Notes under the pieces: model-generated
Seen by the model: only the letters and a program-made list of their open reading frames with translations
The model's database searches: none
Told to the model about the DNA's origin: nothing
From: Planctomycetales bacterium
GTDB lineage: Bacteria > Planctomycetota > Planctomycetia > Pirellulales > Pirellulaceae
NCBI GenBank assembly: GCA_020426845.1
Contig: JAGQPF010000671.1
Coordinates: forward strand, 1-64,000
Length of the DNA stretch: 64,000 bases
Direction: 5' to 3'
Position numbers and translations under genes: made by a program
Shown: piece by piece, positions 1-64,000 of the stretch
How positions within the stretch are numbered: the stretch's first letter is position 1
Layout of the letters: every line of letters begins with the position of its first letter

Positions 1-2
1 AT

Positions 3-788
3 CACCAGCTAAAGGTCGGCGACTTGCTTGACCTGCAGGTGCAACACATCGGGCGGCAAAGCGATCATCTCACGGTTCGCGAGTTCGGCCGCACTAGCGC
101 AACTGAGTCGACGTCGGACGCGACCAGTTCGAGCGACAGCCCCAACTCCGTGAATGCGGCGGGGCTGCCTAAGGCCTTTCACGGCTTCCTCGGATCGCTC
201 GTCGGCACGCTCGTCGACAAGGACGTCGAGAAAGGCACGTTCACGGTGAAGGTCCAAGCCGTGCCACGCGTTTGGAAGCGAAATCGAGCGGGCAATCCCA
301 AGAGCATCATCGGCCAAGAGGTGGTGGTGGAAGGACTGGCGAGCCGGTTTCTCGACGTGCTGCTGACGACTCGCAAAGGCGAGACGCTCGAAGTCGCCGC
401 TCGCCACGACGGCGGAGCGCAGCTGGCATTTGCCGGCGAGATGTTTCGCAAGGTCGCTCCCTATCAGGCCGACGACTACCCGGTGTTGGCCGAGGCGTTT
501 CGCGGTTTTCAAGGCAACGTTACGGCGACCATCGTCAAGAAAGATCCCATGCTGTACGGCCTGATCGTCAAGATCGAAAGCGTCGGCGAGTCGCGCGAGG
601 GGAATCGCGCAAAGCAAGCGGAGAGCATGGTCGGCAAGACAGCGATCCTGGCCGGCTTCTGGCAGCGCAAGGAGCAGTTCGCCGGACTACAGGTTGGCGA
701 CCGCATTCAAACCGGCGCCAAGCATGAAGTCGCGGGCAGCGATGTGCTGATGGCTGTCGAAACGTTGCGGAAACTCGGCGCGGAGTAG
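3..788 (+). CDS. Hypothetical protein with repeated ~100-residue domains, 5' end cut off by window edge
   Basis: The frame is open from the first codon inside the window, so the true start lies to the left; the TTG at 24 is only the first possible start codon visible. The C-terminal part shows two related blocks: one begins near GFLGSLVGTLVDKD and the next near GFQGNVTATIVKKD. Each has a short beta-rich core, then an IIGQEVVVEGL or MVGKTAILAGF segment, then a VGD-like turn. A linker rich in Ser, Thr and Asp precedes the first block. This looks like tandem OB-like or similar beta domains, possibly with a third copy at the truncated N-terminus, but I recognise no named family. No transmembrane segment is visible in the part present. 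Real as a gene; function unknown. Confidence 0.75.
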   Translation, partial: HQLKVGDLLDLQVQHIGRQSDHLTVREFGRTSATESTSDATSSSDSPNSVNAAGLPKAFHGFLGSLVGTLVDKDVEKGTFTVKVQAVPRVWKRNRAGNPKSIIGQEVVVEGLASRFLDVLLTTRKGETLEVAARHDGGAQLAFAGEMFRKVAPYQADDYPVLAEAFRGFQGNVTATIVKKDPMLYGLIVKIESVGESREGNRAKQAESMVGKTAILAGFWQRKEQFAGLQVGDRIQTGAKHEVAGSDVLMAVETLRKLGAE

Positions 789-805
789 TTCCCGCCACAG
801 ATGAA

Positions 806-847
806 CGTAGCATGGGCGTCCTCGCCCGTGCAGCACTGCGCAACCCC
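806..847 (+). repeat. Dispersed GTAGCATGGGCG repeat, copy 1
   Basis: This 42-bp copy of the dispersed repeat lies between two genes. Its core contains a GGGCG-tcct-CGCCC hairpin followed by a TGCAGCACTGCGCAACCCCA tail. Other copies lie at 6790-7130, 22335-22450, 22488-22655 and 58503-58560. The ATG inside the core creates a false in-frame start for the next gene. Confidence 0.85.
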
Positions 848-859
848 ATGATTTGGATC

Positions 860-3370
860 ATGAGCACACAATCTCCGCACCCTACGTTGCGAACACCTGT
901 GGCGGCGTTGCTGGTTGGTGCTTTTGTCAGTTCCATCGGGTACGCGCAGGCGCCGCCAAGTTCACCAGCCCAACCGGCCCAACGACTCGATCCCGTGAGC
1001 GTCCGCTATGCCGGCGAGACGGACGAGGTTCCGGACTTTCAGCAGCACGTTGTGCCGCTGCTGGGCACGCTGGGCTGCAGCGGCCGCTCTTGTCATGGCT
1101 CGTTCCAGGGGCGAGGCGGGTTTCGCCTGTCGCTGTTCGGCTACGACTTCAAGATGGATCACGAAGCGTTGACGGCCAAAGCGAGCTCCTCCGGCCGACG
1201 CGTCGACCGCGCTGCGCCGGACGACAGCCTGATCATTGCCAAGCCGACGATGCGGGAGAGCCACGAGGGTGGCGAGCGATTCGCCGCCGGGTCGTGGCAG
1301 CACCGCATGCTGGCAAGGTGGATCGCGGCGGGCGCGGAGGGTGTCCGCGAACCGCGAACTCTGCAGCGGCTCGAAATCGAACCGGCGGAGGTGCTGCTTG
1401 CGGCCCGTCCTGCAACGGCTGAAGGGACCAGTGGTGACGCGGCGCGGCCGGTGCCGCTGCGAGTCATGGCGATTTGGGCGGACGGCTCGCGCGAGGACGT
1501 CACACCGCTGTGTCGATTTCGCACCAACGACGACACACTAGTCACCGTCGATGCGGCAGGGCGATTGTTGCCGGTAACTCCACCCCCAGGGCAGCCCGTT
1601 TCGGCTGGCGACACGCATGTGATCGCGTTTTACGACAACGGTGTCGCCGCGGTGCCCGTGATTCGGTCTGCTTTCGCTGTCTCAACCGCAGCACAGCCCG
1701 AATCGTTTGCCAACCCAATCGACAAGTTCGTCGAGGCGAAACTCGGCAAGCTCGGCATCACGCCGTCGGCGCTTTGCAGTGACACGGAGTTCCTGCGCCG
1801 GGTTAGCATCGATTTGACGGGCACGCTGCCTACGCCCGGGGAAGTCACCGAGTTTCTGGCGGACTCTGCCGCGGACAAACGCGAACGCAAGGTGGAGGAG
1901 TTGCTGCAACGCCCGGCCTATGCGGCCTGGTGGGCCAATCGCATCTGCGACTACACGGGCTGCAATCCGGCGCAACAGGCTGAATTGGGGCAGGAGACGT
2001 CGGTCCAATGGTACATGTGGGTGCACCAGCGTCTTCTCGAGAACCTGCCGTACGATCAACTGGTGTCGCGAATCGTGAAGGCCACGGGCCGAGCCGAAGG
2101 TCAGTCGTATGCGGACTACGCACGGGAGATGACGAGCTACTACTTGGACGAATCAGCCGATCGCTTCAGCCACCGCGCGACGATGCCGCACTATTGGACG
2201 CGCCGCTCGGTGGAGAAAGCCGACGACAAGGCGGAGGCGTTCGCTCACAATTTTCTCGGCATTCGCCTGCAGTGCGCTCAATGCCACAAGCACCCGTTCG
2301 CGCCTTGGACGCAGGAAGATTATCGGCACTTTTCGGCGTTGTTGGACAACGTGCGTTTCGGTGTGCCGGACGACGCGCGCTCGGAGTACGACTCGATGGC
2401 CAAGCGAGTGGGGCTCAGCGGGTCCAACCGCAACGGCCTGCCCGTGCGAAACGAGACGCTGCGTCGAGCCTCGGACGACGTGGCGATCCCCTGGCGAGAA
2501 CTGTATCTGGCGAAGCGCGAGCAGCCGGCGAGGCTGAAGCTGCTGCGCAGTCGCGAAGTGGAGTTGGCCGGCGCGGACGACCCGCGGGATGCGGTCCTGA
2601 CGTGGATGCTGGAGCCCGGCAATCCATACTTTGCCAGGTCATTCGTGAATCGAGTCTGGGCGGCCTACTTTCACCGCGGATTGATCGATCCGCCCGACGA
2701 CTTGAACCCCGCCAACCCGCCCAGTCACCCGCAGCTGCTCGATTGGCTGGCGACGGAGTTTGTCCAGCGCAACTACGACATGAAGTGGCTGCATCGGCAG
2801 ATCGTCACGAGCGACGCCTACCAGCGCAGTTGGCGCCCCAACGATACCAACCGCGAGGATCGTCGCAATTTGAGCCGAGCGATTCCGCGCCGCTTGCCCG
2901 CTGAGGCGGTCTACGACTGCGTCAAGCAGGCGGTGGCTGGTGACGGCCAGTTGGAGGAAGTGAGGACCGACCTGACGCGACGGGCGAGCGGGCATCTCTC
3001 GATGCGGCTGGCGGGAACGTACGCGATGGACGTGTTCGGCAAGCCGGCACGGGCGGCCAATTGCGATTGCGAGCGAGCCAATCAGCCGACACTGCTGCAG
3101 GCGGTGTTCTTGCACAATGATCCGCTGATCGAGCAGCGGCTGCTAGAGAGCGGCTGGGTGGCGGAACTGGAGCAGGCGGCGGCGAAAGGCGAGCGGTCCA
3201 ACGAAGCGGAGCTGGTGCGGGCCGCCTGGCTGCGAGCGCTGAGCCGACCGCCCACCGACGACGAGCTGCAGCGCGGCGTGCGGCACCTGCGGCAGGCGCC
3301 CGAGCTCGGGGCCGGCATGCGAGACCTGCTGTGGGCGTTGATCAACACCAAAGAGTTCATTTTGAACTGA
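860..3370 (+). CDS. DUF1549/DUF1553 planctomycete cytochrome-like secreted protein
   Basis: A secreted planctomycete-specific protein of about 836 residues. I start it at the ATG at 860 (MSTQSPHPT), giving a signal peptide ending near GYAQA; the in-frame ATG at 812 lies in a dispersed repeat. In order: an N-terminal CSGRSCH segment resembling the haem site of planctomycete cytochrome domains; a Big2-like beta domain (about residues 180-270); DUF1549 starting at NPIDKFVEAKLGKLG; a second CAQCH motif in the middle; and DUF1553 from DPRDAVLTWMLEPGNPYF to the end. Proteins of this type are nearly always paired with a DUF1501 protein, as here, 23 bp downstream. Role unproven; a periplasmic redox or polysaccharide-degradation role has been suggested for the family. 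The first Cys motif has three residues between cysteines, so covalent haem there is doubtful. Confidence 0.92.
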   Translation: MSTQSPHPTLRTPVAALLVGAFVSSIGYAQAPPSSPAQPAQRLDPVSVRYAGETDEVPDFQQHVVPLLGTLGCSGRSCHGSFQGRGGFRLSLFGYDFKMDHEALTAKASSSGRRVDRAAPDDSLIIAKPTMRESHEGGERFAAGSWQHRMLARWIAAGAEGVREPRTLQRLEIEPAEVLLAARPATAEGTSGDAARPVPLRVMAIWADGSREDVTPLCRFRTNDDTLVTVDAAGRLLPVTPPPGQPVSAGDTHVIAFYDNGVAAVPVIRSAFAVSTAAQPESFANPIDKFVEAKLGKLGITPSALCSDTEFLRRVSIDLTGTLPTPGEVTEFLADSAADKRERKVEELLQRPAYAAWWANRICDYTGCNPAQQAELGQETSVQWYMWVHQRLLENLPYDQLVSRIVKATGRAEGQSYADYAREMTSYYLDESADRFSHRATMPHYWTRRSVEKADDKAEAFAHNFLGIRLQCAQCHKHPFAPWTQEDYRHFSALLDNVRFGVPDDARSEYDSMAKRVGLSGSNRNGLPVRNETLRRASDDVAIPWRELYLAKREQPARLKLLRSREVELAGADDPRDAVLTWMLEPGNPYFARSFVNRVWAAYFHRGLIDPPDDLNPANPPSHPQLLDWLATEFVQRNYDMKWLHRQIVTSDAYQRSWRPNDTNREDRRNLSRAIPRRLPAEAVYDCVKQAVAGDGQLEEVRTDLTRRASGHLSMRLAGTYAMDVFGKPARAANCDCERANQPTLLQAVFLHNDPLIEQRLLESGWVAELEQAAAKGERSNEAELVRAAWLRALSRPPTDDELQRGVRHLRQAPELGAGMRDLLWALINTKEFILN

Positions 3371-3393
3371 CAGTGAACTGACAGGATCGTGAC

Positions 3394-4695
3394 ATGACAA
3401 GTTTCGGGAAGGATTCGGCCCCGGGCCTCGGCTGCACCCGTCGCCAATGGCTCCAGGCAGGCGCGTTGGGAGCGAGCTTCTCGCTGGCCAACTTCTTGCG
3501 GCTGCAGGCCGAGGCCGGCGAGTCCGACCGAGGCCGCTCGGCGATTCTGGTGTTCTTGGGCGGTGGGCCGTCGCATCAAGACACATTGGACATGAAGCCC
3601 GGCGCGCCCGCCGAATACCGTGGCCAGTTCCGCCCGATCCGCACCGACACGGCCGGCGTCGAAATCTGCGAGCATCTGCCACGCTTGGCGAAACGGTCGA
3701 GCCGGTATGCGGTTGTCCGCGGCATCACCCACAACCTCGCCGCCCACTCGCTCGGCACCCGCTACCTGATGACCGGCAATCGCCCGACTCCGGTGCTCGA
3801 GTATCCGATGTACGGCTCGGTCGCCAGCCGCGAGTTTCCGGCGGCCAAGGATTTGCCGTCGTTCGTCTCCATCGATCGACCCGTCGAAGGGCCGGGATAT
3901 TTGGGCCCCGAGTATGGCCCGCTGTCCACGGGCGAGAAGCCTCGCTACGGCCAACCGTTTCGCGTCCGCGGCATCACGCTCGGCGATGGCCTGACGATCG
4001 AAAGCTACCGCGATCGACGCCGGTTGCTGCAAGACATCGACAACGCCTTCGACGGCTACGAGCGACTGGACGACGCGGTGCGTGGACTCGATCGGTTCTC
4101 CGAGCAGGCATTCAACATCATCAGCTCGCCGCGAGCCCGGAACGCGTTCGATCTGTCGCTCGAACCCGATCGCGAAATCGAACGGTTCGGTCGACACGAC
4201 TTCGGCCAGGGCATGTTACTCACCAGCCGCCTGATCGAGGCGGGAGTGCGATTCGTGACCGTGCTGCTGGAGGGCTGGGACACTCATCAGGACAATTTCG
4301 GCACGTTGGGACGCGAGTTGTTGCCGAGACTGGATCAGTCCCTGTCCGGTCTGCTCGACCGGCTCGGCGAAACGGGCCGGCTCGACAGCACCACCGTCCT
4401 GGTAACAGGTGAATTCGGTCGCACGCCCAAGGTCAACGCGAACGCCGGTCGCGACCACTGGGCCCGCGCGATGTGCGCGATGATGGCCGGCGCCGGAGTC
4501 GCCACCGGGCAGGTGATCGGCGAAACCGACGCCAAGGCGGAGGGCCCCGTCGACAAGGGCTTCAGCCCCGACGACCTCGCAGCTTCGTTCTTCCAGGCAA
4601 TGGGCATCGATCCGAACAAGGAGTACGAAGCCAACGTGGGCCGGCCCATCACGCTCGTCCGCGACGGCGCTCCGATCGCCGGGCTGTTGAAGTGA
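3394..4695 (+). CDS. DUF1501 Tat-exported sulfatase-like protein
   Basis: A 433-residue DUF1501 protein of the alkaline-phosphatase/sulfatase-like superfamily. The N-terminus has a twin-arginine signal (TRRQWLQAGALG then a hydrophobic stretch). FLGGGPSHQDTLDMKPGAP, LLEGWDTHQDNFGTLGREL and VTGEFGRTPKVNANAGRDHW are the usual conserved blocks, the last two supplying probable metal ligands (Asp/His). It follows the DUF1549/DUF1553 gene by 23 bp on the same strand, the standard arrangement in Planctomycetota, so the two are probably co-transcribed. Substrate unknown. Confidence 0.93.
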   Translation: MTSFGKDSAPGLGCTRRQWLQAGALGASFSLANFLRLQAEAGESDRGRSAILVFLGGGPSHQDTLDMKPGAPAEYRGQFRPIRTDTAGVEICEHLPRLAKRSSRYAVVRGITHNLAAHSLGTRYLMTGNRPTPVLEYPMYGSVASREFPAAKDLPSFVSIDRPVEGPGYLGPEYGPLSTGEKPRYGQPFRVRGITLGDGLTIESYRDRRRLLQDIDNAFDGYERLDDAVRGLDRFSEQAFNIISSPRARNAFDLSLEPDREIERFGRHDFGQGMLLTSRLIEAGVRFVTVLLEGWDTHQDNFGTLGRELLPRLDQSLSGLLDRLGETGRLDSTTVLVTGEFGRTPKVNANAGRDHWARAMCAMMAGAGVATGQVIGETDAKAEGPVDKGFSPDDLAASFFQAMGIDPNKEYEANVGRPITLVRDGAPIAGLLK

Positions 4696-4718
4696 CGAGG
4701 CCCCGCTGGCGTCAGGGA

Positions 4719-4747
4719 AGGTAACCCGAAGCGTGAGCGAGGGATAG
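4719..4747 (+). repeat. AACCCG-GCGTGAGCGAGGGAT dispersed repeat
   Basis: A short intergenic element containing AACCCGAAGCGTGAGCGAGG, related to the two copies at 29008-29112. It sits just after the DUF1501 stop codon. Confidence 0.6.
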
Positions 4748-4940
4748 AGCTACGGAGGACCGTCGGGACCAGCGGTCGCCGAGCCAGTACTCCGACCCGT
4801 TTGCCGAGCCGATGTTCCGGTTCGAGCCTCAACCCGTCGCGGCGGTGGAACTTCCATCGGTGATTTCCCGGCCGTCAGCTATAGTGAAGAGAGGATTTGC
4901 CACTCACCCGGCTGCGGGCGTCACTGGATCGGAGAAGTTC

Positions 4941-6002
4941 ATGACCATTCAACCTCCCTGGGAGGAGCAAGGCCGCCGCATGCCCGCTTGGGCGATGTCG
5001 GCGGGTCTGCACATGGTTGTGTTGCTGGCTGCCGGGCTGCTTTGGAGGAACGTGACGCCGATCAACCGAGGGATCACCGAATCCAGCCGGACGGCGGCCA
5101 TTGTGGTTGCGGTCTCGGCCAACGGCGAGACGGACTATTTTGATGAGGCGGACGCGGCGGCGGAGGAAGCGGCGGAAGCGGCTGCTCAAGCGGCCGCGGG
5201 CGGGGCGGCTGCGAGTCAAGCGTCCGATGCCTTGCCTTCCATGGATCAGTTGCCCGAGCTGCCGGACATTGCCCTGCCGGGCGCCGCGACTGGGCCGACT
5301 GCCAATGACAACTTGCTGAACGGCTCCGATCTGAATGTTCAGGGCGGGGCCGGCGGTTTGCCCTCCGACACCGAACAGCTGGAAAAGCAGATTCGGGCGA
5401 TGGAAGCGAGGGGCCGGCCTGCGCCTCGACCCGGCACACCCGCCCGGCTCACCATGTTCGGCGCGCCCTCGGTAGGCCGCTCCTTTGTGTTCTGCATCGA
5501 CCGCTCGAAGAGCATGGGCGGCGGCACGGGGCTCGGCGCGTTGTTGGCCGCTCAAAAAGAACTGGGGCGCGGGCTTGCGGCGCTCGGACCGGAGCAACGC
5601 TTCGAAGTGGTGGCCTACAACCACGACACGCCGGAGACTTACGGGCGCAAGTACCACAGGCGTCCGGGGCTGGTGCGAGTGACTCCCGAAAACCTCGCGA
5701 CCGTGAAGGACTTCTTCGAGGGCCTCAGCGCCTTCGGCTCCACCAAGCACCACATCGGCATCTATGCCGCGCTGAATCTCGACTCCGATGTGGTCTACCT
5801 GCTGACCGACGGAACGGATCCGCCAACCGCCAATCAACTGCGCGATATGATTGGCCGCGCCCGCCGAGCGGGCACGACCTTTCACTGCGTGCAATTCGGC
5901 TTTGGCCCGCTGCAGGAGCAGGACAACTTCATGATGCAGCTCGCCAAAGGCACCAACGGCGGCTACACCTACCAGCGGATGGACGGCGCCGGGCAAAATT
6001 GA
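4941..6002 (+). CDS. Membrane-anchored von Willebrand factor A domain protein
   Basis: A 353-residue protein. I choose ATG 4941 because GGAG lies 6 bases upstream and it gives a sensible N-terminus; the open frame continues up to 4812 without a site. Residues about 18-35 (AMSAGLHMVVLLAAGLLW) form one membrane anchor. There follows an Ala/Glu-rich low-complexity region, a linker and a C-terminal VWA domain (about 170-350) with the MIDAS-type motif CIDRSKSM and a later LLTDGTDPP. The VWA domain probably binds a divalent ion and a protein partner outside the membrane. No MoxR ATPase or other usual VWA partner is adjacent. The partner is unknown. Confidence 0.85.
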   Translation: MTIQPPWEEQGRRMPAWAMSAGLHMVVLLAAGLLWRNVTPINRGITESSRTAAIVVAVSANGETDYFDEADAAAEEAAEAAAQAAAGGAAASQASDALPSMDQLPELPDIALPGAATGPTANDNLLNGSDLNVQGGAGGLPSDTEQLEKQIRAMEARGRPAPRPGTPARLTMFGAPSVGRSFVFCIDRSKSMGGGTGLGALLAAQKELGRGLAALGPEQRFEVVAYNHDTPETYGRKYHRRPGLVRVTPENLATVKDFFEGLSAFGSTKHHIGIYAALNLDSDVVYLLTDGTDPPTANQLRDMIGRARRAGTTFHCVQFGFGPLQEQDNFMMQLAKGTNGGYTYQRMDGAGQN

Positions 6003-6035
6003 TCTGGAAAAAGTGCCGAGCGGGCCAAGCTAAAG

Positions 6036-6701
6036 CTACTTCAGCGCGCCCAGCAATCCGCCCACGGCCCCATGGACGTCGCCCGATGCTCGCACGACGA
6101 GACAATGGAAGGCGCGATAGTAGACGATGGAGCCGGGGCCCCCGTTGATGTCCCAGTGGTCGGGCGAGATCGTTCTCTGAATCAGCTCGACCAGCTCCGG
6201 GCCGAAGTCGATCACAGCGCCGCCGCCGTGCGCTCCCTGCGAGTTTGCCGGACGGCGAGCTTGTCCCAGCAACGCCAACGGTCCGCCCATCGTTTGGCCC
6301 GCTAAATCGATGTGGGTGGCCAGCGATTGGGACGCTGATCTCGCCGCCGCATCGCCAAGCAACTTGGGCGCGGCCGAGGCAGGCTCCGGCGACGGGCGAC
6401 TCGGCGCCGCGTCGGGGAACTTTCGCAGTAGTTCGGTGCGCAATTGGTGGAGGCGACTCCACAACTCGGCCTTGTACTCGGTGAGCGTCGGGCTCGATTC
6501 GCGGCGCGGGTCGCGTTTGAGCTCCTCATAGAGCTTCGTCAACTCGACAATTGCCGCGGCCCGCGACGCATTGTCGGTGGCTCCGGCTTCGCGTTGCATC
6601 GCGGCGCTCATCGCCCGGCGATACTCGATAAAGGGCCGCAACGTCGAGTCGCTTTCGTCTCCGACCCAACCCAGCAGGCACGTGACTACAATCCAGCCCA
6701 T
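6036..6701 (-). CDS. Small secreted planctomycete protein, function unknown
   Basis: A 221-residue protein. Start at 6701: on the minus strand AAGGAG lies about 8 bases before the ATG, whereas the longer frame to 6761 has no site. The N-terminus MGWIVVTCLLGWVGDE is a short hydrophobic segment that could be a signal. The middle is charged and Ala/Pro-rich. The C-terminal 55 residues carry the pattern ELVELIQRTISPDHWD, then NGGPGSIVYYRAFHCLVVR and a VH-containing end. I have seen this pattern at the C-terminus of many planctomycete proteins; it resembles the short secretin/TonB N-terminal type fold, which is inference. It converges with the VWA gene, whose stop is 33 bp away. Confidence 0.75.
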   Translation of the reverse strand: MGWIVVTCLLGWVGDESDSTLRPFIEYRRAMSAAMQREAGATDNASRAAAIVELTKLYEELKRDPRRESSPTLTEYKAELWSRLHQLRTELLRKFPDAAPSRPSPEPASAAPKLLGDAAARSASQSLATHIDLAGQTMGGPLALLGQARRPANSQGAHGGGAVIDFGPELVELIQRTISPDHWDINGGPGSIVYYRAFHCLVVRASGDVHGAVGGLLGALK

Positions 6702-6784
6702 GATGGGACTCCTTGGTTTGCCCTGGCCTCCGGATTTTAGCAGTTCGACGTCCAGCTGCAAAATTCTCGTGCCGTCAAACGCCT

Positions 6785-7130
6785 AAGTTCGTTCGTAGCA
6801 TGGGCGCCCTCGCGCGCGCGAACAGCCGCTTCGATCGTCCGTAGCATGGGTGCCCTCGCCCGTGCGCGATGAGCAGCCGCTCTGCACCGCCGATGCCCCG
6901 CAAGGAGAGACTCAGCCGGCGCAGTGGGGTTGCGCCGCGCTGCACGGGGGGCCGCGCCCTCACCCGTGTCTTCGTGATCTTCGCGTAGCATGGGTGCCTC
7001 GCCCGTGTCTTCGTGGCCTTTGGTGACCGTGGGGTTGCGCAGTCCTGCACGGGCGAGGGCGCCCATGCTACGCGCGAAGCGTGCCTCGGCCGCCCAGTGG
7101 GGCACAGGCGAGGGCGCGCGGCGCCAGACT
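6785..7130. repeat. Cluster of dispersed GTAGCATGGGCG repeats in both orientations
   Basis: The 518-bp gap between two leftward genes is mostly repeat. Forward copies of GTAGCATGGG(C/T)GCC start near 6795, 6841 and 6985; a reverse copy (GGGCGAGGGCGCCCATGCTA) lies near 7050-7070 and a decayed one near 7104. Phrases such as CCCGTGTCTTCGTG recur between them. I see no gene in this gap. Confidence 0.8.
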
Positions 7131-7219
7131 GCTCGTTGGCGGCGCAAAAAAGACCCAGCTGGCCGTCGGAACCGCCTATCTTCCGGAAGATGAGGAGGTG
7201 TTTTTCTACCGCTCCTTGA

Positions 7220-7999
7220 CTACGCGCTGCGGCGCTCTGGCGGGACGACTCGCAGAGAACTCTTCTTTATAGCTGGCGACGAATTGGACCACTTGCGCTG
7301 CTCGAACCAGTCGAACACCCAGCCGGTAATCCGAGCATGGACAAACCCGCCGGATACCAGCACCGCGATTCCGGCGCCGAACAACGTGTCCGACAGGTAG
7401 TGGGCCCGCGTGATCACCCGCTCCGCGGCGGTCAGGCAGGCCAACGCGACAAACAGCCCGCTGCCTCGTCGGTAACGCCACGAGAGGCCCACGGCGAGTC
7501 CAACGGCGGTGGCGACGTGACCGGAGGGAAACGATTGTATGGCGTACCCGACCTGATCAATGCCGTCCAGAGTCCAGCCGGCCAGCGTTGCCGTCACTTC
7601 TCCGGCATACAGCGGGCGGACGCGGGGCGCCAACACTTTGATCCAATTGACCAGCAAGCCGGGGAGATAGGCACAACAGGCAATTCGCAGCACGACGGGG
7701 CGATGTTGGTCGAGCGCGAACACGGCCAGCAAGACAAACAGCACGCCGACGCCATGCCCAAACATCTCGCCGATCGCCAGCCCCGATTCAAAATCTCCCG
7801 GCATGTCGACGCGGGCCGCCCAGCGGGAGATTGCTCCATCGCACAGGAACGCGCACATCCCCAACAGGCAAAACAGCAGTCCGCACGTCGGCCATAGCCG
7901 CAGTTGGCCGCCGGGCAGCCGTATTCGGACGATGTCCGGTGACGCCGAATCACTGGCGGCAGCATCCGCGCGGTGAGATGAATCGGTATCGCTGGGCAC
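7220..7999 (-). CDS. PAP2-family membrane phosphatase
   Basis: A 259-residue integral membrane protein of the type 2 phosphatidic acid phosphatase (PAP2) superfamily. The three catalytic motifs are all present: KVLAPRVRP (K-x6-RP), FPSGHVA (PSGH) and TRAHYLSD (SR-x5-H-x3-D type, with Thr for Ser). About six hydrophobic segments surround them, with a polar N-terminal tail. These enzymes remove phosphate from lipid phosphates such as undecaprenyl diphosphate or phosphatidate at the outer face of the membrane. The start codon is GTG at 7999; no strong ribosome site is visible. A lipid-linked glycosyltransferase is divergently encoded 186 bp away, so a role in recycling its polyprenyl carrier is plausible but not shown. 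Confidence 0.88.
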   Translation of the reverse strand: MPSDTDSSHRADAAASDSASPDIVRIRLPGGQLRLWPTCGLLFCLLGMCAFLCDGAISRWAARVDMPGDFESGLAIGEMFGHGVGVLFVLLAVFALDQHRPVVLRIACCAYLPGLLVNWIKVLAPRVRPLYAGEVTATLAGWTLDGIDQVGYAIQSFPSGHVATAVGLAVGLSWRYRRGSGLFVALACLTAAERVITRAHYLSDTLFGAGIAVLVSGGFVHARITGWVFDWFEQRKWSNSSPAIKKSSLRVVPPERRSA

Positions 8000-8185
8000 G
8001 GGGGCGTCCGGATGGCGAGTGGTGGAGAGCTGCGGGCGCCGTCGGAAACGGAAAGTGGCTACCGCGTGCTCTCTATACCACTAGGCGTTTCGGGGGTATA
8101 GGGGAATCTCGGTTGCCGGGGAAAGACGCCAGGCGTTAAACTCCTTTCCCGCAAACAACGGCAAGACCTGCGAAGGAGGCCACGG

Positions 8186-10129
8186 ATGGCCGCAATGCTC
8201 GACTCCACTGCCCCCCGCCTCTCCCCGGTTGGTCCGCTTCTGTTGGCGGCGATCGTAATGTTCAGCGGCTTGGGAGGCCCCAGGCTGTGGGACCGCGATG
8301 AGCCTCGCAACGCCGGGTGCGCCGCGGAGATGCTCGAGCGCGGCGACTGGGGGACTCCGGTGTTCAATGGCCAGCTGCGCAGTCACAAGCCCGTGCTGCT
8401 CTATTGGGCGATGATGCCGGGCTACCTGCTCGGTGGCGTCAACGAGTTCACCGCACGGTTGCCTTCGGCGCTGTCTGCTGTTGGCGCCTGTTGGCTGACT
8501 TGGCTGATCGGTTTGCGCCTGTTCGGGCCGGCAGTTGCCCGGTTGGCGCCGATCACACTCTGCACTTCGATGATGTTTGTCGTAGCCGGCCGAGCGGCAA
8601 CTCCCGACTCTCTCTTGATCTTGCTGACAACGGCGGCGACCGCAGTCTTCGTCTGCTGGGCGTTTCCCTCTCTGCCCACCAACCTGGAGGGCGAAGCGAC
8701 GGAGCATACAGCCGGCACGACGCGCGCTGAGGCCCGCCGCTGGGATGACAAGCCGTGGAGTGAACGTGCTCTGCCGCTTCGCGTTGCTGTGCCGATGTAT
8801 GCCCTGATGGGCGTGGCGATGTTGGCAAAGGGGCCGGTGGGCATGATTCTGCCGACCGCCGTGATCGGGATGTTTTTGTTGTTGACGCGGCTCCCGCGGC
8901 GAGCAGATTCGACGCTGTCGGCGCGGCCAGCGAGTTGGTGGTCACGAGCGCTCACGGCCTCCGTCGTGCGGAGTTTCTCGCCGGGGCATTTTCTCCGCAC
9001 CTGCCTCTGGATGCGGCCGTTGACGGCCATCGGGTGCGGGTTGGCCGTTGCTCTGCCTTGGTACGTGTGGGTCGGCGTGCGCACCGACGGCGCCTGGCTG
9101 GAGGGATTCTTTCTCGAACACAATTTAGGCCGTGCGATGCGGCCGATGGAGAGCCACGGCGGCGGCGTCTGGTTTTATCCGCTGGCGTTGTTGGTCGGCT
9201 TTTTCCCTTGGTCGATTTTTGCGGCTCCCAGCTTTCTCGATGCGCTGCGGTCGCAAGGGCGAGCTCGTGTGGCGGTGGTGTTCTGTGCGTGTTGGATCGG
9301 CGTCTATGTGGGACTGTTCACGATCGCTCGCACGAAGTTGCCGAGCTACGTGACGCCGTGCTATCCCGCTTTGGCGTTGCTGACGGCGCGCCAGCTTGAC
9401 CGCTGGCGCCGACATGTCACTTGCTTTTCACCTCGGTGGACACGTGCCGGGCTGGCGATTGTCGGCCTGGTGGGCGTCTGTGTGCTGGCCGGCCTGCCGG
9501 TCGCGGCGCGGCAGTTGTTGCCGGGCGAAGAGTGGCTTGGCGCCGCCGGGTTGATTCCGCTGGGCGTGGCCTGCGCATGCTGGCGCCTCCACGACCGCCG
9601 TCCTCAAATGGTGCGCGCGTTCACGGCCGGCGCGGTGTTGCTGGTGTTGGTGTCGTTTGCCTGGCTTTCGCGGCACGTGAGTGGACGACAAGAGTTTGAC
9701 CAGCTGTTGGCCACGATGCATCGGCACAGCGACCACCCGAGCATCGCGACCTACGAGTGCATGGAGCCGAGCTGGGTGTTTTATGCCAAGCAGCCGATTC
9801 GCCGGCTCTGGTTCACCGACCGCCGCACTCCCGACGAGCTTGCCGCCGAGCGATCGCGGCCGCGCTGGTCGCCCGACCCGGCCCGTGAGGACTTTGAGCA
9901 GTTCGTCGCCGGGCAAGACGCCTACGTGTTAATCACACGGCCCCAGTACGAGGAAATCCGCACATGGCTTGATGACGACATTGTGGTGGTCGACCAAGCT
10001 CCCTTGTTTCTGAAACGCACTGACCTGCTGCTCTTGGGAAGAGCGTCGCGGTCTCCATCTGCCCTCGCCTCCCACTCCAGCGACCTCGCGCACCACGCGC
10101 ACCGGCCCCGCATGGGCGACAACCGGTAG
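8186..10129 (+). CDS. ArnT/PMT-like polytopic glycosyltransferase
   Basis: A 647-residue membrane glycosyltransferase of the PMT/ArnT superfamily (GT-C fold), which transfers a sugar from a polyprenyl-phosphate donor on the outer face of the membrane. GAAGGAGG lies about 5 bases before the ATG. The first periplasmic loop has LWDRDEPRNAGCAAEML, matching the catalytic DE(x)R loop, followed by a conserved HKPVLLYW. About ten to twelve hydrophobic segments fill residues 15-490; the remainder is a soluble C-terminal domain. The last residues (about HRPRMGDNR) are encoded by a dispersed repeat, so the native end has probably been altered. Acceptor unknown. Confidence 0.88.
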   Translation: MAAMLDSTAPRLSPVGPLLLAAIVMFSGLGGPRLWDRDEPRNAGCAAEMLERGDWGTPVFNGQLRSHKPVLLYWAMMPGYLLGGVNEFTARLPSALSAVGACWLTWLIGLRLFGPAVARLAPITLCTSMMFVVAGRAATPDSLLILLTTAATAVFVCWAFPSLPTNLEGEATEHTAGTTRAEARRWDDKPWSERALPLRVAVPMYALMGVAMLAKGPVGMILPTAVIGMFLLLTRLPRRADSTLSARPASWWSRALTASVVRSFSPGHFLRTCLWMRPLTAIGCGLAVALPWYVWVGVRTDGAWLEGFFLEHNLGRAMRPMESHGGGVWFYPLALLVGFFPWSIFAAPSFLDALRSQGRARVAVVFCACWIGVYVGLFTIARTKLPSYVTPCYPALALLTARQLDRWRRHVTCFSPRWTRAGLAIVGLVGVCVLAGLPVAARQLLPGEEWLGAAGLIPLGVACACWRLHDRRPQMVRAFTAGAVLLVLVSFAWLSRHVSGRQEFDQLLATMHRHSDHPSIATYECMEPSWVFYAKQPIRRLWFTDRRTPDELAAERSRPRWSPDPAREDFEQFVAGQDAYVLITRPQYEEIRTWLDDDIVVVDQAPLFLKRTDLLLLGRASRSPSALASHSSDLAHHAHRPRMGDNR

Positions 10130-10224
10130 CCATTGACGCGGTCAGTCCAAGCCCATCGACCGGTGTCATTGGACCGTTGCGCGAGTCCAGGGACCGATGC
10201 GTGAGCCCGTGCAAACCGATTGCC

Positions 10225-10312
10225 CACGCGCACCAACTCGGCGCTTCACACGCACCAACTCGGCGCTTCACGCGCGCCAACTCGGCGCTTCACGCGCACC
10301 AACTCGGCGCGG
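10225..10312 (+). repeat. Four tandem copies of a 22-bp repeat
   Basis: Four direct copies at 10225, 10247, 10269 and 10291, each built on CACGCGCACCAACTCGGCGC, with one or two differences between copies. No spacers are present. They lie in the 289-bp gap between the convergent glycosyltransferase and glycosidase-like genes. Confidence 0.9.
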
Positions 10313-10314
10313 TC

Positions 10315-10373
10315 ACGCGCACAAGCCCCGCAAGGGGCGACAGATGTTAGCCACGGGCGCGAGCCCGTGGACC
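10315..10373 (+). repeat. CCCCGCAAGGGGCGACAGA dispersed element with GC hairpin
   Basis: Contains CCCCGCAAGGGG and then CCACGGGCGCGAGCCCGTGG, two perfect or near-perfect hairpins. Related decayed pieces occur at 10105-10135, inside the end of the glycosyltransferase gene, and near 15555-15600. Confidence 0.7.
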
Positions 10374-10418
10374 GCCGCTTCGATTTGCTTGGGCGTTGTT
10401 GGTCGGGTTGTTTGCGAT

Positions 10419-12257
10419 TTATTCTTTTCGCAATCGAATCACCACGTCCTGACCGGGCCAGGGCGCGGATAGGTCGAGCCAATCGCCACCAGTCAAGTTG
10501 TCTCCCTTTCGCGTCTGTCCGTCCTCCGTCTGATACCATTCGACGGAGAACGTCCCCGGAGCGTCCTGAAGATTGACACGGAGTCGAGCGGAGGTGTTTG
10601 CCGTGACGTGAGCGTCCTGCCCGTCGGCCGCGGCGTGGGGATGATACAAGAGGAATTCTTCGCGTCGTCGACGCAGGAGCCGAGGAGCCTGCGCACCTGT
10701 CCGGCCATCCGCATCCTCCGCCAAGACATGGTCTGGCTCGAATTCGCCGAGATCGATGTCCCGCTGTTCGAAGTAATCACGAATTGGGCGCACGGAATCG
10801 AGGCCGGTCAAGGCTGCACGAAAAGTGACTCCCGGGCTTTGTCGGAATGTGGCTGCCAGGGATTCGGAGTCGCCATAGGGATGGACACACCACCATCGCC
10901 CGCCGTAGTTGGCCGAGCCGCCGGACAGCAGCCATGCCCAAAACAGCCGACGCTGCCAGTACTGCATGTGCATTGGGTCAGGACGTGGAGACGGATCCTG
11001 CTCATAGCGGTCTTCGCCGAGAAAGACGGGCTTGGCCAAGCCGTGATACTTGGCGTACTCGAGCGCACCGAGGTCGTGTTCGTGTTCGATATGGATGTAG
11101 TCCACCCAATCCTCCGCTCCGAAAATGAACGGCAAGCGGCGCGCATGTCCTGTCGAACGGGGGTGCTGCCAAGGGTCATGCTGCTTCAGATAGGCGCCGA
11201 TTTCCCGCACCATGGCGTTGTTGTTCGGGTGCTTGTCGCCATAGTGGGCATCGTTTGTCATCAACCAGAAAATCTGCGGGTAGGCTGCAAACCTCGCCAC
11301 AAGGTTTCTCAGGAGACGGTCACGACGAACCGCCGATAGTGCGCTCCAGAACCGGTCATCCCTGCCGTAACCCTCAAGCGGAAATAGGATGAGTTGCACG
11401 GCGACGTCGGGAAACTGGTCCAGGAGCATTCTTAGCCGGAGATCGGCACACTGCCAGGCTTCGAGCCGCAGTCGATCGAGCGAGTCCGTTTCGAAGTGCC
11501 AGGCGATCCACTGTTCCCGCGATTGGACGAAGCCCTCGCGCCGACTTGCTAGAAAACATCTCACGGAAGTAATTCCCCGCGCGACGTCGTCGCGGACGTA
11601 CCGAGTTGCCTGCTCGTCGGAGATCGGGTCTCCATTGCCGTCGTGGGCACAAAGCAAGAAATAGGCCGTGTCGTTGAGGTTCAGGAACCAGCGGCCGTTT
11701 TCGGTAATCCAATGCCTTGCGTTTTTCGGATGCGGCAGCAGGCGGCCGCGCAGCTTCGACTCGATGGCCGCAAACGAGCCTGTCTGGCCGTTCAGTCGCG
11801 GATCCTTGTCGCACGATGAGGACCATTTCCACGCGCCCGCCTCGCTCACGTACACTCTGGCCCGCCACGTGTTGTCGCCGTCATAAAACGCCTGGACACT
11901 CAGGGCTTTCTTGTCGCCCGACGGCGGAGTGAACTTGACTGTTACAATCGTGTCGAATGGATTGCCGGCGTCTCCGTCGCTGGTCCACCGGGCCTCACAT
12001 GGGGCGCCTGCGATGGAGGCCTGACCCGTGAGCACAATTTCGTGAACGCCGAATCGGGTGGCGGCCTGTCGTCCGGACGTAAAGTTGGCAGCATGGATGA
12101 CCGGACAGATCAATGCCCAAAAACCAAACGCTGTAAGAAGACCGCATCTGTCAAACAACCGTGAGCCGAGGTGAAGGCTGAGGCGTCTAACGGGCCGTGG
12201 AAACACCGCGATCGAGGACCGATCGTTCGAGTTGTCATTCCGCCGCGACCTATTCAT
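10419..12257 (-). CDS. Secreted DUF5060/DUF4038 glycoside-hydrolase-like protein
   Basis: A 612-residue secreted protein. The N-terminus has an Arg-rich stretch then CGLLTAFGFWALICPVIHA, a signal peptide. Residues about 65-150 resemble the DUF5060 beta-sandwich (VKFTPPSGDKKALSVQAFYDGDNTWRAR). The central TIM-barrel part, with WFLNLNDTAYFLLCAH and LMTNDAHYGDKH, resembles DUF4038 apiosidase-like glycosidases, and a beta-rich C-terminal domain follows. It is last in a leftward run after two Gfo/Idh/MocA proteins, 107 bp after the previous stop. Likely acts on plant or algal polysaccharide outside the cytoplasm; substrate unknown. A related gene is at 62872-64000. Confidence 0.85.
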   Translation of the reverse strand: MNRSRRNDNSNDRSSIAVFPRPVRRLSLHLGSRLFDRCGLLTAFGFWALICPVIHAANFTSGRQAATRFGVHEIVLTGQASIAGAPCEARWTSDGDAGNPFDTIVTVKFTPPSGDKKALSVQAFYDGDNTWRARVYVSEAGAWKWSSSCDKDPRLNGQTGSFAAIESKLRGRLLPHPKNARHWITENGRWFLNLNDTAYFLLCAHDGNGDPISDEQATRYVRDDVARGITSVRCFLASRREGFVQSREQWIAWHFETDSLDRLRLEAWQCADLRLRMLLDQFPDVAVQLILFPLEGYGRDDRFWSALSAVRRDRLLRNLVARFAAYPQIFWLMTNDAHYGDKHPNNNAMVREIGAYLKQHDPWQHPRSTGHARRLPFIFGAEDWVDYIHIEHEHDLGALEYAKYHGLAKPVFLGEDRYEQDPSPRPDPMHMQYWQRRLFWAWLLSGGSANYGGRWWCVHPYGDSESLAATFRQSPGVTFRAALTGLDSVRPIRDYFEQRDIDLGEFEPDHVLAEDADGRTGAQAPRLLRRRREEFLLYHPHAAADGQDAHVTANTSARLRVNLQDAPGTFSVEWYQTEDGQTRKGDNLTGGDWLDLSAPWPGQDVVIRLRKE

Positions 12258-12364
12258 CGAGGTGTTTCCTCGCCGAGAGCCTGAGCCAAGCTGGCGGCGC
12301 AGATCGCACAGGAGTGCACGACGCTGCGTGGACGATGGGGATGCAACAAGATGGATCTCCGCGA

Positions 12365-13774
12365 TTAGACCTGTTCCGGAACGACGAACGGTTTCCGATA
12401 GTCCCTTCGCAGCAGTTGATTCGCCTGCGAAACCACGGGGGAACTTCCGACGAACTCTTCGCGCTGAGCGTCCATCTCCAGCCAGGGCCCAAGCGTAAAT
12501 TGAGATTGCGAGAGATCGACGCCATTGGCGGACAGATGCTCTTGGAAGCGGCCGAAGGTTTCAATGGCTTCGTGGCCGCCGTCTTGGATCGCCTCGCGCA
12601 CTTCGTCCGCCGAGTGCGAGGCGCCAACGCGATAGGAGGCGTTTGCCATGTGTACGAGTGCGGTGGAAAGATGGCCTTCGAGGATGTCGGCTCGCTGGTC
12701 ACGAACGTTGCGGGTTCGCACGGCTGTGATGAAGTTGTGCAGGTGGCCCTTGTGCGCCGTGAAGCCGCCCGTGTCACCGGGGCTTCCTGCCGGCTTGGGG
12801 AGTGCGGACTCGCCCCGCTCACACTTGATCTTTCGGTCAATCGTCTTTGGTCCCTGCTCCGACGGGAGATTGCGCAGCTCGAAAATGACGAGCGGCCCCG
12901 GATCATATTGAAAGAGCGCCAGTTGCGAATTCGGCGTTTGGCCGTCGTCATCAAACCGGAATCGGCCTCCGAGGCTCATCACGCGCCGGGGCAGCTTGTT
13001 CTGCCCGAGAGCCAGGCGGACCTCATTCAGTGGGTAGATTCCATTGTTGCCGAGCTCGCCGGTGCCCGTTGACCAGTCCCAATGCCAGTCGTAGTGAAGC
13101 TGCTTGCGCATCAACGGCGCCTGTTGCGCTGGGCCGAGCCACAGGTCGTAGTTGACCGACGAGGGAATCGGTTGAGGGCCACTGACTTTGCCGATGCTGT
13201 CGCGTTTGCGATTGAGCGCCGACCAGACGACCTGGATCTTGCCGAACTGCTCGTGTTCCAGCCGCAGATCGCCCGTGTGGTGGCCGTGATTGTGGTTGCC
13301 GTACTGAACAATCCGGTTGTATTTGCGGGCCGCCTCGACCATTTTGCGGCCCTCCCAGAGGTTGTGCGAGATCGGCTTCTCGACATAGACATCCTTGCCG
13401 GCCTGGCAGGCCCAGATCGTAATCAACGCATGCCAGTGGTCCGGCGTGGCGGTGGTGATGGCGTCGATGCTTTTGTCTTCGAGCAGCTTGCGGACGTCGG
13501 TGTAGGTCGCGACTTTCTGTCCCTTTTCGGCTGACCTGGACCGTTCGCGATCCAGCACGCTTTGGTCGACGTCGCAGAGCGCGACGACGCGCACACCGGG
13601 GAGCTCGCGCAGCAGCCGCAGGTGCAGGGCCCCCTGGCCGCGGAACCCGACTACGGCAACACGAATGTCGTCGTTGGCTCCCTGGGCACGTGTGTGAGGC
13701 GCAAGTGCCAATCCGCCGCCGATGGCGAGAGATGTTGACAAGAACGATCGTCGACTGCTGGTTGCGTTGTTCAT
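12365..13774 (-). CDS. Tat-exported Gfo/Idh/MocA family oxidoreductase
   Basis: A 469-residue NAD(P)-dependent oxidoreductase-like protein. The Tat signal SSRRSFLSTSLAIGGG precedes a Rossmann domain (RVAVVGFRGQGALHLRLL, then VVALCDVDQ). The conserved EKPISHN and the C-terminal-domain block GTGELGNNGIYPLNEVRLALG follow. Such exported members are abundant in Planctomycetota and act on sugars or sugar-derived metabolites in the periplasm, but few have known substrates. It starts 12 bp after the stop of the next Gfo/Idh/MocA gene, so the two are co-transcribed. Confidence 0.93.
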   Translation of the reverse strand: MNNATSSRRSFLSTSLAIGGGLALAPHTRAQGANDDIRVAVVGFRGQGALHLRLLRELPGVRVVALCDVDQSVLDRERSRSAEKGQKVATYTDVRKLLEDKSIDAITTATPDHWHALITIWACQAGKDVYVEKPISHNLWEGRKMVEAARKYNRIVQYGNHNHGHHTGDLRLEHEQFGKIQVVWSALNRKRDSIGKVSGPQPIPSSVNYDLWLGPAQQAPLMRKQLHYDWHWDWSTGTGELGNNGIYPLNEVRLALGQNKLPRRVMSLGGRFRFDDDGQTPNSQLALFQYDPGPLVIFELRNLPSEQGPKTIDRKIKCERGESALPKPAGSPGDTGGFTAHKGHLHNFITAVRTRNVRDQRADILEGHLSTALVHMANASYRVGASHSADEVREAIQDGGHEAIETFGRFQEHLSANGVDLSQSQFTLGPWLEMDAQREEFVGSSPVVSQANQLLRRDYRKPFVVPEQV

Positions 13775-13786
13775 GTAGGTGTCGCC

Positions 13787-14794
13787 TCACTTATTGTCGG
13801 ATGGTTGCTTCGGTCGTGCCTTTTGGATCGTCTCCGCGATCGAAATCGCGGCTCCTCCCTGGGCTGTCGATTCGTCCGCTGCGCTCATGAATGCATATAT
13901 CTCGATTGTCTCATCAGCCGTTACGGGCGGCCGCCCGGTTTTGAAAAATTTGACGATCTCGAGCAGCAACGGCTCATAGCCGGATGCCTTGGTCGTCATC
14001 GACTTCTTGGTGCCGTAAATGATGGCTTTGAAATCGGCCTTGCCGGCGCGCAGGTCGCGGAACGTGCCGATGCGGCCCCCTTTCCAGATGCCGACGACCA
14101 TGTCACCACGATCCGTTTTCACTCGTTGGACCGACTCGCAGCCGGTGCCCATCACCGTGAAGAGCGGCTCGACCGCATGAATTCCATACAGGTAAAGCGA
14201 TGGATGCTTCTCCGCCCATGAACTGGAGCCAAACACATCGCAGGCGACGACCTCTCCCAGTTCCGGGTTGTTGCGCGCGTTGGCGATTTCCGTCCCGAAA
14301 CGCATTGCGGAGCTAGACCAGCACGGCACGTTGCTTTCCTTTGCCAGTCGAAACAGCTCGATCACGTCCGCGAGGTCGGCCGCCACGGGCTTGTCGACCC
14401 ACAGCGGCTTGCCGGCTGCCATCACAATTCGAGCTTGCTCCAGGTGTGGACGGCCATCGACACTCTCCAGCAGGACGCCGTCAACCTTTTGGCATAGCTC
14501 CTCGATGCTGTCGACCAACTCGACGCCGTACTTGTCGCGCATCTCGGCGGTGAACTTGTCCACCCGGTCGGCCGACGCCTTGAAGTCGGGCGACCCGCCG
14601 GGAAACGCAGCGACCACTTTGCAGCCGGCGCCGTTTTTCGGATTGTTGAGGTAGCTGGTAAAGGCGATCACGTGGGACGTGTCCAGCCCGATCATGCCGA
14701 GTCGGATGAGCCTTTCCGGCTCGTCGCAGCGTCCGAGTGCGGGGCATGACAGCGACAGCAACATTGAGATGAGCAGAATCGGAAGGCGCGTCAT
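13787..14794 (-). CDS. Secreted Gfo/Idh/MocA family protein
   Basis: A 335-residue secreted member of the Gfo/Idh/MocA family. I choose the ATG at 14794 because MTRLPILLISMLLSLSCPALG is a clear Sec signal peptide; the frame is open upstream to 14986 but that part is poorly protein-like. The Rossmann start is RLIRLGMIGLDTSHVIAFTSYL, with DTSH where a classical GxGxxG would be, followed by WVDKPVAADL, the counterpart of the usual EKP motif with Asp in place of Glu. The altered nucleotide-binding loop makes catalysis uncertain. First of three closely spaced leftward genes; the MarR gene upstream is 143 bp away and may regulate them. Confidence 0.85.
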   Translation of the reverse strand: MTRLPILLISMLLSLSCPALGRCDEPERLIRLGMIGLDTSHVIAFTSYLNNPKNGAGCKVVAAFPGGSPDFKASADRVDKFTAEMRDKYGVELVDSIEELCQKVDGVLLESVDGRPHLEQARIVMAAGKPLWVDKPVAADLADVIELFRLAKESNVPCWSSSAMRFGTEIANARNNPELGEVVACDVFGSSSWAEKHPSLYLYGIHAVEPLFTVMGTGCESVQRVKTDRGDMVVGIWKGGRIGTFRDLRAGKADFKAIIYGTKKSMTTKASGYEPLLLEIVKFFKTGRPPVTADETIEIYAFMSAADESTAQGGAAISIAETIQKARPKQPSDNK

Positions 14795-14937
14795 GATTGT
14801 TGTCTCTGCGGTGCTTGTGCTGCTGAGTGAGTTTGGCGACGAGGGAAGCAGCTTTCCCCTTACGCGGATTGGAATCTTCACAAACGTTTTTGAGCTGCAA
14901 CCCAAGTCTGTCTCGGTGACCACGACGCCCAACTTCC

Positions 14938-15375
14938 TCAGCGGATGGCAAGTTCGGCCTGTCGGCTGACGATGCGTTGTAGGCATGCGGTGACGACCCG
15001 GAGCTCCTCCTTTGACAGCAAGTTTTCCATGTTGGTGGGATCGCCAATATGCCCGACTCGCTGCAAATGGCGTTGCTGCCTGCGCCCATTTGGAGTGAGT
15101 GAGACTCGCCGCACGCGCGCGTCGTTCGGATCGGCGTCGCGTCGCACCCAGCCACGCTCCTCCAGTAGCACCAGCATCGCCCGCACGGTGCTTGGGTCCG
15201 AGTATGAACGCTCGACGATTTCACGCTGCGTCAGCGCCGGCTCCTCGGCCAGCAACGTCATCACCACCACCTGATCGGCGGTGGCGTTCGAATCCGCGAG
15301 CCGCGACTGCGCAGTTCGCCGAATTGAAAAGTACGCCGCCCGCAAGTGCATCGCCAAACTCGTACGCAATTCCAC
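14938..15375 (-). CDS. MarR family transcriptional regulator
   Basis: A 145-residue winged-helix regulator. GTG 15375 is preferred because AAGGAG lies about 7 bases upstream; the open frame continues further through the operator and promoter. The helix-turn-helix region is ALTQREIVERSYSDPSTVRAML, followed by the wing RRDADPNDARVRRVSLTPNGR (MarR signature DxRxxxxxLT). Members usually repress their own gene and neighbours and release DNA on binding a small phenolic or other ligand. The downstream Gfo/Idh/MocA and glycosidase-like genes are the obvious candidate targets. Confidence 0.9.
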   Translation of the reverse strand: MELRTSLAMHLRAAYFSIRRTAQSRLADSNATADQVVVMTLLAEEPALTQREIVERSYSDPSTVRAMLVLLEERGWVRRDADPNDARVRRVSLTPNGRRQQRHLQRVGHIGDPTNMENLLSKEELRVVTACLQRIVSRQAELAIR

Positions 15376-15415
15376 CGCTCGGCTCCTTTCGCCCGTGAAA
15401 TGTAATGGTGTCGCA

Positions 15416-15462
15416 ATAGTGCGTGTACGCACTATCTTCGGGAATTGTACTGCCCGAGTCAA
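15416..15462 (-). promoter_or_regulatory. Probable MarR promoter with palindromic operator
   Basis: On the minus strand TTGACT (15457-15462) and GAAGAT (15434-15439) are separated by 17 bp, a plausible -35/-10 pair. The 20-bp palindrome ATAGTGCGTGTACGCACTAT (15416-15435; 8-bp arms, 4-bp centre) overlaps the -10 edge and the start point, about 40 bp upstream of the regulator's GTG. This layout is typical of MarR autorepression; binding is inferred. The rest of the gap up to 15725 holds only decayed repeat (about 15553-15602). Confidence 0.65.
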
Positions 15463-15725
15463 GAATGAGGCTTGGTCTGCCGCGTGCTCTCAATGTGCTT
15501 GCCAGCCAGCGATCGAGACTGGCGGTTTCTGAAACGAACACTCGCCGTCACACGTAACAGCCCGCAGGTCCGCAGGGGACGACAGGCCGTAGCCAGCGTC
15601 ACATCAAATGCAGCTGTTTGCCCCTCCGTTCGTTCGCATTAGACTGTCAACTGTCAGCTCATTGGTCGGTGCCTACTCATCGGCCCGTTCCAAAATTCCA
15701 ACTTCCCAACTCTCACTCGCCTCAA

Positions 15726-16604
15726 ATGAAGCTACTACGAGCGTCGTGCCAATGCGGATTCGTCACGCGTAAAGCTCGCTCCGGCTATCACCGTGATCAG
15801 TGGTGGTTCCCCGTATACTCCACCGCCACGGGTGGATTGATCGATGAGCTAGTGACACTTCCTCATGCCGAACGTGATCGCCTCGACCAGCTGACTTGGG
15901 AGATTTACCACCAAATGCCCCGCGATGATCAGGCCGCCCGACGTCGGGCGGCGGCGAGAATGGAAACGTTGACGCGGGAGATCCATAATCAGTTCATCGC
16001 GCGTGAAACTCAATTGTTGCGAGCTCGGTATGCATCGATTGCTGACTGCGTCTTCGCTCCTGCGCCAGGCGCGGTTCTTCGTTGCCCGGATTGCGACAGA
16101 GATTCGTTGATCTTGAAACAAGTGCATGTCATTGCAATTTGCAAGGCGGATTGTCTTCACGAGTATGAGTGGCCCGACTCCGAAGCTCCCGGTTGCCCGA
16201 GTTGTGGCCATCGCCCTCATCGCTTTCACGCGGAACATGAACCCGAGTTCGGCGATCGCACTCGTGTCACGTGTTGGTGTCCCTGCAGCTCATCGACGGC
16301 TGCGATTTCTCACCTTGATGGCTATTGCCCAAAGTGCGGTGAATTGCCCGACGAGTATCACGTCGGGGACGCCCGGTTCTGCGGCATCCACCACGAACAC
16401 ATGCTCTCGTGCCAATTGCCGGCCAACTTTCTGTTTATGGAGCCAACGGCGCGGTGGGCAGCTCATCAGTTTCCCAACGCTAAATTGTGGGGTGACGCGC
16501 TCGCGAATGAAGAAAGCCGCGCGGGAACGTACTGTCCCGAGTGCGAATCGGATCATCAGCGCTGGCTGGAATTACACTCGATGCGTGATGATGAACAAGG
16601 GTAA
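15726..16604 (+). CDS. Multi-cysteine zinc-ribbon protein, unknown function
   Basis: A 292-residue cytosolic protein. I use the internal ATG at 15726 because MKLLRASCQCGFVTRKAR begins a cysteine-rich domain; upstream sequence in the frame is repeat-like. There are several CxxC pairs: CQCG, CPDCD, CPSCGHRPH, CWCPC, CPKCGELPDEYH and CPECESDH, enough for three or four zinc sites, with a helical charged region (about residues 45-95) between the first and second. No ribosome site is visible. I know of no named family for this architecture. Its gene stands alone. Confidence 0.75.
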   Translation: MKLLRASCQCGFVTRKARSGYHRDQWWFPVYSTATGGLIDELVTLPHAERDRLDQLTWEIYHQMPRDDQAARRRAAARMETLTREIHNQFIARETQLLRARYASIADCVFAPAPGAVLRCPDCDRDSLILKQVHVIAICKADCLHEYEWPDSEAPGCPSCGHRPHRFHAEHEPEFGDRTRVTCWCPCSSSTAAISHLDGYCPKCGELPDEYHVGDARFCGIHHEHMLSCQLPANFLFMEPTARWAAHQFPNAKLWGDALANEESRAGTYCPECESDHQRWLELHSMRDDEQG

Positions 16605-16812
16605 CCGCAGACAGCTCCTATTTGCGATACAAAATTGCGAGTTGGGAGTTTGGCACAAGCGGTGGCTGCAGGGGCGTCACTACGTGTCACGAGACTCGAC
16701 GTGCTGATTGAATTTCGGCGCGTCCGAGCTGGTACGCTGATCTTGCTTGCTCTGTTGTTCGAGCAGTCGGTAGACTAAGAATCGATCGAGCGGTGTTCGT
16801 CTGGAGCCTTTC

Positions 16813-17268
16813 ATGAAACCACGGAGTTCTTGCATGTCACGACTCGCCTTATCGCCGTCCAATCGTGAAATGTGGCGCGCCTACGCCATTGCGCCGGCGG
16901 TCACCCCGGTTGTGTTCATTGCGTTTGTGCTGGCGGCGGGCGGAAGTGTTCCGGCTGGTCTGATGGCGATGGCGTTTGTCGCTTGCTACCTGGTTGCGGG
17001 CGTTATCGGCATGCCCATCGCATTTGCGCTGCGGCGGAGAAATCGGTTGAACGCATGGTCCATCCATGGCGCAGCGTTGGCATGGGGCGCATTGTGGTCG
17101 GCCTTTTGCACGGTTTGGACCATTTCCGTGGTCGTCGCCATCGGCGGCACGATACACTCTGTCCCGTTGACGGCGGCGTGGTCCTTTGCGCTGATGGCGC
17201 CGCCGGTTGTCCTGGCGGGAACCGCGTTCTGGCTCCTGCTCAAGAACCCCAAATTGGCAACTAAATAA
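16813..17268 (+). CDS. Small integral membrane protein
   Basis: A 151-residue protein with four hydrophobic segments (about residues 22-42, 48-70, 84-108 and 118-143) and a basic RRRNR loop after the second. An alternative start is the Met at residue 8. It ends 4 bp before the next gene on the same strand, so the two form an operon. No family recognised. Confidence 0.7.
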   Translation: MKPRSSCMSRLALSPSNREMWRAYAIAPAVTPVVFIAFVLAAGGSVPAGLMAMAFVACYLVAGVIGMPIAFALRRRNRLNAWSIHGAALAWGALWSAFCTVWTISVVVAIGGTIHSVPLTAAWSFALMAPPVVLAGTAFWLLLKNPKLATK

Positions 17269-17272
17269 GATC

Positions 17273-17773
17273 ATGAAAGTACAAGAGTCACCGCCGGACG
17301 AGGAGCGTCTCGGGCTCATCGAGGCGGTTATTGGCGACGGAGCGGCATTGCTCGGCGTCGACCTGGAGGCGGATTCGCCCCAAGCCATCATGCAGAAGGT
17401 GAACGAGGCGGTGGTCGACTTGGTGTTCGAGAGACCGACGCCCGTCGCGGACGATGACAATCCGGACCTAGTGCTCGGCGCTCTGTGGGGCGCCCAGATG
17501 GCTCGGCAGTTTCAGTGGTATTGGGCTGACGTGGTCATTGACGACGAGTTCAACGAATTTGCGATGATTTCGCCGAATCGAGAGATGATCATCTTTCCGT
17601 TCTCCTTTGCGGCCGCGTGCATCCACAAGCAGTGTGTCTGCACGATCCTGCTCGCTTTCAACATGTTGCTCGAAAACGATCGCATTGGCGAAATCGCCCC
17701 GGGGGCATACGAAAACATCATGCTCATGATTCACCACATCGTGCCTCCCTACACACTTGACTCGGAAGGCTGA
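17273..17773 (+). CDS. Soluble acidic protein co-transcribed with a membrane protein
   Basis: A 166-residue acidic protein. ATG 17273 lies 4 bases after the stop of the membrane-protein gene. The mid-section LGALWGAQMARQFQWYWADV, followed by MISPNREMIIFPFSFAAACI, has the look of DUF3806-like or immunity-type small proteins, but this is only a resemblance. No signal peptide or membrane segment. The pairing with a four-helix membrane protein may be functional. Function unknown. Confidence 0.7.
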   Translation: MKVQESPPDEERLGLIEAVIGDGAALLGVDLEADSPQAIMQKVNEAVVDLVFERPTPVADDDNPDLVLGALWGAQMARQFQWYWADVVIDDEFNEFAMISPNREMIIFPFSFAAACIHKQCVCTILLAFNMLLENDRIGEIAPGAYENIMLMIHHIVPPYTLDSEG

Positions 17774-18029
17774 GGCCCCGATCTGTCAGAGTTGCTCGAA
17801 CTACGCAGGGCCGACATGTCGCCAAGAATTTGATTGGCTCACTAGTTGGGGTCGTTGTCGTCATCATGGCCGTGGTCGTGCGGCGATCGCGTGCTCGGTC
17901 CAAAGGGACGCCGCTGAAAAATGGAATGGCATGTGCAGGTTCGTCAGTACGCGTCGGTGCCGGCGGAAGATACTTTTCCCTACAATCAATGTAAGTTAAA
18001 AGCCTGTCGCACTCGCCTCGGAGGAATGG
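17774..18029. other. Intergenic, no supported gene
   Basis: Short open frames occur in this stretch but none has a ribosome site or protein-like composition. With the hairpin at 18030-18116 it makes up most of the 461-bp gap before the slipin gene. Confidence 0.5.
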
Positions 18030-18116
18030 TCCGCACATCTGTGTTCGATTTGTGTTCGATCCGTGGCGACGACAAGGCCGCAGATGAAACACTGACGAAC
18101 ACGGATAAGGTGCGGA
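18030..18116. repeat. Large imperfect hairpin made of inverted dispersed repeats
   Basis: Outer arms TCCGCAC (18030-18036) and GTGCGGA (18110-18116) match perfectly. The inner arms (18037-18066 and 18078-18106) are about 75 percent complementary, with many mismatches that would form G-U pairs in RNA. The arm sequence, of the form CCGCAGATGAAACAC..GAACACGGAT, recurs singly near 58583-58615. Confidence 0.7.
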
Positions 18117-18234
18117 TTGAGATGACGCGGCCTTGCTCGATCTCGAACGACCCAATTGGCAGGGTCTGTTTAGACAAGGCTTGTGTTATTGGTTCACTGT
18201 TGTTGATGTGCGCCCAACGGAGGCACCTGATCCC

Positions 18235-19029
18235 ATGCTGAATTTACAGATCGCACTGGCCGCTTTTGGCGTTTTCGCCGCGCTGGTGGTCGTGCTTGGC
18301 TTTCGGTTGGACCGAGAATACGAACGCGGCGTCATTTTTCGGCTCGGCCGCTTTCACAGCGTGCGTGGCCCCGGGCTCTATTGGGTGATTCCCTTTCTCG
18401 ATCAGAAGACCCAGGTCGACATTCGTACTCGCACGGTGGACATCGAGGCTCAGGAGACGGTCACGAGCGACAGCGTCACAATTCGGGTGAACGCCGTGTT
18501 GTACTACCGGATCACGGAGCCAGAAAAGGCTGTCATCTCCGTGGCGGACTACCGGACGGCAACCTATCAGATCGCGCTCACCACACTGCGCAATGTGATT
18601 GGCCAGCATTTTTTGGACGAGGTGCTCAAGGATCGCAACAAGATCAACAAGGCCGTGCGGCCCATCGTTGACGAGGTGACGGACCCGTGGGGCCTGAGCG
18701 TCGAGCGAGTCGAGATCAAGGATGTGGAAATCCCGGGCGCGATGCAGAGAGCGATGGCCAAAGAGGCCGAAGCCGTGCGCGAAAAGCGGGCTCGCTTAAT
18801 CAAGGCCGAGGCGGAGCAGGAGGCTTCCATGAAGTTGACTCAAGCGGCCGCCGAGATCGCCAGTAATCCCGCGGCGCTTGAGCTTCGCCGCATGCAGATG
18901 GTGGCCGAGGTCGGCGTCGAGCAAAACACCACCACCATCCTGTTGCTGCCCTCCGACTTCGTCACGCTTGCCGGCGCAATCACCAACAAATTGAGGAACG
19001 AGCCTGGCTCCGCCGAAAGTTCGGGCTAG
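18235..19029 (+). CDS. Slipin (stomatin/SPFH band 7 protein)
   Basis: A 264-residue membrane-anchored SPFH-domain protein. ATG 18235 is chosen because it gives the classic layout: one N-terminal membrane segment (QIALAAFGVFAALVVVLGF), then the SPFH domain from LDREYERGVIFRLGRFHSVRGPGLYWVIP. The slipin block RVEIKDVEIPGAMQRAMA, the helical AKEAEAVREKRARLIKAEAE and the C-terminal LLPSDFVTLAG follow. Slipins form membrane rings and are often encoded beside a NfeD protease partner; none is adjacent here. Stands alone. Confidence 0.93.
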   Translation: MLNLQIALAAFGVFAALVVVLGFRLDREYERGVIFRLGRFHSVRGPGLYWVIPFLDQKTQVDIRTRTVDIEAQETVTSDSVTIRVNAVLYYRITEPEKAVISVADYRTATYQIALTTLRNVIGQHFLDEVLKDRNKINKAVRPIVDEVTDPWGLSVERVEIKDVEIPGAMQRAMAKEAEAVREKRARLIKAEAEQEASMKLTQAAAEIASNPAALELRRMQMVAEVGVEQNTTTILLLPSDFVTLAGAITNKLRNEPGSAESSG

Positions 19030-19108
19030 TGCTCGGATCTCCGGCGGTGAGGACGCCGGGAGGAGTCAATAGGGCAATTGGGGACTCGCCATCCGGGCCT
19101 GGGGCGAC

Positions 19109-19420
19109 ATGCGATACAGCAAGAAAGTTGAGTTGGCTTGGTCGATCGCCCAAAAGGGGATGACCTTTGACATCGTGCGTAAATCGGGGTTGCTGCCAAC
19201 CATCGGGATTCTCAACTCGTTTTTCTATTGTGGCGTTGATGACGCTGCTTCGGACCTCACGATCCGCTGGGACCCATTCGTTTTGAGTCCCTCGGAGTTC
19301 GACGAATTCGTCGAGCGTCTTCGTTCAACTATGAGAGACCTCAGAATCGACGATCTCGGATTCAAAGAGTTCGGTGATTGGTTTTCAGTCGTCGCTGTGC
19401 GAATCTCGGACCGAAGATGA
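19109..19420 (+). CDS. Small hypothetical protein, first of an overlapping pair
   Basis: A 103-residue soluble protein beginning MRYSKKVELAWSIAQKG. A mixed alpha/beta pattern with a conserved-looking SPSEFDEFVERL segment and a C-terminal DWFSVVAVRI strand. Its TGA overlaps the ATG of the next small gene (ATGA), so the two are translationally coupled. No family recognised. Confidence 0.65.
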   Translation: MRYSKKVELAWSIAQKGMTFDIVRKSGLLPTIGILNSFFYCGVDDAASDLTIRWDPFVLSPSEFDEFVERLRSTMRDLRIDDLGFKEFGDWFSVVAVRISDRR

Positions 19421-19716
19421 CTCACTCTGCCGGATCATTTTGCCGGGACGCTTCCGGCCGACTATGCGTCGAGTTGCACGCAGTCGACTCGTTGCAGTAT
19501 CCGGACTACGCGACGCGGATCGCCGATCACTTTGGGCTCGTACCCGTGGGCGATTTGGTCGTGGGATTCGACGAGATGTTTCGCGACTACACGGACGAAG
19601 TGGCAACAGTGGGGATCGAATGGGATTTTTGGTCCGGGTTGATCATCGTTGCGAAAACCGATGCATCCGAGCCGCTGGTTCATCGAATCGCTGAATATCT
19701 TGGAGTAACTCGATAG
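19417..19716 (+). CDS. Small hypothetical protein, coupled to preceding gene
   Basis: A 99-residue soluble protein starting at ATG 19417 by a 4-base overlap with the previous stop. It reads VELHAVDSLQYPDYATRIADHFGL and then GFDEMFRDYTD, with a beta-strand-rich end. The lengths and strand pattern of the two neighbours suggest they interact, but this is inference. No family recognised. Confidence 0.65.
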   Translation: MTHSAGSFCRDASGRLCVELHAVDSLQYPDYATRIADHFGLVPVGDLVVGFDEMFRDYTDEVATVGIEWDFWSGLIIVAKTDASEPLVHRIAEYLGVTR

Positions 19717-19892
19717 CATCGATCGCAATTCTGCTGGGGCTGCGGCTGGTGATGGGCGCCACGTTGTTTGCCGACCAGCCCCGGGCCACGAGCGACCTAG
19801 AAGAAATCGACAAAGCGATTGAAAAGCAGCCCGACGACCCGAAGCTGCACTACCGACGCTCCGGTCAAGAAAATGGTCGTCGGCATCCCTGA
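19713..19892 (+). pseudogene. Remnant of a TPR-type secreted protein
   Basis: This frame encodes a hydrophobic stretch (IASIAILLGLRLVMGATLFA), then LEEIDKAIEKQPDDPKLHYRR, the usual opening of a TPR repeat. It stops after about 15 more codons. It looks like the 5' end of a TPR protein gene that lost the rest. Confidence 0.5.
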
Positions 19893-19956
19893 AAAGTGAT
19901 GCACTGCCACGTTGGCGGTTGCCGGTGCCAACTCGTGAAATGTGCCGATGATCATG

Positions 19957-20117
19957 TCACGCAAAGTCGCAAAGACGCAAAGAAGGGCGGGGCCGGAAAT
20001 TCGTTGTCTTTCACATCGGATACAATTTCCCGTGGTGTCAGCGAGGGGACAGGCCCTTGGCGACATCAACGAGTCGCGACGATCGATCTTTCTTGGCGTC
20101 TCTGTGTCTTTGCGTGA
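19957..20117. repeat. Inverted-repeat element with GCAAAGACGCAAAGA arms
   Basis: The arms at 19957-19984 and 20090-20117 match at about 24 of 28 positions in inverted orientation (outermost TCACGCAAAG identical), enclosing about 105 bp without a gene. It has the shape of a small non-autonomous element; no target duplication is evident. Confidence 0.65.
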
Positions 20118-20171
20118 GAAAGTGACGTTGCCGAGCCTGCCCGTGGGAACAATAAACATCCGGTGATCTAC

Positions 20172-20531
20172 ATGAACAGCGACCATGATGAGCGAATCCG
20201 TAAGCTAACCTTTGCCTCGGTGTTCCCGCACTACATCGCCAAAGTGGAGAAGAAAGGACGCACCCGGGCAGAACTGCATCAAGTCATCGAATGGTTGACC
20301 GGGTTCGATGAGCAGGCAGTTCAGAAACAGGTTGATGACAAGGTGACCTTCGAGCAGTTTTTCCAGCGCGCCAAGATGAACCCCAACGCACATTTGATCA
20401 CCGGTGTCATCTGCGGCTATCGGGTCGAAGAGATAGAGAATCCGCTGACTCAGCAGGTCAGGTACCTGGACAAACTCGTGGATGAGTTGGCAAAGGGGCG
20501 GAAGATGGAGAAGATCCTGCGCGAAGGTTGA
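20172..20531 (+). CDS. DUF2200 family protein
   Basis: A 119-residue DUF2200 protein. ATG 20172 gives MNSDHDERIRKLTFASVFPHYIAKVEKKGRTRAEL, and the rest matches the family throughout: WLTGFDEQAV, FEQFFQRAKMNPN, LITGVICGYRVEEIENPL and RYLDKLVDELAKGRKMEKIL. Typical full length. Function of the family is unknown; cytosolic. Not in an operon. Confidence 0.93.
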   Translation: MNSDHDERIRKLTFASVFPHYIAKVEKKGRTRAELHQVIEWLTGFDEQAVQKQVDDKVTFEQFFQRAKMNPNAHLITGVICGYRVEEIENPLTQQVRYLDKLVDELAKGRKMEKILREG

Positions 20532-20656
20532 CGTGCTGGCATCAATGCTTTGTGAGCGACGGTAGGTTGCCGATTTTATTGAGCAATGCCTGGCGGGAAA
20601 TGCCACGCTCGATGTTCTGCCAGTTGTTCGTCGCGGTCCATCGGTAGATACTTGCG

Positions 20657-20788
20657 GTGAGGAAGGCCGTTGGCCTTCGATCAATATTATTGCGGCCGAA
20701 GGAGTTCGTGGTCCGCCTGCACCCGGGGCGGCGCTTCGCTTGCCCCGGGCTACGTTGAGGAAGGCCGTTGGCCTTCGATCAATATCGT
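20657..20788. repeat. REP-like palindromes GAAGGCC-GTT-GGCCTTC and CCCGGGGC..GCCCCGGG
   Basis: Two copies of GGAAGGCCGTTGGCCTTCGA followed by TCAATAT (about 20658-20689 and 20757-20787) flank a GC palindrome at about 20722-20750 (CCCGGGGC then GCCCCGGG around GGCGCTTCGCTT). The same composite recurs at 23250-23500. Confidence 0.85.
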
Positions 20789-20795
20789 ATTCATC

Positions 20796-21401
20796 ATGCT
20801 GAAGGTTTCTGATTCAGTTGCCGGATCAGGTTCTTTTCAACGGCCTCAGGGGAGCTTCGACTTCAACATCGAATTTGAGTCAATCTGCCGTTCGCTCCGC
20901 CAACGCCTCCAACACTTCACGAGTGAGCATGCGTGCGGGCGTTGGAACGCGGCTTTGATTGAGGATCTCAACTCGGATGATGGTTTCATGGCCACGGTCG
21001 AGAAGCTGCATATCGAGGCGGCGCAACAATGTGGACAGAGCAGCATCGTTTCCGATGGCGTATCGATCGTAAGTGTTTGCATCGAGTTTGGCGTATCATT
21101 GATCGTGGACTTTCGGCTTGACAGTCTGGGCGGGCGCCAAGGCGCCTGCGATGGAGGCCCAACCGGTCGGTATGCGTCGGCGCCATCGCGTTTCAGCGTC
21201 GTACTGGCCGCAGATCGCAACGACTCGGCGGAGGCGTCGTTCGGCTTGGGGCTGCGTGAGCCGGACGGCGACTTCTGGTACCCGGCGGATGATCGTCGAA
21301 CCGTTCAAGCCATGTCCCCGGACTTTGACCGTTGGGCATTTGTTTGCAGCAGGAGCGTTGGCCGCGCCACGCTCGCTTCCCGTATCAGGACAAGATCGTG
21401 A
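20796..21401 (+). CDS. Hypothetical protein, doubtful C-terminal half
   Basis: A frame of 201 codons. The first ~105 residues (MLKVSDSVAGSGSF through CIEFGVSLIVDFRL) look like a soluble alpha/beta protein. The rest is rich in Arg, Gly and Ala in a way typical of a shifted frame, so the gene may be frameshifted after about 21115. No family recognised. Confidence 0.4.
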   Translation: MLKVSDSVAGSGSFQRPQGSFDFNIEFESICRSLRQRLQHFTSEHACGRWNAALIEDLNSDDGFMATVEKLHIEAAQQCGQSSIVSDGVSIVSVCIEFGVSLIVDFRLDSLGGRQGACDGGPTGRYASAPSRFSVVLAADRNDSAEASFGLGLREPDGDFWYPADDRRTVQAMSPDFDRWAFVCSRSVGRATLASRIRTRS

Positions 21402-21430
21402 AGTCCACGAGCAATGCGGAGAAAAACTGA

Positions 21431-22234
21431 ATGCTTCATCTCATTTCTCTGTTGCTGTTGCTCACATCGCCGTGCATGGCAGAAGCCTCCTACGTGCGAA
21501 CCAATCTCGTGTCGCTGGTGCTGGAGTCGGATGTAATCGCGAAAGGAACCATCGTCGCCCTCCAGGGGCAGACGTTCACGTTGGCGGTTGAGCAGGTCAT
21601 TGCGGGAAAAATCAAGGAGGGCGAGCGAGTCGCCGTGCTCCGGTTTCAGAGCTGGATCTGCGCAGCGAGATGGGCTCCCTATGTGGTAGGGCAGCAGGTG
21701 CTGGTCTTTCTTGAGGCAACTCGCGCCGGCGAGCCGTGCCGGATCGTGGGGGCTGGCTGTGAAGGGGAGTGGCCCTGCCGCGGAGATGTCGTACTTTCGA
21801 ATTGTATTGAACCGGCGCCACACGTGGGCGGCGATCAAGCACCGAGAGAGCTTCCGTTTGCCATGTTGGCACAGGCCTTCCGCGACGCTCGAGAATGTTT
21901 TCGTCTGGTGCCCTGCAACGGTTCTCGGCAGACTAGCGAGAATGGTCGTTGCATCGAGACGCGTACCCGGGAGGCTCGGCACGCAGGCGAGTTCGCTTCG
22001 AGGCGACCGCCACTGCCTTACGATCGTCGATCGCCGATCCATTGGATATTCGCCGACTGCGTGCGCAAAGAACAGGAAGCCATGCGGGATTTGCCCGACG
22101 CCCCCGTTGCCAAGCCCGACGGCAAACGAACGTGCCGAAATGAACCCCCGATTTTGGTTCGCTCGGCCTTAAGTTCCCATCCGGCGTTGCGGGTGGTACC
22201 CTTGGGCGCCGCAATGGAAGCGGATAAGCGATAG
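21431..22234 (+). CDS. Secreted hypothetical protein
   Basis: A 267-residue frame with a signal peptide (MLHLISLLLLLTSPCMAEA). Residues about 20-120 form a beta-rich domain: LVLESDVIAKGTIVALQGQTFTL, then FQSWICAARWAPYVVGQQVLVFL and GAGCEGEWPC. This resembles small exported planctomycete proteins I cannot name. The C-terminal half is Arg-rich with little structure and may be a read-through of degenerate sequence. Three Cys pairs could form disulfides. Confidence 0.6.
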   Translation: MLHLISLLLLLTSPCMAEASYVRTNLVSLVLESDVIAKGTIVALQGQTFTLAVEQVIAGKIKEGERVAVLRFQSWICAARWAPYVVGQQVLVFLEATRAGEPCRIVGAGCEGEWPCRGDVVLSNCIEPAPHVGGDQAPRELPFAMLAQAFRDARECFRLVPCNGSRQTSENGRCIETRTREARHAGEFASRRPPLPYDRRSPIHWIFADCVRKEQEAMRDLPDAPVAKPDGKRTCRNEPPILVRSALSSHPALRVVPLGAAMEADKR

Positions 22235-22317
22235 CAATTGTTCGTCTTGTGGGCACTTGTTGTGAAGAACGAGATGCTACCCATCTATTTGCACTGCACT
22301 GTGCAATGCCATTGCCC

Positions 22318-22465
22318 CGGCCGTGGCACGCTTCGCGCGTAGCATGGGCGCCCTCGCCCGTGCAGCACTGCGCAATCCCACTGCGCTGGCCGAGGCACGT
22401 TTCGCGCGTAGCATGGGCGCCCTCGCCCGTGCAGCACTGCGCAACCCCACCGCGCCGGCCGGTGA
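22318..22465 (+). repeat. Two direct copies of the GTAGCATGGGCG repeat, 69-bp period
   Basis: GTAGCATGGGCGCCCTCGCC occurs at 22339 and 22408, each followed by CGTGCAGCACTGCGCAA and preceded by GCACG(C/T)TTCGCGC. They face the inverted 51-bp array that begins at 22488. Confidence 0.9.
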
Positions 22466-22487
22466 ATGGGACATTGGCGGTGCAATA

Positions 22488-22655
22488 CGGCTGCTCGCCG
22501 CGCACGGGCGGGGGCGCCCATGCTACGGACGTTCCGAGCGGCTGCTCGCCGCGCACGCGCGAGGACGCCCAAGCTACGAACGTTCCGAGCGGCTGCTCAC
22601 CGCGCACGGGCGGGGGCGCCCATGCTACGAACGTTCCGAGCGGCTGCTCGCCGCC
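22488..22655 (-). repeat. Three and a third copies of a 51-bp tandem repeat
   Basis: CGGCTGCTC(G/A)CCGC recurs at 22488, 22539, 22590 and 22641, exactly 51 bp apart. Each unit contains the GTAGCATGGGCG core in reverse orientation (..GGCGCCCATGCTAC..) and a GAACGTTC half-palindrome. No unique spacers, so not a CRISPR. The rest of the 556-bp gap holds no gene. Confidence 0.9.
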
Positions 22656-22790
22656 GATTTGGCTAATTTATGGCAAATCGTGGCGCAATGCTGTTCGCCA
22701 GTCGTCAGCGGCGTCGTTAAATCAGTGCGGGGAAATGCCCCCGGTCGCGATTGCGGCGTCGTACAGCAACCCACACTGAGACACGAGACG

Positions 22791-23213
22791 ATGATGCGCG
22801 CACAACGAGTTGCCTTGGCCCTGATGTTGTTGGTTGGTCTGGCGTGGACGGCCGCTCCGGATGTCGTTGCAGGACGCTTTCGCAGCACGACCGGCATGAC
22901 GCTTCGCTACGGCTGGGGCACCGCGTCGCTTGCGGACTTCGACGCCTGGGACAATCTGTATCCGGGCTACACGCCCGTGGCCGACATTCTTTTTTATCGA
23001 GACAATACGTTCGACGCCTACGATCACGCCTCCGGTGACTCGGGCGGCGGCATCTACGACAAACGCCGGAGGCGGCTCACGATGACGTTGATCCCCGATG
23101 GCTACTACGGCACCGTGCAATACGTGGGCGACGAGGTTGCCCCGGGAGAGTATGCCGGCGAGATTTTGGTGGACGGCGTGGTGTGGGGCCATTGGCGCGG
23201 AACGCTCGACTGA
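22791..23213 (+). CDS. Small secreted hypothetical protein
   Basis: A 140-residue protein starting at the double ATG (22791/22794). The signal peptide is VALALMLLVGLAWTAAPDVVAG. The mature part is beta-rich and aromatic (FRSTTGMTLRYGWGTASLADFDAW, then GYYGTVQYVGDEVAPGEYAGEILVDG). The longer open frame upstream runs through the tandem repeats and is rejected. No family recognised. Confidence 0.65.
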   Translation: MMRAQRVALALMLLVGLAWTAAPDVVAGRFRSTTGMTLRYGWGTASLADFDAWDNLYPGYTPVADILFYRDNTFDAYDHASGDSGGGIYDKRRRRLTMTLIPDGYYGTVQYVGDEVAPGEYAGEILVDGVVWGHWRGTLD

Positions 23214-23249
23214 GGCAAGGTCGCGGTGGTTTTTCGCTGTGCCCCTATA

Positions 23250-23500
23250 CGTTGAGGAAGGCCAACGGCCTTCGATCAATGTATCGTGGGCGACGCCCCG
23301 GGCTGCGGAAGGCCGTTGGCCTTCGATGAGATTGCGCTCGGACCCGCATGCGCCTCGGGACGGCAGCAAACCACGCGGCTACCCGGGGCGGCGCTTCGCT
23401 CTGCCCCGGGCTTTGAGGAAGGCCGTTGGCCTTTGATCAATGTTTCTCGGTTGATTCTCGGTTGAGAAGGCCGTTGGCTTTCAACCTCGCGCGGCGCTTG
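23250..23500. repeat. Cluster of REP-like palindromes
   Basis: Four variants of GAAGGCC(GTT/AAC)GGCCTTC lie near 23256, 23310, 23417 and 23465, with a GC palindrome at about 23379-23412. They fill the gap between convergent genes and may act as a transcription boundary. Confidence 0.85.
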
Positions 23501-23505
23501 TGTTT

Positions 23506-24828
23506 TTATTGTTCGGCGGCGAGCGATGCGCAGACGATCTCCTGGTCGTTTCGAGCGAAGACGCAGCGGTCGGCGTAGGCGGGATGGCTCCAGACCACCT
23601 TGCGGCCGAGTCCGACGCCGACGGGGTCGAGCAGCTTGGTGCGGCTCAGTTCTTCGTATCGCTCGGGTGTTAGGTGAGCGATCACCAACTCGCCATTTTC
23701 CCCGAAGATGAAGTAGCGGTCGCCGTTGCGCGTCACGAAGGTGGCGCCTTCGTTCGGGCCACGCTCGCCGTCGCGTCCGTTGACGGGCTTGGGGGTCGCC
23801 CAGAGACGCTCGCCCGTGGCGACACGGACTGCGCGAAACAGCCCGTTGCCGTCGATGCCGTAGGCGACACCGTCGGAGACGATCGGCGTGCCGCTCACCG
23901 GCGCCAACCCAAGGGTTCGCGAGCCGCGCCATGCCACCTCCGCCGCCGGCATGCTCGTGTCCAGCTTGAGCCCCAAGGAGCGGTTGTTGTGGCCGCCCGC
24001 CAGCAGATAGTCCCCTGCCTGCTGCGGCGCCATGATCGACATCCCGTATGCCGTGGCGAGCGGCTCGGACCAATACAGTTCGCCCGTGTCGGGATTCAGG
24101 CTGTTGATGCTCTTGCCGTGAAAGATCAGCAACTGAGTGGCGCCGCCCGCCTGAATGAGTGTCGGCGGGCTGTAGCCAATCTCGGGAGTGCTCAAGGCTC
24201 GCCAGACCTCCTTGCCGGTGTCTTTCTGAAAGGCGACCACGGCGCTGCCATCGCCTCCGGCCATGCAGATCAGCAGGCTCTTGTAGACGAGCGGATGCCC
24301 CGCGTAGCCCCACAGTGGAACAGGCGCGCTGTAGGCAGCGGGCAGATTGGCGGACCATGCGACCTGTCCGGTTGCGGCGTCCAGGCAGAGCAGGTCGCCC
24401 ATCGCCCCGAGCGTGTAGACCTTGCCGCCGGAGACAGTGGGCGTGCAACGGGGGCCGGCGGGATAGCTGATGGTGTAGTCGCAATCGTACGCGTGGCTCC
24501 AAATCTCCTGGCCCGAACGGGCGTCCAGGCAGATGACACGCTCTTGTCCTTTCAGCTCATTGCGCCGCGTCGGCGCAGGCTTGTCATCTCCGGAGGCTCG
24601 CACGTAGTCGGTGACGTAGACCTTTCCGTCGGCAACCGCCGGACCCGCAAAGCCGCCGTGAATCGGCACTCGCCAACGAAAGGCAAGCCCTGCCGAGGGA
24701 AATTGGTCGACGATGCCGGTTTCGGCCCAGACGTCATTTCGCTCGGGACCCATCCATTGAGGCCAGTCTGCGGCCGGCGCAATCGTCGCTTGGAGGATGG
24801 CGGCACAAACGAGGACAAATCGAGTCAT
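23506..24828 (-). CDS. Secreted PQQ-like beta-propeller protein
   Basis: A 440-residue exported beta-propeller. ATG 24828 is preferred (a TTG 12 bases upstream is also possible); the signal peptide is FVLVCAAILQATIAPA, followed by ADWPQWMGPERNDVW, the standard opening of planctomycete PQQ-like proteins. Blades carry repeats such as VICLDARSGQEIWSHAYDC and LLCLDAATGQVAWSANL. True quinoproteins bind PQQ as dehydrogenases; most planctomycete homologues lack proof of this and may be scaffold or binding proteins. A paralogue lies at 60487-61791. Confidence 0.88.
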   Translation of the reverse strand: MTRFVLVCAAILQATIAPAADWPQWMGPERNDVWAETGIVDQFPSAGLAFRWRVPIHGGFAGPAVADGKVYVTDYVRASGDDKPAPTRRNELKGQERVICLDARSGQEIWSHAYDCDYTISYPAGPRCTPTVSGGKVYTLGAMGDLLCLDAATGQVAWSANLPAAYSAPVPLWGYAGHPLVYKSLLICMAGGDGSAVVAFQKDTGKEVWRALSTPEIGYSPPTLIQAGGATQLLIFHGKSINSLNPDTGELYWSEPLATAYGMSIMAPQQAGDYLLAGGHNNRSLGLKLDTSMPAAEVAWRGSRTLGLAPVSGTPIVSDGVAYGIDGNGLFRAVRVATGERLWATPKPVNGRDGERGPNEGATFVTRNGDRYFIFGENGELVIAHLTPERYEELSRTKLLDPVGVGLGRKVVWSHPAYADRCVFARNDQEIVCASLAAEQ

Positions 24829-25132
24829 GGTGTTTCTCAACAGGTTGCCAGTTGCCAGGAGGCCGTTGACTTCGGGATCTCAAGTATAGCCGCAGCGCCG
24901 ACAACTAGACTCGCCGAAACCCCGTCGGGCCTCCAACGGTCAGCAGTCGCCCCGGGGTGAGGCCCGGTGGACTGGTGTTGCCCAGACGTTGCCTGCGAGC
25001 GTGCACAGGGGGGCGCAGTGCGGCAATGCCGCTTTACCGGTTGCCGGTGGCGTGATAGTTTGACGAAGGATGTGGGGAACGAAATCCCTCAATTCCTGTC
25101 ACCCAAACTTGATTCTCCTCGAGGCCGACTGC
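24829..25132. other. Intergenic region, nothing recognised
   Basis: The 304-bp space between divergent genes contains decayed REP-like sequence near 24858 (AGGCCGTTGACTTCGGG) and no open frame of quality. The promoters of both flanking genes should lie here. Confidence 0.4.
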
Positions 25133-25564
25133 ATGGAAGTGAAGGAAATTCTGGTCCCGATCGACTTTAGCGACGTCTCCGGCGCCGCCCTGGAATTCGC
25201 CAAGGTGATCGCCGAAAAGTTTGAGGCCGAGCTGCATGTGCTGCATGTGGACGACGACCCGATCCTCAACGCGCCCACGACCTCGGACGAGTATCGAGAC
25301 GAGCTGAAGGCGAAGTTGCTCGCCAAATTGAATTCGTTGTTCACCGATGCCGATCGAGAGCGGTTTCACGTGGTGCCCGTGGTTCGCTGCGGGATGGCCA
25401 CGCAGACGATTCTCGATTACGTCACGGAGTCCAACGTGGATCTGATTGTGATGGGCGCCAAGGGACGAAGTGCGCTGGCGAACATGTTGCTTGGCAGCGT
25501 CGCGGAGTCCCTGATGCAGAAGGCGCAATGCCCTGTCGTCACCGTTCGCAAGCCCTGCAAGTGA
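25133..25564 (+). CDS. Universal stress protein (UspA family)
   Basis: A 143-residue single-domain UspA protein. ATG 25133 begins MEVKEILVPIDFSDVSGAAL, the canonical first strand. The ATP-binding motif is intact: G-A-K-G then nine residues then GS (GAKGRSALANMLLGSVAE), and the protein ends in the usual CPVVTVRKP. Cytosolic, ATP-binding type. It is followed on the same strand by a STAS protein 102 bp away. Confidence 0.94.
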   Translation: MEVKEILVPIDFSDVSGAALEFAKVIAEKFEAELHVLHVDDDPILNAPTTSDEYRDELKAKLLAKLNSLFTDADRERFHVVPVVRCGMATQTILDYVTESNVDLIVMGAKGRSALANMLLGSVAESLMQKAQCPVVTVRKPCK

Positions 25565-25666
25565 GTGCTGGTTTTCCTGTCCGATCGCGTCGCCACGCGA
25601 GTGAGGTACAACTTGGGCTGAGTGTTTCATCGCAAGGGGCAAGGCTTGACAGCACAAGTGGCTTGG

Positions 25667-26053
25667 ATGTCCACGCACTTTCAAATTGAACTGCATGGCC
25701 GGGTTCTGGTGATCCAGTTTCTCCCTCCCCAGCTGTTCGAGCATCTGGTGCTCAACGAATTGGACGACGAGTTGCGTGAGGTGATTCGCGAATACGAGCC
25801 GCGCTATGCCGTGTTCGATTTCTCGCGCGTCAGCTTCTGCTCCTCCTCCATTATCAACGCGCTATTGCGAGTGCGCAAGCGCCTCGCCCGGCAGGGAGGG
25901 CAAGTCGCGATCGCCGAGCTCAATGGCGGCGTTCAGGAGGCTTTCAAAGTGCTGAGCCTCGACCGCAACGTATTTGTCCCGTTTGACACGGTCCAAGCGG
26001 CCGTCGACCATTTTCTGGAAGAGGACGCTTGGGACGACGAGACCAAGGATTGA
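25667..26053 (+). CDS. STAS-domain anti-sigma-factor antagonist-like protein
   Basis: A 128-residue single STAS domain. ATG 25667 is chosen by fit to the fold (MSTHFQIELHGRVLVIQF). The key loop reads VFDFSRVSFCSSSIINALLRV, with three serines where SpoIIAA-like proteins have the phosphorylated serine. This suggests a partner-switching module with an HPK/anti-sigma kinase, not encoded nearby. Cytosolic. Confidence 0.88.
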   Translation: MSTHFQIELHGRVLVIQFLPPQLFEHLVLNELDDELREVIREYEPRYAVFDFSRVSFCSSSIINALLRVRKRLARQGGQVAIAELNGGVQEAFKVLSLDRNVFVPFDTVQAAVDHFLEEDAWDDETKD

Positions 26054-26149
26054 ATCCGCCGGAGACTCGGCAAGTCACGCCCTGCCCTGCCCTGCCCGTG
26101 CCGTGGTCGCCACACCGTTCCATTGCTCCAACCCCTAGACACGGTTTCC

Positions 26150-26635
26150 ATGGAATCAACGCAACGACAAGTTGAACAATCGCATCGCCAGCTCGTCATT
26201 ATCATGAGCACGCTCGCGTCGGGGGTCGTGATCGCAGCCGGGGCGGCGTACTTCGCCAAGCCGATGGGCGCGGTCGATAACTACGCGGTGATGGTGCTGG
26301 CCGGCGCAGCGTTGGGGCTGGGTTCGCTTGGTCCTGCCATCGCCGTGCCGAAACTGGTGCTGGCCAATGGCAAGGCGCCTGACGCCGAAGAGGAACAGCA
26401 AAGGGAGGCGCTGCTGTCGCAATACACCACTTCCAAAATCATCGGCAGCGCCTTGCTGGAGGGCGCTGCCATGCTGAACGTCGTCGCGTATTTTCTCGAA
26501 GCCAATCCGCTTAGTCTGATCATCGCGGGGATCCTGATCGTCATCCTCATGGGCATCATTCCTTCTCGAAATCGAATTGCCGAATGGCTCGACATGCGAA
26601 TGCTTGAGGTGCGGCGGCAAGGCTCCGGTCTCTAG
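26150..26635 (+). CDS. Four-helix integral membrane protein
   Basis: A 161-residue protein with hydrophobic segments at about residues 17-38, 44-68, 103-123 and 127-148. A conserved-looking SKIIGSALLEGAAMLNVVAYFLE helix carries a buried Glu, faintly like the ion-carrying helix of ATP synthase subunit c, but length and topology differ. ATG 26150 removes a spurious nine-residue extension. The next gene follows after 27 bp, so it is probably in the same operon. Function unknown. Confidence 0.75.
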   Translation: MESTQRQVEQSHRQLVIIMSTLASGVVIAAGAAYFAKPMGAVDNYAVMVLAGAALGLGSLGPAIAVPKLVLANGKAPDAEEEQQREALLSQYTTSKIIGSALLEGAAMLNVVAYFLEANPLSLIIAGILIVILMGIIPSRNRIAEWLDMRMLEVRRQGSGL

Positions 26636-26662
26636 GACGCCGTCGATGGTAAGGGTGATGCT

Positions 26663-27811
26663 ATGAGTCAAAGGCAAATCGGGTACTGCACGAACGTCCA
26701 TGCCGGGCCCGATCTCGGCCAGACGCGGGCGAATCTGGAGCGTTATGCCGAGGAGGTGAAGCGTCGATATTCGCCGCAACAGCCGATGGGAGTGGGGTTG
26801 TGGCTGGCGGCCCCGGCCGCTCGGCAATTGTGCGCCTCGCCTAACGAACTGCGGGAATTCGCCGACTATCTGCGGGAAGCGGGATTGGTCCCCTTTACGT
26901 TGAACGGCTTTCCGTACGGCGACTTCCACCGCGAAGTGGTCAAGCATGACGTGTATTTGCCCACCTGGATGGCTCCGGCGCGGTTGGAGTACACTCGCGA
27001 TTTGGCCCAGGTGCTGGATGCGATTCTCCCAGCGCAACTGGAAGGCACCATCTCGACCTTGCCCATCGGCTGGGGCGCCCATCGTGATGACTTCGAGGGG
27101 CTGCAGCAGGCCGGTCGGCAATTGGCCGCGCTGGCCAATGAGCTGGCTGATCGCGAGAGCAAGACCGGACGTTGTCTCTCGGTGTGTCTCGAGCCCGAGC
27201 CAGGGTGCGTGATGGATCGCGCCGAGCACATCGTCGAGTTTTTCGAACAACATTTGCTGCCGATGGGACGAGAGGCGGCGATTCGCCGGCACGTGCGCGT
27301 CTGTCACGACGTCTGCCACTCCGCCGTCATGTTTGAGCCCCAGGAAGAGGCGCTGAGGCGTTACCGCGATGCCGGCGTGCAGGTCGGCAAGGTGCAGGTG
27401 TCGTCGGCAGTCGCCCTGCCCTTGTCCGAGCTGGGTCCTGCGGATCGCGACGCTGCCTTGGCACAGCTGGCGGCATTCAATGAGCCGCGATATCTCCATC
27501 AAACGGTTCATCGCGACGAGGCTGGCCACGAGCGTTTCTTCGAGGATCTCGCCCCCGCCTTGGCCGCGTTGTCCAACGTCTCGGACGGCGAGATTCGGGT
27601 GCACTTTCACGTGCCGATCTATCTCGAGTCGTTTAGCGCGTTGCGGACGACGCGCGAGCAAGTGCTGGAATGTCTGCGCGAAGTGGAGTGCGATCACTTC
27701 GAGGTCGAGACGTATGCCTGGAACGTGCTGCCCCAAGAGCTGCGCCACGAGTCGCTGGCGGCGGGCATTGCCGAGGAGCTATCGTGGTTTCGCGACCAGC
27801 TCGCGAGCTGA
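26663..27811 (+). CDS. eboE: EboE-like TIM-barrel metabolite-traffic protein
   Basis: A 382-residue protein closely fitting the EboE family. MSQRQIGYCTNVHAGPDLGQ, PFTLNGFPYGDFHREVVKHDVY, GTISTLPIGWG and VCHDVCHSAVMFEP are the characteristic blocks of this xylose-isomerase-like TIM barrel. In organisms with a full ebo cluster (eboA-F) these genes serve export of a precursor to the periplasm; here no other ebo gene is adjacent. The next gene starts 5 bp after its stop, so the two are co-transcribed. Metal-binding His, Glu and Asp residues are likely in the barrel. Confidence 0.85.
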   Translation: MSQRQIGYCTNVHAGPDLGQTRANLERYAEEVKRRYSPQQPMGVGLWLAAPAARQLCASPNELREFADYLREAGLVPFTLNGFPYGDFHREVVKHDVYLPTWMAPARLEYTRDLAQVLDAILPAQLEGTISTLPIGWGAHRDDFEGLQQAGRQLAALANELADRESKTGRCLSVCLEPEPGCVMDRAEHIVEFFEQHLLPMGREAAIRRHVRVCHDVCHSAVMFEPQEEALRRYRDAGVQVGKVQVSSAVALPLSELGPADRDAALAQLAAFNEPRYLHQTVHRDEAGHERFFEDLAPALAALSNVSDGEIRVHFHVPIYLESFSALRTTREQVLECLREVECDHFEVETYAWNVLPQELRHESLAAGIAEELSWFRDQLAS

Positions 27812-27816
27812 CGGGG

Positions 27817-28992
27817 ATGACTGCCGAAGGTGACTCGGGGTTGCGGCTGCGCGTGTTGGCGCTGGAGCCCTACTATGGTGGCAGCCATCGCGCGTTTCTC
27901 GACACCTGGACCGCGGCCAGTCGGCACGAGTGGACGCTCCTCACTCTGCCGGCTCATCATTGGAAATGGCGAATGCGGCATGCCCCGGTGACGCTTGCGG
28001 AATGGGCCTGCCAGCGGCAGCGCAATGGCGAGTCTTGGGACGTGGTGTTTTGCTCGGACATGCTCTCGCTGGCGGATTGGCGAGGGCTATGTCGAACGTC
28101 GGCATCCGGTGCGCGCGGCATCGGAGATCTGCCAACGGTGGCTTACTTTCACGAGAACCAACTCACCTACCCGGTGCGGCGCGACGAGCCGCGCGACTTG
28201 CACTTCGCCTTTTCGAATTTGACGACGATGTTGGCCGCCGATGAGGTTTGGTTCAATTCGGAGTTTCATCGCGATGATCTGTTCGCGGCCGCCGAGAAGC
28301 TGTTGTCACGGATGCCGGACTACTCGCCGCTGGTGTCTCTAAGCCACTTGCGAGCCAAGACGCGCGTGGAGTGGCCGGGATGCCCGGCGCCTGTGCCGCG
28401 CACGGGCGCGGCGTCCGCGGGAGCCGAGATGCGCTCCGAGCCGTTGCAGATCGCCTGGGCGGCGCGGTGGGATCACGACAAGGGGCTGCCGTTGCTGAAA
28501 GCCGCCGTGCGAGAATTGCTCGCCGATGGTTTGCCGTTTCGCATGCATGTGATGGGGGAAGTGTTTCGCGAGCAGCCCGAGGGAATGGCTGAGCTGCGCT
28601 GCGAGCTGGAGCGAGCCGGCTGTTTGGGGCGCTGGGGATTTCAATCGGCGGAGGTGTACCGAGACACGTTGTCTCGCTCGGATTTGTTCCTCTCCACGGC
28701 AGACCACGAGTTCTTTGGGTTGGCCGTGCTGGAGGCGATTGCCGCAGGGGTGGTGCCGGTGCTGCCCCGGCGATTGTCCTACCCCGAACTGCTTGCGGGC
28801 GCGGCGTCGCCCGAGGCGTTTTTCTATGCGGGTGATCCGAAGTCATTGGGGCGGCGCCTCCGAGAGCACCTCGAAGGACGGACGAACTTGGCCGCGCTTC
28901 GTGATTCGGCGCAGCAGGCGATCGGTCGATTCGATTGGGCGAAACGCATTCCGGCACTGGATGAATCGCTGCTGCGGCTGACCCGGAATTGA
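27817..28992 (+). CDS. DUF3524 glycosyltransferase (queuosine-tRNA mannosyltransferase-like)
   Basis: A 391-residue GT4-type glycosyltransferase of the DUF3524/GTDC1 family. ATG 27817 follows the eboE stop by 5 bp. The DUF3524 N-terminal half shows VLALEPYYGGSHRAFLDTW, HHWKWRMRHAP, PTVAYFHENQLTYPV and DEVWFNSEFHRDDLF. The C-terminal half has the GT4 nucleotide-sugar signature ADHEFFGLAVLEAIAAG. The animal GTDC1 homologue mannosylates queuosine in tRNA-Asp; the same reaction is likely but not proven for bacterial members. No queuosine synthesis gene is adjacent. Confidence 0.9.
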   Translation: MTAEGDSGLRLRVLALEPYYGGSHRAFLDTWTAASRHEWTLLTLPAHHWKWRMRHAPVTLAEWACQRQRNGESWDVVFCSDMLSLADWRGLCRTSASGARGIGDLPTVAYFHENQLTYPVRRDEPRDLHFAFSNLTTMLAADEVWFNSEFHRDDLFAAAEKLLSRMPDYSPLVSLSHLRAKTRVEWPGCPAPVPRTGAASAGAEMRSEPLQIAWAARWDHDKGLPLLKAAVRELLADGLPFRMHVMGEVFREQPEGMAELRCELERAGCLGRWGFQSAEVYRDTLSRSDLFLSTADHEFFGLAVLEAIAAGVVPVLPRRLSYPELLAGAASPEAFFYAGDPKSLGRRLREHLEGRTNLAALRDSAQQAIGRFDWAKRIPALDESLLRLTRN

Positions 28993-29007
28993 CAGGAGTC
29001 AGCCAGG

Positions 29008-29112
29008 AATTTCGGCGAGCTTCACAAGGAAACCCGACGCGTAAGCGAGGGATCGGAAATTCGGTACCGGCGAACTTCAAAAGGAAACCCGCCGCGTAAG
29101 CGAGGGATCGGA
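29008..29112. repeat. Two direct copies of a ~50-bp element with GCGTAAGCGAGGGATCGGA
   Basis: Copies at about 29008-29057 and 29058-29112 share AAGGAAACCCG(A/C)CGCGTAAG and then CGAGGGATCGGAA. A shorter relative is at 4719-4747. The remaining ~210 bp to the next gene show nothing recognisable. Confidence 0.85.
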
Positions 29113-29323
29113 ATTCGATTTTCCTGTTGCCGTTGGTGCAAGAATTCGCCCCAATAAGCGAAGGCTGCATTGAGTCTCTCGCCGCTACACTTTACAGTTG
29201 TAGTGGTCTCCGAAACTCTGATCCGTTTTTGCAGGTAGAATTGGTGGGTCCGCCATCCCACTCCACGCGGTGGCCGAGGTCTGGTCGTCGCGTCCTTTTG
29301 CTCCAACATTCCCGAGAGTTTGC

Positions 29324-31507
29324 ATGTCGCAACCGCTTGCTGTTTCCTGTCCGCACTGTCGAGCTCAGTTTGCCGTCCAGGATCCCTCGCTGATCGGAAA
29401 ACAAGTGCGTTGTCCGGGTTGCGCCAACCCGTTCGTCGTGGCGGCGGGCCAGCAGCCCGCTCGCCCGGCGCCTCCGGCGGCGCCCGCGGCGCAACAGCCT
29501 CGCCCTGCGGCGCCCGCTCCGCAGCCCCAAGCGACCTACAACCCACGACCGGCCGACCCGTTGGCCGATCCGCTGGGGGGCGGTGGCGATCCATTCGGTG
29601 GCGATCCCTTGGGGGGAGGCGATCCATTGGCCGCCGATCCCTTCGCTGCCGATCCATTTGGCAGTAGCGACCCGCTGGGCGGCGGATTTCCCACTACCAC
29701 GGCGCCGCAACGGCCGATGGCGGCGGGCGGCGCGTATGCTCATCGCGGCAAGAAGAAATCGAACTGGCAGAAGCCGGCGATGATCGGCGGCGGTGTCGTG
29801 CTCGGGTTGTTGATGCTCTACGGCCTGATCTCGTTGCTGATGGGAGGCGGCGGCGCTTCGCGCGGCGGCGACGGCAATGTCGTCGACATGACCTGGCTGC
29901 CGGCCGACACCGAGGTCGTTGGCTTCGTGGATGTCAACCGAATCGTGCGCTCGAATTTGGTGCAAGATTGGGTCGCGTCGGATCCCAATATCGGCACTGC
30001 GATTGACAAGATGGAGCAGGAATTGGGAATTGGCCCGCGAGACATCGAGTCGTTTACGATTGGTGGCAGCTCGCAGGGCAAAAGTGGCCTCGTTGTGGTG
30101 CGGCTGTCCAAGGATTTTGATCCTGCCAAACTCGGGGCGCAGGTGGAAGAGGTGAGCGGGCGGAAGGTTTACGCTAAAAACGGCAACAAGGTGCTGGTGC
30201 CGGACGCGCGCACATTGGTGTTCGGGGAGCCTGCCAGCGTGGCAAAGGCGGCGCAGCAGGGCGACGCCAAGCAACGTTTCAAGCAGTTCGACTTCGCGGA
30301 CGCGGGACAGGACTTCTTCTTCTGCGCCGCGCCCAAAGACCCCTCCGAGTTTCGCAAGGCCGCCGGCAAGGCGCCGCCAATGCCCATGGGAGCTCCGGAG
30401 GGCGTCGCCGAGGCGATCACGGCGTTTCAAAATCACACCACCGCGTTTGCCTTTGGCGGCAGCCTGAGCGGCAATCGGCTGGGATTGAAAATTCAAGTCA
30501 ACACCGACGACGGCGGCGCCAGCCGCGACATCTCGGGTGGCCTCAGCACGATGCTTAGTGAGGCGCAGAAACAATACCAAGCCATGTCTGCCATGATTCC
30601 CGCCGATGCGAAGCCGATCGCCGACAGCGTGGTCAACAGTTTGGATGTCGACCGTAGCGGAACATCGGTGGCGCTGAGCTTGGCCTTGCCGGTCGACAAG
30701 ATGAAGGAAGCCATCGGTTCAAAAATGGGTGGCATGGGCGGCCTGGGGATGCCACGGATGCCCAGCGTGTTTGGCGGCATGAAGAACCCGTTGGAAGGGC
30801 TGGGTGATTTCGGCGGGTTGCTGGGCGGAGGCTCTAAGTCCTCGTCCCGTTCCTCATCTGGCTCGACTTCAGGCTCCTCCCCCATGGGCGCGCTGGGCTC
30901 CGGAGCGGGGGCCGCGCAAGTGGCCGCGAACAGGAACAAGCTGGTGCAGATCGGTTTGGCGTTTCACAACTTCCACGACACTTTTCGTTCACTGCCGCCT
31001 GCGGCGGACGGCAAAGGCGCAGGCTTGAGCTGGCGAGTCCATTTGCTGCCGTTTCTCGAACACCAAGCGCTCTACAACCGCTTCAACATGGATGAGCCGT
31101 GGGACAGCCCCACGAATCGGGCTTTGCTGAACCAGATGCCCGACATTTTCAAAATGGACGGTGTGTCCACGGCGCCGGGCAAGACGGTGGTGCTGGGCAT
31201 CTCGGCGGATGGCGGCTTGATGAGCGACCCTGCGAAGGGCAAGCGGTTCCGGGATGTCATCGACGGCACGTCCAATACCGCGGTGGCCGTGGTGGCTTCG
31301 CCCCAAATCCAGGTTGATTGGACGAAGCCGGCCGATTACGACGGCTTGAATCCGGCGATGTTGCACCCGTTTAGCTCGCCCTCGGGCCCCTTCCACATGG
31401 TGCTGTTGCTGGACGGATCCGTATTCAATCTGCCGGCCACGTTGGCCACACAACAATGGGAGAATCTATTCCGATTCAACGACGGCAATCCGGTTGACTT
31501 GAATTAG
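29324..31507 (+). CDS. Zinc-finger, single-pass, DUF1559 protein
   Basis: A 727-residue modular protein. ATG 29324 gives a start in an MJ0042-type zinc ribbon (CPHCRAQFAV then CPGC, residues about 8-35). A Pro/Ala-rich linker and DPLGG-type Asp/Gly/Pro repeats follow. One membrane segment (about 148-170), a long extracytoplasmic beta-rich region, a Ser/Gly spacer and a C-terminal DUF1559 domain (VQIGLAFHNFHDTFRSLPP, LLPFLEHQALYNRF, LLDGSVFNLPATLA) complete it. DUF1559 proteins normally carry an N-terminal pilin-like signal; here it is replaced by the finger and membrane segment. Function unknown; a planctomycete envelope protein. Confidence 0.88.
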   Translation: MSQPLAVSCPHCRAQFAVQDPSLIGKQVRCPGCANPFVVAAGQQPARPAPPAAPAAQQPRPAAPAPQPQATYNPRPADPLADPLGGGGDPFGGDPLGGGDPLAADPFAADPFGSSDPLGGGFPTTTAPQRPMAAGGAYAHRGKKKSNWQKPAMIGGGVVLGLLMLYGLISLLMGGGGASRGGDGNVVDMTWLPADTEVVGFVDVNRIVRSNLVQDWVASDPNIGTAIDKMEQELGIGPRDIESFTIGGSSQGKSGLVVVRLSKDFDPAKLGAQVEEVSGRKVYAKNGNKVLVPDARTLVFGEPASVAKAAQQGDAKQRFKQFDFADAGQDFFFCAAPKDPSEFRKAAGKAPPMPMGAPEGVAEAITAFQNHTTAFAFGGSLSGNRLGLKIQVNTDDGGASRDISGGLSTMLSEAQKQYQAMSAMIPADAKPIADSVVNSLDVDRSGTSVALSLALPVDKMKEAIGSKMGGMGGLGMPRMPSVFGGMKNPLEGLGDFGGLLGGGSKSSSRSSSGSTSGSSPMGALGSGAGAAQVAANRNKLVQIGLAFHNFHDTFRSLPPAADGKGAGLSWRVHLLPFLEHQALYNRFNMDEPWDSPTNRALLNQMPDIFKMDGVSTAPGKTVVLGISADGGLMSDPAKGKRFRDVIDGTSNTAVAVVASPQIQVDWTKPADYDGLNPAMLHPFSSPSGPFHMVLLLDGSVFNLPATLATQQWENLFRFNDGNPVDLN

Positions 31508-31602
31508 AGCCCCGCCACGTTGAACTTCGCGTCAGGCTCGTGCGATAAACGGAGCACGCGCTTGACGGTTGGTTGGGCCGTTCAACTCGCGCAAGTGAAT
31601 CC

Positions 31603-32124
31603 ATGGTGAAGTGGTCGGATGCGGAACCCCGACCGGCGTCCTCACAAGACTCCGAGTGGAGAAGCCAGCGCAGGTGGTTTCGCCGCGGACGCTCACTGGT
31701 CATCTTGGTCGTCGTGCTTATTCTCGCCAGATGGGGAGCAATGTCCTCCACGCCACCTTTGCTTGGCCATCGAGACGGTCTGTTAACTCCTCTGCCCTCA
31801 TCCCCAAACTGCGTGAGCACGCAGGCCACCGACGAGGCGCGGCGAATGGAGCCGCTCGAAATCGCCGCTGCACAGGGCCCCACGGGAGCTTTGGACCGAC
31901 TGCAGCAGATCAGCGAGGAACTCGGCGCCACCGTGGTGGAGCGCAGCGACGACTACTTGCGATTGGAGTTCCGCACTCGGCTGTTGCGATACGTCGATGA
32001 CGTCGAGTTCCTCGCGGTTGACGACCTAGTTCACTTTCGCAGCGGCTCGCGAGTCGGCTACTACGACTTTGGCGTCAACCGGCGCCGCATGAACAAGATC
32101 GCACATCGATACGCCGCCGGTTGA
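31603..32124 (+). CDS. DUF1499 family membrane-anchored protein
   Basis: A 173-residue protein. ATG 31603 (MVKWSDAEPRPA) precedes a membrane segment (SLVILVVVLILARWGAM, about residues 32-48). The C-terminal part has the DUF1499 hallmarks PNCVSTQA, LRLEFRTRLLRYVDDVEFL and FRSGSRVGYYDFGVNRRRM. The family has no assigned function. Single gene, 95 bp after the DUF1559 gene on the same strand. Confidence 0.88.
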   Translation: MVKWSDAEPRPASSQDSEWRSQRRWFRRGRSLVILVVVLILARWGAMSSTPPLLGHRDGLLTPLPSSPNCVSTQATDEARRMEPLEIAAAQGPTGALDRLQQISEELGATVVERSDDYLRLEFRTRLLRYVDDVEFLAVDDLVHFRSGSRVGYYDFGVNRRRMNKIAHRYAAG

Positions 32125-32851
32125 CCTGACGCGGAGCTGCGCTGTGTGGACGCATCAGTTTCAGCAAAGGCCAACGGCCTTTCTCATCGAAGCCCAATGC
32201 AGCTCCTGCGGCGCGGGAAATGATCAGCAAGTCGGACGCCGTTCAGGCTAATGGTGACAAGCTGCCCGCAGGTGCTGCGGCCGGACTAAAGGCTGTTCAG
32301 GATATCTGCATGAGCGGAGTTTCCTTTGTGACCATGGCGGACGTATCCACCGAGCTCTTCGGGCGCCCTGATTGCAACATCCGCCGAGATCTTAGGCAAA
32401 GCTCGCCGGGCACATCAAATCGATATGTGGCTCCTGCCGTGATCGATCTTGAAGAGGCGTTCGCCAACTCGTTGGACGCCTGCACGGAGTACGCTGCGGA
32501 GCCGTTCTTAAGCCGGGCGATCGGGCCTTTCATTCGGTTCCTGATTTGCGCACTCTGCGCCGCTGCTCTTCTCCTGTACAGCTGGGACCGGCTCCCTGGC
32601 TCGGCATCCCCTTGGGCTGCTCAGCTTTTGGCTGCTTTGCCGTTTCACGTTCTGGCTCATGCTGTGGCCGCTTTGGAGTGCCAACGACTGCACCGATCGA
32701 ATCATGGTGGAACTGTACCGCCGGCAACTCGACGACCACGCGAGGGAAGGAGCAAAGAGAAGATTGCGACCGCGACGAACACACCGAGGATTTAACCAAC
32801 CCATTTCCTTCGGGGAACTGAATCAGGCAACCTGGATGGCGAGAACACGTA
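32125..32851. other. Mostly non-coding or broken sequence
   Basis: A REP-like AAAGGCCAACGGCCTTT lies near 32167. A 191-codon frame (32220-32795) is open but its first half is poorly protein-like. Between about 32590 and 32830 a different frame reads a hydrophobic stretch (LLSFWLLCRFTFWLMLWPLW), then MVELYRRQLDDHAREGAKRR, which looks more like a real membrane-protein end. This may be a frameshifted small membrane-protein gene; I do not assign one. Confidence 0.35.
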
Positions 32852-33748
32852 ATGCAGAATCTCATTTTGCTGCTGAGTATGGTGATTGCCGAGAACCCCG
32901 GATACCCAATTGGACCGGAGGAAAATGCTGCTCGTCGCATCGTGGATGTGGCCGAGCAGTTGCGGTCTGTCGACGCTCAGCTGGATGACGTTCTTGTCTT
33001 CCTGTACGCCAATGCGGCAAAGCGAGGGTCAGGACCACTGGACGAATCGGGGCAAGTGTACGCCTGCAATGAGCTGTCCAGGTTGCTGTGCGAACACAAG
33101 AAGTACGAAGAGGCCTACTGGGTGACAACAGAGCAGTATCGTCGAACCTTCGTCTCGCACGAGCGGGAGGTGGAAGCAACTGTGAAGCGTCTAGCATTCG
33201 AGGTATCGGTGATAATGTCGCCCCCGCGAGAATTGTATGACCTCGCTTTCATCGGAGGTGTTCCGAGGCCACTCAACTTCACTTGGGCAGAGATTGGCTC
33301 TTGCCTTCCTCGCCAAGCGCGAAAGAAAGTGAAAAAAGGGCCCCGCGAGGCCAGGAAGCTATATACGGCAGGCAGTCAACTTGCTTCCATCGACAGCATT
33401 GTGGAAGGGGGCACATCGAAGTGGGCCATCGAATTGCTGGCTCTCGCTATACAGGCTGAGCCCACTTACCCGCTCCCGTACGAAGCCCTCGTGGACCTGC
33501 TCAATGACACGGAGAACTACGAGAGTGCCTACTGGGTACATAGCGAGTGGTGGCGTATGGCAGGCCCACGGAGCACGAAGAGGATGAGAGTCGGGCGCTC
33601 GCTTGCTGATCGGGTGCAAGTGTTGCGTGGGGCGACTCTAAGCAACACGGACGCGATTTGGCCTGATCCAAAGCCGCTAAATTGGAAGCGACTTCTGAAG
33701 TTGCATTCCCGACGGCGGCATAATTCAGGAGTTGTAGAAAAGCGGTGA
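32852..33748 (+). CDS. Hypothetical helical protein with TPR-like pairs
   Basis: A 298-residue protein. The first ~14 residues (MQNLILLLSMVIAE) may be a weak signal peptide. The helical body contains two similar motifs, YEEAYWVTTEQYRR and YESAYWVHSEWWR, which look like helices of TPR-like repeats about 125 residues apart, and PYEALVDLLNDTEN. The C-terminus is basic. No named family. It is convergent with the first leucine-rich-repeat gene. Base composition in this stretch is a little less GC-rich than in the operons to either side. Confidence 0.7.
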   Translation: MQNLILLLSMVIAENPGYPIGPEENAARRIVDVAEQLRSVDAQLDDVLVFLYANAAKRGSGPLDESGQVYACNELSRLLCEHKKYEEAYWVTTEQYRRTFVSHEREVEATVKRLAFEVSVIMSPPRELYDLAFIGGVPRPLNFTWAEIGSCLPRQARKKVKKGPREARKLYTAGSQLASIDSIVEGGTSKWAIELLALAIQAEPTYPLPYEALVDLLNDTENYESAYWVHSEWWRMAGPRSTKRMRVGRSLADRVQVLRGATLSNTDAIWPDPKPLNWKRLLKLHSRRRHNSGVVEKR

Positions 33749-33829
33749 AAACCGCTTGCCGTCTCCAGCTGTCCCAGATTTGTGCACCGGTTGAACTGTT
33801 CCGTCGGCAAGTCGGATGCGCCTCCAACC

Positions 33830-34684
33830 TCAAAACAGCTTACAAATACCGAAGGGTTTCAAGTTGGGAAGTGCTTTTCTTAGAGTCTCGACCGACCGAG
33901 AAAGCTCCTCCATCTGCTCGTTCAATAGCAACAGTGTCTTCAGCGACTTGAGGTTCGCCAACGGAGATACGTCCGAGACCTGCGTGCCGCACAAATCCAG
34001 TATCTTAAGCGACTTCAGGTTCGCCATTAGAGATACGTCCGGGACCAGCGTGCCCGACAAATCCAGTGTTTCAAGCGACTTCAGGTTCGCCAGCGGAGAT
34101 ACGTCCGAGACCTGCGTGCCGGACAAATCCAGTGTCTTAAGCGACTTGAGGTTCGCCAGCGGAGTTGCGTCCGAGACCAGCGTGCCGGACAAATCCAGTG
34201 TTTCAAGCGACTTCAGGTTCGCCAACGGAGATACGTCCGAGACCAGCGTGCCGGACAAATCCAGTGTCTTAAGCGACTTCAGGTTCACCAACGGAGATAC
34301 GTCCGAGACCGGCATGCCGGACAAATGCAATTCTTCAAGCGACTTGAGGTTCACCAGCGGAGAGAGTTCCGAGACGACACTGCGGCGGTTCGCCTTCGAT
34401 GAATTGTCCGAGACGAACAAGGGGTCCGCATCAAGACTGACGGACCTTACCTTCGCAACCCCATCGACTCCAACCAACGTGCGAAGCCAAGCCAGTCTCG
34501 GAGGCTTCGTGGCGATAGCGTACTCAACTGCACCCATGTTCTCCTGCACCCACTGCACGGCGGCCTTCTGTTGATTCACGCGATGCATGAACCAACCCAG
34601 CGAGACTCCCGCCATCGCAACTACGGCCAAGAAAGTGCGAAGGCCAAAGCGAAAGTAACGGCGGTGAGTTGCGGGTGATTTCAC
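33830..34684 (-). CDS. Leucine-rich-repeat membrane protein (LRR1)
   Basis: A 284-residue protein. I place the start at GTG 34684, giving the N-terminus VKSPATHRRYFRFGLRTFLAVVAM with a membrane segment; the related LRR2 protein has the same layout. The longer open frame upstream runs through a duplicated segment. After a short domain (WLRTLVGVDGVAKV) come seven 22-residue leucine-rich repeats of the type LANLKSLETLDLSGTLVSDV, ending in a capping ALPNLK. Such repeats usually bind proteins; the ligand is unknown. A 37-codon leader ORF overlaps the start by GTGA. Confidence 0.85.
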   Translation of the reverse strand: MKSPATHRRYFRFGLRTFLAVVAMAGVSLGWFMHRVNQQKAAVQWVQENMGAVEYAIATKPPRLAWLRTLVGVDGVAKVRSVSLDADPLFVSDNSSKANRRSVVSELSPLVNLKSLEELHLSGMPVSDVSPLVNLKSLKTLDLSGTLVSDVSPLANLKSLETLDLSGTLVSDATPLANLKSLKTLDLSGTQVSDVSPLANLKSLETLDLSGTLVPDVSLMANLKSLKILDLCGTQVSDVSPLANLKSLKTLLLLNEQMEELSRSVETLRKALPNLKPFGICKLF

Positions 34685-34806
34685 GGCCTGGAATCCAGAG
34701 GGCAACCCAGCGAGACTGCCGCCACCGTGACGACAGCCATGAACGTTCGGAGTCCATAGCGGAAGTAGCGGCGGTGAGTTGTAGGTGATGCCATGGCCTG
34801 GAATCC
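34594..34806 (-). repeat. 110-bp tandem duplication of the LRR1 5' end
   Basis: Segments 34594-34696 and 34704-34806 align along their length (AACCCAGCGAGACT at one end, GGCCTGGAATCC at the other), offset by 110 bp with substitutions. Each copy encodes an N-terminus of the type THRRYFR(F/Y)GLRTF. Confidence 0.85.
34681..34794 (-). CDS. 37-residue leader ORF overlapping LRR1
   Basis: Starts at ATG 34794 and encodes MASPTTHRRYFRYGLRTF followed by a membrane segment MAVVTVAAVSLG, then stops at a TGA that overlaps the GTG of LRR1 (GTGA). It is a duplicate of the LRR1 N-terminus produced by the 110-bp tandem duplication. Either a decayed original start or a functional coupled leader; translation is not shown. 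Confidence 0.45.
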   Translation of the reverse strand: MASPTTHRRYFRYGLRTFMAVVTVAAVSLGCPLDSRP

Positions 34807-35229
34807 TGATGTGAGTGCGGCAGGCCGGTTCAACGGGAGCGAGGACTAGCGGTAGCATCTCGAAGAGAATTGAACGCGGCAAAGCAGTCGTCGCTTTCCC
34901 GTGCCCAACGAATCGCTAAGCGAGAAACGTCTCCACTAAGAGCCGATCGAGCCACGACTTTGCGGCCACGCCGGGCGGTGGGGCCTCGTGACATCTGCCT
35001 GTGGTAGAGAGAACGAGCTAGAGCAATAAGACGCATGGAACCTACTCGCCTGAGGGATCGAACCATCATAACCACTATGCTCTCACAGATTGCGCGATCG
35101 TCAACGATTCTGCAGAGGGGTTTGGCTCGGCAGTTGGCCATCCAGCGCGGATTACAAGTGGCACTGGGCTGTGGTCAACCTCACCCATGAAGACGTGAGC
35201 GACTCAGTTATGCGGTTGAGCAGCTCGCG
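34807..35229. other. Intergenic, no supported gene
   Basis: About 420 bp upstream of LRR1. A 103-codon frame on the minus strand (34830-35141) is Arg/Ser-rich and unsupported. Upstream parts of the damaged integrase may lie at the right end but I cannot read a continuous frame. Confidence 0.4.
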
Positions 35230-35703
35230 GTGCTCCAGGAGATCCTGGAGCTGATGCGCGCTGAGCGATTTGCCGCCAACCAAGAAGATGAAGCCGAAAG
35301 GCGCCGTACGGGCATCGTCAGCGAGGATGACGTGAGAGCTGAGCAGCTCCGCGCCTCGTCACTGACGCCATTCCCGGAGGTGGTCGCCGAATGGAAGCCG
35401 AGCCTCCAGCGGGCCGTCAAGAGCGACGTCCACGAAATCTCCAACGCGTTAGGGCACGGACTTCTGCTCTACGAAAATCACGAAGGCCAGAAGCTGAACG
35501 TCCACTCGCTCCGCCACACTTGCGGCGCTTGGTTGGGTCAGGCCGGCGTGAACATCAAGACGGTGCAAACCGTGATGCGTCACAAGTCGATCCAGCAGAC
35601 CCTCGACACCTACGGCCATCTCATGCCGGGGATGATGGATGTGGCGGCGAAGATGGGAAGAGCGACCGACACCGTGGCCCCGAAACTCCGCGCCGTGAGC
35701 TAA
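35230..35703 (+). pseudogene. C-terminal fragment of a tyrosine recombinase (phage-type integrase)
   Basis: A 157-codon fragment. The catalytic C-terminal boxes are present: LNVHSLRHTCGAWLGQAGV (H-x-x-R) and VQTVMRHKSIQQTLDTYGHLMP (second His and the Tyr nucleophile). The N-terminal DNA-binding domain and the first catalytic Arg block are missing, and an in-frame stop lies at 35188. It points at a tRNA-Arg gene 115 bp away, the usual site for such elements. Probably the relic of an integrated element. Confidence 0.8.
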
Positions 35704-35771
35704 CGCTCCACCAGCGCTCCGCTGTTTGTCGTTTTGGGACGCTTTGAGGCAATTCAGCTCTGCCACGCGAA

Positions 35772-35818
35772 TTGACCGAAACGATGTTTTGACTGCGGAA
35801 ACATCGCTGTTTGGTCAG
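35772..35818 (-). terminator. Hairpin just after tRNA-Arg
   Basis: Read leftward from the tRNA 3' end, GACCAAACAGCGATGTTT pairs with a following AAACATCG..GTTTCGGTC with two unpaired bases. There is no T-tract, so terminator function is possible but not certain. Confidence 0.4.
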
Positions 35819-35892
35819 TACGCCCAGCAGGATTCGAACCTGCGACCTGCGGATTAGAAGTCCGCTGCTCTATCCAGCTGAGCTATGGGCGC
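35819..35892 (-). tRNA. tRNA-Arg (anticodon TCT)
   Basis: The minus strand folds as a full cloverleaf: acceptor GCGCCCA/TGGGCGT (with one G-U), D arm GCTC..GAGC, anticodon stem GCGGA/TCCGC around loop CTTCTAA (anticodon TCT), and T arm GCAGG-TTCGAAT-CCTGC. Discriminator base A; CCA is not encoded. Reads AGA and AGG arginine codons. Confidence 0.97.
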
Positions 35893-35999
35893 TTGGTCAG
35901 GGGGTGTGAATACAACCCAATGACTTGGGAGATGAAGGTACCACTGCAGAGTGTCAACGGCAATGGCGGACCGGAAGTCATTCTCGACTGCGAATGGCG

Positions 36000-36110
36000 G
36001 AGCGGATCGTTGCGGTATGCCGAAGGCAGGCGACGTTGGGCTATTTCACGAGCCGGGCCGCCTCGGTGGCCAACTCCTTGAGGCTCTTGGGCCATTGCTG
36101 CTCGCGCTTC
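36000..36110 (-). repeat. 3'-tail element shared with the SASA gene end at 39670-39790
   Basis: This segment aligns with 39670-39790 across the stop codon and beyond: TCCTTGAGGCTCTTGGGCCA and CGTTGGG(C/T)TATTTC are shared, and the non-coding part left of them keeps the pattern GAGCG(G/A)ATCGTTG. In both places it encodes the same C-terminal WPKSLKELA. Confidence 0.7.
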
Positions 36111-36304
36111 GTGACTTCGGGGGAAAGCGTCGTGGCAGACGCAGTCTCGCGGCCACTTGTGATCTTCACCCTCTTCACGCCGCCGAGGACGGCTACGGAA
36201 AATCGATTCGGATCAGGGCCGGCCCAGGGTTCCGTGCATTTCATTTCCTTCAGGTCATTCTGAGGCAGATAGCCGCGAAGGTGCTCCGCAGCGACGCCGG
36301 TGAC
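36041..36304 (-). pseudogene. 3' fragment of an unrecognised gene
   Basis: An open frame bounded upstream by a stop codon, with no convincing start (Met at 36244 gives 67 residues). It reads VAAEHLRGYLPQNDLKEMKC, then FSVAVLGGVKRVKI, and ends QQWPKSLKELATEAARLVK. The beginning looks like the interior of a protein, so it is probably the tail of a lost gene. Its last ~20 residues resemble the end of the SASA protein at 39724. Confidence 0.55.
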
Positions 36305-36337
36305 TCACCGCCGGTGGAAACCGTGGTCGCTGACGGT

Positions 36338-37576
36338 TCACGCGTTGGCATGCACGAAATCGACCGATTGGATGCCGGCTAGGAACCCGTCAACGCCATC
36401 CGAGAGAGTCTCGACTTGCTGGCCGAGACTAGTGGCTGAAACCAACAAGGTCTCCGAAAATCGCAAGGTCTCGATGGCGGCGTTTGAGGCCTGTTCGATG
36501 TTCGTCGTCACCGTTTCGATATGCTGGGCAACTTCGGCGACGTTCGTGTTGATGACGGCCGTGGCCTCCCGCTGGTTGCCCACAAACATCGAAATCGCAT
36601 CGGTGGTTTCGTTCAGCAAGGCGACTGTTGCGCTGACGGTATTGATCGACCCCACAGCTTCCTTCGTTGCTTTTTGGACCTGGCCGATCTCTTGCTTGGC
36701 ATTGTAAGTGGCGCGACGGGTCTGTTCGGCCAACTTACGCACCTCCGCTGCTACCACAGCGAAACCCAACCCGGCCTCACCTGCACGGGCAGCTTCAATG
36801 GCCGCATTCAAGGCCAGCAGCTCGGTGTTCTTGGAAATATCCGTAATGCTCTCCACGACGGTGTCAATGTTTGCCGACGACTGCTCCAAGCCAGCGACAA
36901 TGCCACGCGCCTGCACGGCTTCGGTGGCGGCTTTCTGCACAATCTTCGCCGACTCGCGGACTTGTTCGTCGATCTTGGAAGCGGCAGCCTGTAACTGCTC
37001 GGTGGACTCGGCAACGTTGTGCACATTTTCCACCGCATAGGCGGATATCTTCTGAGCTTCCGATGACTGATCAGAGGTCTGCCGGGCGATCTCCGACAAT
37101 TTCGTCGAGTTCGCTTGCATTTCACTGGTCGTGGAGGCGACCTCGTTTGCCACGCTCTTTACGGCGACATCAAACTCATTTGCCATCTGGCGACGGTCTT
37201 TGGCCGCCTGTTCGAGCTTGTCGGACTGAGCGTGCATTTCGTGAGCGGCAGAGTTAATCAACTGAGACGCCTGTCGAAAAGCGCCGTGCATGCCTCGCAG
37301 AATCACGTGTCGATAAAACTTGCCTTTCGCCGCGTGGTCCAGTACGGCCTTCGCTTCCCGGACAAACGCATCGGTGCAATCCAGCAGGTGGTTGATCCCG
37401 TAAATCGCCCGCGCCAAGTCGCCACCCACGTCAACGTTGAGGATTCTCGCATCCAAGTCCCCTGCGGCCGCCGCCTCACAAACGTCGGCGATGCGCTGCA
37501 ACCATGCGGTGTCGGACGGCGAGCGGGGCTGGTCGGTTGAAGCGTCGTTTGGAGGGGCTAGCGTTGATTGAGACAT
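36338..37576 (-). CDS. Soluble methyl-accepting chemotaxis protein
   Basis: A 412-residue cytosolic chemoreceptor with no membrane segment. ATG 37576 ([11 protein letters not shown]) replaces a 16-residue extension. Residues about 25-90 resemble the helical N-terminal region of Aer-type receptors ([21 protein letters not shown]-like). The long coiled coil has the signalling hairpin [20 protein letters not shown] then [20 protein letters not shown], which docks CheA/CheW. It lies 57 bp downstream of a PAS-domain gene, so the sensor and signaller are separate proteins. No CheA or CheW gene is in the window. Confidence 0.92.
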
Positions 37577-37633
37577 CTGTCGGTTCTGCTCACTCGTAGT
37601 TGCGCGGACAAACGAAACTCGCAAGGCGTTCCG

Positions 37634-38179
37634 CTAGACGTTGGCCGTGTCGGATTCCAACGAGAAAATGAACTCGTCGTACGTCAAATTCAACTGCGTG
37701 AGTTGATCCTGCAGCGCCGCCGTGGCAGCGTGCATTCCCTCCCTGGAGTCGCCTTGAGCTTGCTCGATTTCCCGCAGTTGCTTGTAAAGCGGTTGGATGA
37801 CGTCGAGTGACGAGCGTTTGGGCTTGCGACGGCTGGAATGGTAACCCGTGATGTTGCCGGCAGCGTCGAAAGTGGGTGTGACGTGGGCAAACACCCAGTA
37901 GTGGTCGCCCGTCTTGCAGAGGTTGCTTACGTAGCCGAAGATCTCGTTGCCTTGCGAGATCGTATCCCAGACCAATTGGAACACGCACATCGGCGTTTCC
38001 GGGTGGCGAATCAGGTTGTGAGGCTGCCCCAGCAGCTCCTGTTCACTGTAGCCGGATACGCGCGAAAACGTCTGATTCGCGTAGGTGATGACACCCTTGA
38101 CGTCAGTCTTGCTGACGATGATCTCGTCTTCACCAAAGGTCCGCTCGTGGCCCGTCGGTCGAACAACTGCTTTTCGCAT
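37634..38179 (-). CDS. Aer-like PAS-domain sensor
   Basis: A 181-residue soluble protein. The PAS domain (about residues 18-125) reads EIIVSKTDVKGVITYANQTF, FSRVSGYSEQELLGQPHNLI, RHPETPMCVFQLVWDTI and GYVSNLCKTGDHYWVFAHVTP, very close to the FAD-binding PAS domain of the aerotaxis receptor Aer. A coiled C-terminal helix follows (VIQPLYKQLREIEQAQGDSREG). Aer normally fuses this PAS to a membrane segment and MCP domain; here the next gene supplies the MCP part. Probably senses redox state. Flavin binding is inferred. Confidence 0.9.
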   Translation of the reverse strand: MRKAVVRPTGHERTFGEDEIIVSKTDVKGVITYANQTFSRVSGYSEQELLGQPHNLIRHPETPMCVFQLVWDTISQGNEIFGYVSNLCKTGDHYWVFAHVTPTFDAAGNITGYHSSRRKPKRSSLDVIQPLYKQLREIEQAQGDSREGMHAATAALQDQLTQLNLTYDEFIFSLESDTANV

Positions 38180-38590
38180 GCTGTCTGCCTCTCGTTTCGA
38201 TGGGATGCGCCGGCCGCTACCTTCGGAATGCCCGCACCGCCGTCTCCTCGTGATCTGGAGTGCCCAAAACTGTTAAAACGTCGTTCATGAATCCAGTCGC
38301 CCGAGCGCGGCGTGACATTCTTTTCCGAGAAAAGTCGCAGGGGCCGGCGGATAATGTCGGTCAGGCGTCAGCTATCGATTGTCACGATTCGCTCGTCCTT
38401 CTAACACCATCGCAGAGTGCGATTTCGTGCGGAATTCGCGCACTCATCGGACGGTAGGCGCCTCCCGTTGCGTCCACTCTGGAGTCCGACCGAATCGTGA
38501 CGGCGCAAGATCAGAAACACCCGCGCCGCTTCGCCGGAAAGGGCTAATCCTTTGTCACCGGAGGACAAGGTAGCGGAAATGCCCTGATGG
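38180..38590. other. Intergenic, no gene recognised
   Basis: About 410 bp upstream of the sensor gene and downstream of LRR2. A 68-codon minus-strand frame (38401-38607) is unsupported. The promoter of the PAS/MCP pair should lie at the left of this gap. Confidence 0.4.
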
Positions 38591-39559
38591 CTACCTAACC
38601 TCCGCACTTAAGTTGGGAATGGTGTTCACTAACCTCTGAATCGACGAATGCAATTCGTGCATCTGCTTGTTCGATACAATCAGCAAACTGAGCGACTTGA
38701 GATTTACCAGCGGAGAAAGGTCCGTTACCTCCGTGTCGGCCAAATCCAGCCATTCAAGCGACTTGAGGTTCGCCAGCGGAGAAAGGTCCGAGACGTCCGT
38801 GCCGGACAAAGTCAGCCACTCAAGCGACTTGAGGTTCGCCAGCGGAGAGAGGTCCGAGACGTCCGTGTCGGCCAAATTCAGCATTCTGAGCAAATTGAGA
38901 TTCGCCAGCGCAGTCAGGTCGGAGACGTCCGTGCCGGACAAAGTCAGCCACTCAAGCGACTTGAGGTTCGCCAGCGGAGAAAGGTCCGAGACCTTCGTGT
39001 CGGCCAAACCCAGCGATCTGAGCGAAATGAGATTCGCCAGCGGAGAAAGGTCCGATGCCTCCGTGCCGACCAAATCCAGCCATTCAAGCGGCTTGAGGTT
39101 CGCCAGCGCAGTCAGGTCGGAGACGTCCGTGCGGGACAAAGTCAGCGAAGTAAGCGACTTGAGGTTCGCCAGCGGAGAAAGGTCCGAGACCTTCGTGTCG
39201 AACAATACCAGCGAGGTGAGCGACGTGAGTCTTGCCAGCGGAGAAAGGTCCGACACGGAACGTTTTACCAAATCGACGCCTTCCACTTTGGCAACACCGT
39301 CGATGCCGACCAACGAGCGAAGCCAAGCTGGCCCAGGGGGCTTGGGTTCGGCATAGTCAGAGGAATTATCGGCGCCGGTTTTAAAGGCGTATGTGACCAA
39401 ACCCTCATTTTCCCTCACCCACGCCACTGCGGCCTTCTGTTGATTGACTCGCTGCATGAACCAACCAAGCGAGACCGCCGTCAACGCGACGATGGCCAAG
39501 AACGTGCGGAGACCGAAGCGGAAGCGACGGCGGCGAACGGGAGCTGGGCTGGAGGACAT
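38591..39559 (-). CDS. Leucine-rich-repeat membrane protein (LRR2)
   Basis: A 322-residue paralogue of LRR1. Start at ATG 39559 (MSSSPAPVRRRRFRFGLRTF), followed by the membrane segment FLAIVALTAVSLGWFM and QRVNQQKAAVAWVRENEG, as in LRR1. After the WLRSLVGIDGVAKV domain come nine 22-residue leucine-rich repeats of the form LANLKSLEWLTLSGTDVSDL and a C-terminal cap. It follows the large SASA gene by 164 bp. The basic N-terminus and membrane helix suggest the repeats face the outside. Confidence 0.87.
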   Translation of the reverse strand: MSSSPAPVRRRRFRFGLRTFLAIVALTAVSLGWFMQRVNQQKAAVAWVRENEGLVTYAFKTGADNSSDYAEPKPPGPAWLRSLVGIDGVAKVEGVDLVKRSVSDLSPLARLTSLTSLVLFDTKVSDLSPLANLKSLTSLTLSRTDVSDLTALANLKPLEWLDLVGTEASDLSPLANLISLRSLGLADTKVSDLSPLANLKSLEWLTLSGTDVSDLTALANLNLLRMLNLADTDVSDLSPLANLKSLEWLTLSGTDVSDLSPLANLKSLEWLDLADTEVTDLSPLVNLKSLSLLIVSNKQMHELHSSIQRLVNTIPNLSAEVR

Positions 39560-39723
39560 GACAGGCTGAGCTGTGGGCGCGCGAGCAACAATTGCGAACG
39601 GAAGTGACGTCCGAAATGAGCGTGCGACTGCGGAGAGATAACCTTCAATGGCGAACTGGAATTCACTGTTCGGCAATCTGGCCGAGCGAATCGTTGAGCA
39701 TGGCAAGCGCAGCCTGCGTTGGG

Positions 39724-42606
39724 TTATTTCGCCACGCCTGCGGCGGTCTTGATCGCTAATTCCTTGAGGCTCTTGGGCCACTGCTGGAATGTCACATGCG
39801 TGGCATTCGGAATTTTCGGACTGGAAATGCCTTCGACCAATGAATCGGCTGGTTGGGCGTAGATAAACGGCACTCGCTTCTGACCGAAGGTGTGTGGCAA
39901 GCTTTGGGCGAGGATCTCGAGCTCGGCAGCATACTCAGCTGGTTCGTAGCCGATGTTGTGCTCGGACGGAATCCAGACCACGCCGGCGACGGCCATCGGA
40001 GTCATCGGGCTGACGCACCAGTTGTAGGCATAGGTGGGGATCGTGTCGGAGCCGACCTCGCCGCTCTTGCCGGCCTCCGGGAATGGCGGCGCGGCAAGCG
40101 GCGCGGCCGTCGACAAGTCCCTGCCCTGTCGATGCGCTGTGATAATCGTCCCGACAAACTCTTTGACTTCGGCAATGTGATCATCGACAGCCCGCTTGGC
40201 TATATCGGTGCCGGGGTACTGCATGAACAGCTCGTTCAAGCGGGCTTTAAAGGCCGGATGTGTCACGACTTTGACACCCTGAAAGGATGTCCAGGATAGG
40301 GGCGACGCCATCTGCCCTGTTCGTCCGCCCTGGCCGGACGACATCGTAATGAACCCTTGGGGCACGCCGCTGCGATTCAACGTCTTGGCAAAGTGGTACG
40401 CGAACATCGTCACGCCACGATCGCCTTCCCAGGTGTCGGCGGCCATCCATGACGAGCGGTACCTTCCTCCGCCGGTCTCGAATCTCCGCTTTCTCGGCGT
40501 CGGCGAGGTGCTGGCCGCCGTCTTGCGCCGAAACTCACGAACCAGCGGCAAGGCTTCCGGCGGTCGCGCGTCCTTGTCACGCGAGCTGTAAGCCATTTCG
40601 CTGGTCAACAGGGTCGATCCCATCAAATACCAGACGTCGCCGACGAGAATGTCTTTGACCATTCGCTCAAATCCGTGACTCGATTTCACCGACAACGTGA
40701 TGGGCGTGGCTGATGCTTCCAAGGCGGGAAACTCGACCGACCATTGCTGCCGCTCGTTGGCCACGGCGGTCTTGGTGACCTCGCCCAGAGTGATCGTGAC
40801 CTTGACGCCTTGGTTCGCGTGGCCCCAAACCGGAATCGGGCGGTTGCGTTGAAGGATCGCCCCGTCGCGAAAGTACTCAACGACTTGAAGGATGGGGTAG
40901 TCCGGATCCGTATACTGCGCGTACTTCGCCTTGAGCGCCGCGGCCTTCTCCGCATCATCTTCTTCAAAGATCAGCTTGCCGTTGATTGCCGCAAACGGAG
41001 TGGCGGGCAGGCCCGCCTGGTTGTAAAGGTTCGAGTTCTCCGGGACCGCGCTGTACGCGTACTGGACGCCGATCGGCTGCGGAACGCGGTCCGAAGTGAC
41101 GACCACCGTGTCGCCGACAATAGCTGCCTTTGCCGGCCACCACACTTGGTCGGCGCCGCACAGCCGAAAGTGGTTGAGTTGGTCGTCCGGTGTTGGCCGC
41201 GCCGGCTCAACGTATTTGCCGGCTTCCCGATAATCTTTCGCCATGCCTTTGTTGCCGATCATTAGGCCGCCAAACAGGCTTTCCTGTTCAAAGGACACAA
41301 TCACTTGGTCGCCCTTGACAACGTACCCCGAGTAAATCGGGCCGGTGAAGGCGATGTCCTTTCCGTACTGCTTGGCCAGCGCCCAACGAGCCAGTCGCAT
41401 GCCCGGATGGAGTTTGTTGAAGTAATGAATCCCTTGCGGGCGAGCCGAGTTGAGGTCGGACTGCACCACCATGCCGACGTGCTTTCGATTCTTCATGAAG
41501 AATAGGTGCTGGGATTGACGAATGTCCGCGAATCCGACCGAGTTCGGGTCGGGAGAGCCGTAGCACTGCATTTGCGTGAAGTAGAACGGCATCTCGGGCA
41601 TTCCCCACGCACTTCTCCAGCCGTTGACAAGCGCCTCCATTCTGGCCGCATAGATCCGTCCGTCGCCGGAGTTGCTCGTGCCTTGGCACCAGATCGCTCC
41701 GCGAATCGCATAGGGAATCACGGGGTAGATTTTGCCGTTGAAGAACTGCGAGGGGCCTCGCCACATGCCGGCGATGCCGGGCAGGCTGGGCCGCGCGGGA
41801 ACTCGCCCGCCCGCCTCCGTCTCGACGCCGGCAACGGTTTGCCAAGACCGCAAGTCTTCGTAGTACTTGTCATATGCCTGGCGACCCGGCTCGGTTGTCG
41901 GGTCGGCCGCGTGAATCAGCGCAGCGTCGGCGCCGAGTTCGGGGTGGCTCTCAATGGCTTCGCGCTGTGTAAACGCTTCGATCCGCGTGTTGCTATGAGC
42001 GCTCAGCAAGATGCCGATGGGCACATCCAATTCTCGGTAAAGCTCTCGAGCGAATGACAAGGATAGGGCAGAGAACGAGCCTGCGCTTTTGCAGGTCTTC
42101 CAGCCACCATCGGAAGTGGCCGTCCTTTGAGGATAAAGCGCGGACACCGTGTTGATGTTGATCTCACGGATCGGCACATCAGCCGGTGAGCTCGCGAGTT
42201 CTCGAGCGATTTCGTTGCACATGCTGCTGCTGGCCATCCAAACCATGTTGGACTGGCCTGACGAGAACCAGACCTCCCCCACCAGCACGTGATCGAGCCG
42301 AATCAATTCCTGCCGGTCGTTGGACACTTTTAACGAGCGTTCTTCGCGCGACGCCGCGAGCGGATCGAGCTTGACCAGCCAATCGCCATGCTGGTCGGCG
42401 ACCGCGGACTTGGTTTGGCCGGCGAATTCGACGGTGACCTTGGATCCGGGGACGTCGAAGCCCCAAACCGGCGCCGGCGTCTCTCGCTGCAGGATCATGT
42501 AGTGCGTGAACGGCGCCGCAAGCTCCAGCTTCTGTTCGGCGCTGGCGACTGCCGGGGCCAGCAGGAGGCAAACGGAAAGGAGGACGTGGTGTCGTCGAAT
42601 GTGCAT
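39724..42606 (-). CDS. Tandem SASA sialate O-acetylesterase-like secreted protein
   Basis: A 960-residue secreted protein with two SASA-type modules. ATG 42606 gives the signal peptide RHHVLLSVCLLLAPAVASA. Module 1 carries the full catalytic pattern: GEVWFSSGQSNMVWMAS, WCQGTSN and a C-terminal D..H region (HYFNKLHPG). Module 2 (from about residue 590) repeats the leading beta sandwich (RNRPIPVWGHANQGVKVTI), but the catalytic block is GDVWYLMGSTLLTSEM, so the nucleophile GQSN is lost; it ends with WIPSEHN, still resembling block V. Substrate is probably an acetylated glycan. Confidence 0.87.
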   Translation of the reverse strand: MHIRRHHVLLSVCLLLAPAVASAEQKLELAAPFTHYMILQRETPAPVWGFDVPGSKVTVEFAGQTKSAVADQHGDWLVKLDPLAASREERSLKVSNDRQELIRLDHVLVGEVWFSSGQSNMVWMASSSMCNEIARELASSPADVPIREININTVSALYPQRTATSDGGWKTCKSAGSFSALSLSFARELYRELDVPIGILLSAHSNTRIEAFTQREAIESHPELGADAALIHAADPTTEPGRQAYDKYYEDLRSWQTVAGVETEAGGRVPARPSLPGIAGMWRGPSQFFNGKIYPVIPYAIRGAIWCQGTSNSGDGRIYAARMEALVNGWRSAWGMPEMPFYFTQMQCYGSPDPNSVGFADIRQSQHLFFMKNRKHVGMVVQSDLNSARPQGIHYFNKLHPGMRLARWALAKQYGKDIAFTGPIYSGYVVKGDQVIVSFEQESLFGGLMIGNKGMAKDYREAGKYVEPARPTPDDQLNHFRLCGADQVWWPAKAAIVGDTVVVTSDRVPQPIGVQYAYSAVPENSNLYNQAGLPATPFAAINGKLIFEEDDAEKAAALKAKYAQYTDPDYPILQVVEYFRDGAILQRNRPIPVWGHANQGVKVTITLGEVTKTAVANERQQWSVEFPALEASATPITLSVKSSHGFERMVKDILVGDVWYLMGSTLLTSEMAYSSRDKDARPPEALPLVREFRRKTAASTSPTPRKRRFETGGGRYRSSWMAADTWEGDRGVTMFAYHFAKTLNRSGVPQGFITMSSGQGGRTGQMASPLSWTSFQGVKVVTHPAFKARLNELFMQYPGTDIAKRAVDDHIAEVKEFVGTIITAHRQGRDLSTAAPLAAPPFPEAGKSGEVGSDTIPTYAYNWCVSPMTPMAVAGVVWIPSEHNIGYEPAEYAAELEILAQSLPHTFGQKRVPFIYAQPADSLVEGISSPKIPNATHVTFQQWPKSLKELAIKTAAGVAK

Positions 42607-42655
42607 CACTTTAGGGCCATCCAAGTCGAGTTCGGTCGTTGAACCTTGAAATCTA

Positions 42656-44512
42656 TCAGAAATCTCGCAAGGAACGCGGCGGCAGCGCGGCTCGCAAGGC
42701 GTTGACGACCGCGAACACGTCGATCACCTCTTGCGTGACAGCGCCGGCGACAGGCGGCAAATAGCCCGCTGCGGCGATGAACATGGCGACAACGCTGACC
42801 GCCATGCCGCCAACGGCGCTCTGCAAGGCGATTTGCCGCATGCGGCGACTGATATGCATCAGCTCGTCAACCTTCTCCAGCGAGGAGTCCATCACGACGG
42901 CGCCAGCCGCCTCGGTGGTCACATCGCTGTTCTGCCCGAAGGCGATGCCGACGGTCGCCGCCATCAGGGCCGGAGCGTCGTTGATGCCGTCGCCGACGAA
43001 CAGGGTTTCGGCGGCGGCGGTCTCGGCCTGCACGATTGCGAGCTTCTCCTCCGGGGACTTCTCGGCAAGGATCTCGCGAATTCCCACCTGGTCCGCCAGA
43101 TATTGCACCTCGGAGGCACGGTCGCCCGAGAGCAGCATGACGCGATTGACGCCATGCTGCGGACGAAGATGGCGAACGAACGTTGCGCCTTCCCGTCGCG
43201 GTGCGTCGCGAAATCGGTATGTGCCGGCATACCGTTCGTCGATCAGCACAACGCACTCCAGCCCGCCGGCGCGGGGCGGCAACAACGGGATCGCGTCGGG
43301 TTGCTCGGCAGCGAGCGCCTTGCGACTGGTGACGCGCACTGTCTTGCCTGCGGCGCGTCCCCGCAAGCCTTGCCCCGGTTGTTCGCTGACTTCACTCGCC
43401 TCATGAGTCGCGACGCCTTGCTGACGTCCGGCGGCCACCACCGCCTCGGCGAGTGGATGTTTCGAGTAGCGCTCGATGCTGGCCACAAGTGACAGCACCT
43501 CGGCCGGATCGAAGCCCTCGGCGACTTGTTGCTCGATCAGTTTCGGCTCGCCGTAGGTGAGCGTCCCGGTCTTGTCGAAGATCATCGTGCGGCAGCCGTC
43601 GATCTTTTCCAGCACCGTGGGATCGCGAATCACGATCGCCCGGCGGGCCGCCAAGGAGATCGAGCCAATGATGGCGACCGGTATGGCGATCAGCAGGGGA
43701 CACGGCGTGGCGACGACCAGCACGGCGAGAAACCGCACGGGATCGCCGCTGAGGATCCAGGCCAGGATGGCCAACGCGACGGCGATCGGCGTGTAGATCG
43801 CGCCCAGCTGATCGCCGAGCCGGCGGATTCGCGGCCGTTGTTGCTGCGAGGCCTCCATCACTCGCATCACTTGAGCATAGCGCGAGTCCGCGGCGACCTT
43901 GTCGGCTCGGATCGTCAGTGCCGACTCTCCGTTGATGGCTCCCGACAGCACCGTCGCTCCCGGCGTTTTGGACATCATGTAAGGCTCGCCTGTCAGATAC
44001 GACTCGTCCATGACGCCGTGCCCCTCGAGCACGGTGCCGTCGATCGGGCAGATCTCGTGGGGAAACACTAGCACCGTGTCGCCGACGTGAATCTGATCGA
44101 GCGAGATATCCTCGATCTTTGAGTCGATCTTGCGGTGAGCCGTCGACGGCATTCGCTTGGCCAGCGCTTGCAGCACGGACGATGCGCTGCGGACTGCGTA
44201 GGCCTCCAACGCCTCACCGCCGGAGAGCATCAGGACGACGAGCGTGCCGGCCAAGTATTCGCCCAGAATGACGGCGGTCACGATTGAAATGCCGGCCAAC
44301 AGATCCGAACCGAATTCACGCCGCAGCACCTTGACCAAGAGCTCCCAGACCAGGGGAATTCCGCCCAGCAGGAGGGCCAAAGTCAACGGCAGATCAACGA
44401 CGTATGGAGGCAAGTTGCTCGTCTGGCGCAGCGCCAGATGAACGACGATTGCCAAGCTGGCGATCAGCGCGATCAGGAGTTGGCGACGGCTGGCAATCGA
44501 GTCTTTTAGCAT
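42656..44512 (-). CDS. P1B-type heavy-metal-transporting ATPase
   Basis: A 618-residue P-type ATPase. ATG 44512 ([11 protein letters not shown]) removes a dubious extension. No N-terminal metal-binding domain; membrane helices occupy about residues 12-100. Actuator motif TGEP at 174-177; M-segment motif TPCPL at 269-273 (TPC in place of CPC); phosphorylation site DKTGTLT with D313; SKHPLAEAV (HP locus); hinge [10 protein letters not shown]. All core catalytic motifs intact. The single-Cys TPC motif means metal choice (copper, zinc, cobalt or other) cannot be predicted. It is divergent from the UspA/P2C pair. Confidence 0.93.
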
Positions 44513-45035
44513 GGTCTGTGGCTGTTCTGAGCAAGCGCGGACGGAGTGCCGCAGCGCTGCGGCAAGTGGCATGTCCAGTCAACAGGAAGGCGGGGAGTCT
44601 GCCAATCTGCTTGGCGTGCTTTGTGCAATGGTAGCCGAACTCCACGGGTGCTGTCGGCGGGCTAGTGGATTCCACCACCGGAAATTGGGCAATGACCTGA
44701 TCCACACCCTTTTCCTGGTGCCGCATACTCGGCTGCGCTGAGCAACACCACCAAAAACGGCTGACAATGGGATGGCAGACGCCACAAATCCGACGGCAGA
44801 AAGGTTGCCGCATGAATTGAAACTGCGTGGTCGTGCCGAACTGCTCCGACAACGAGCACGCGATTGCAATTGAATCGTTCGTAGGGGAGGGAGACACGCT
44901 TGGCACAGGTCGAACGCGAGGCGCAAGGTGAATGCCTGATCTCACTCCCATCGCTTCGTTGCCCCCAGCTGCTCGTTGGTGAGGCTCCGAATCCGCCATT
45001 CGGGACGTCGGTTCACGCGTTCTAAAGGCTCACCG
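44513..45035. other. Divergent promoter region, no gene
   Basis: About 520 bp between the metal ATPase and the UspA-like gene. Open frames on both strands lack protein character. No operator palindrome or metal-regulator site was recognised by eye. Confidence 0.4.
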
Positions 45036-45875
45036 ATGTTCTATTTCGCCTATGACGGGTCGATCAACGGCGATTGGGTCAGCCACTACGCAGTTCAGCT
45101 CGCGGCGGCGCAAGTCGATCGGCAGTTGAATTTGGTGCATGTCCGGGACGGCCTGACTCAGCGAGCGGAGCTGGAGGAGAAGCTGCGGCGACTCCGAGGC
45201 GAGTGCGCGCGAGCCGGTGTCGAGGTTGTTCCGCACATCTTGGACACGGACCGGCAAGTCTTGCCAGCTGTTCTCGCGCGGGTGCCAGGGGGGCCGGAAC
45301 ACTTTCTGTTGTGTGGCACCCGCGCGCGGCAGCGCCAGCGAGCGATTCTCAGCGGAACGATCTCGGAGCAACTGCTTCGCTCCGGGCACTGCAACGTATT
45401 GGCGTTGCGCGTGGTCCAGACAGGCCTGCTTGGCTTGCCGAGGCGGCTGTTGTTGCCCGTGGCGGGACACCCTCGCGGTTTTCGCGCGGGCTTGCCCTTC
45501 CTGCGGCTGTTTGTGCCCCAGCTCTCGCACCTGCATATCTTGTTGGTGGTCCGAGTCAGCCGCTGGAAGGCCTGGCGACTTTCCCATGAGGCGACGGAGC
45601 GCCTGCGCGCATCAGGACGGTTGTACTGTGAGCGTGTCGAACGTGAGGTCGGCGAGCAGCTTGGGCTCGGCGCAAAAATCGTCGACGCGCAGTCCGTTGT
45701 CTCGGACAACGTGCCCAACGAGATTGTCTTGGCCGCCAACAAGACCAAGTCCCGTTTGATCTACATGGGGGCGTCGGAACGGAATTTGTCGGAACTGCTG
45801 CTCTCCGGAAGTCCGATTGAACAGGTGTTGCGAGACGCCACCTGTGACGTCGCCGTCTATCGGGGCATCGAGTGA
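45036..45875 (+). CDS. Tandem-domain universal stress protein
   Basis: A 279-residue protein with two UspA-like domains. ATG 45036 gives MFYFAYDGSINGDWVSHYAV; the frame is open further upstream but less protein-like. The second domain ends with YMGASERNLSELLLSGSPIEQVL, then CDVAVYRGIE, matching the UspA ATP-loop position (G-A-S-E then GS); the first has GTRARQRQRAILSGTISEQLL at the equivalent place. The stop overlaps the start of the ion-pump gene (TGATG), so the two are co-translated. Confidence 0.85.
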   Translation: MFYFAYDGSINGDWVSHYAVQLAAAQVDRQLNLVHVRDGLTQRAELEEKLRRLRGECARAGVEVVPHILDTDRQVLPAVLARVPGGPEHFLLCGTRARQRQRAILSGTISEQLLRSGHCNVLALRVVQTGLLGLPRRLLLPVAGHPRGFRAGLPFLRLFVPQLSHLHILLVVRVSRWKAWRLSHEATERLRASGRLYCERVEREVGEQLGLGAKIVDAQSVVSDNVPNEIVLAANKTKSRLIYMGASERNLSELLLSGSPIEQVLRDATCDVAVYRGIE

Positions 45876-48610
45876 TGTACCCGGGGGGGCAGATTCACGA
45901 AGTCGCCGATGCGGACGTCTTCGGCCTGTTGCGGAGTCGGCCTCAGGGACTGACGGAGCCCGAAGTGGCCGCTCGGCGTCGAGAGGTCGGCGCCAACCGC
46001 TTGCAGCCGCCATCGCGTTGGAATTGGCTCAAGTCGCTGGCCAAACAGTTTCTCAACTTCTTCAGCCTCCTGCTCGACGTTGCCGCGGCGGTCTGCTTCA
46101 TCGCTGACACGATCCAGCCCGGCGAGGGCATGGGCGTGCTGGGCTGGGCTCTGCTGGGCGTGTCCGTGCTGGACGCGCTGTTCGCATTCGGACAAGAGAT
46201 GCGTGCGGAGCGGGCGATGGAGGAACTGCGAAAGTTCCTGCCTCAGCAAGTGCGCGTGCGTCGCGGTGGCGAGGAACAGCATGTGCCGGCGGAAGAGCTC
46301 GTGCCGGGAGATGTCCTGATTGTCGGCGAAGGTGACCGAATCGCCGCGGACGCCCGCTTGGTGGAATCGGAAGGGGCCCTGGTGAACAACGCCCCATTGA
46401 CCGGCGAGTCGCGCTCTCAGCCGCTCCGAATTGGCCCCGCCAAGGGCCGTCTGATCGACAGCCCCAACATCATTTTCGCTGGCAGCAGTGTTCTTCGCGG
46501 CACGGGCACGGGGGTCGTCTTTGCCACAGGGCACCGCACGGAGTTCGGCAAGATCGCGGCCTTGTCTCGCGACGTGCGGCGGCCGTTGTCGCCGCTGCAA
46601 CGAGAGACGGATCGAATGGTCCGCGTGCTGACGGTGATCGCAGTCTCCATGGGGGTGTTGTTTTTTGCCTATGGAGTGACGATTGGCCGGTCGCTGTGGG
46701 TCAACGTCGTCTTCATGCTGGGGATCATTGTGGCCAATGTTCCCGAGGGGCTCTTGCCGACCTTCACGCTCGCCTTGTCCATGGCGAGCGTGCGGATGGC
46801 CAAGAAGCAGGTGCTGGTCAAGGAGTTGGAGGCTGTCGAGTCGCTTGGCGCCGTCCATGTTATTTGCACCGACAAGACCGGAACACTCACTCACAACGAG
46901 CTGGCGATCACCGCGGTCATCGAGCCTTTGTTTGGCGAGGAGATCGCGGATGGGGAGGCGGCGCGATCACTGTTTAAGGCGGCGCTGATCGCATCGGAAG
47001 TGCGACTGGGAGCCAAGGGCAGTGACACGGAAGAGGACCGGGGGGCGCGTGCGGGTGATCCGCTGGATGTCGCCATCGCGGACCGCTACGCGCAGTTGTT
47101 CGGCTCGCCGGAGCCGATTCTGACCGCAACACGGCGGCATTTTCCGTTTGACTTGGCCAAGCGGCGGGAAGCGGGCGTGTTTGTCTGTGGCGAAGAGGTG
47201 CTGTTTGCTGTCAAAGGCGCCTGGGAATCCTTGCGGCCATTGATTGGCCATCTCGCTGCGAGCAGCCGTGAGCCGGAGATTGCCAATGACGAATCGCTGG
47301 CCATGTGCGACGAAATCGTGCGCCGAAACGCGGCTCGGGGACATCGGATGATCGCCGTGGCGTCGCGAGAGCTCGCCAAACGGCCCAATCCCGACGCTCG
47401 AGAAGAGTCGTTAGAGAGAGGTCTCGTGCTGCGTGGCTTTCTGGCGTTCGACGATCCAATTCGTGCGGAGGTGCCCGACGCAGTGACGCGCTGTCACGAT
47501 GCCGGAATTCAAGTTTTGATGGTCACGGGGGACCACCCCGACACCGCCCGTGCGATCGCTCAAATGTGCCGAATTCTTCCCGTCGATGAGCCCGTTGAGC
47601 AACGCATCCTGCTGGGGGCCGAGTTGGAGACGCTGCGCGAGGAGCAATTGGCACAACGACTTCGCGATGGCGCCACTGTATTTGCCCGGACGACTCCCGA
47701 GCAGAAGATGAAAATCGTGACTGCGCTCAAACGCCTCGGGCGCGTGGTTGGCATGACGGGCGACGGTGTCAACGATGCACCGGCGCTCAAGGCGGCCGAC
47801 GTCGGGATTGCGATGGGCGCCAGTGGCACGGACGTCGCCCGAGAAGCTGCGGACATCGTGCTGCTGGACGACAACTTCGCCTCAATCACCGCGGGAATCG
47901 AGGAGGGAAGAGCCGTTCTTGCGAACATGCAAAAGTTCACGACGTATGTGTTGTCGAGCAACATTCCCGAAATTGTCCCGTTTCTCGTTTTCATCGTGTT
48001 GCCCGTCCCGTTGGCGCTGACGGTGATCCAGATTCTCTCGATTGACCTCGGGACGGACTTGTTGCCTGCCATTGGGCTGGGCCAGGAGCCGCCCGAGCCG
48101 GACACGATGCGGCGGTCCCGCGGCCAACAGAACCAACGCCTGCTTAACTTTCGATTGATGGCCACGGCTTACCTATTTCTTGGTGTCATTCAGGCGGCGT
48201 GGTCGCTTTTCATGTTCTTTTTCGTGCTTACTCAGGGCGGCTGGCAATGGGGACAGGAATTGACGGAACGCGACCCGCTCTACCGCGCGGCCACTGGCAT
48301 GACTCTGGCGACGATTGTCTTGATGCAGATTGGGAATGTCGTCAGCCGGCGCTCTCTGACCAGGAGCGGCCTTGCTCGAGGTCTGCTCGCCAATCGCATC
48401 TTGCTGGTGGGGGTCGCATTCGAGGTGATTTTCTCGTGGTCCATCCTCTACTTTCCACCCGTGCAGAGCTTCCTCAAGACCGGGCCGGTCGCTTGGCAAG
48501 TTTATGCCTTGGCATGGCTGGGGATTCCGCTGATCTTTCTCGCCGACTACGCTCGCAAGAGGCTTCTTGGCGGGGTCGGCGGAATGTCCGGAGCTTGCGG
48601 TGCTTGGTGA
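45875..48610 (+). CDS. P2C-type (Na+/K+-ATPase-like) cation-transporting ATPase
   Basis: A 911-residue P-type ATPase. ATG 45875 overlaps the preceding stop by one base (a GTG at 45872 is also possible). TGES at 176-179; M4 motif ANVPEGLL with E291; phosphorylation site DKTGTLTH with D333; hinge MTGDGVNDAPALKAADVG. M5 and M6 read SSNIPEIVPFLVF (about residue 694) and IDLGTDLLPAI (about 722), the same residues that bind K+/Na+ in Na,K-ATPase (S, N, E in M5 and two Asp in M6). This places it with P2C pumps rather than Ca2+ pumps. No beta-subunit gene adjacent. Confidence 0.93.
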   Translation: MYPGGQIHEVADADVFGLLRSRPQGLTEPEVAARRREVGANRLQPPSRWNWLKSLAKQFLNFFSLLLDVAAAVCFIADTIQPGEGMGVLGWALLGVSVLDALFAFGQEMRAERAMEELRKFLPQQVRVRRGGEEQHVPAEELVPGDVLIVGEGDRIAADARLVESEGALVNNAPLTGESRSQPLRIGPAKGRLIDSPNIIFAGSSVLRGTGTGVVFATGHRTEFGKIAALSRDVRRPLSPLQRETDRMVRVLTVIAVSMGVLFFAYGVTIGRSLWVNVVFMLGIIVANVPEGLLPTFTLALSMASVRMAKKQVLVKELEAVESLGAVHVICTDKTGTLTHNELAITAVIEPLFGEEIADGEAARSLFKAALIASEVRLGAKGSDTEEDRGARAGDPLDVAIADRYAQLFGSPEPILTATRRHFPFDLAKRREAGVFVCGEEVLFAVKGAWESLRPLIGHLAASSREPEIANDESLAMCDEIVRRNAARGHRMIAVASRELAKRPNPDAREESLERGLVLRGFLAFDDPIRAEVPDAVTRCHDAGIQVLMVTGDHPDTARAIAQMCRILPVDEPVEQRILLGAELETLREEQLAQRLRDGATVFARTTPEQKMKIVTALKRLGRVVGMTGDGVNDAPALKAADVGIAMGASGTDVAREAADIVLLDDNFASITAGIEEGRAVLANMQKFTTYVLSSNIPEIVPFLVFIVLPVPLALTVIQILSIDLGTDLLPAIGLGQEPPEPDTMRRSRGQQNQRLLNFRLMATAYLFLGVIQAAWSLFMFFFVLTQGGWQWGQELTERDPLYRAATGMTLATIVLMQIGNVVSRRSLTRSGLARGLLANRILLVGVAFEVIFSWSILYFPPVQSFLKTGPVAWQVYALAWLGIPLIFLADYARKRLLGGVGGMSGACGAW

Positions 48611-48773
48611 GAAGAGGAAAATAGATTTTCGGAACGCGGTTGAAAAACCTCACCCACGAACGCTTCCGAGGCTGCAAACCGATCTTTCTCGGAAAGTACC
48701 TCCCGTCACTATTGCGGACGAGGAACTCACGCTCCACGGCTCCTCGCAGCAATCCCAATTCATCCTGAAGGCC

Positions 48774-49487
48774 ATGACCAAGCACAGCACGCGAAAGCAA
48801 ACCTGCCAGATTTGCCATCGGGATTTTGCGGCGGTCGATGTCATGCCGGCCGCCTTGGTGCGGTCGCCCGTCGTGGATCGCATTCAGCAGGACTGTCCCG
48901 AGTGGTCAGCCGAAGGGTTCATCTGCTTTTCGGACTTGAACCACTACCGCACCCTTTATGTCGAGCACGTCTTGGCGAGCGAGCGTGGTGAGCTGTCCGC
49001 TTTGGAGAACCAAGTCGTCACGAGCCTGCACGAACAAGAGCTTTTGGCGGAAAACGTCAATGAACGGTTTGAACAGGGCCTGACGTTCGGGGCGCGACTA
49101 GCCGATGACCTGGCAGCATTCGGCGGAAGTTGGACGTTTCTGATTTGCTTCGCTGCGTTGATGACGCTCTGGATTGGCGGCAACTCGCTGGTCGCGCTCT
49201 ATCGGCCGTTCGATCCGTTTCCCTTCATCCTGCTGAACCTAATCCTGTCCTGCCTCGCCGCTATTCAGGCGCCGGTGATCATGATGAGCCAGAACCGCCA
49301 GGAGGCCAAGGACCGAGTGCGTGCCGAACACGACTTCCGTGTCAACTTGAAGGCAGAATTGGAGATACGGCACTTACATGCCAAGCTCGATCTGCTGCTA
49401 AGCCACCAATGGCAACGCTTGCTGGAGATTCAGGAAATCCAAATGGAACTGATGCAAGAAGCCCGCAAGGGCCGAGGGCAACGATAG
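48774..49487 (+). CDS. DUF1003 family membrane protein
   Basis: A 237-residue protein. ATG 48774 (MTKHSTRKQTCQIC) is preferred as the Cys motif CQICHRDF starts the family's rubredoxin-like N-terminus. Two membrane segments (about 115-135 and 147-168) are joined by ALYRPFDPFPF, the DUF1003 hallmark, followed by PVIMMSQNRQEAKDRVRAEH and a coiled-coil end. Function unknown. It lies 163 bp after the P2C ATPase on the same strand and could be transcribed with it. Confidence 0.9.
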   Translation: MTKHSTRKQTCQICHRDFAAVDVMPAALVRSPVVDRIQQDCPEWSAEGFICFSDLNHYRTLYVEHVLASERGELSALENQVVTSLHEQELLAENVNERFEQGLTFGARLADDLAAFGGSWTFLICFAALMTLWIGGNSLVALYRPFDPFPFILLNLILSCLAAIQAPVIMMSQNRQEAKDRVRAEHDFRVNLKAELEIRHLHAKLDLLLSHQWQRLLEIQEIQMELMQEARKGRGQR

Positions 49488-49533
49488 CTTGCAATGGGCG
49501 AGCACATTTCAGTCGTTTGTTTTCAACAGGCTG

Positions 49534-50949
49534 CTAGGGCTTGAGCAGTTTCACCATCGCCTCGCCCATCGCGGTCCCCACGTCCATATACGTTTGGGCG
49601 TTGCCGTTGTAGTGGCTGTTGGAGGCGCCGCCCTGGCTGAGCGGATGCGTGTAAACGGTTGCCACGTTTCCCTTGAACTCGCTATGCCGGCCCGAATTTC
49701 CATCGACGGCGAGCTGCGCCTCCAGGATCAATTTGTCGTTGCCCGTGGCGCCGTCCTTGGCGGCTTGTCCAAGCGTTGCGACTACGAACTTGGCGTCCGG
49801 CGCCTTGAATTCGCGACGCAGGGTCTGAATCAGCCGCACCAAGTGCTGCTCGTAGTGGATCGCGTGGCCTTCGTCGTAGCGGTCTTTGTCGCCCTGCCAC
49901 CAGACGAACCCCTCAATCTTGTAGCCGCGCCCCTGCCAGTGAGGAAACTCTTTGTCGAAGTTGTTCAGGACATCGTGCGCGGCGCCAAAGCAATCGTCGT
50001 ATTGCTTGCCGGCGTACCAGTTGATCGGCTCGGGCGTGGCGCCCTTCTCCCAAGAGAGTGGGGACTCTTTGTAAGCAGCATAAACTTTGCCTCCGTGCTC
50101 GAAGCGTTCGCTGCCCGGCGGCAGAAAGTCCCAGGCGAGCGATCGATTCCCCTGCGAGGTCTTGAGAATGAGCACGGGTTCGTCAAAGTGATTGCCGACG
50201 ACGTGTCCAAACCCCAGCTCCGGTCCGATGCGGCCTCCACTGACCCCTAGCCAACGGCTTCCGGTGGCCGCCACGACGCCTCGGTACCAAACGTCGTCGC
50301 GCGCCGACCACTGCCCCTGGTCGTTCACTAAAAACGGGTACATGCCCTTGTGCTTGACCAGTGTCGACAGCGTGCCGGGCACATCCAGCCGCACGATCCA
50401 ACCCAGTCCGTTCGCATCCTTGGTGAAGTAGGTGATTTTGAACGGCGCCTTCCGGCCCGCTTCAAGCTTGATTTCCGCATGCACGGCTTCCTTGCCAACC
50501 TCCTTGCGGTAGACCTCCTGGCCATCGACCTCCATCACGTTATGCGTGGAGCCGCCGTAGCCGGGTCGAAACTCGTAGATGCCTGTCTCGTTGACTTGCA
50601 CAAACCCGCGGGTCACTTGCACGCCTCCGCCAGGGTATGGCGTAGGCTGCGTTCCGCCAAACTTTTCGAGCTTCAACGTTTTCACGGGGGTCGCCGCATC
50701 GTAGTCCACCGTGGAGTCGTACTCGCCCTCATACACCGACACAATCGGCTCGAGAAACTGGGAGCCCCAACGGCTGCTGCCGCCGTCGACCTTTCCTGCC
50801 CCCACCATGTTGGACTGGCCGGAGAGGATGAAGACTTTGATCGGCTTGCCCACCGTATCGGTGTTTTGTCCGTGGGCCAGCGATGCGACGGTCGCTGCCA
50901 GGAAGATCGCTCCCAGTAGACCGTGTCGTCGGGCGGCTTCGCATTTCAT
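49534..50949 (-). CDS. Secreted SASA-family carbohydrate esterase
   Basis: A 471-residue exported esterase. ATG 50949 has GGAG about 8 bases upstream; signal peptide GLLGAIFLAATVASLAHG. The SASA nucleophile block is VFILSGQSNMVGAG, with the later WWQGDKDRYDEGHAIHYEQH (block with Asp/His) and YTHPLSQGG. Between them (about residues 95-230) lies a beta-rich insert with ETGIYEFRPGYGGS and LDVPGT that resembles a PA14-like carbohydrate-binding module. Probably removes acetyl groups from a plant or algal glycan in the periplasm. Confidence 0.9.
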   Translation of the reverse strand: MKCEAARRHGLLGAIFLAATVASLAHGQNTDTVGKPIKVFILSGQSNMVGAGKVDGGSSRWGSQFLEPIVSVYEGEYDSTVDYDAATPVKTLKLEKFGGTQPTPYPGGGVQVTRGFVQVNETGIYEFRPGYGGSTHNVMEVDGQEVYRKEVGKEAVHAEIKLEAGRKAPFKITYFTKDANGLGWIVRLDVPGTLSTLVKHKGMYPFLVNDQGQWSARDDVWYRGVVAATGSRWLGVSGGRIGPELGFGHVVGNHFDEPVLILKTSQGNRSLAWDFLPPGSERFEHGGKVYAAYKESPLSWEKGATPEPINWYAGKQYDDCFGAAHDVLNNFDKEFPHWQGRGYKIEGFVWWQGDKDRYDEGHAIHYEQHLVRLIQTLRREFKAPDAKFVVATLGQAAKDGATGNDKLILEAQLAVDGNSGRHSEFKGNVATVYTHPLSQGGASNSHYNGNAQTYMDVGTAMGEAMVKLLKP

Positions 50950-50962
50950 GAAGTGATCTCCG

Positions 50963-51052
50963 TGGCACAGGCTGCCAGCCTGTGTTGAGTGTTTAAACCG
51001 CAGGTTGCAGGCTGGCAGCCTGCACCACGAAGGCTGGCAGCCTGCACCACGA
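50963..51052. repeat. GGCTGGCAGCCTG repeat: two exact 22-bp copies plus an inverted one
   Basis: AGGCTGGCAGCCTGCACCAC followed by GA occurs at 51009-51030 and again, adjacent, at 51031-51052; an inverted-type CAGGCTGCCAGCCTG lies at about 50968-50982. They fill the space between the esterase start and the E2 stop. Confidence 0.9.
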
Positions 51053-51055
51053 TCC

Positions 51056-52267
51056 CTAAGTTAATTGCGAGATTCGTGCGGACAAGCGCTGCAGCCAGCG
51101 GGCGGCCGGGGCGCCGTCCACCGCTCGGTGATCGAACGTCAAACTTAGGCAGATGGTTTTCCCGACGACGAGCTGGCCGTCCCGCACGACCGGTTCCGTG
51201 ACGATGCGGCCGACGCCGAGAATCGCGGCTTGAGGCGGATTCAGAATCGGCGTGAACGCGTCGATGCCGAACATCCCCAGGTTCGAGACGGTAAACGTGC
51301 CGCCCGGTTGACCGAGATCCAAGCGGCCGGAACGCGCCTGAGCGATCAGTTGTCGAGTCTGCTCGGCGATCTCGCAAATGCTGAGCTGGTCGGCGTGTCG
51401 GAGAACCGGCGCAAGCAACCCGTCCGGTGTGTCGACGGCCGTGGCAATGTGTATCGCGTCGTAAACGTGAACTCCTTCGTGATGCCAACAGGCATTGAGT
51501 TCGGGAAGTTCTCGCAACGTTTGCGCGGCCCAATGAATCAGAATGTCGTTGTAAGTGGGGATGACGCTTGTCGCTTCTGCCTTCAGTTGTTCGCGATAGG
51601 CGACCAAGGCGTCGGCGTTGACTTTGGTGGTGAGCGTGACCGGGGCGGCTTGGTGAGATCCCGCCATCATCCGCTGGGCGAGCGCTAATCTGATTCTGGA
51701 TGCCGGGACGAAGCGGCCGGGTTCAATTGGGGGCGTCTCCCGATCGCCGACGATGCGTTGGTCCTTCCGAGCATTCATTCCGGCCAGCACGTCTTGCTCC
51801 CGAATGCGGCCATCGCGGCCGGTGCCGGTAAGCTGAGTCCAGTCAACGCCGAGCTCTTTCGCGCGGCGTTTCGCGCGAGGCGTCGCCACCATTCCGCGGG
51901 AGCCTGTGTCGGCGGGTGCGCGCTCCTGTGGAGTGGCCACGGGCGAGGCTGCGGCTGCCGGCTCGGGAGGTTGGAGAGTCGTTTGGGGATTGTGGTTTCC
52001 CACCGACGCTGGCGCAGGCTCTCCTTCTTCCAAAAGAAAGCCGATCGTCTCGCCGACACGGACCGTCGTCCCGGGTGGAGGTGCATCGGGCGGTAGGCAC
52101 AAGTAACCTGAGTCGATCGCCTCGATTTCCTGAGCGGCCTTTTCACCTTCGAGCAGAAAGATGACGTCGCCGGCGCGGACAAGTTCTCCGGGAGCTTTCA
52201 GCCACTGACCGAAAACGCCCTCCTCCATCGACCAGCCAAGGCGAGGAATCGTGATTGGATGCGGCAT
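51056..52267 (-). CDS. 2-oxoacid dehydrogenase E2 (dihydrolipoamide acyltransferase)
   Basis: A 403-residue E2 core enzyme. Lipoyl domain at residues 1-80 with the swinging-arm lysine in EGEKAAQEIEA; Pro/Ala linker; peripheral-subunit-binding domain VATPRAKRRAKELGVDWTQL then GTGRDGRI; and the acyltransferase domain (about 180-403) with the catalytic FDHRAVDGAPAARWL near the C-terminus. It starts 4 bp after the E1 stop, so it is the E2 partner of that enzyme. No E3 gene is adjacent, so it must use a shared dihydrolipoamide dehydrogenase. Confidence 0.95.
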   Translation of the reverse strand: MPHPITIPRLGWSMEEGVFGQWLKAPGELVRAGDVIFLLEGEKAAQEIEAIDSGYLCLPPDAPPPGTTVRVGETIGFLLEEGEPAPASVGNHNPQTTLQPPEPAAAASPVATPQERAPADTGSRGMVATPRAKRRAKELGVDWTQLTGTGRDGRIREQDVLAGMNARKDQRIVGDRETPPIEPGRFVPASRIRLALAQRMMAGSHQAAPVTLTTKVNADALVAYREQLKAEATSVIPTYNDILIHWAAQTLRELPELNACWHHEGVHVYDAIHIATAVDTPDGLLAPVLRHADQLSICEIAEQTRQLIAQARSGRLDLGQPGGTFTVSNLGMFGIDAFTPILNPPQAAILGVGRIVTEPVVRDGQLVVGKTICLSLTFDHRAVDGAPAARWLQRLSARISQLT

Positions 52268-52271
52268 CGAA

Positions 52272-54290
52272 TTACTCGTTCATCAGGCTGCGGATCGCTT
52301 GGGCGATCCGCTCAACATCGGGAACGACCGCTCGCTCGAGTGTCGGGGCATAGGGAGTGGGGGCGAACGCTCCATGCAGACGTTTGATTGGGGCGTCCAG
52401 ATCGTTAAAGCCGGCATCTGCCACTCGGGCGGCAACCTCGGACGCCAATCCGCAGGGCCCGAACGCCTCGTCCACCACGAGCAGCCGTCCCGTCTTGGCG
52501 ACGGATTGCAGAATTGCATCGATGTCCAGCGGAGATGTCGTGCGCGGGTCGATCACTTCTACCGAGACGCCCTCGGCAAACAACTGCTCGGCCGCTTGCA
52601 GCGTGTGCTGCACCATGAGCGACAAGGCGACGACCGTGACGTCGGCGCCGGGGCGCGCGATGCGCGCCTGGCCGAACGGGATCTCATAGTGCTCTTGAGG
52701 AACCCAGCCCTTGGACTGCATCAATTCACGATGTTCGAGGAAGAGCACCGGATCGTCGCTGCGCAACGCGTGGGCCATTAACCCCTTCGCGTCATAGGGG
52801 TTGGATGGCAGGACGACCCGCAAGCCCGGGATGTGGGAGTAGATCGAGTGATACATCCCCGAGTGGTGTGTCGCGGCGGAGTGGCCGACGCCGCCGCAGC
52901 CTCGCAGCAGGACCGGCATCTTCAGCCGCCCGCTGCTCATGTACTGCATCTTGGCGATCTGATTGACGAGCTCGCCGAAGGCGTCATTGATGAAGTCGAT
53001 GAACATGAAGTCCACGACCGCTCTGGCGCCGGTCATGCCCGCGCCGCACGCCAAGCCAACAAAGCCACGTTCGCAAATCGGCGTGTCGCAAAGGCGCTCG
53101 GGGCCGTATTTATCGTACAGCCCCAACGTGGTGGTGAAGTTGCCTCCCCGTTTGCCGATCCCCTCCCCCATCACGAAGATCGTGGGGTCGTCGGCCATCG
53201 CCTGGTCGAGTGCCTCCAGAGTCGCAGTGGCGAAGGACAAGGTGCGATCCGCGTCGGCAGTGGCGGGCGGCTGGGGAGATGGTGTAACTGCCGGCGTAGA
53301 ATTCGGCTCTGCGTAAACATGGGTGGTCGCCGATTCCGCCAGAGGCGGCGCGCTCGATTCGGCGAACTCGCGCGCTTCGCGCACCGCTTCGGCCACCTCT
53401 TGCTCAATGGTGGCGAAGCGATGCTCCGCCTCCAACGCCATGGAAGGCCGCAGCAGGGCTGACGATTTCAGCCTAGCGATCGGACACCGCTCTTTCCAAA
53501 CTTCGACTTCGGCTTTTGTGCGATAAGTGAAGTCGGCCATCCCTTCGGCGTGTGCGCGGGTTCGGTAGGTGGTGCATTCGATCAATGTCGGGCCTTCGCC
53601 GCGCCGAGCGCGGGCGACGGCTTCCTCGGCGATGCGAAAAATCTCCAGAACGTCGTTGCCGTCGACCGTCACGCCGGGGATGCCATAGGCTGCTCCGCGC
53701 GAGCCGACACTCGGGTTGCCGCTTGAATACGAGAAAGGCACCTCGGTGGCATACTGGTTGTTCTCGCAAATGAACAACACCGGCAGGCTCCAGACGCTGG
53801 CCATGTTGAGCGCTTCGTGGAACGCGCCGTTGTTGACGGCGCCGTCGCCGAAAAACGCAGCGGCCACCGTGCCGTTCTTCAACAACTTCGAGCTGTAGCC
53901 GCCGCCGCAAGCTTGCAGCATGCAGGGGCCGACAATGCCGCTGGTCCCCATCATGCCGATCTCGGGAGCGAACAGGTGCATGCTGCCGCCGCGCCCGCGC
54001 GAGCAGCCCGTTTCTCGGCCAAATAGTTCCGCGATCAACTCCCGGGGAGGCATGCCTTTGGCCAGTGCATGGCCATGGCCGCGATGCGTGGAGAAGATCG
54101 GATCTTGGTCCGTCAGATGTGCGCAGACGCCGGTTGCAATCGCCTCTTGGCCGACGTACGTGTGGCAGGCGCCGTAGATGAGGCCGCGCTGATGACATCG
54201 CGCGAGCTCCTCTTCGGTTTGACGGATCGTCTGCATCGTCCGGTAGAGGGCGAAGATTTGCTCGTCGGCAGGGGAGTCGGGATGGCTCAT
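52272..54290 (-). CDS. Fused E1 alpha-beta subunit of a 2-oxoacid/acetoin dehydrogenase
   Basis: A 672-residue fusion. The alpha half (about 1-300) has the ThDP motif GDGAVNNGAFHEALNMA then ICENNQYA and GRGGSMHLF. A Pro/Ala-rich linker (about 305-355) joins the beta half (RTLSFATATLEALDQAMADD, GEGIGKRGGNF, HSAATHHSGMYHSIYSHIPG, SNPYDAKGL). Together they carry both chains of the heterotetrameric E1 of pyruvate, branched-chain or acetoin dehydrogenases, usually two genes. Start at ATG 54290, 6 bp after the SDR stop. The substrate cannot be read from sequence; with an SDR next door an acetoin or diketone type is plausible. Confidence 0.94.
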   Translation of the reverse strand: MSHPDSPADEQIFALYRTMQTIRQTEEELARCHQRGLIYGACHTYVGQEAIATGVCAHLTDQDPIFSTHRGHGHALAKGMPPRELIAELFGRETGCSRGRGGSMHLFAPEIGMMGTSGIVGPCMLQACGGGYSSKLLKNGTVAAAFFGDGAVNNGAFHEALNMASVWSLPVLFICENNQYATEVPFSYSSGNPSVGSRGAAYGIPGVTVDGNDVLEIFRIAEEAVARARRGEGPTLIECTTYRTRAHAEGMADFTYRTKAEVEVWKERCPIARLKSSALLRPSMALEAEHRFATIEQEVAEAVREAREFAESSAPPLAESATTHVYAEPNSTPAVTPSPQPPATADADRTLSFATATLEALDQAMADDPTIFVMGEGIGKRGGNFTTTLGLYDKYGPERLCDTPICERGFVGLACGAGMTGARAVVDFMFIDFINDAFGELVNQIAKMQYMSSGRLKMPVLLRGCGGVGHSAATHHSGMYHSIYSHIPGLRVVLPSNPYDAKGLMAHALRSDDPVLFLEHRELMQSKGWVPQEHYEIPFGQARIARPGADVTVVALSLMVQHTLQAAEQLFAEGVSVEVIDPRTTSPLDIDAILQSVAKTGRLLVVDEAFGPCGLASEVAARVADAGFNDLDAPIKRLHGAFAPTPYAPTLERAVVPDVERIAQAIRSLMNE

Positions 54291-54296
54291 GGATGG

Positions 54297-55130
54297 TTAC
54301 TTGTTCTCTGCGCGAAACGATTGGACGGAGCGTTGTTCGTGCCCGGGCGTGCCGCCCGCGTTCATGGCCATGTTGCCGCCGTCCATGGGAATGATGGCCC
54401 CGGTAATCCACTCCGAGGCGTCGGACGCCAGCAGCACGGCGAGGCCCATGATATCGCGCGGCTGCCCCATTCGCCCCGCGGGGATGCCTCGCAAGAATCT
54501 GCCTTCCAGCGTTGGGTCGTCGGCCATCCGCGCCGTGAGGCTCGGATTGACGACTTGAGCCGGCGTGACGCAGTTCACGCGGACGCCTCGATGGCTCCAC
54601 TCGGTGCTGAGCTCGCGAGTCATCTGCACAACCGCGCCCATCGCCATGCTGTAAGCGATGTGGCCACGACCGAGTGCCGTCGAACTGGCAAGCGAGCCGA
54701 TATTCATGATCGAGCCCCGGCTGGCGGCGAGCATGCGGCGGCCCGCCTCCTGGCACATTGCGAACCGCCCGACGACCAGATTCTGCAGGACGAGGTGCAG
54801 ATTCGCGATCGAGAGCTCTTCGGGCTTCGACAAATGCCCGTCCCCGGCGATATTGCCCAAAAAATCGACTCGGCCAAACCGGGCATCGACCTCGCGGAAC
54901 AGTTCGGCAATCGCGTCGGGATCCGACACATCGGTCGCCGCGACGAGTGTTTGGCGACCGAGCGACTCGATCTGTGCGGCGGTGGCCTCTGCCCCCGCGA
55001 GGTTTCGGTCCACCAAGACGACGTTCGCTCCGTGCTGCGCCACTGCGAGCGCGGTCGCATGTCCCAGCCCTTGTGCGGCGCCGGACACGACGGCGACTCG
55101 ATCGTTTAGGGAAAACAACTCGCTATCCAT
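54297..55130 (-). CDS. Short-chain dehydrogenase/reductase lacking catalytic lysine
   Basis: A 277-residue SDR. ATG 55130 has GGAGG about 6 bases upstream. Rossmann motif VSGAAQGLGHATALA, then VDRN and a DVSD site; NIAG in place of NAG. The active-site tyrosine is Y160 in GHIAYSMAMGAV, but the family lysine four residues on is Met (M164), so the YxxxK pair is broken. PAQVVNPSLT follows as usual. Either it works with a substitute, or it is not a classical oxidoreductase. It lies between an MFS permease and the E1 gene, spaced 6 bp from E1. Confidence 0.88.
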   Translation of the reverse strand: MDSELFSLNDRVAVVSGAAQGLGHATALAVAQHGANVVLVDRNLAGAEATAAQIESLGRQTLVAATDVSDPDAIAELFREVDARFGRVDFLGNIAGDGHLSKPEELSIANLHLVLQNLVVGRFAMCQEAGRRMLAASRGSIMNIGSLASSTALGRGHIAYSMAMGAVVQMTRELSTEWSHRGVRVNCVTPAQVVNPSLTARMADDPTLEGRFLRGIPAGRMGQPRDIMGLAVLLASDASEWITGAIIPMDGGNMAMNAGGTPGHEQRSVQSFRAENK

Positions 55131-55226
55131 CGCGAACCTCCGGAGCGGATTCACAGCCTGTCGGACACGGAATTAGAACGACATCAAACTTATAGAATAC
55201 TGGCCTGCTCTGCCCAGTTGCGCGAA

Positions 55227-56546
55227 TCAAGCGTTGGCGGAGGATTGGTGAGTGGGGCGCCATTGTCTCAAAGCTGCCGCGCTCAGCAAACCGCCGCACA
55301 GCAGGATTGTCGCGATGGACCACAATCCGAATTGCCCGAGGATGGTGGCGCCGAAAAAGCCACCGATATTTGCGACGGAGTTGATCAATGCGATTCCGCC
55401 CGCCGCCGCAACGCCGGACAAAAAGACGCTCGGGAGCGTCCAGAACACCGGCAGCATGCTCATCATGCCGGCCTGCGCCAAACAAAGCCCCGCCAAGGCG
55501 ACTGCGGGTGCAGGTCCCCAGGCGACGAGGCTCCATCCGCCAGCCGCCGCCATGGCCGAGCCCGCCAGATGCCAGCGGCGTTCGCCGGACCGATCGGAAC
55601 TGATGCCCACCCATGACATCGCCACAATGGCGCAGAGATGCGGCAGCGCGGTGAGCAGCCCGATTTGAAAGTGAGTCAGCGTTTGGTAGTGCCCCTTGAT
55701 GAGCGTGGGGAAGTAGGCGCCGCCGGCGTTCGAGCCAACCGCCACCGTGAAGTAGATGGCAATCAGCAGCCAGACTCGCGGTTGCAGCATCGCCTGCCAG
55801 CGATCCGGACCGTGTAGTTCACGCCGCTGTTTGTCTTCGTCGGCAAGATGGTCGAGCAGCCACTGACGTTGCTTGTCGGTCAGCCAATGCGCGTCGCGAG
55901 GCGAATCCTGCAGGTAGAACAACACCGCGATGCCCACGAGCGACGTGGGCACGCCTTCCAGCAGAAACAGCCATTGCCAGCCGTGCCAGCCGTTGACGCC
56001 GTCGAGATGATCCATAATCCAGCCCGAAATCGGATTCCCCACGACGCTGGACAGTCCGATGGCAAGCATGAAGAACGCCGTCATTTTCGCCCGCTGCCGA
56101 TCGGGAAACCAATCGCTGAGGTACAAGATGATGCCGGGGAAGAACCCGGCCTCGGCGATCCCGAGCAGAATGCGCAAGGCATAAAACGTCCACAGATCGC
56201 GGGCCAGCAAAGTTGCCGCCGACACCAGCCCCCAGGTGATCATGATTCGCGCGATCCAGCGCCTGGCGCCGAACCTGCGCATCAAAAGATTGCTGGGCAC
56301 CTCGAACAGGATGTAGCCGACATAGAACATTCCGTAGCCGAGGTTGAAGGTGGCCTCGCTCAACCCCAGGTCGTCCTGCATCTCCAATCGCGCGAAGCCG
56401 ACATTCGCGCGATCCAGGATATTCAACAAGTAAAGCAGGCAGATAAACGGGACGATGCGCCACGCCACTGCCCGCAGCGTGGAGGCGGAGAGTTGCGAGT
56501 CTGCGTCAGGGGCATAAGGCGTGTCAGTGGCCTGGCTCTTGTTCAT
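55227..56546 (-). CDS. MFS permease, anion:cation symporter (ACS) type
   Basis: A 439-residue major facilitator with about twelve membrane segments. The start ATG at 56546 gives MNKSQATDTPYAPDADSQL; a TTG at 56570 would overlap the previous stop (TTGA) and is possible. The N-terminal half has ILDRANVGFARLEMQ, LFEVPSNLLMRRFGARRWIA and RILLGIAEAGFFPGIILYLSDWFP, characteristic of the ACS family that carries organic anions such as hexuronate, tartrate or phthalate. Together with the enzymes around it, this is probably the uptake step of a catabolic pathway. Confidence 0.9.
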   Translation of the reverse strand: MNKSQATDTPYAPDADSQLSASTLRAVAWRIVPFICLLYLLNILDRANVGFARLEMQDDLGLSEATFNLGYGMFYVGYILFEVPSNLLMRRFGARRWIARIMITWGLVSAATLLARDLWTFYALRILLGIAEAGFFPGIILYLSDWFPDRQRAKMTAFFMLAIGLSSVVGNPISGWIMDHLDGVNGWHGWQWLFLLEGVPTSLVGIAVLFYLQDSPRDAHWLTDKQRQWLLDHLADEDKQRRELHGPDRWQAMLQPRVWLLIAIYFTVAVGSNAGGAYFPTLIKGHYQTLTHFQIGLLTALPHLCAIVAMSWVGISSDRSGERRWHLAGSAMAAAGGWSLVAWGPAPAVALAGLCLAQAGMMSMLPVFWTLPSVFLSGVAAAGGIALINSVANIGGFFGATILGQFGLWSIATILLCGGLLSAAALRQWRPTHQSSANA

Positions 56547-56566
56547 CGCTTTGCTATCCGCCTGAT

Positions 56567-58294
56567 TCAATAAAGCACAATCGCGCGTCCCGGCCCGCCG
56601 TGACAGTCGCGCACTTTGACGGCCGCGAACAGAAAGTACGCGCCCGTGGCGGGAATCTTGTCGACGTTAACCAGGAATTCGACACCGACCATCTCGCGGC
56701 TGCCGAGCGCCCAATAGGTCATCAAGGCTCGACGCGGGTCGGTCCCGCCGAGGTCCGGAGCATCGCTGGCCACACAACGGACTCCCTTTTCCTTGAGGTA
56801 GACGATCGCAGCGGGACCGGGAGCGGGCCAACCCTCCGCATCGCCAGCCAGGGGATCTTGCCAGAATGCCCTGCTCTGTGGATCAGGCAACAGCTTTTGA
56901 TCGTTGTATCCGGTATGAAATATCACCACGTCGCCCGGTCGCAGCGGCCCGGCGGCCTGCTCGTAGGCTTGCAGTTGGTCGACGGTGATCTCGGGCGATG
57001 CGGGCCAAGTGGCGCGCTTGGTCGAGCCTGCCAACGATCGGACATCGACGACTCTCGCTTCGCCGCATGTCCAGTCAAGCGGAATTTGCTCGGTAGTCAA
57101 GCGGCTCGAGCCGCGCTTGCCGTACTGCTTTTCGTACGCTTCAAGCCAGCCGCGGATTTCCGGCGCATACGGGATCGGTTTGTCGTCGGCCGGCAGTGCA
57201 TAGGAGGGAGGGACAAGATGCGTTCCCGCCATGGCGTCCATCAGATGGCCGTGATGCCACATGTCGAGATATTCGGAATACAAGAAGTCGACTTTCAGAT
57301 AGACCTGACGATGATTGCCGGTCCCAATGCCAGGGGAGGTCAGCGGCAGTTTTGGCGAGAGGGTTGGCGAGAGGTCAATCGCTCGCTTCTGTCGACACGA
57401 TTCGATCAAGCGACGGGGTAGATTGCCGCCGATGATCGAGAATGCGCGGCCTTCGCCGTAGGGGCCGCCTTCGTGCTTGGGGCCGAGCAGGCAGTAAAAC
57501 GCCCCAGTGGAGGGCAACTCGCGGAGGTTCGTTGCACCCTCTGTCCAGATCATCCCGTATTTCAAGCCGGCGTAGTGCGTCGGCTCGGCGAGATTGGGCA
57601 ACGGACCCATGCTTGCGCTGTCGGTGCCCAGAGCGAGCACGCCACGCTGTCCGAGCAACTCCATGCAGGCGGGGTCCGGGTCGGGATACCCAGGGGCTTT
57701 GCGATCAAGTACGTCCGCGATGAAGCGGCGCCCCGCCGGCAACGGCCGGTAGTAGTGATCCGAGTAGTCGCTGCGAAACAGGACGACGTCACCGAACCTA
57801 ACCCGTCGATGTTGCTTCTCGAAACGTTCAACGTGCTTGGACTCGACGAGCGGACTGATTCCTTTGGGAGCTTGATCGAGCTTCTCCCGCACGTCGACCA
57901 CGCACGCTTCCCCGCCAAATTGCCAGGGCTCAATTTTGTCGGTGTAGGCAAGGCCCAGCGGACCTGACTTTTCTCGGTTTAGCTCGGGCCGGGCCACCGA
58001 GTGCGGCGGCACATCCAGTTGCGTGCCGGTGTTGCCGTCGATCAACAGCGTGTCGCAGTTGTAGGCCGACTCGGGCCCGATCGTTCGCGAGTGAATCAAT
58101 GCGAAACGAGGAAACGGGTGGCTCGGCCACGTGCAGGGATACTCCGGCGCGACCAACAGCGAGTGGTCGACAAATCGAGGCTCGTCCGCCCAGGCTTTTG
58201 TGCCGGGCCCAGGCGACGATAACGCCATTCCGAGGAAAGCGATGGTGGCGGTGATTGATCGTCGATCCAGCCGCGTTCGGGTGTTCGTCTTCAT
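56567..58294 (-). CDS. Secreted protein with two cyclase-family (kynurenine formamidase-like) domains
   Basis: A 575-residue exported protein. ATG 58294 (MKTNTRTRLDRRS) begins a signal peptide that continues ITATIAFLGMALSS. Two tandem cyclase-family (PF04199) domains follow. The family metal motif HxGTHxDxPxH is NTGTQLDVPPH in domain 1 (residues 88-98) and MAGTHLVPPSY in domain 2 (355-365): each keeps only part of the ligand set. Both domains retain the RFGDVVLFRSDYSDHYY- or RPGDVVIFHTGYND-type blocks. The gene is the first of a leftward run with an MFS permease, SDR, E1 and E2. The frame is open upstream to 59077 but that part is repeat-derived. Confidence 0.86.
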   Translation of the reverse strand: MKTNTRTRLDRRSITATIAFLGMALSSPGPGTKAWADEPRFVDHSLLVAPEYPCTWPSHPFPRFALIHSRTIGPESAYNCDTLLIDGNTGTQLDVPPHSVARPELNREKSGPLGLAYTDKIEPWQFGGEACVVDVREKLDQAPKGISPLVESKHVERFEKQHRRVRFGDVVLFRSDYSDHYYRPLPAGRRFIADVLDRKAPGYPDPDPACMELLGQRGVLALGTDSASMGPLPNLAEPTHYAGLKYGMIWTEGATNLRELPSTGAFYCLLGPKHEGGPYGEGRAFSIIGGNLPRRLIESCRQKRAIDLSPTLSPKLPLTSPGIGTGNHRQVYLKVDFLYSEYLDMWHHGHLMDAMAGTHLVPPSYALPADDKPIPYAPEIRGWLEAYEKQYGKRGSSRLTTEQIPLDWTCGEARVVDVRSLAGSTKRATWPASPEITVDQLQAYEQAAGPLRPGDVVIFHTGYNDQKLLPDPQSRAFWQDPLAGDAEGWPAPGPAAIVYLKEKGVRCVASDAPDLGGTDPRRALMTYWALGSREMVGVEFLVNVDKIPATGAYFLFAAVKVRDCHGGPGRAIVLY

Positions 58295-58827
58295 GGATTC
58301 CCCGGGGCTAGGCGAGGCTTGCTTCATCGCCTGGGATGGTACACGACCGCTGCAGGCCAATCGCTTTCGGTCCGACGGACGACGGCAACGCTGTGGAATT
58401 CTCACACAATCTATCGGTCGAAAATTCCCGCCGCAATCGGCTGAGGGCCATTTGTTTGGCGCATATTGAGGTATGGGGCATGGGTCGGCCAAGTTACCTG
58501 TGCGCGTAGCATGGGCGTCCCCGCGCGTCCTCGCCCGTGCAGAATTACGCAACTCCACTGCACCGTCCGGTCCTCTTTGTTTGTTGCCGCAGATGAAACA
58601 CGGAAGAAACACGAATGAGCAACAATTGTTGTGAGTGAGTTGTTCGGCGTACAAACTCTCTCCACGCAGTGTCTGCTCAAATCGATTTGCATGAAACCGT
58701 GTTTGAAAAGGCGAAGTATTGTCAAAGGAACGAGCCCGAGCGTTCAGGGCATTTTGAGGCACTGTAAAGACATGCTGGCTTGTGGGTCCCGTCCGCTCCA
58801 CAGATATAACTCCGAGGCAAACGCTCA
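58295..58827. repeat. Non-coding gap with dispersed repeats
   Basis: Divergent promoter region of ~530 bp. A copy of the GTAGCATGGGCG repeat lies at about 58505-58560 (CGTAGCATGGGCGTCC, then CGTGCAG and AACTCCACTGCACCG). A CCGCAGATGAAACACG element, related to the hairpin at 18030, lies at about 58585-58615. No gene. Confidence 0.75.
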
Positions 58828-59886
58828 ATGGCATTTTGGCATGGCAGATATCGGCACGGGATGGGAATCGTTCTGCTTGGCTGCGCGGCGCTGACGCTGT
58901 TGTTAGGCAACGCTGTCCATGCGCAGCGGCCGGGCATTCGCAAGTCGGCGGGACGTAGTCAGGGCCGAGGGGATCTGCATGAATCGGAACAGATCCAAGT
59001 GGGAGATGTGCAGCGGGAGTTTGCCTGGTATGTGCCACTGCGGCGCGGTAGCGGCAAGCTGCCGCTGGTGATCTCACTGCATGGACACGGCGGGCGGATC
59101 AAGGGCCTGATCGGCAAGGGTCTGCTGCCGAGCATTGAGTCGATGTGGATGGACCTCGCTGACCGAGAAAAGTTTCTGGTGATCTACCCGCAGGGCGCGA
59201 AGGCGAGCGACGGGGGCTTCGGGTGGAATGATTGCCGGGAAGGTTCGGTTTCCAATCCCGATACGGACGACGTGGCGTTCTTGAGCAAGGTGATCGACTT
59301 TGCCGTCGATCGACTCGACGCCGATCCCGCGCGCGTCTATCTGCAAGGGCTTTCCAATGGCGGATTCATGTCACTGCGGATGGCCATCGAACGCTCCGAT
59401 CGGATCGCGGCTGTGGGGACCGTCGCTGCCCTGATGCCCGCGAAAACCGAGTGCGCGGGCGCTCCGCAGAATCCCGTGTCCGTGTTGATGATCTATGGCG
59501 CCGCCGACAAGCTCGTGCCTGCCCGGGGCGGCGACATGGCAGGCGGGCCGCGCCGTGGCGTGGTCATGTCGGCCGAAAAGTCGATCGCGACCTGGGTCGC
59601 TTGGAACAAGCTCAGCCAACGCTCGGGCCAGGAGAGGCAAGTGCCGGACACGGATCGCGACGACGACTCCACGGCCTTCTACCGCGAATTCCGAGATGGC
59701 GCCGGCGGGCCGGCGGTTGCCTACTACCGCCTCGAGAATCACGGACATACGGCGCCCTCCAAGGTGATCAAGGGCGACAAACTCGCTGCCCGACTGCTCG
59801 GCGGTCAGAACGGCGACTTGGAGATGGTCGATGCCTGCTGGGGCTTCTTCAAGGACAAACGCCTCTCCAGTGCATCAACGCGTTGA
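58828..59886 (+). CDS. Secreted alpha/beta-hydrolase esterase (polyhydroxybutyrate depolymerase/CE1-like)
   Basis: A 352-residue exported esterase. ATG 58828 has GAGG about 11 bases upstream; Met at 58861 is an alternative. Signal peptide GIVLLGCAALTLLLGNAVHA. The catalytic triad is visible: nucleophile in GLSNGGFMS, Asp in YGAADKLVP, His in NHGHT. Also LVISLHGHGGRIKGL (oxyanion region) and YPQGAKA. This matches the LpqC/polyhydroxybutyrate depolymerase and feruloyl/acetyl xylan esterase type, acting outside the cell. Confidence 0.9.
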   Translation: MAFWHGRYRHGMGIVLLGCAALTLLLGNAVHAQRPGIRKSAGRSQGRGDLHESEQIQVGDVQREFAWYVPLRRGSGKLPLVISLHGHGGRIKGLIGKGLLPSIESMWMDLADREKFLVIYPQGAKASDGGFGWNDCREGSVSNPDTDDVAFLSKVIDFAVDRLDADPARVYLQGLSNGGFMSLRMAIERSDRIAAVGTVAALMPAKTECAGAPQNPVSVLMIYGAADKLVPARGGDMAGGPRRGVVMSAEKSIATWVAWNKLSQRSGQERQVPDTDRDDDSTAFYREFRDGAGGPAVAYYRLENHGHTAPSKVIKGDKLAARLLGGQNGDLEMVDACWGFFKDKRLSSASTR

Positions 59887-59907
59887 ATGCCTCACGACGT
59901 CGGTCGT

Positions 59908-60423
59908 TCATTCCCGGCCAGAAGCTGCTTTGAGAAACGCGTGAATTCGAGGTTTCTCGCGAAGTTGCGCGAATTCGATCGCATCGACCTCGTCGATTCC
60001 AGCGAAATTGTATTTCTTGGTCGCGTCGGCGCCGTGCGCGACAAGCATTTCGGCGATCGCAAGCCCCAAGGTTTCATTGTCGCGGCGGATTGCGCGAAAC
60101 AAGGCTCGGCACAGATTGGGATCGGCGCCGTTGTCGATAAGCAGGTGAACCATCTCCATGTCGTCATTGCTGATCGCGAACGTGAGCGCACAGGAGTGGC
60201 CCTTCTCATCGGTCGTATTGACGGCCATGCCCGTTGCGATGAGCCACTGAGCGACCCGCATGCTGCCCGTTGAGGCGGCAGTGCAGAGCCAGGACGGAGT
60301 GGTCACGCTGTGATAGTCGCGCAGCTCGGGGTGTTGCTGCAACAACGCCTGCAAGGTCTCCAATTCGTCTTTTCGGACCGCCGCGGAGACGGCGCGGAGC
60401 GGAGTGACCTCCTCTTCTGACAT
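59908..60423 (-). CDS. Ankyrin-repeat protein
   Basis: A 171-residue soluble protein. ATG 60423 has GAGGG about 5 bases upstream. Ankyrin motifs: LETLQALLQQHPELRDYHSV, TTPSWLCTAASTGSMRVAQWLI, GMAVNTTDEKGHSCALTFAI, MEMVHLLIDNGADPNLCRAL and LAIAEMLVAHGADATKKYNF. A cytosolic protein-interaction scaffold; partner unknown. It is convergent with the esterase gene. Confidence 0.9.
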   Translation of the reverse strand: MSEEEVTPLRAVSAAVRKDELETLQALLQQHPELRDYHSVTTPSWLCTAASTGSMRVAQWLIATGMAVNTTDEKGHSCALTFAISNDDMEMVHLLIDNGADPNLCRALFRAIRRDNETLGLAIAEMLVAHGADATKKYNFAGIDEVDAIEFAQLREKPRIHAFLKAASGRE

Positions 60424-60486
60424 GCTGCCCTCACTTCACTAGCTCGACACGACGGAATGGAACTTAGGACATCATCCACGATCGCG

Positions 60487-61791
60487 TCACCGATTGGAAT
60501 CGGCGGCAGCTGTCGTGAAGCAGACGAGGTTGCCGCTGCGATCCTTGCAGAGCAAACGCCCGGCGGTCAAAGTGACGTGCGGCCAAGCGTCCGTGGAAAG
60601 GACGCGTTCGAGCGTCGCGAGTTCATGGTATTGGGCAGGCGATCGCCGAGCGCCCTCCACCAGCGCCAAGTCGCCACGACCACCGCAAGCGATCAGCCGG
60701 CCATCGGCGGTGGCAATACATGAGCCCGGATCGCCGTACTTGCCGCCCGACCATCTCGTCTCTCCGGTGGCGAAATCGAGGCAGTGCAGTTGCTGCCAAG
60801 CCCAGTAGATGCTGCCGTCGTGGATGACCGGTGTGCAGACCTTCGAGCAGAGCGGACGCTCCCAGATTTTGCGCGCCCCATTCAAGGTCACCTCCAGCTT
60901 GCAAATCTTGTGATGATTGTACGCCGAGGTGATCACAACTTGATTGCCCGCAACGGCGGGAGAGGCGATTCCGTTGGCGAAATCGGTGATCCATTCGTAT
61001 TCGGCGGCCGTCTCTCCGGCATGGTCCGGATCGAGCCGGCAGACCAACAGACCTCGAAACGCCATCGTGGCGAGGCAAGGCACGCCCTGGATTGTCATCG
61101 GCGCCATGCCGCCAGCGTGTCCTGCAGGGCCCGTGGCCTGTGAACGCCAGACTTCCTGCCCCGTCGATTTCGAGAAGGCAATCAGTGTGCCGGATTCGGC
61201 TCCCACCTCGACGATCACCCAATCGCCGAATATGAGCGGCGAGGTGGTGTAACCGTAATCGCGTTGGCCCGAGCGGCCGACACGTGGACGCCTGCCGACC
61301 TGATAACGGTCATATAGATTGAGCTCCCAGGCCAGTCGCAGCTTGGGCTGGGTTTCCCAACACTTCAAGTCGCCGTCGCAACTGAGCGTATACAATCGGC
61401 CCGTTGCCTCATCCAGTTCGGGCGTTGAAGTGGGGCCCGCGTAGAGCCCCTGATCGCCCGTGGCCAGCCGGCCATGGCGAGGACAGGCGTAAGACGCTCG
61501 CGACAGCTCGCGCCCACTGGCCAGCTCCAGGCAGATCACCGAATCGCGTTGGTCATGCCACCCCATCACGTACAGGCGGTCTTTGAAGACGATTGGCGAC
61601 GTCGATCCCTCGCCGGCATTGATTCGCCATGCAGGCAGCTTGTTGAGCCACGCCTCGCCGTTCCAGCCGGACGATTCCGTGACCACATCATCTCGGTTGG
61701 GGCCGCGCCAGTGCGGCCACTCACCGCGAGCCATTTCGGCGGTCAGCAAGAGGCAGAAAGTGGCAAGCGAGACGATGCTCTTACGGGGCAT
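60487..61791 (-). CDS. Secreted PQQ-like beta-propeller protein
   Basis: A 434-residue exported beta-propeller, last of an operon of three. ATG 61791 overlaps the previous stop by 11 bases and begins the signal peptide SIVSLATFCLLLTAEMARG, followed by the family opening EWPHWRGPNRDD. Blades show VICLELASGRELSRASY, LIAFSKSTGQEVWRSQ and LHCLDFATGETRWSGG. It is a paralogue of the protein at 23506-24828. PQQ binding is not evident from the sequence. Confidence 0.9.
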   Translation of the reverse strand: MPRKSIVSLATFCLLLTAEMARGEWPHWRGPNRDDVVTESSGWNGEAWLNKLPAWRINAGEGSTSPIVFKDRLYVMGWHDQRDSVICLELASGRELSRASYACPRHGRLATGDQGLYAGPTSTPELDEATGRLYTLSCDGDLKCWETQPKLRLAWELNLYDRYQVGRRPRVGRSGQRDYGYTTSPLIFGDWVIVEVGAESGTLIAFSKSTGQEVWRSQATGPAGHAGGMAPMTIQGVPCLATMAFRGLLVCRLDPDHAGETAAEYEWITDFANGIASPAVAGNQVVITSAYNHHKICKLEVTLNGARKIWERPLCSKVCTPVIHDGSIYWAWQQLHCLDFATGETRWSGGKYGDPGSCIATADGRLIACGGRGDLALVEGARRSPAQYHELATLERVLSTDAWPHVTLTAGRLLCKDRSGNLVCFTTAAADSNR

Positions 61792-62875
61792 GCTTGGCTC
61801 CGGTCTTGACGATCGCGGCAGCCTTGGTGAGCACCACTTGTTCCTCGGCATCCAATTGATCGATGAGTCGTTGTTGGCAAAGGTCAAAGGAGCGACGGGG
61901 CGATTCGCCGGGTGCGTTTCGTTGCCCGCCGTTGTGAAAGCACCAGCCGGCGGCGCCGCCTTCCACAGCGCCCTTTAGATCGGTGAGAAAATCCGCGGCC
62001 ACCGGTTCCCAGCGGCCGTAGCCGCGACGAAACGGCTCCTGGTGATGGACGGGCGCCGTTCGCTCCAGGGACGCGACGACTTTCAACAGTTTCTGTGTGC
62101 GGTCGCGCGTCTGCTCGGCAGAGCCCGCGTGTCGCGGACGGTGGACGCTGAGAAAGTCCTGGCCAGCGTCGAGCAACGCTTCGCGAACGTCGCGTTCCGA
62201 GAGATCGTGTCCTCCGAACGACGCGGTGACCAGCCTCGATGGGTCGAGCTCGCGGACCAAGTCTCGCAGCTGCTTGAGCTCTGCGATAGAGGCATAACGA
62301 TCATCGCGAACATCTCGCTCGTTTGCCAAATCGAGATACCAATTGCGATGGCTCGCCAACGCTTTCACGATCGTCGCCACCGCTTCCCGATGCGATGCAT
62401 GATTGGGGAGCAAGCTCTTGCCTCGAGTCAAAGTCACATCGACGACCAAGCCGCGACGATCGCACTCGGCAACCAACCAGCGTAGTTTCTCGAGATAGGT
62501 CGGCCGCGGTTGTCCGCGCTGGTCGACTGCGGACACGTCATGGTCAAACGCATTCCACGTCGCCCAAACTCGCAGCCAGTTGAAACCATGTCGCTGCAAA
62601 TCGTCGAGGTCTTGCTGAATGAACTTTCGGGAGGCCCCAAGTGCTCCGTAGTAACTGATGCCCAACAAAAAGGTCGGCTCTTTCTGCAGAGTAAATCTGC
62701 CGTCGCGGATCCCCAGCTCCGTCGCATCGCGCGCGATTGATGGCGTGGCGGGAGGGGGCGTGGGTTGAGCCGACACCGTCCAGCTTGGCGCCAACACGAC
62801 GGCGGCTGCCAAGGCCAACCGAGGAATCGCCCGTTGCAAAGCACCAAGTTGGAAATGACAGTTGGTGGAAGTCAT
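61781..62875 (-). CDS. Secreted GH5-like TIM-barrel protein
   Basis: A 364-residue exported TIM barrel. ATG 62875 overlaps the stop of the upstream gene by ATGA. Signal peptide LALAAAVVLAPSWTVSA. Barrel elements read FLLGISYYGALGASRKFI, DLQRHGFNWLRVWATWNAFD, WYLDLANERDVRDDRYA and HRPRH. The ANERD may hold the acid/base glutamate of a clan GH-A glycosidase; the second carboxylate is uncertain. Probably a glycosidase acting with the flanking DUF5060-type protein. Confidence 0.82.
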   Translation of the reverse strand: MTSTNCHFQLGALQRAIPRLALAAAVVLAPSWTVSAQPTPPPATPSIARDATELGIRDGRFTLQKEPTFLLGISYYGALGASRKFIQQDLDDLQRHGFNWLRVWATWNAFDHDVSAVDQRGQPRPTYLEKLRWLVAECDRRGLVVDVTLTRGKSLLPNHASHREAVATIVKALASHRNWYLDLANERDVRDDRYASIAELKQLRDLVRELDPSRLVTASFGGHDLSERDVREALLDAGQDFLSVHRPRHAGSAEQTRDRTQKLLKVVASLERTAPVHHQEPFRRGYGRWEPVAADFLTDLKGAVEGGAAGWCFHNGGQRNAPGESPRRSFDLCQQRLIDQLDAEEQVVLTKAAAIVKTGAKHAP

Positions 62876-64000
62876 CGATTCTCGGGGGGCTTGCGGATGC
62901 GAACGGCCCAATCGCCGGGACCGGGGGCTGTCAGTTCGATGGCGCCGCCGTTAACGGTGGCGGTATGACCGAAGACGCCATCTTGCGGGTTGGCGGGATT
63001 CCACCAGTCGACTTGATAGCTATGGTCGCCAGCCAGCGCGACTGTTACGCGGCCGCCTTCGGGAAGATAGAGGGCATAGGCGGCGCCGGGTCGAGCCAGG
63101 CAGACGGCGCGTCCCGCCCGGACCAGTTCATTGTGTGGCTCCATCAACCAGAACGGCAGCGACTCCATGAAGGCCCGCGCGCCTCCCAGTTCGTTCCAGG
63201 TGCGTTCCCGGGCGGACATCGGCTGGTCATACGGCGGGAGCACATGCGTTTCCCACACGCCCCCGGCCAAGTAAGCCGCCCACCAGGCCGCTCGCTGCTG
63301 CTCAGGACGCCCCTCGTCAAAATTCACGACCAGCCGGCGTTGTCGGCGGGAGTCGCAGCGACGCTGCCAGTCGATCGCAATTTGGTTGTGCTGCATTGCA
63401 TCCGCGAGCGACTGGTGTTTCCCCGGCATGCCGGTTTGAATCGACGTGAAGTCAATCTGCGCCGCGTCGATGTAGTCGTCGTTGGGCGAATTGACATTGT
63501 GGATCCCGCGAGGATGATCGTAGGGATCGATCTCGGCCAGCTGTTGCGCAAGTGCGAGCCCGGCGGACAGAGAGTAGTTCTCGTTGTGCTCCTCGCCGAG
63601 ATTGAATAGCAGCGCCGGTAGATCGCCGAAGCGGGCGACCAACTCTCGGAAATAGCGGCCATGGTCGTAGCGTTTCCATGCGCTATCGTCCTCGAGCACG
63701 AGATAAACCACGACACCGCGACGTTGCATGTGTTCGAACAGTTCACGCCATTCGCGGAGCTTGGCGATGTCGAACCGCACGCTGCCGGCGCTGTTGGCTT
63801 TCGCCTCGGCCGCCGTGTTGCCGAGCCACGGCCAGACATCCTTGTCGTCTCCGTCGATGTTGTGGGACATGACGTACAACGAGTTGATACCCCGGGCCGC
63901 GAGATAGTCGACAGCGGCTTTGCGTTTGCTGAGCGTGTCGTAGTGGCGGTACTTGCCGAGAAAGTTTTCCGGATCGTCGCAGCCCGCTTTGAGCCAGTGC
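62872..64000 (-). CDS. DUF5060/DUF4038-type glycosidase-like protein, 5' end outside window
   Basis: The frame is open through 64000, so the start is beyond the right edge (the Met at 63879 is internal). The visible 375 codons begin WLKAGCDDPENFLGKYRHYD, then LAARGINSLYVMSHNIDGDD, WPWLG and HMQRRGVVVYLVLEDD, closely like the DUF5060/DUF4038 putative glycoside hydrolases. FNLGEEHNENY is a likely catalytic-strand motif. A C-terminal beta domain ends with ELTAPGPGDWAVRIRKPPENR. First visible gene of an overlapping operon. Confidence 0.88.
   Translation of the reverse strand, partial: HWLKAGCDDPENFLGKYRHYDTLSKRKAAVDYLAARGINSLYVMSHNIDGDDKDVWPWLGNTAAEAKANSAGSVRFDIAKLREWRELFEHMQRRGVVVYLVLEDDSAWKRYDHGRYFRELVARFGDLPALLFNLGEEHNENYSLSAGLALAQQLAEIDPYDHPRGIHNVNSPNDDYIDAAQIDFTSIQTGMPGKHQSLADAMQHNQIAIDWQRRCDSRRQRRLVVNFDEGRPEQQRAAWWAAYLAGGVWETHVLPPYDQPMSARERTWNELGGARAFMESLPFWLMEPHNELVRAGRAVCLARPGAAYALYLPEGGRVTVALAGDHSYQVDWWNPANPQDGVFGHTATVNGGAIELTAPGPGDWAVRIRKPPENR

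Follow-up and report, generated by a model that had tools for sequence, protein, structure and literature searches.

Universal stress proteins (Usp) are common and are often encoded near transport genes. In the TRAP transporter TeaABC, the regulatory subunit TeaD is a Usp whose deletion potentiates transport, and the cytosolic domain of the cation-chloride cotransporters KCC and NKCC binds ATP/ADP, including at the site of KCC1 (PMC8280820). For KdpD, the Usp motif for c-di-AMP is given as SXS-X20-FTAXY (PMC4686210). As for the pumps, the field regards the role of prokaryotic (archaeal) P2C ATPases as an open question (PMC10654040). A search of open-licence PubMed Central texts brought up no paper recognisable as a description of a Usp gene paired with a P2C pump. 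Such a pair is present in the window, i.e., the whole stretch of 64,000 nucleotides from a Planctomycetales bacterium analysed here.

The Usp gene (P0001, 279 aa) was found on the plus strand at 45036..45875 and was recognised as a tandem universal-stress protein from its translation, a Pfam match (PF00582) in the C half and the predicted fold. It is followed, also on the plus strand, by a gene for a P-type ATPase of the P2C (Na,K-ATPase) type (P0002, 911 aa, 45875..48610), assigned from its translation, family profiles, trees and a fold search. Based on the reading of the ORFs, the Usp stop TGA (45873-45875) and the pump ATG (45875-45877) have one base in common within the plus-strand element GTGATG (45872..45877), so the overlap TGATG lies exactly where the preliminary description had placed it. 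If the pump instead started at the in-frame GTG at 45872, the genes would share four bases (GTGA), as they do at the junction in the relative L046. In total, 60 distinct Usp-pump pairs were collected from fetched loci, best matches first, with duplicates recognised (L206 = L063, L236 = L070, L241 = L067). The two genes overlap in 46 of the 60 pairs, that is, in the window and in 45/59 others; start codons were unannotated, and the possible pump start nearest the Usp stop was used, a choice favouring overlap. Because the overlap recurs in so many distinct pairs, it is not a chance feature. Translational coupling through it would lead to Usp and pump being made in matched amounts.

In the trees that included P2A and P2C pumps, P0002 was placed in the P2C (Na,K-ATPase) clade, apart from the Ca2+ pumps (SH-aLRT 100), and a firm grouping with Ca2+ pumps was not observed. 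The D-type pumps and the Na,K-ATPases (NKA) formed one clade versus the P2A rows (SH-aLRT 100), and NKA was sister to the archaeal P2C pumps (support 100). The best NCBIfam profile for the pump was TIGR01106 (559 bits), followed by PMR1 (456) and SERCA (378). The pump missed the curated cut-off of TIGR01106 (946 bits), as well as all other specific family cut-offs, and was therefore assigned to the wider P2C clade rather than annotated as a Na,K/H,K-ATPase alpha subunit. Its best PDB sequence match was Na,K-ATPase alpha-4, and the top 46 matches of the fold search, run with a mediocre pump model (pLDDT 74.6), were all Na,K- or H,K-ATPases. Taken together, the trees and the fold matches favour the Na,K-ATPase type over a Ca2+ pump, as had been proposed. 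Drift of a P2A-like Ca2+ pump toward P2C residues is a highly improbable origin for P0002. Such an origin would fit a P2C family cut-off that is out of the pump's reach, and the Nitrospirota pump L070 and the archaeal L078, for both of which a PMR1-type model outscores the P2C model; however, three trees and the 46 fold matches place the pump with P2C, L070 itself also has a Na,K-ATPase as its best PDB sequence match, and other members lie next to Na+/K+ genes (CCC, Na/H exchanger, TrkA). The ion-site residues also speak against it.

All the motifs considered here lie on the plus strand and were located by translation and alignment. The M4 motif ANVPEG (46733..46750, residues 287-292) contains Glu291, equivalent to NKA E327, and Glu is found at this position in 100/100 prokaryotic P2C-like pumps. 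The phosphorylation motif DKTGT with Asp333 is at 46871..46885, and D333, K334, T335, G336 and T337 are invariant in an alignment of 11 pumps. In M5, YVLSSNIPE (47945..47971) includes SSNIPE (residues 694-699) with Ser695, Asn696 and Glu699, which correspond to NKA S775, N776 and E779. In M6, IDLGTD (48041..48058, residues 723-728) provides Asp724 and Asp728, which correspond to NKA D804 and D808. At the first of these M6 positions the sampled P2A-type pumps have Asn, which we take to be the SERCA N796 position; Asp724 and the placement outside the P2A rows are thus at odds with P2A Ca2+-ATPase membership. The residues of sites I and II, namely, the M4 Glu, the M5 S-N-x-x-E and the M6 D-x-x-x-D, are therefore all present, as was originally described for ANVPEG, SSNIPE and IDLGTD. 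In M8, QIGN (48326..48337) contains Gln818, equivalent to NKA Q923, and Asn821 at the position of NKA D926, the Asp of the third Na+ site. Of 100 prokaryotic P2C-like pumps, 96 have Asn here, 3 have Thr and 1 has Asp. Hence, the statement that the pump keeps the residues binding K+ and Na+ holds for the K+-site residues but not for the full Na+ set, and a 3Na:2K exchange like that of the animal enzyme should not be taken for granted. The substitution is presumably the same as in the human ATP1A3 disease mutation D923N.

Pfam PF00582 matched residues 163-276 of P0001, i.e., the C half only (E 1.7e-16, 61.5 bits against a cut-off of 24). Structure prediction gave a tandem Usp fold spanning residues 1-279 (pLDDT 88) with a VIA-align Z of 20.7 to TTHA0350, so profile and predicted fold agree on a tandem member of the family and bear out the two-domain organization proposed before. 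The nucleotide site is a different matter. In the C half, the loop GASERNLSELLLSGS (45768..45812, plus strand, from the alignment) replaces the ATP motif G-x2-G-x9-G(S/T), with Glu for the second Gly. The canonical motif was found in 26/30 unlinked Usps and in 0/60 pump-linked ones, P0001 included; the label "ATP-binding" given to this protein in the preliminary description is thus unsupported. A reading through c-di-AMP was also considered: the genome encodes a diadenylate cyclase, but the KdpD-type motif is missing from the window Usp, the one protein checked for it.

A Usp gene is located directly upstream in 11/11 pumps examined from the window's clade, so the separation of the two genes in close relatives, named earlier as an outcome that would speak against the pairing, was not seen. 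In the first locus survey, in which loci with <300 bases upstream were set aside, a same-strand upstream Usp was present in 7/7 relatives of the window clade (six scored by script and L065 by hand) and in 6/6 Nitrospirota loci. Further Nitrospirota loci had it in 30/30 cases (the best 30 of 135 matching Nitrospirota genomes). Among further P2C-like pump loci (the best 30 loci of 35 matching genomes), an upstream Usp was found in 19/30, while 11/30 were without an adjacent Usp. The P2A and other pumps had an upstream Usp on the same strand in 6/99 loci and a Usp in any adjacent position in 10/99, and other D-type loci had an upstream Usp in 0/29. The difference between the two clades (window and Nitrospirota) and the P2A/other pumps was significant (Fisher p 5e-11). 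In one survey, used only to look at neighbours, 11 pump loci dropped out at gene calling. Flanks of about 1.5 kb around archaeal P2C loci gave no Usp match, and to our knowledge the animal NKA has no adjacent Usp. Given these cases and the 11/30 loci, the Usp is not obligatory for this type of pump, and given the 6/99 P2A pumps, adjacency by itself is not unique to P2C. A plasmid search for the pump returned 53 records, none with >60% identity, and the gene tables, incomplete as they are, of two inspected plasmid regions (H1 and H2) list no Usp gene.

Some same-clade pumps are associated with other cytosolic regulatory modules: TrkA pairs for L075 and L076, and N-terminal PTS EIIA_2 domains for L225, L233 and L234.

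The beta subunit is a feature of the animal enzyme, and nothing in the entire assembly (97.5% complete) matched the profile PF00287 at E<=1, which extends the original remark that no beta subunit is encoded nearby. It could be imagined that the Usp, translated first from a gene overlapping the pump start in a genome without a beta-subunit match, is a biogenesis factor, i.e., a co-translational chaperone or assembly protein that replaces the folding role of beta and does not regulate turnover. We consider this very unlikely: an adjacent Usp is absent from many P2C-like pump loci, so folding does not in general require one, and we know of no precedent for a Usp as a chaperone of P-type pumps.

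In the Usp tree, which included 31 of the 60 linked Usps and from whose background L191 (L089's own Usp) was removed, one branch (99/98) split the linked Usps from 24 other Usps, and it was found in 100% of 200 bootstrap trees. Nine Usps beside P2A-type pumps fell outside the linked group; generic Usp-pump adjacency was accordingly rejected, and these cases are a separate matter from the P2C pairs. A reverse profile test was mixed, as some window-clade Usps did not score above unlinked Usps with the Nitrospirota Usp profile. These results bear on the idea of a Usp that senses stress or osmolarity in general and never touches the pump, the two being expressed together only because both are needed under salt or in stationary phase. 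Usps are stress-linked and abundant (50 domain matches over four genomes), and some lie beside P2A pumps; yet one linked group apart from the other Usps and a uniformly lost ATP motif are hard to square with generic co-expression, and the genes overlap in 46/60 pairs; this explanation is rather unlikely. Gene linkage and shared inheritance tie the Usp gene to one transporter clade, and the recurrence of the same pair in distantly related bacteria suggests that the soluble Usp is a dedicated partner controlling the pump. The preliminary description had come to a similar suggestion, with which the grouping of the linked Usps is consistent.

A single clade of the window and Nitrospirota clades was not rejected (p 0.38). 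The Usp-linked pumps as a whole do not form one clade (AU p 4e-5), while the linked Usps group together, and three changes suffice to explain the Usp-linkage label across the P2C-like rows, which we offer as support for a tentative, rather doubtful proposal that the pairing of P2C pump and tandem Usp predates the split of the bacterial Usp-linked pumps from the archaeal/animal sodium pump. In that case, the Na,K-ATPase ancestor would have been a bacterial pump with two sites, no beta and control by a Usp, and its descendants would have lost the Usp and gained Asp926 (the third Na+ site, with electrogenicity) and beta. Counted against it, the Usp gene may have been transferred later between pump lineages. 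In addition, the data are fitted just as well by a tree that places the NKA/archaeal group outside all other core rows (AU p 0.50), so NKA need not be nested among Usp-linked lineages.

Based on the above results, we suggest, with a probability of roughly 0.6, that the two genes make up a single functional unit, in which a beta-less P2C cation pump has the tandem Usp as its dedicated regulatory subunit. What is read from the sequences is the overlap, the co-conservation, the separate group of linked Usps, the P2C ancestry, the site residues and the loss of the ATP motif; from these we infer translational coupling, matched amounts, docking, the sign of regulation and the ions moved. With sites I and II intact, the pump would probably move Na+ out and K+ (or another counter-cation) in, and the change at the third Na+ site (D926N) makes an exchange less electrogenic than 3Na:2K likely. 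The Usp subunit would dock on the cytosolic pump domains and set pump activity, most likely by holding the pump back until a small molecule or an osmotic signal relieves the block, with the canonical ATP motif not involved. A recurrent coupled soluble partner could provide a handle on the control of prokaryotic P2C pumps, in a bacterial two-gene system amenable to expression. The near-universal Asn at site III predicts a smaller number of Na+ ions moved in each cycle by prokaryotic P2C pumps and a later origin of electrogenicity.

Compared with known systems, the window pump resembles the Na,K-ATPase alpha subunit and archaeal P2C pumps in its clade, the equivalents of E327, S775, N776, E779, D804 and D808, DKTGT and the predicted fold. 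It differs from the alpha subunit in its 911 aa, the score below the TIGR01106 cut-off, the lack of a beta match and the Asn at D926, and from both in the coupled upstream Usp gene. As in KdpD, a Usp fold would be tied to K+ homeostasis, but the KdpD Usp sits in a sensor kinase controlling transcription, and the window Usp is without the c-di-AMP motif. Like TeaD, to which its model aligns with Z 11.3 over 121 residues, the window Usp has the Usp fold and would work for one particular transporter; TeaD, however, is single-domain and ATP-binding, whereas the window Usp is tandem and without the ATP motif, and the transporters are unrelated. Finally, a tandem Usp-like fold also serves Na+/K+ transporters in the cytosolic domain of the cation-chloride cotransporters (KCC, NKCC, NCC and the prokaryotic 3g40), to which the window Usp model is similar (Z 16.8 to 3g40 and 16.1 to KCC3, at 9-12% identity); the domain is fused to the transporter there and is a separate protein at the window locus.

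The tandem Usp (universal stress protein) gene (45036-45875, + strand, 279 aa) and the P-type ATPase gene (45875-48610, + strand, 911 aa), both taken from ORF translation, meet at a TGATG junction, where the TGA stop of the Usp frame shares a base with the ATG of the pump. An in-frame GTG located 3 bases ahead of this ATG provides an alternative pump start. The observation made in the preliminary description is confirmed, and stronger than stated there. The PF00582 sequence profile matched only the C-terminal half of the Usp, and the predicted structure (pLDDT 88.3, pTM 0.88, with a 13-sequence alignment as input) has a tandem Usp fold over its full length, with the best match to TTHA0350 (Z 20.7, 235 residues). 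The window belongs to a 9.5 Mb assembly of 777 contigs. A P1B heavy-metal ATPase gene (42656-44572, - strand; TIGR01525, 502 bits) adjoins the pair on the opposite strand. A DUF1003 membrane protein (48567-49487, + strand) is encoded immediately 3′ of the pump, its open frame overlapping the pump end; no DUF1003 gene was found among the few downstream genes scanned in relatives.

The window pump descends from the Na,K-ATPase (P2C) lineage. Its best NCBIfam profile was TIGR01106 (P2C) with 559 bits, which is below the cut-off of 946 bits, followed by PMR1 (456) and SERCA (378). Na,K-ATPases were also its top PDB sequence matches, and the first 46 structural matches of its predicted structure (pLDDT of only 74.6) were Na,K- or H,K-ATPases. 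In a 50-row tree, a "quick" run with a single support measure, a branch with SH-aLRT 100 separated 11 P2A rows, SPCA1 and LMCA1 included, from a set made up of the pumps with Asp at the NKA D804 position (D-type), the animal Na,K-ATPases (NKA) and L077, a single deviant row of archaeal origin. The same tree placed archaeal P2C as the sister of NKA (support 100) and recovered a window pump clade of 8 members (support 100). The division between P2A and D-type/NKA was unchanged in a second tree of this quick kind, built without archaeal P2C rows. Trees, profile ranking, PDB and fold matches therefore all agree with the earlier assignment to the Na,K-ATPase rather than the Ca2+-pump type.

Ion-binding sites were compared over 100 distinct D-type pumps of prokaryotes (out of 101 aligned), with residue equivalences obtained by alignment to a PDB chain of Na,K-ATPase alpha-4 and positions given in NKA numbering. 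The equivalents of E327, Y771, E779 and Q923 were invariant (100/100), while Ser at S775 (86/100), Asn at N776 (91/100), Asp at D808 (93/100) and Glu at E954 (89/100) were largely kept. At D926, Asn was found in 96 pumps, Thr in 3 and Asp in 1; the archaeal P2C sequences examined also have Asn here. The K+/Na+ site residues named in the preliminary description are kept as it claimed, but it left out site III, where the D926 equivalent is mostly Asn. This state presumably equals the ATP1A3 D923N disease mutation, to which a 2010 study reportedly tied disruption of the third Na+ site. The sole Asp belongs to L223, a pump with QVAD in M8. Three Actinobacterial pumps (L082, L083, L084) have altered ion sites inside the P2C-like clade (AHATPE in M5, an FDV-type M6).

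Relatives were collected by a genome-contig search with a three-pump alignment. Pumps 53-57% identical to that of the window were found in Desulfobacterales, Desulfobacteria, Desulfobulbaceae, Desulfuromonadales, a Rhodospirillales MAG and a Sandaracinus MAG, and a 58% identical one (L046) in a genome from a different class of the window's phylum. All of them have a tandem Usp directly upstream on the same strand, with a spacing of -4 to +2 bases. The arrangement is the same for six Nitrospirota pumps (about 42% identity); in four of them the two genes overlap by 11-14 bases, and in the other two a gap separates them. Among loci picked by pump and not by Usp, an upstream Usp was present in 7/7 window-clade loci (6/7 by script alone, L065 being scored by hand) and 6/6 from Nitrospirota, versus 0/29 other D-type loci and 6/99 P2A/other loci. 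Since related loci are not independent, the Fisher p of 5e-11 (window clade plus Nitrospirota against P2A/other) is only a guide. Together with the loci of the wider sample described next, and after removal of duplicates, 60 distinct pairs including the window were obtained; in the remaining 59, the genes overlap in 45, lie 0-30 bases apart in 6 and more than 30 bases apart in 8.

A pump above the search threshold occurred in 35/395 genomes in the phylum of genome G450 and in 135/295 Nitrospirota genomes (the phylum of G451), and of the 30 best loci fetched from each, 19/30 and 30/30, respectively, had a Usp upstream, in agreement with the smaller sample. In the window's phylum, G248 was the sole other genome of 392 with a match above 50% identity at the threshold used, and 1/12 genomes of its class had a match. 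The close form of the pair thus looks horizontally spread, being rare and scattered in the window's phylum and common elsewhere.

In a careful tree, 31 Usps adjoining P2C-like pumps (linked Usps) split from 24 others, namely 15 from other genomes and 9 adjoining P2A-type pumps (support 99/98; 100% of 200 bootstrap trees). With a profile of the window-clade Usps, the six linked Usps from Nitrospirota all outranked the 30 unlinked Usps; the reverse profile test gave a mixed order. The separate grouping and the conservation of the pair across distant bacteria argue at the sequence level for the dedicated partner proposed in the preliminary description. In one acidobacterial P2A-type locus (L093:4453-5346), the Usp gene comes immediately after the pump gene and overlaps it by 4 bases; this Usp falls outside the P2C-linked group.

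The Usp ATP motif is given as G-x2-G-x9-G(S/T) in PMC4686210. This motif was present in 26/30 unlinked Usps and, by motif scan, in none of the 60 linked Usp proteins; a single match (L065) lies in the open frame but ahead of the point where the protein begins. In most linked Usps, GASER...GNP-x-E occupies its place. The "ATP-binding" label was therefore not borne out as far as sequence tells, and a more fitting description is that of a Usp which has lost the ATP signature.

For the history of the pairing, three changes of the Usp label sufficed over the non-reference P2C-like rows of a 76-row tree. A single clade of all 36 Usp-linked pumps was rejected in a constrained tree (p 4e-5). Placing NKA together with the archaeal/related group outside the rest of the core rows gave a tree as good as the free one (p 0.50), so an ancient Usp-pump pair that was lost on the line leading to the sodium pump of animals is no more than a possibility.

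Other genes and domains, some of them regulatory, accompany further pumps of the same clade. Two Chloroflexi pumps are directly followed by two TrkA (RCK; TrkA_N/TrkA_C) genes each (L075:4837-6177; L076:6812-8154), the first overlapping the pump in L075. An N-terminal PTS EIIA_2 domain is carried by pumps L225, L233 and L234 (E 1.6e-17, 6.5e-18 and 1.5e-13), which are pump-regulator fusions; L047 gave a weak match (E 0.004). Pump L078 starts 8 bases past a cation-chloride cotransporter gene (L078:1815-3989), and L080 starts 20 bases past a Na/H exchanger gene (L080:2565-3944). Such surroundings are consistent with a role in Na+/K+ handling, and they suggest that pumps of this kind acquired cytosolic modules on several occasions.

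The components are of known kinds, a P2C pump and a transporter-dedicated Usp, and no report of a Usp-P2C pump pair was found in the open-licence literature. The KdpD-type c-di-AMP motif was not found in the window Usp, the one protein searched; a diadenylate cyclase gene is encoded in the window's genome. The nearest working models are TeaD and, in cation-chloride cotransporters, the cytosolic domain. From these models and the fold matches, we propose that the Usp would be produced alongside the pump and dock on it as a regulatory subunit, probably inhibitory at rest. According to PMC8280820, TeaD deletion potentiates transport; the cotransporter domain resembles TeaD, and that of KCC1 binds ATP/ADP. 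The linked Usp fold matched this domain with Z 16.8 (prokaryotic 3g40) and 16.1 (KCC3), and TeaD with Z 11.3.
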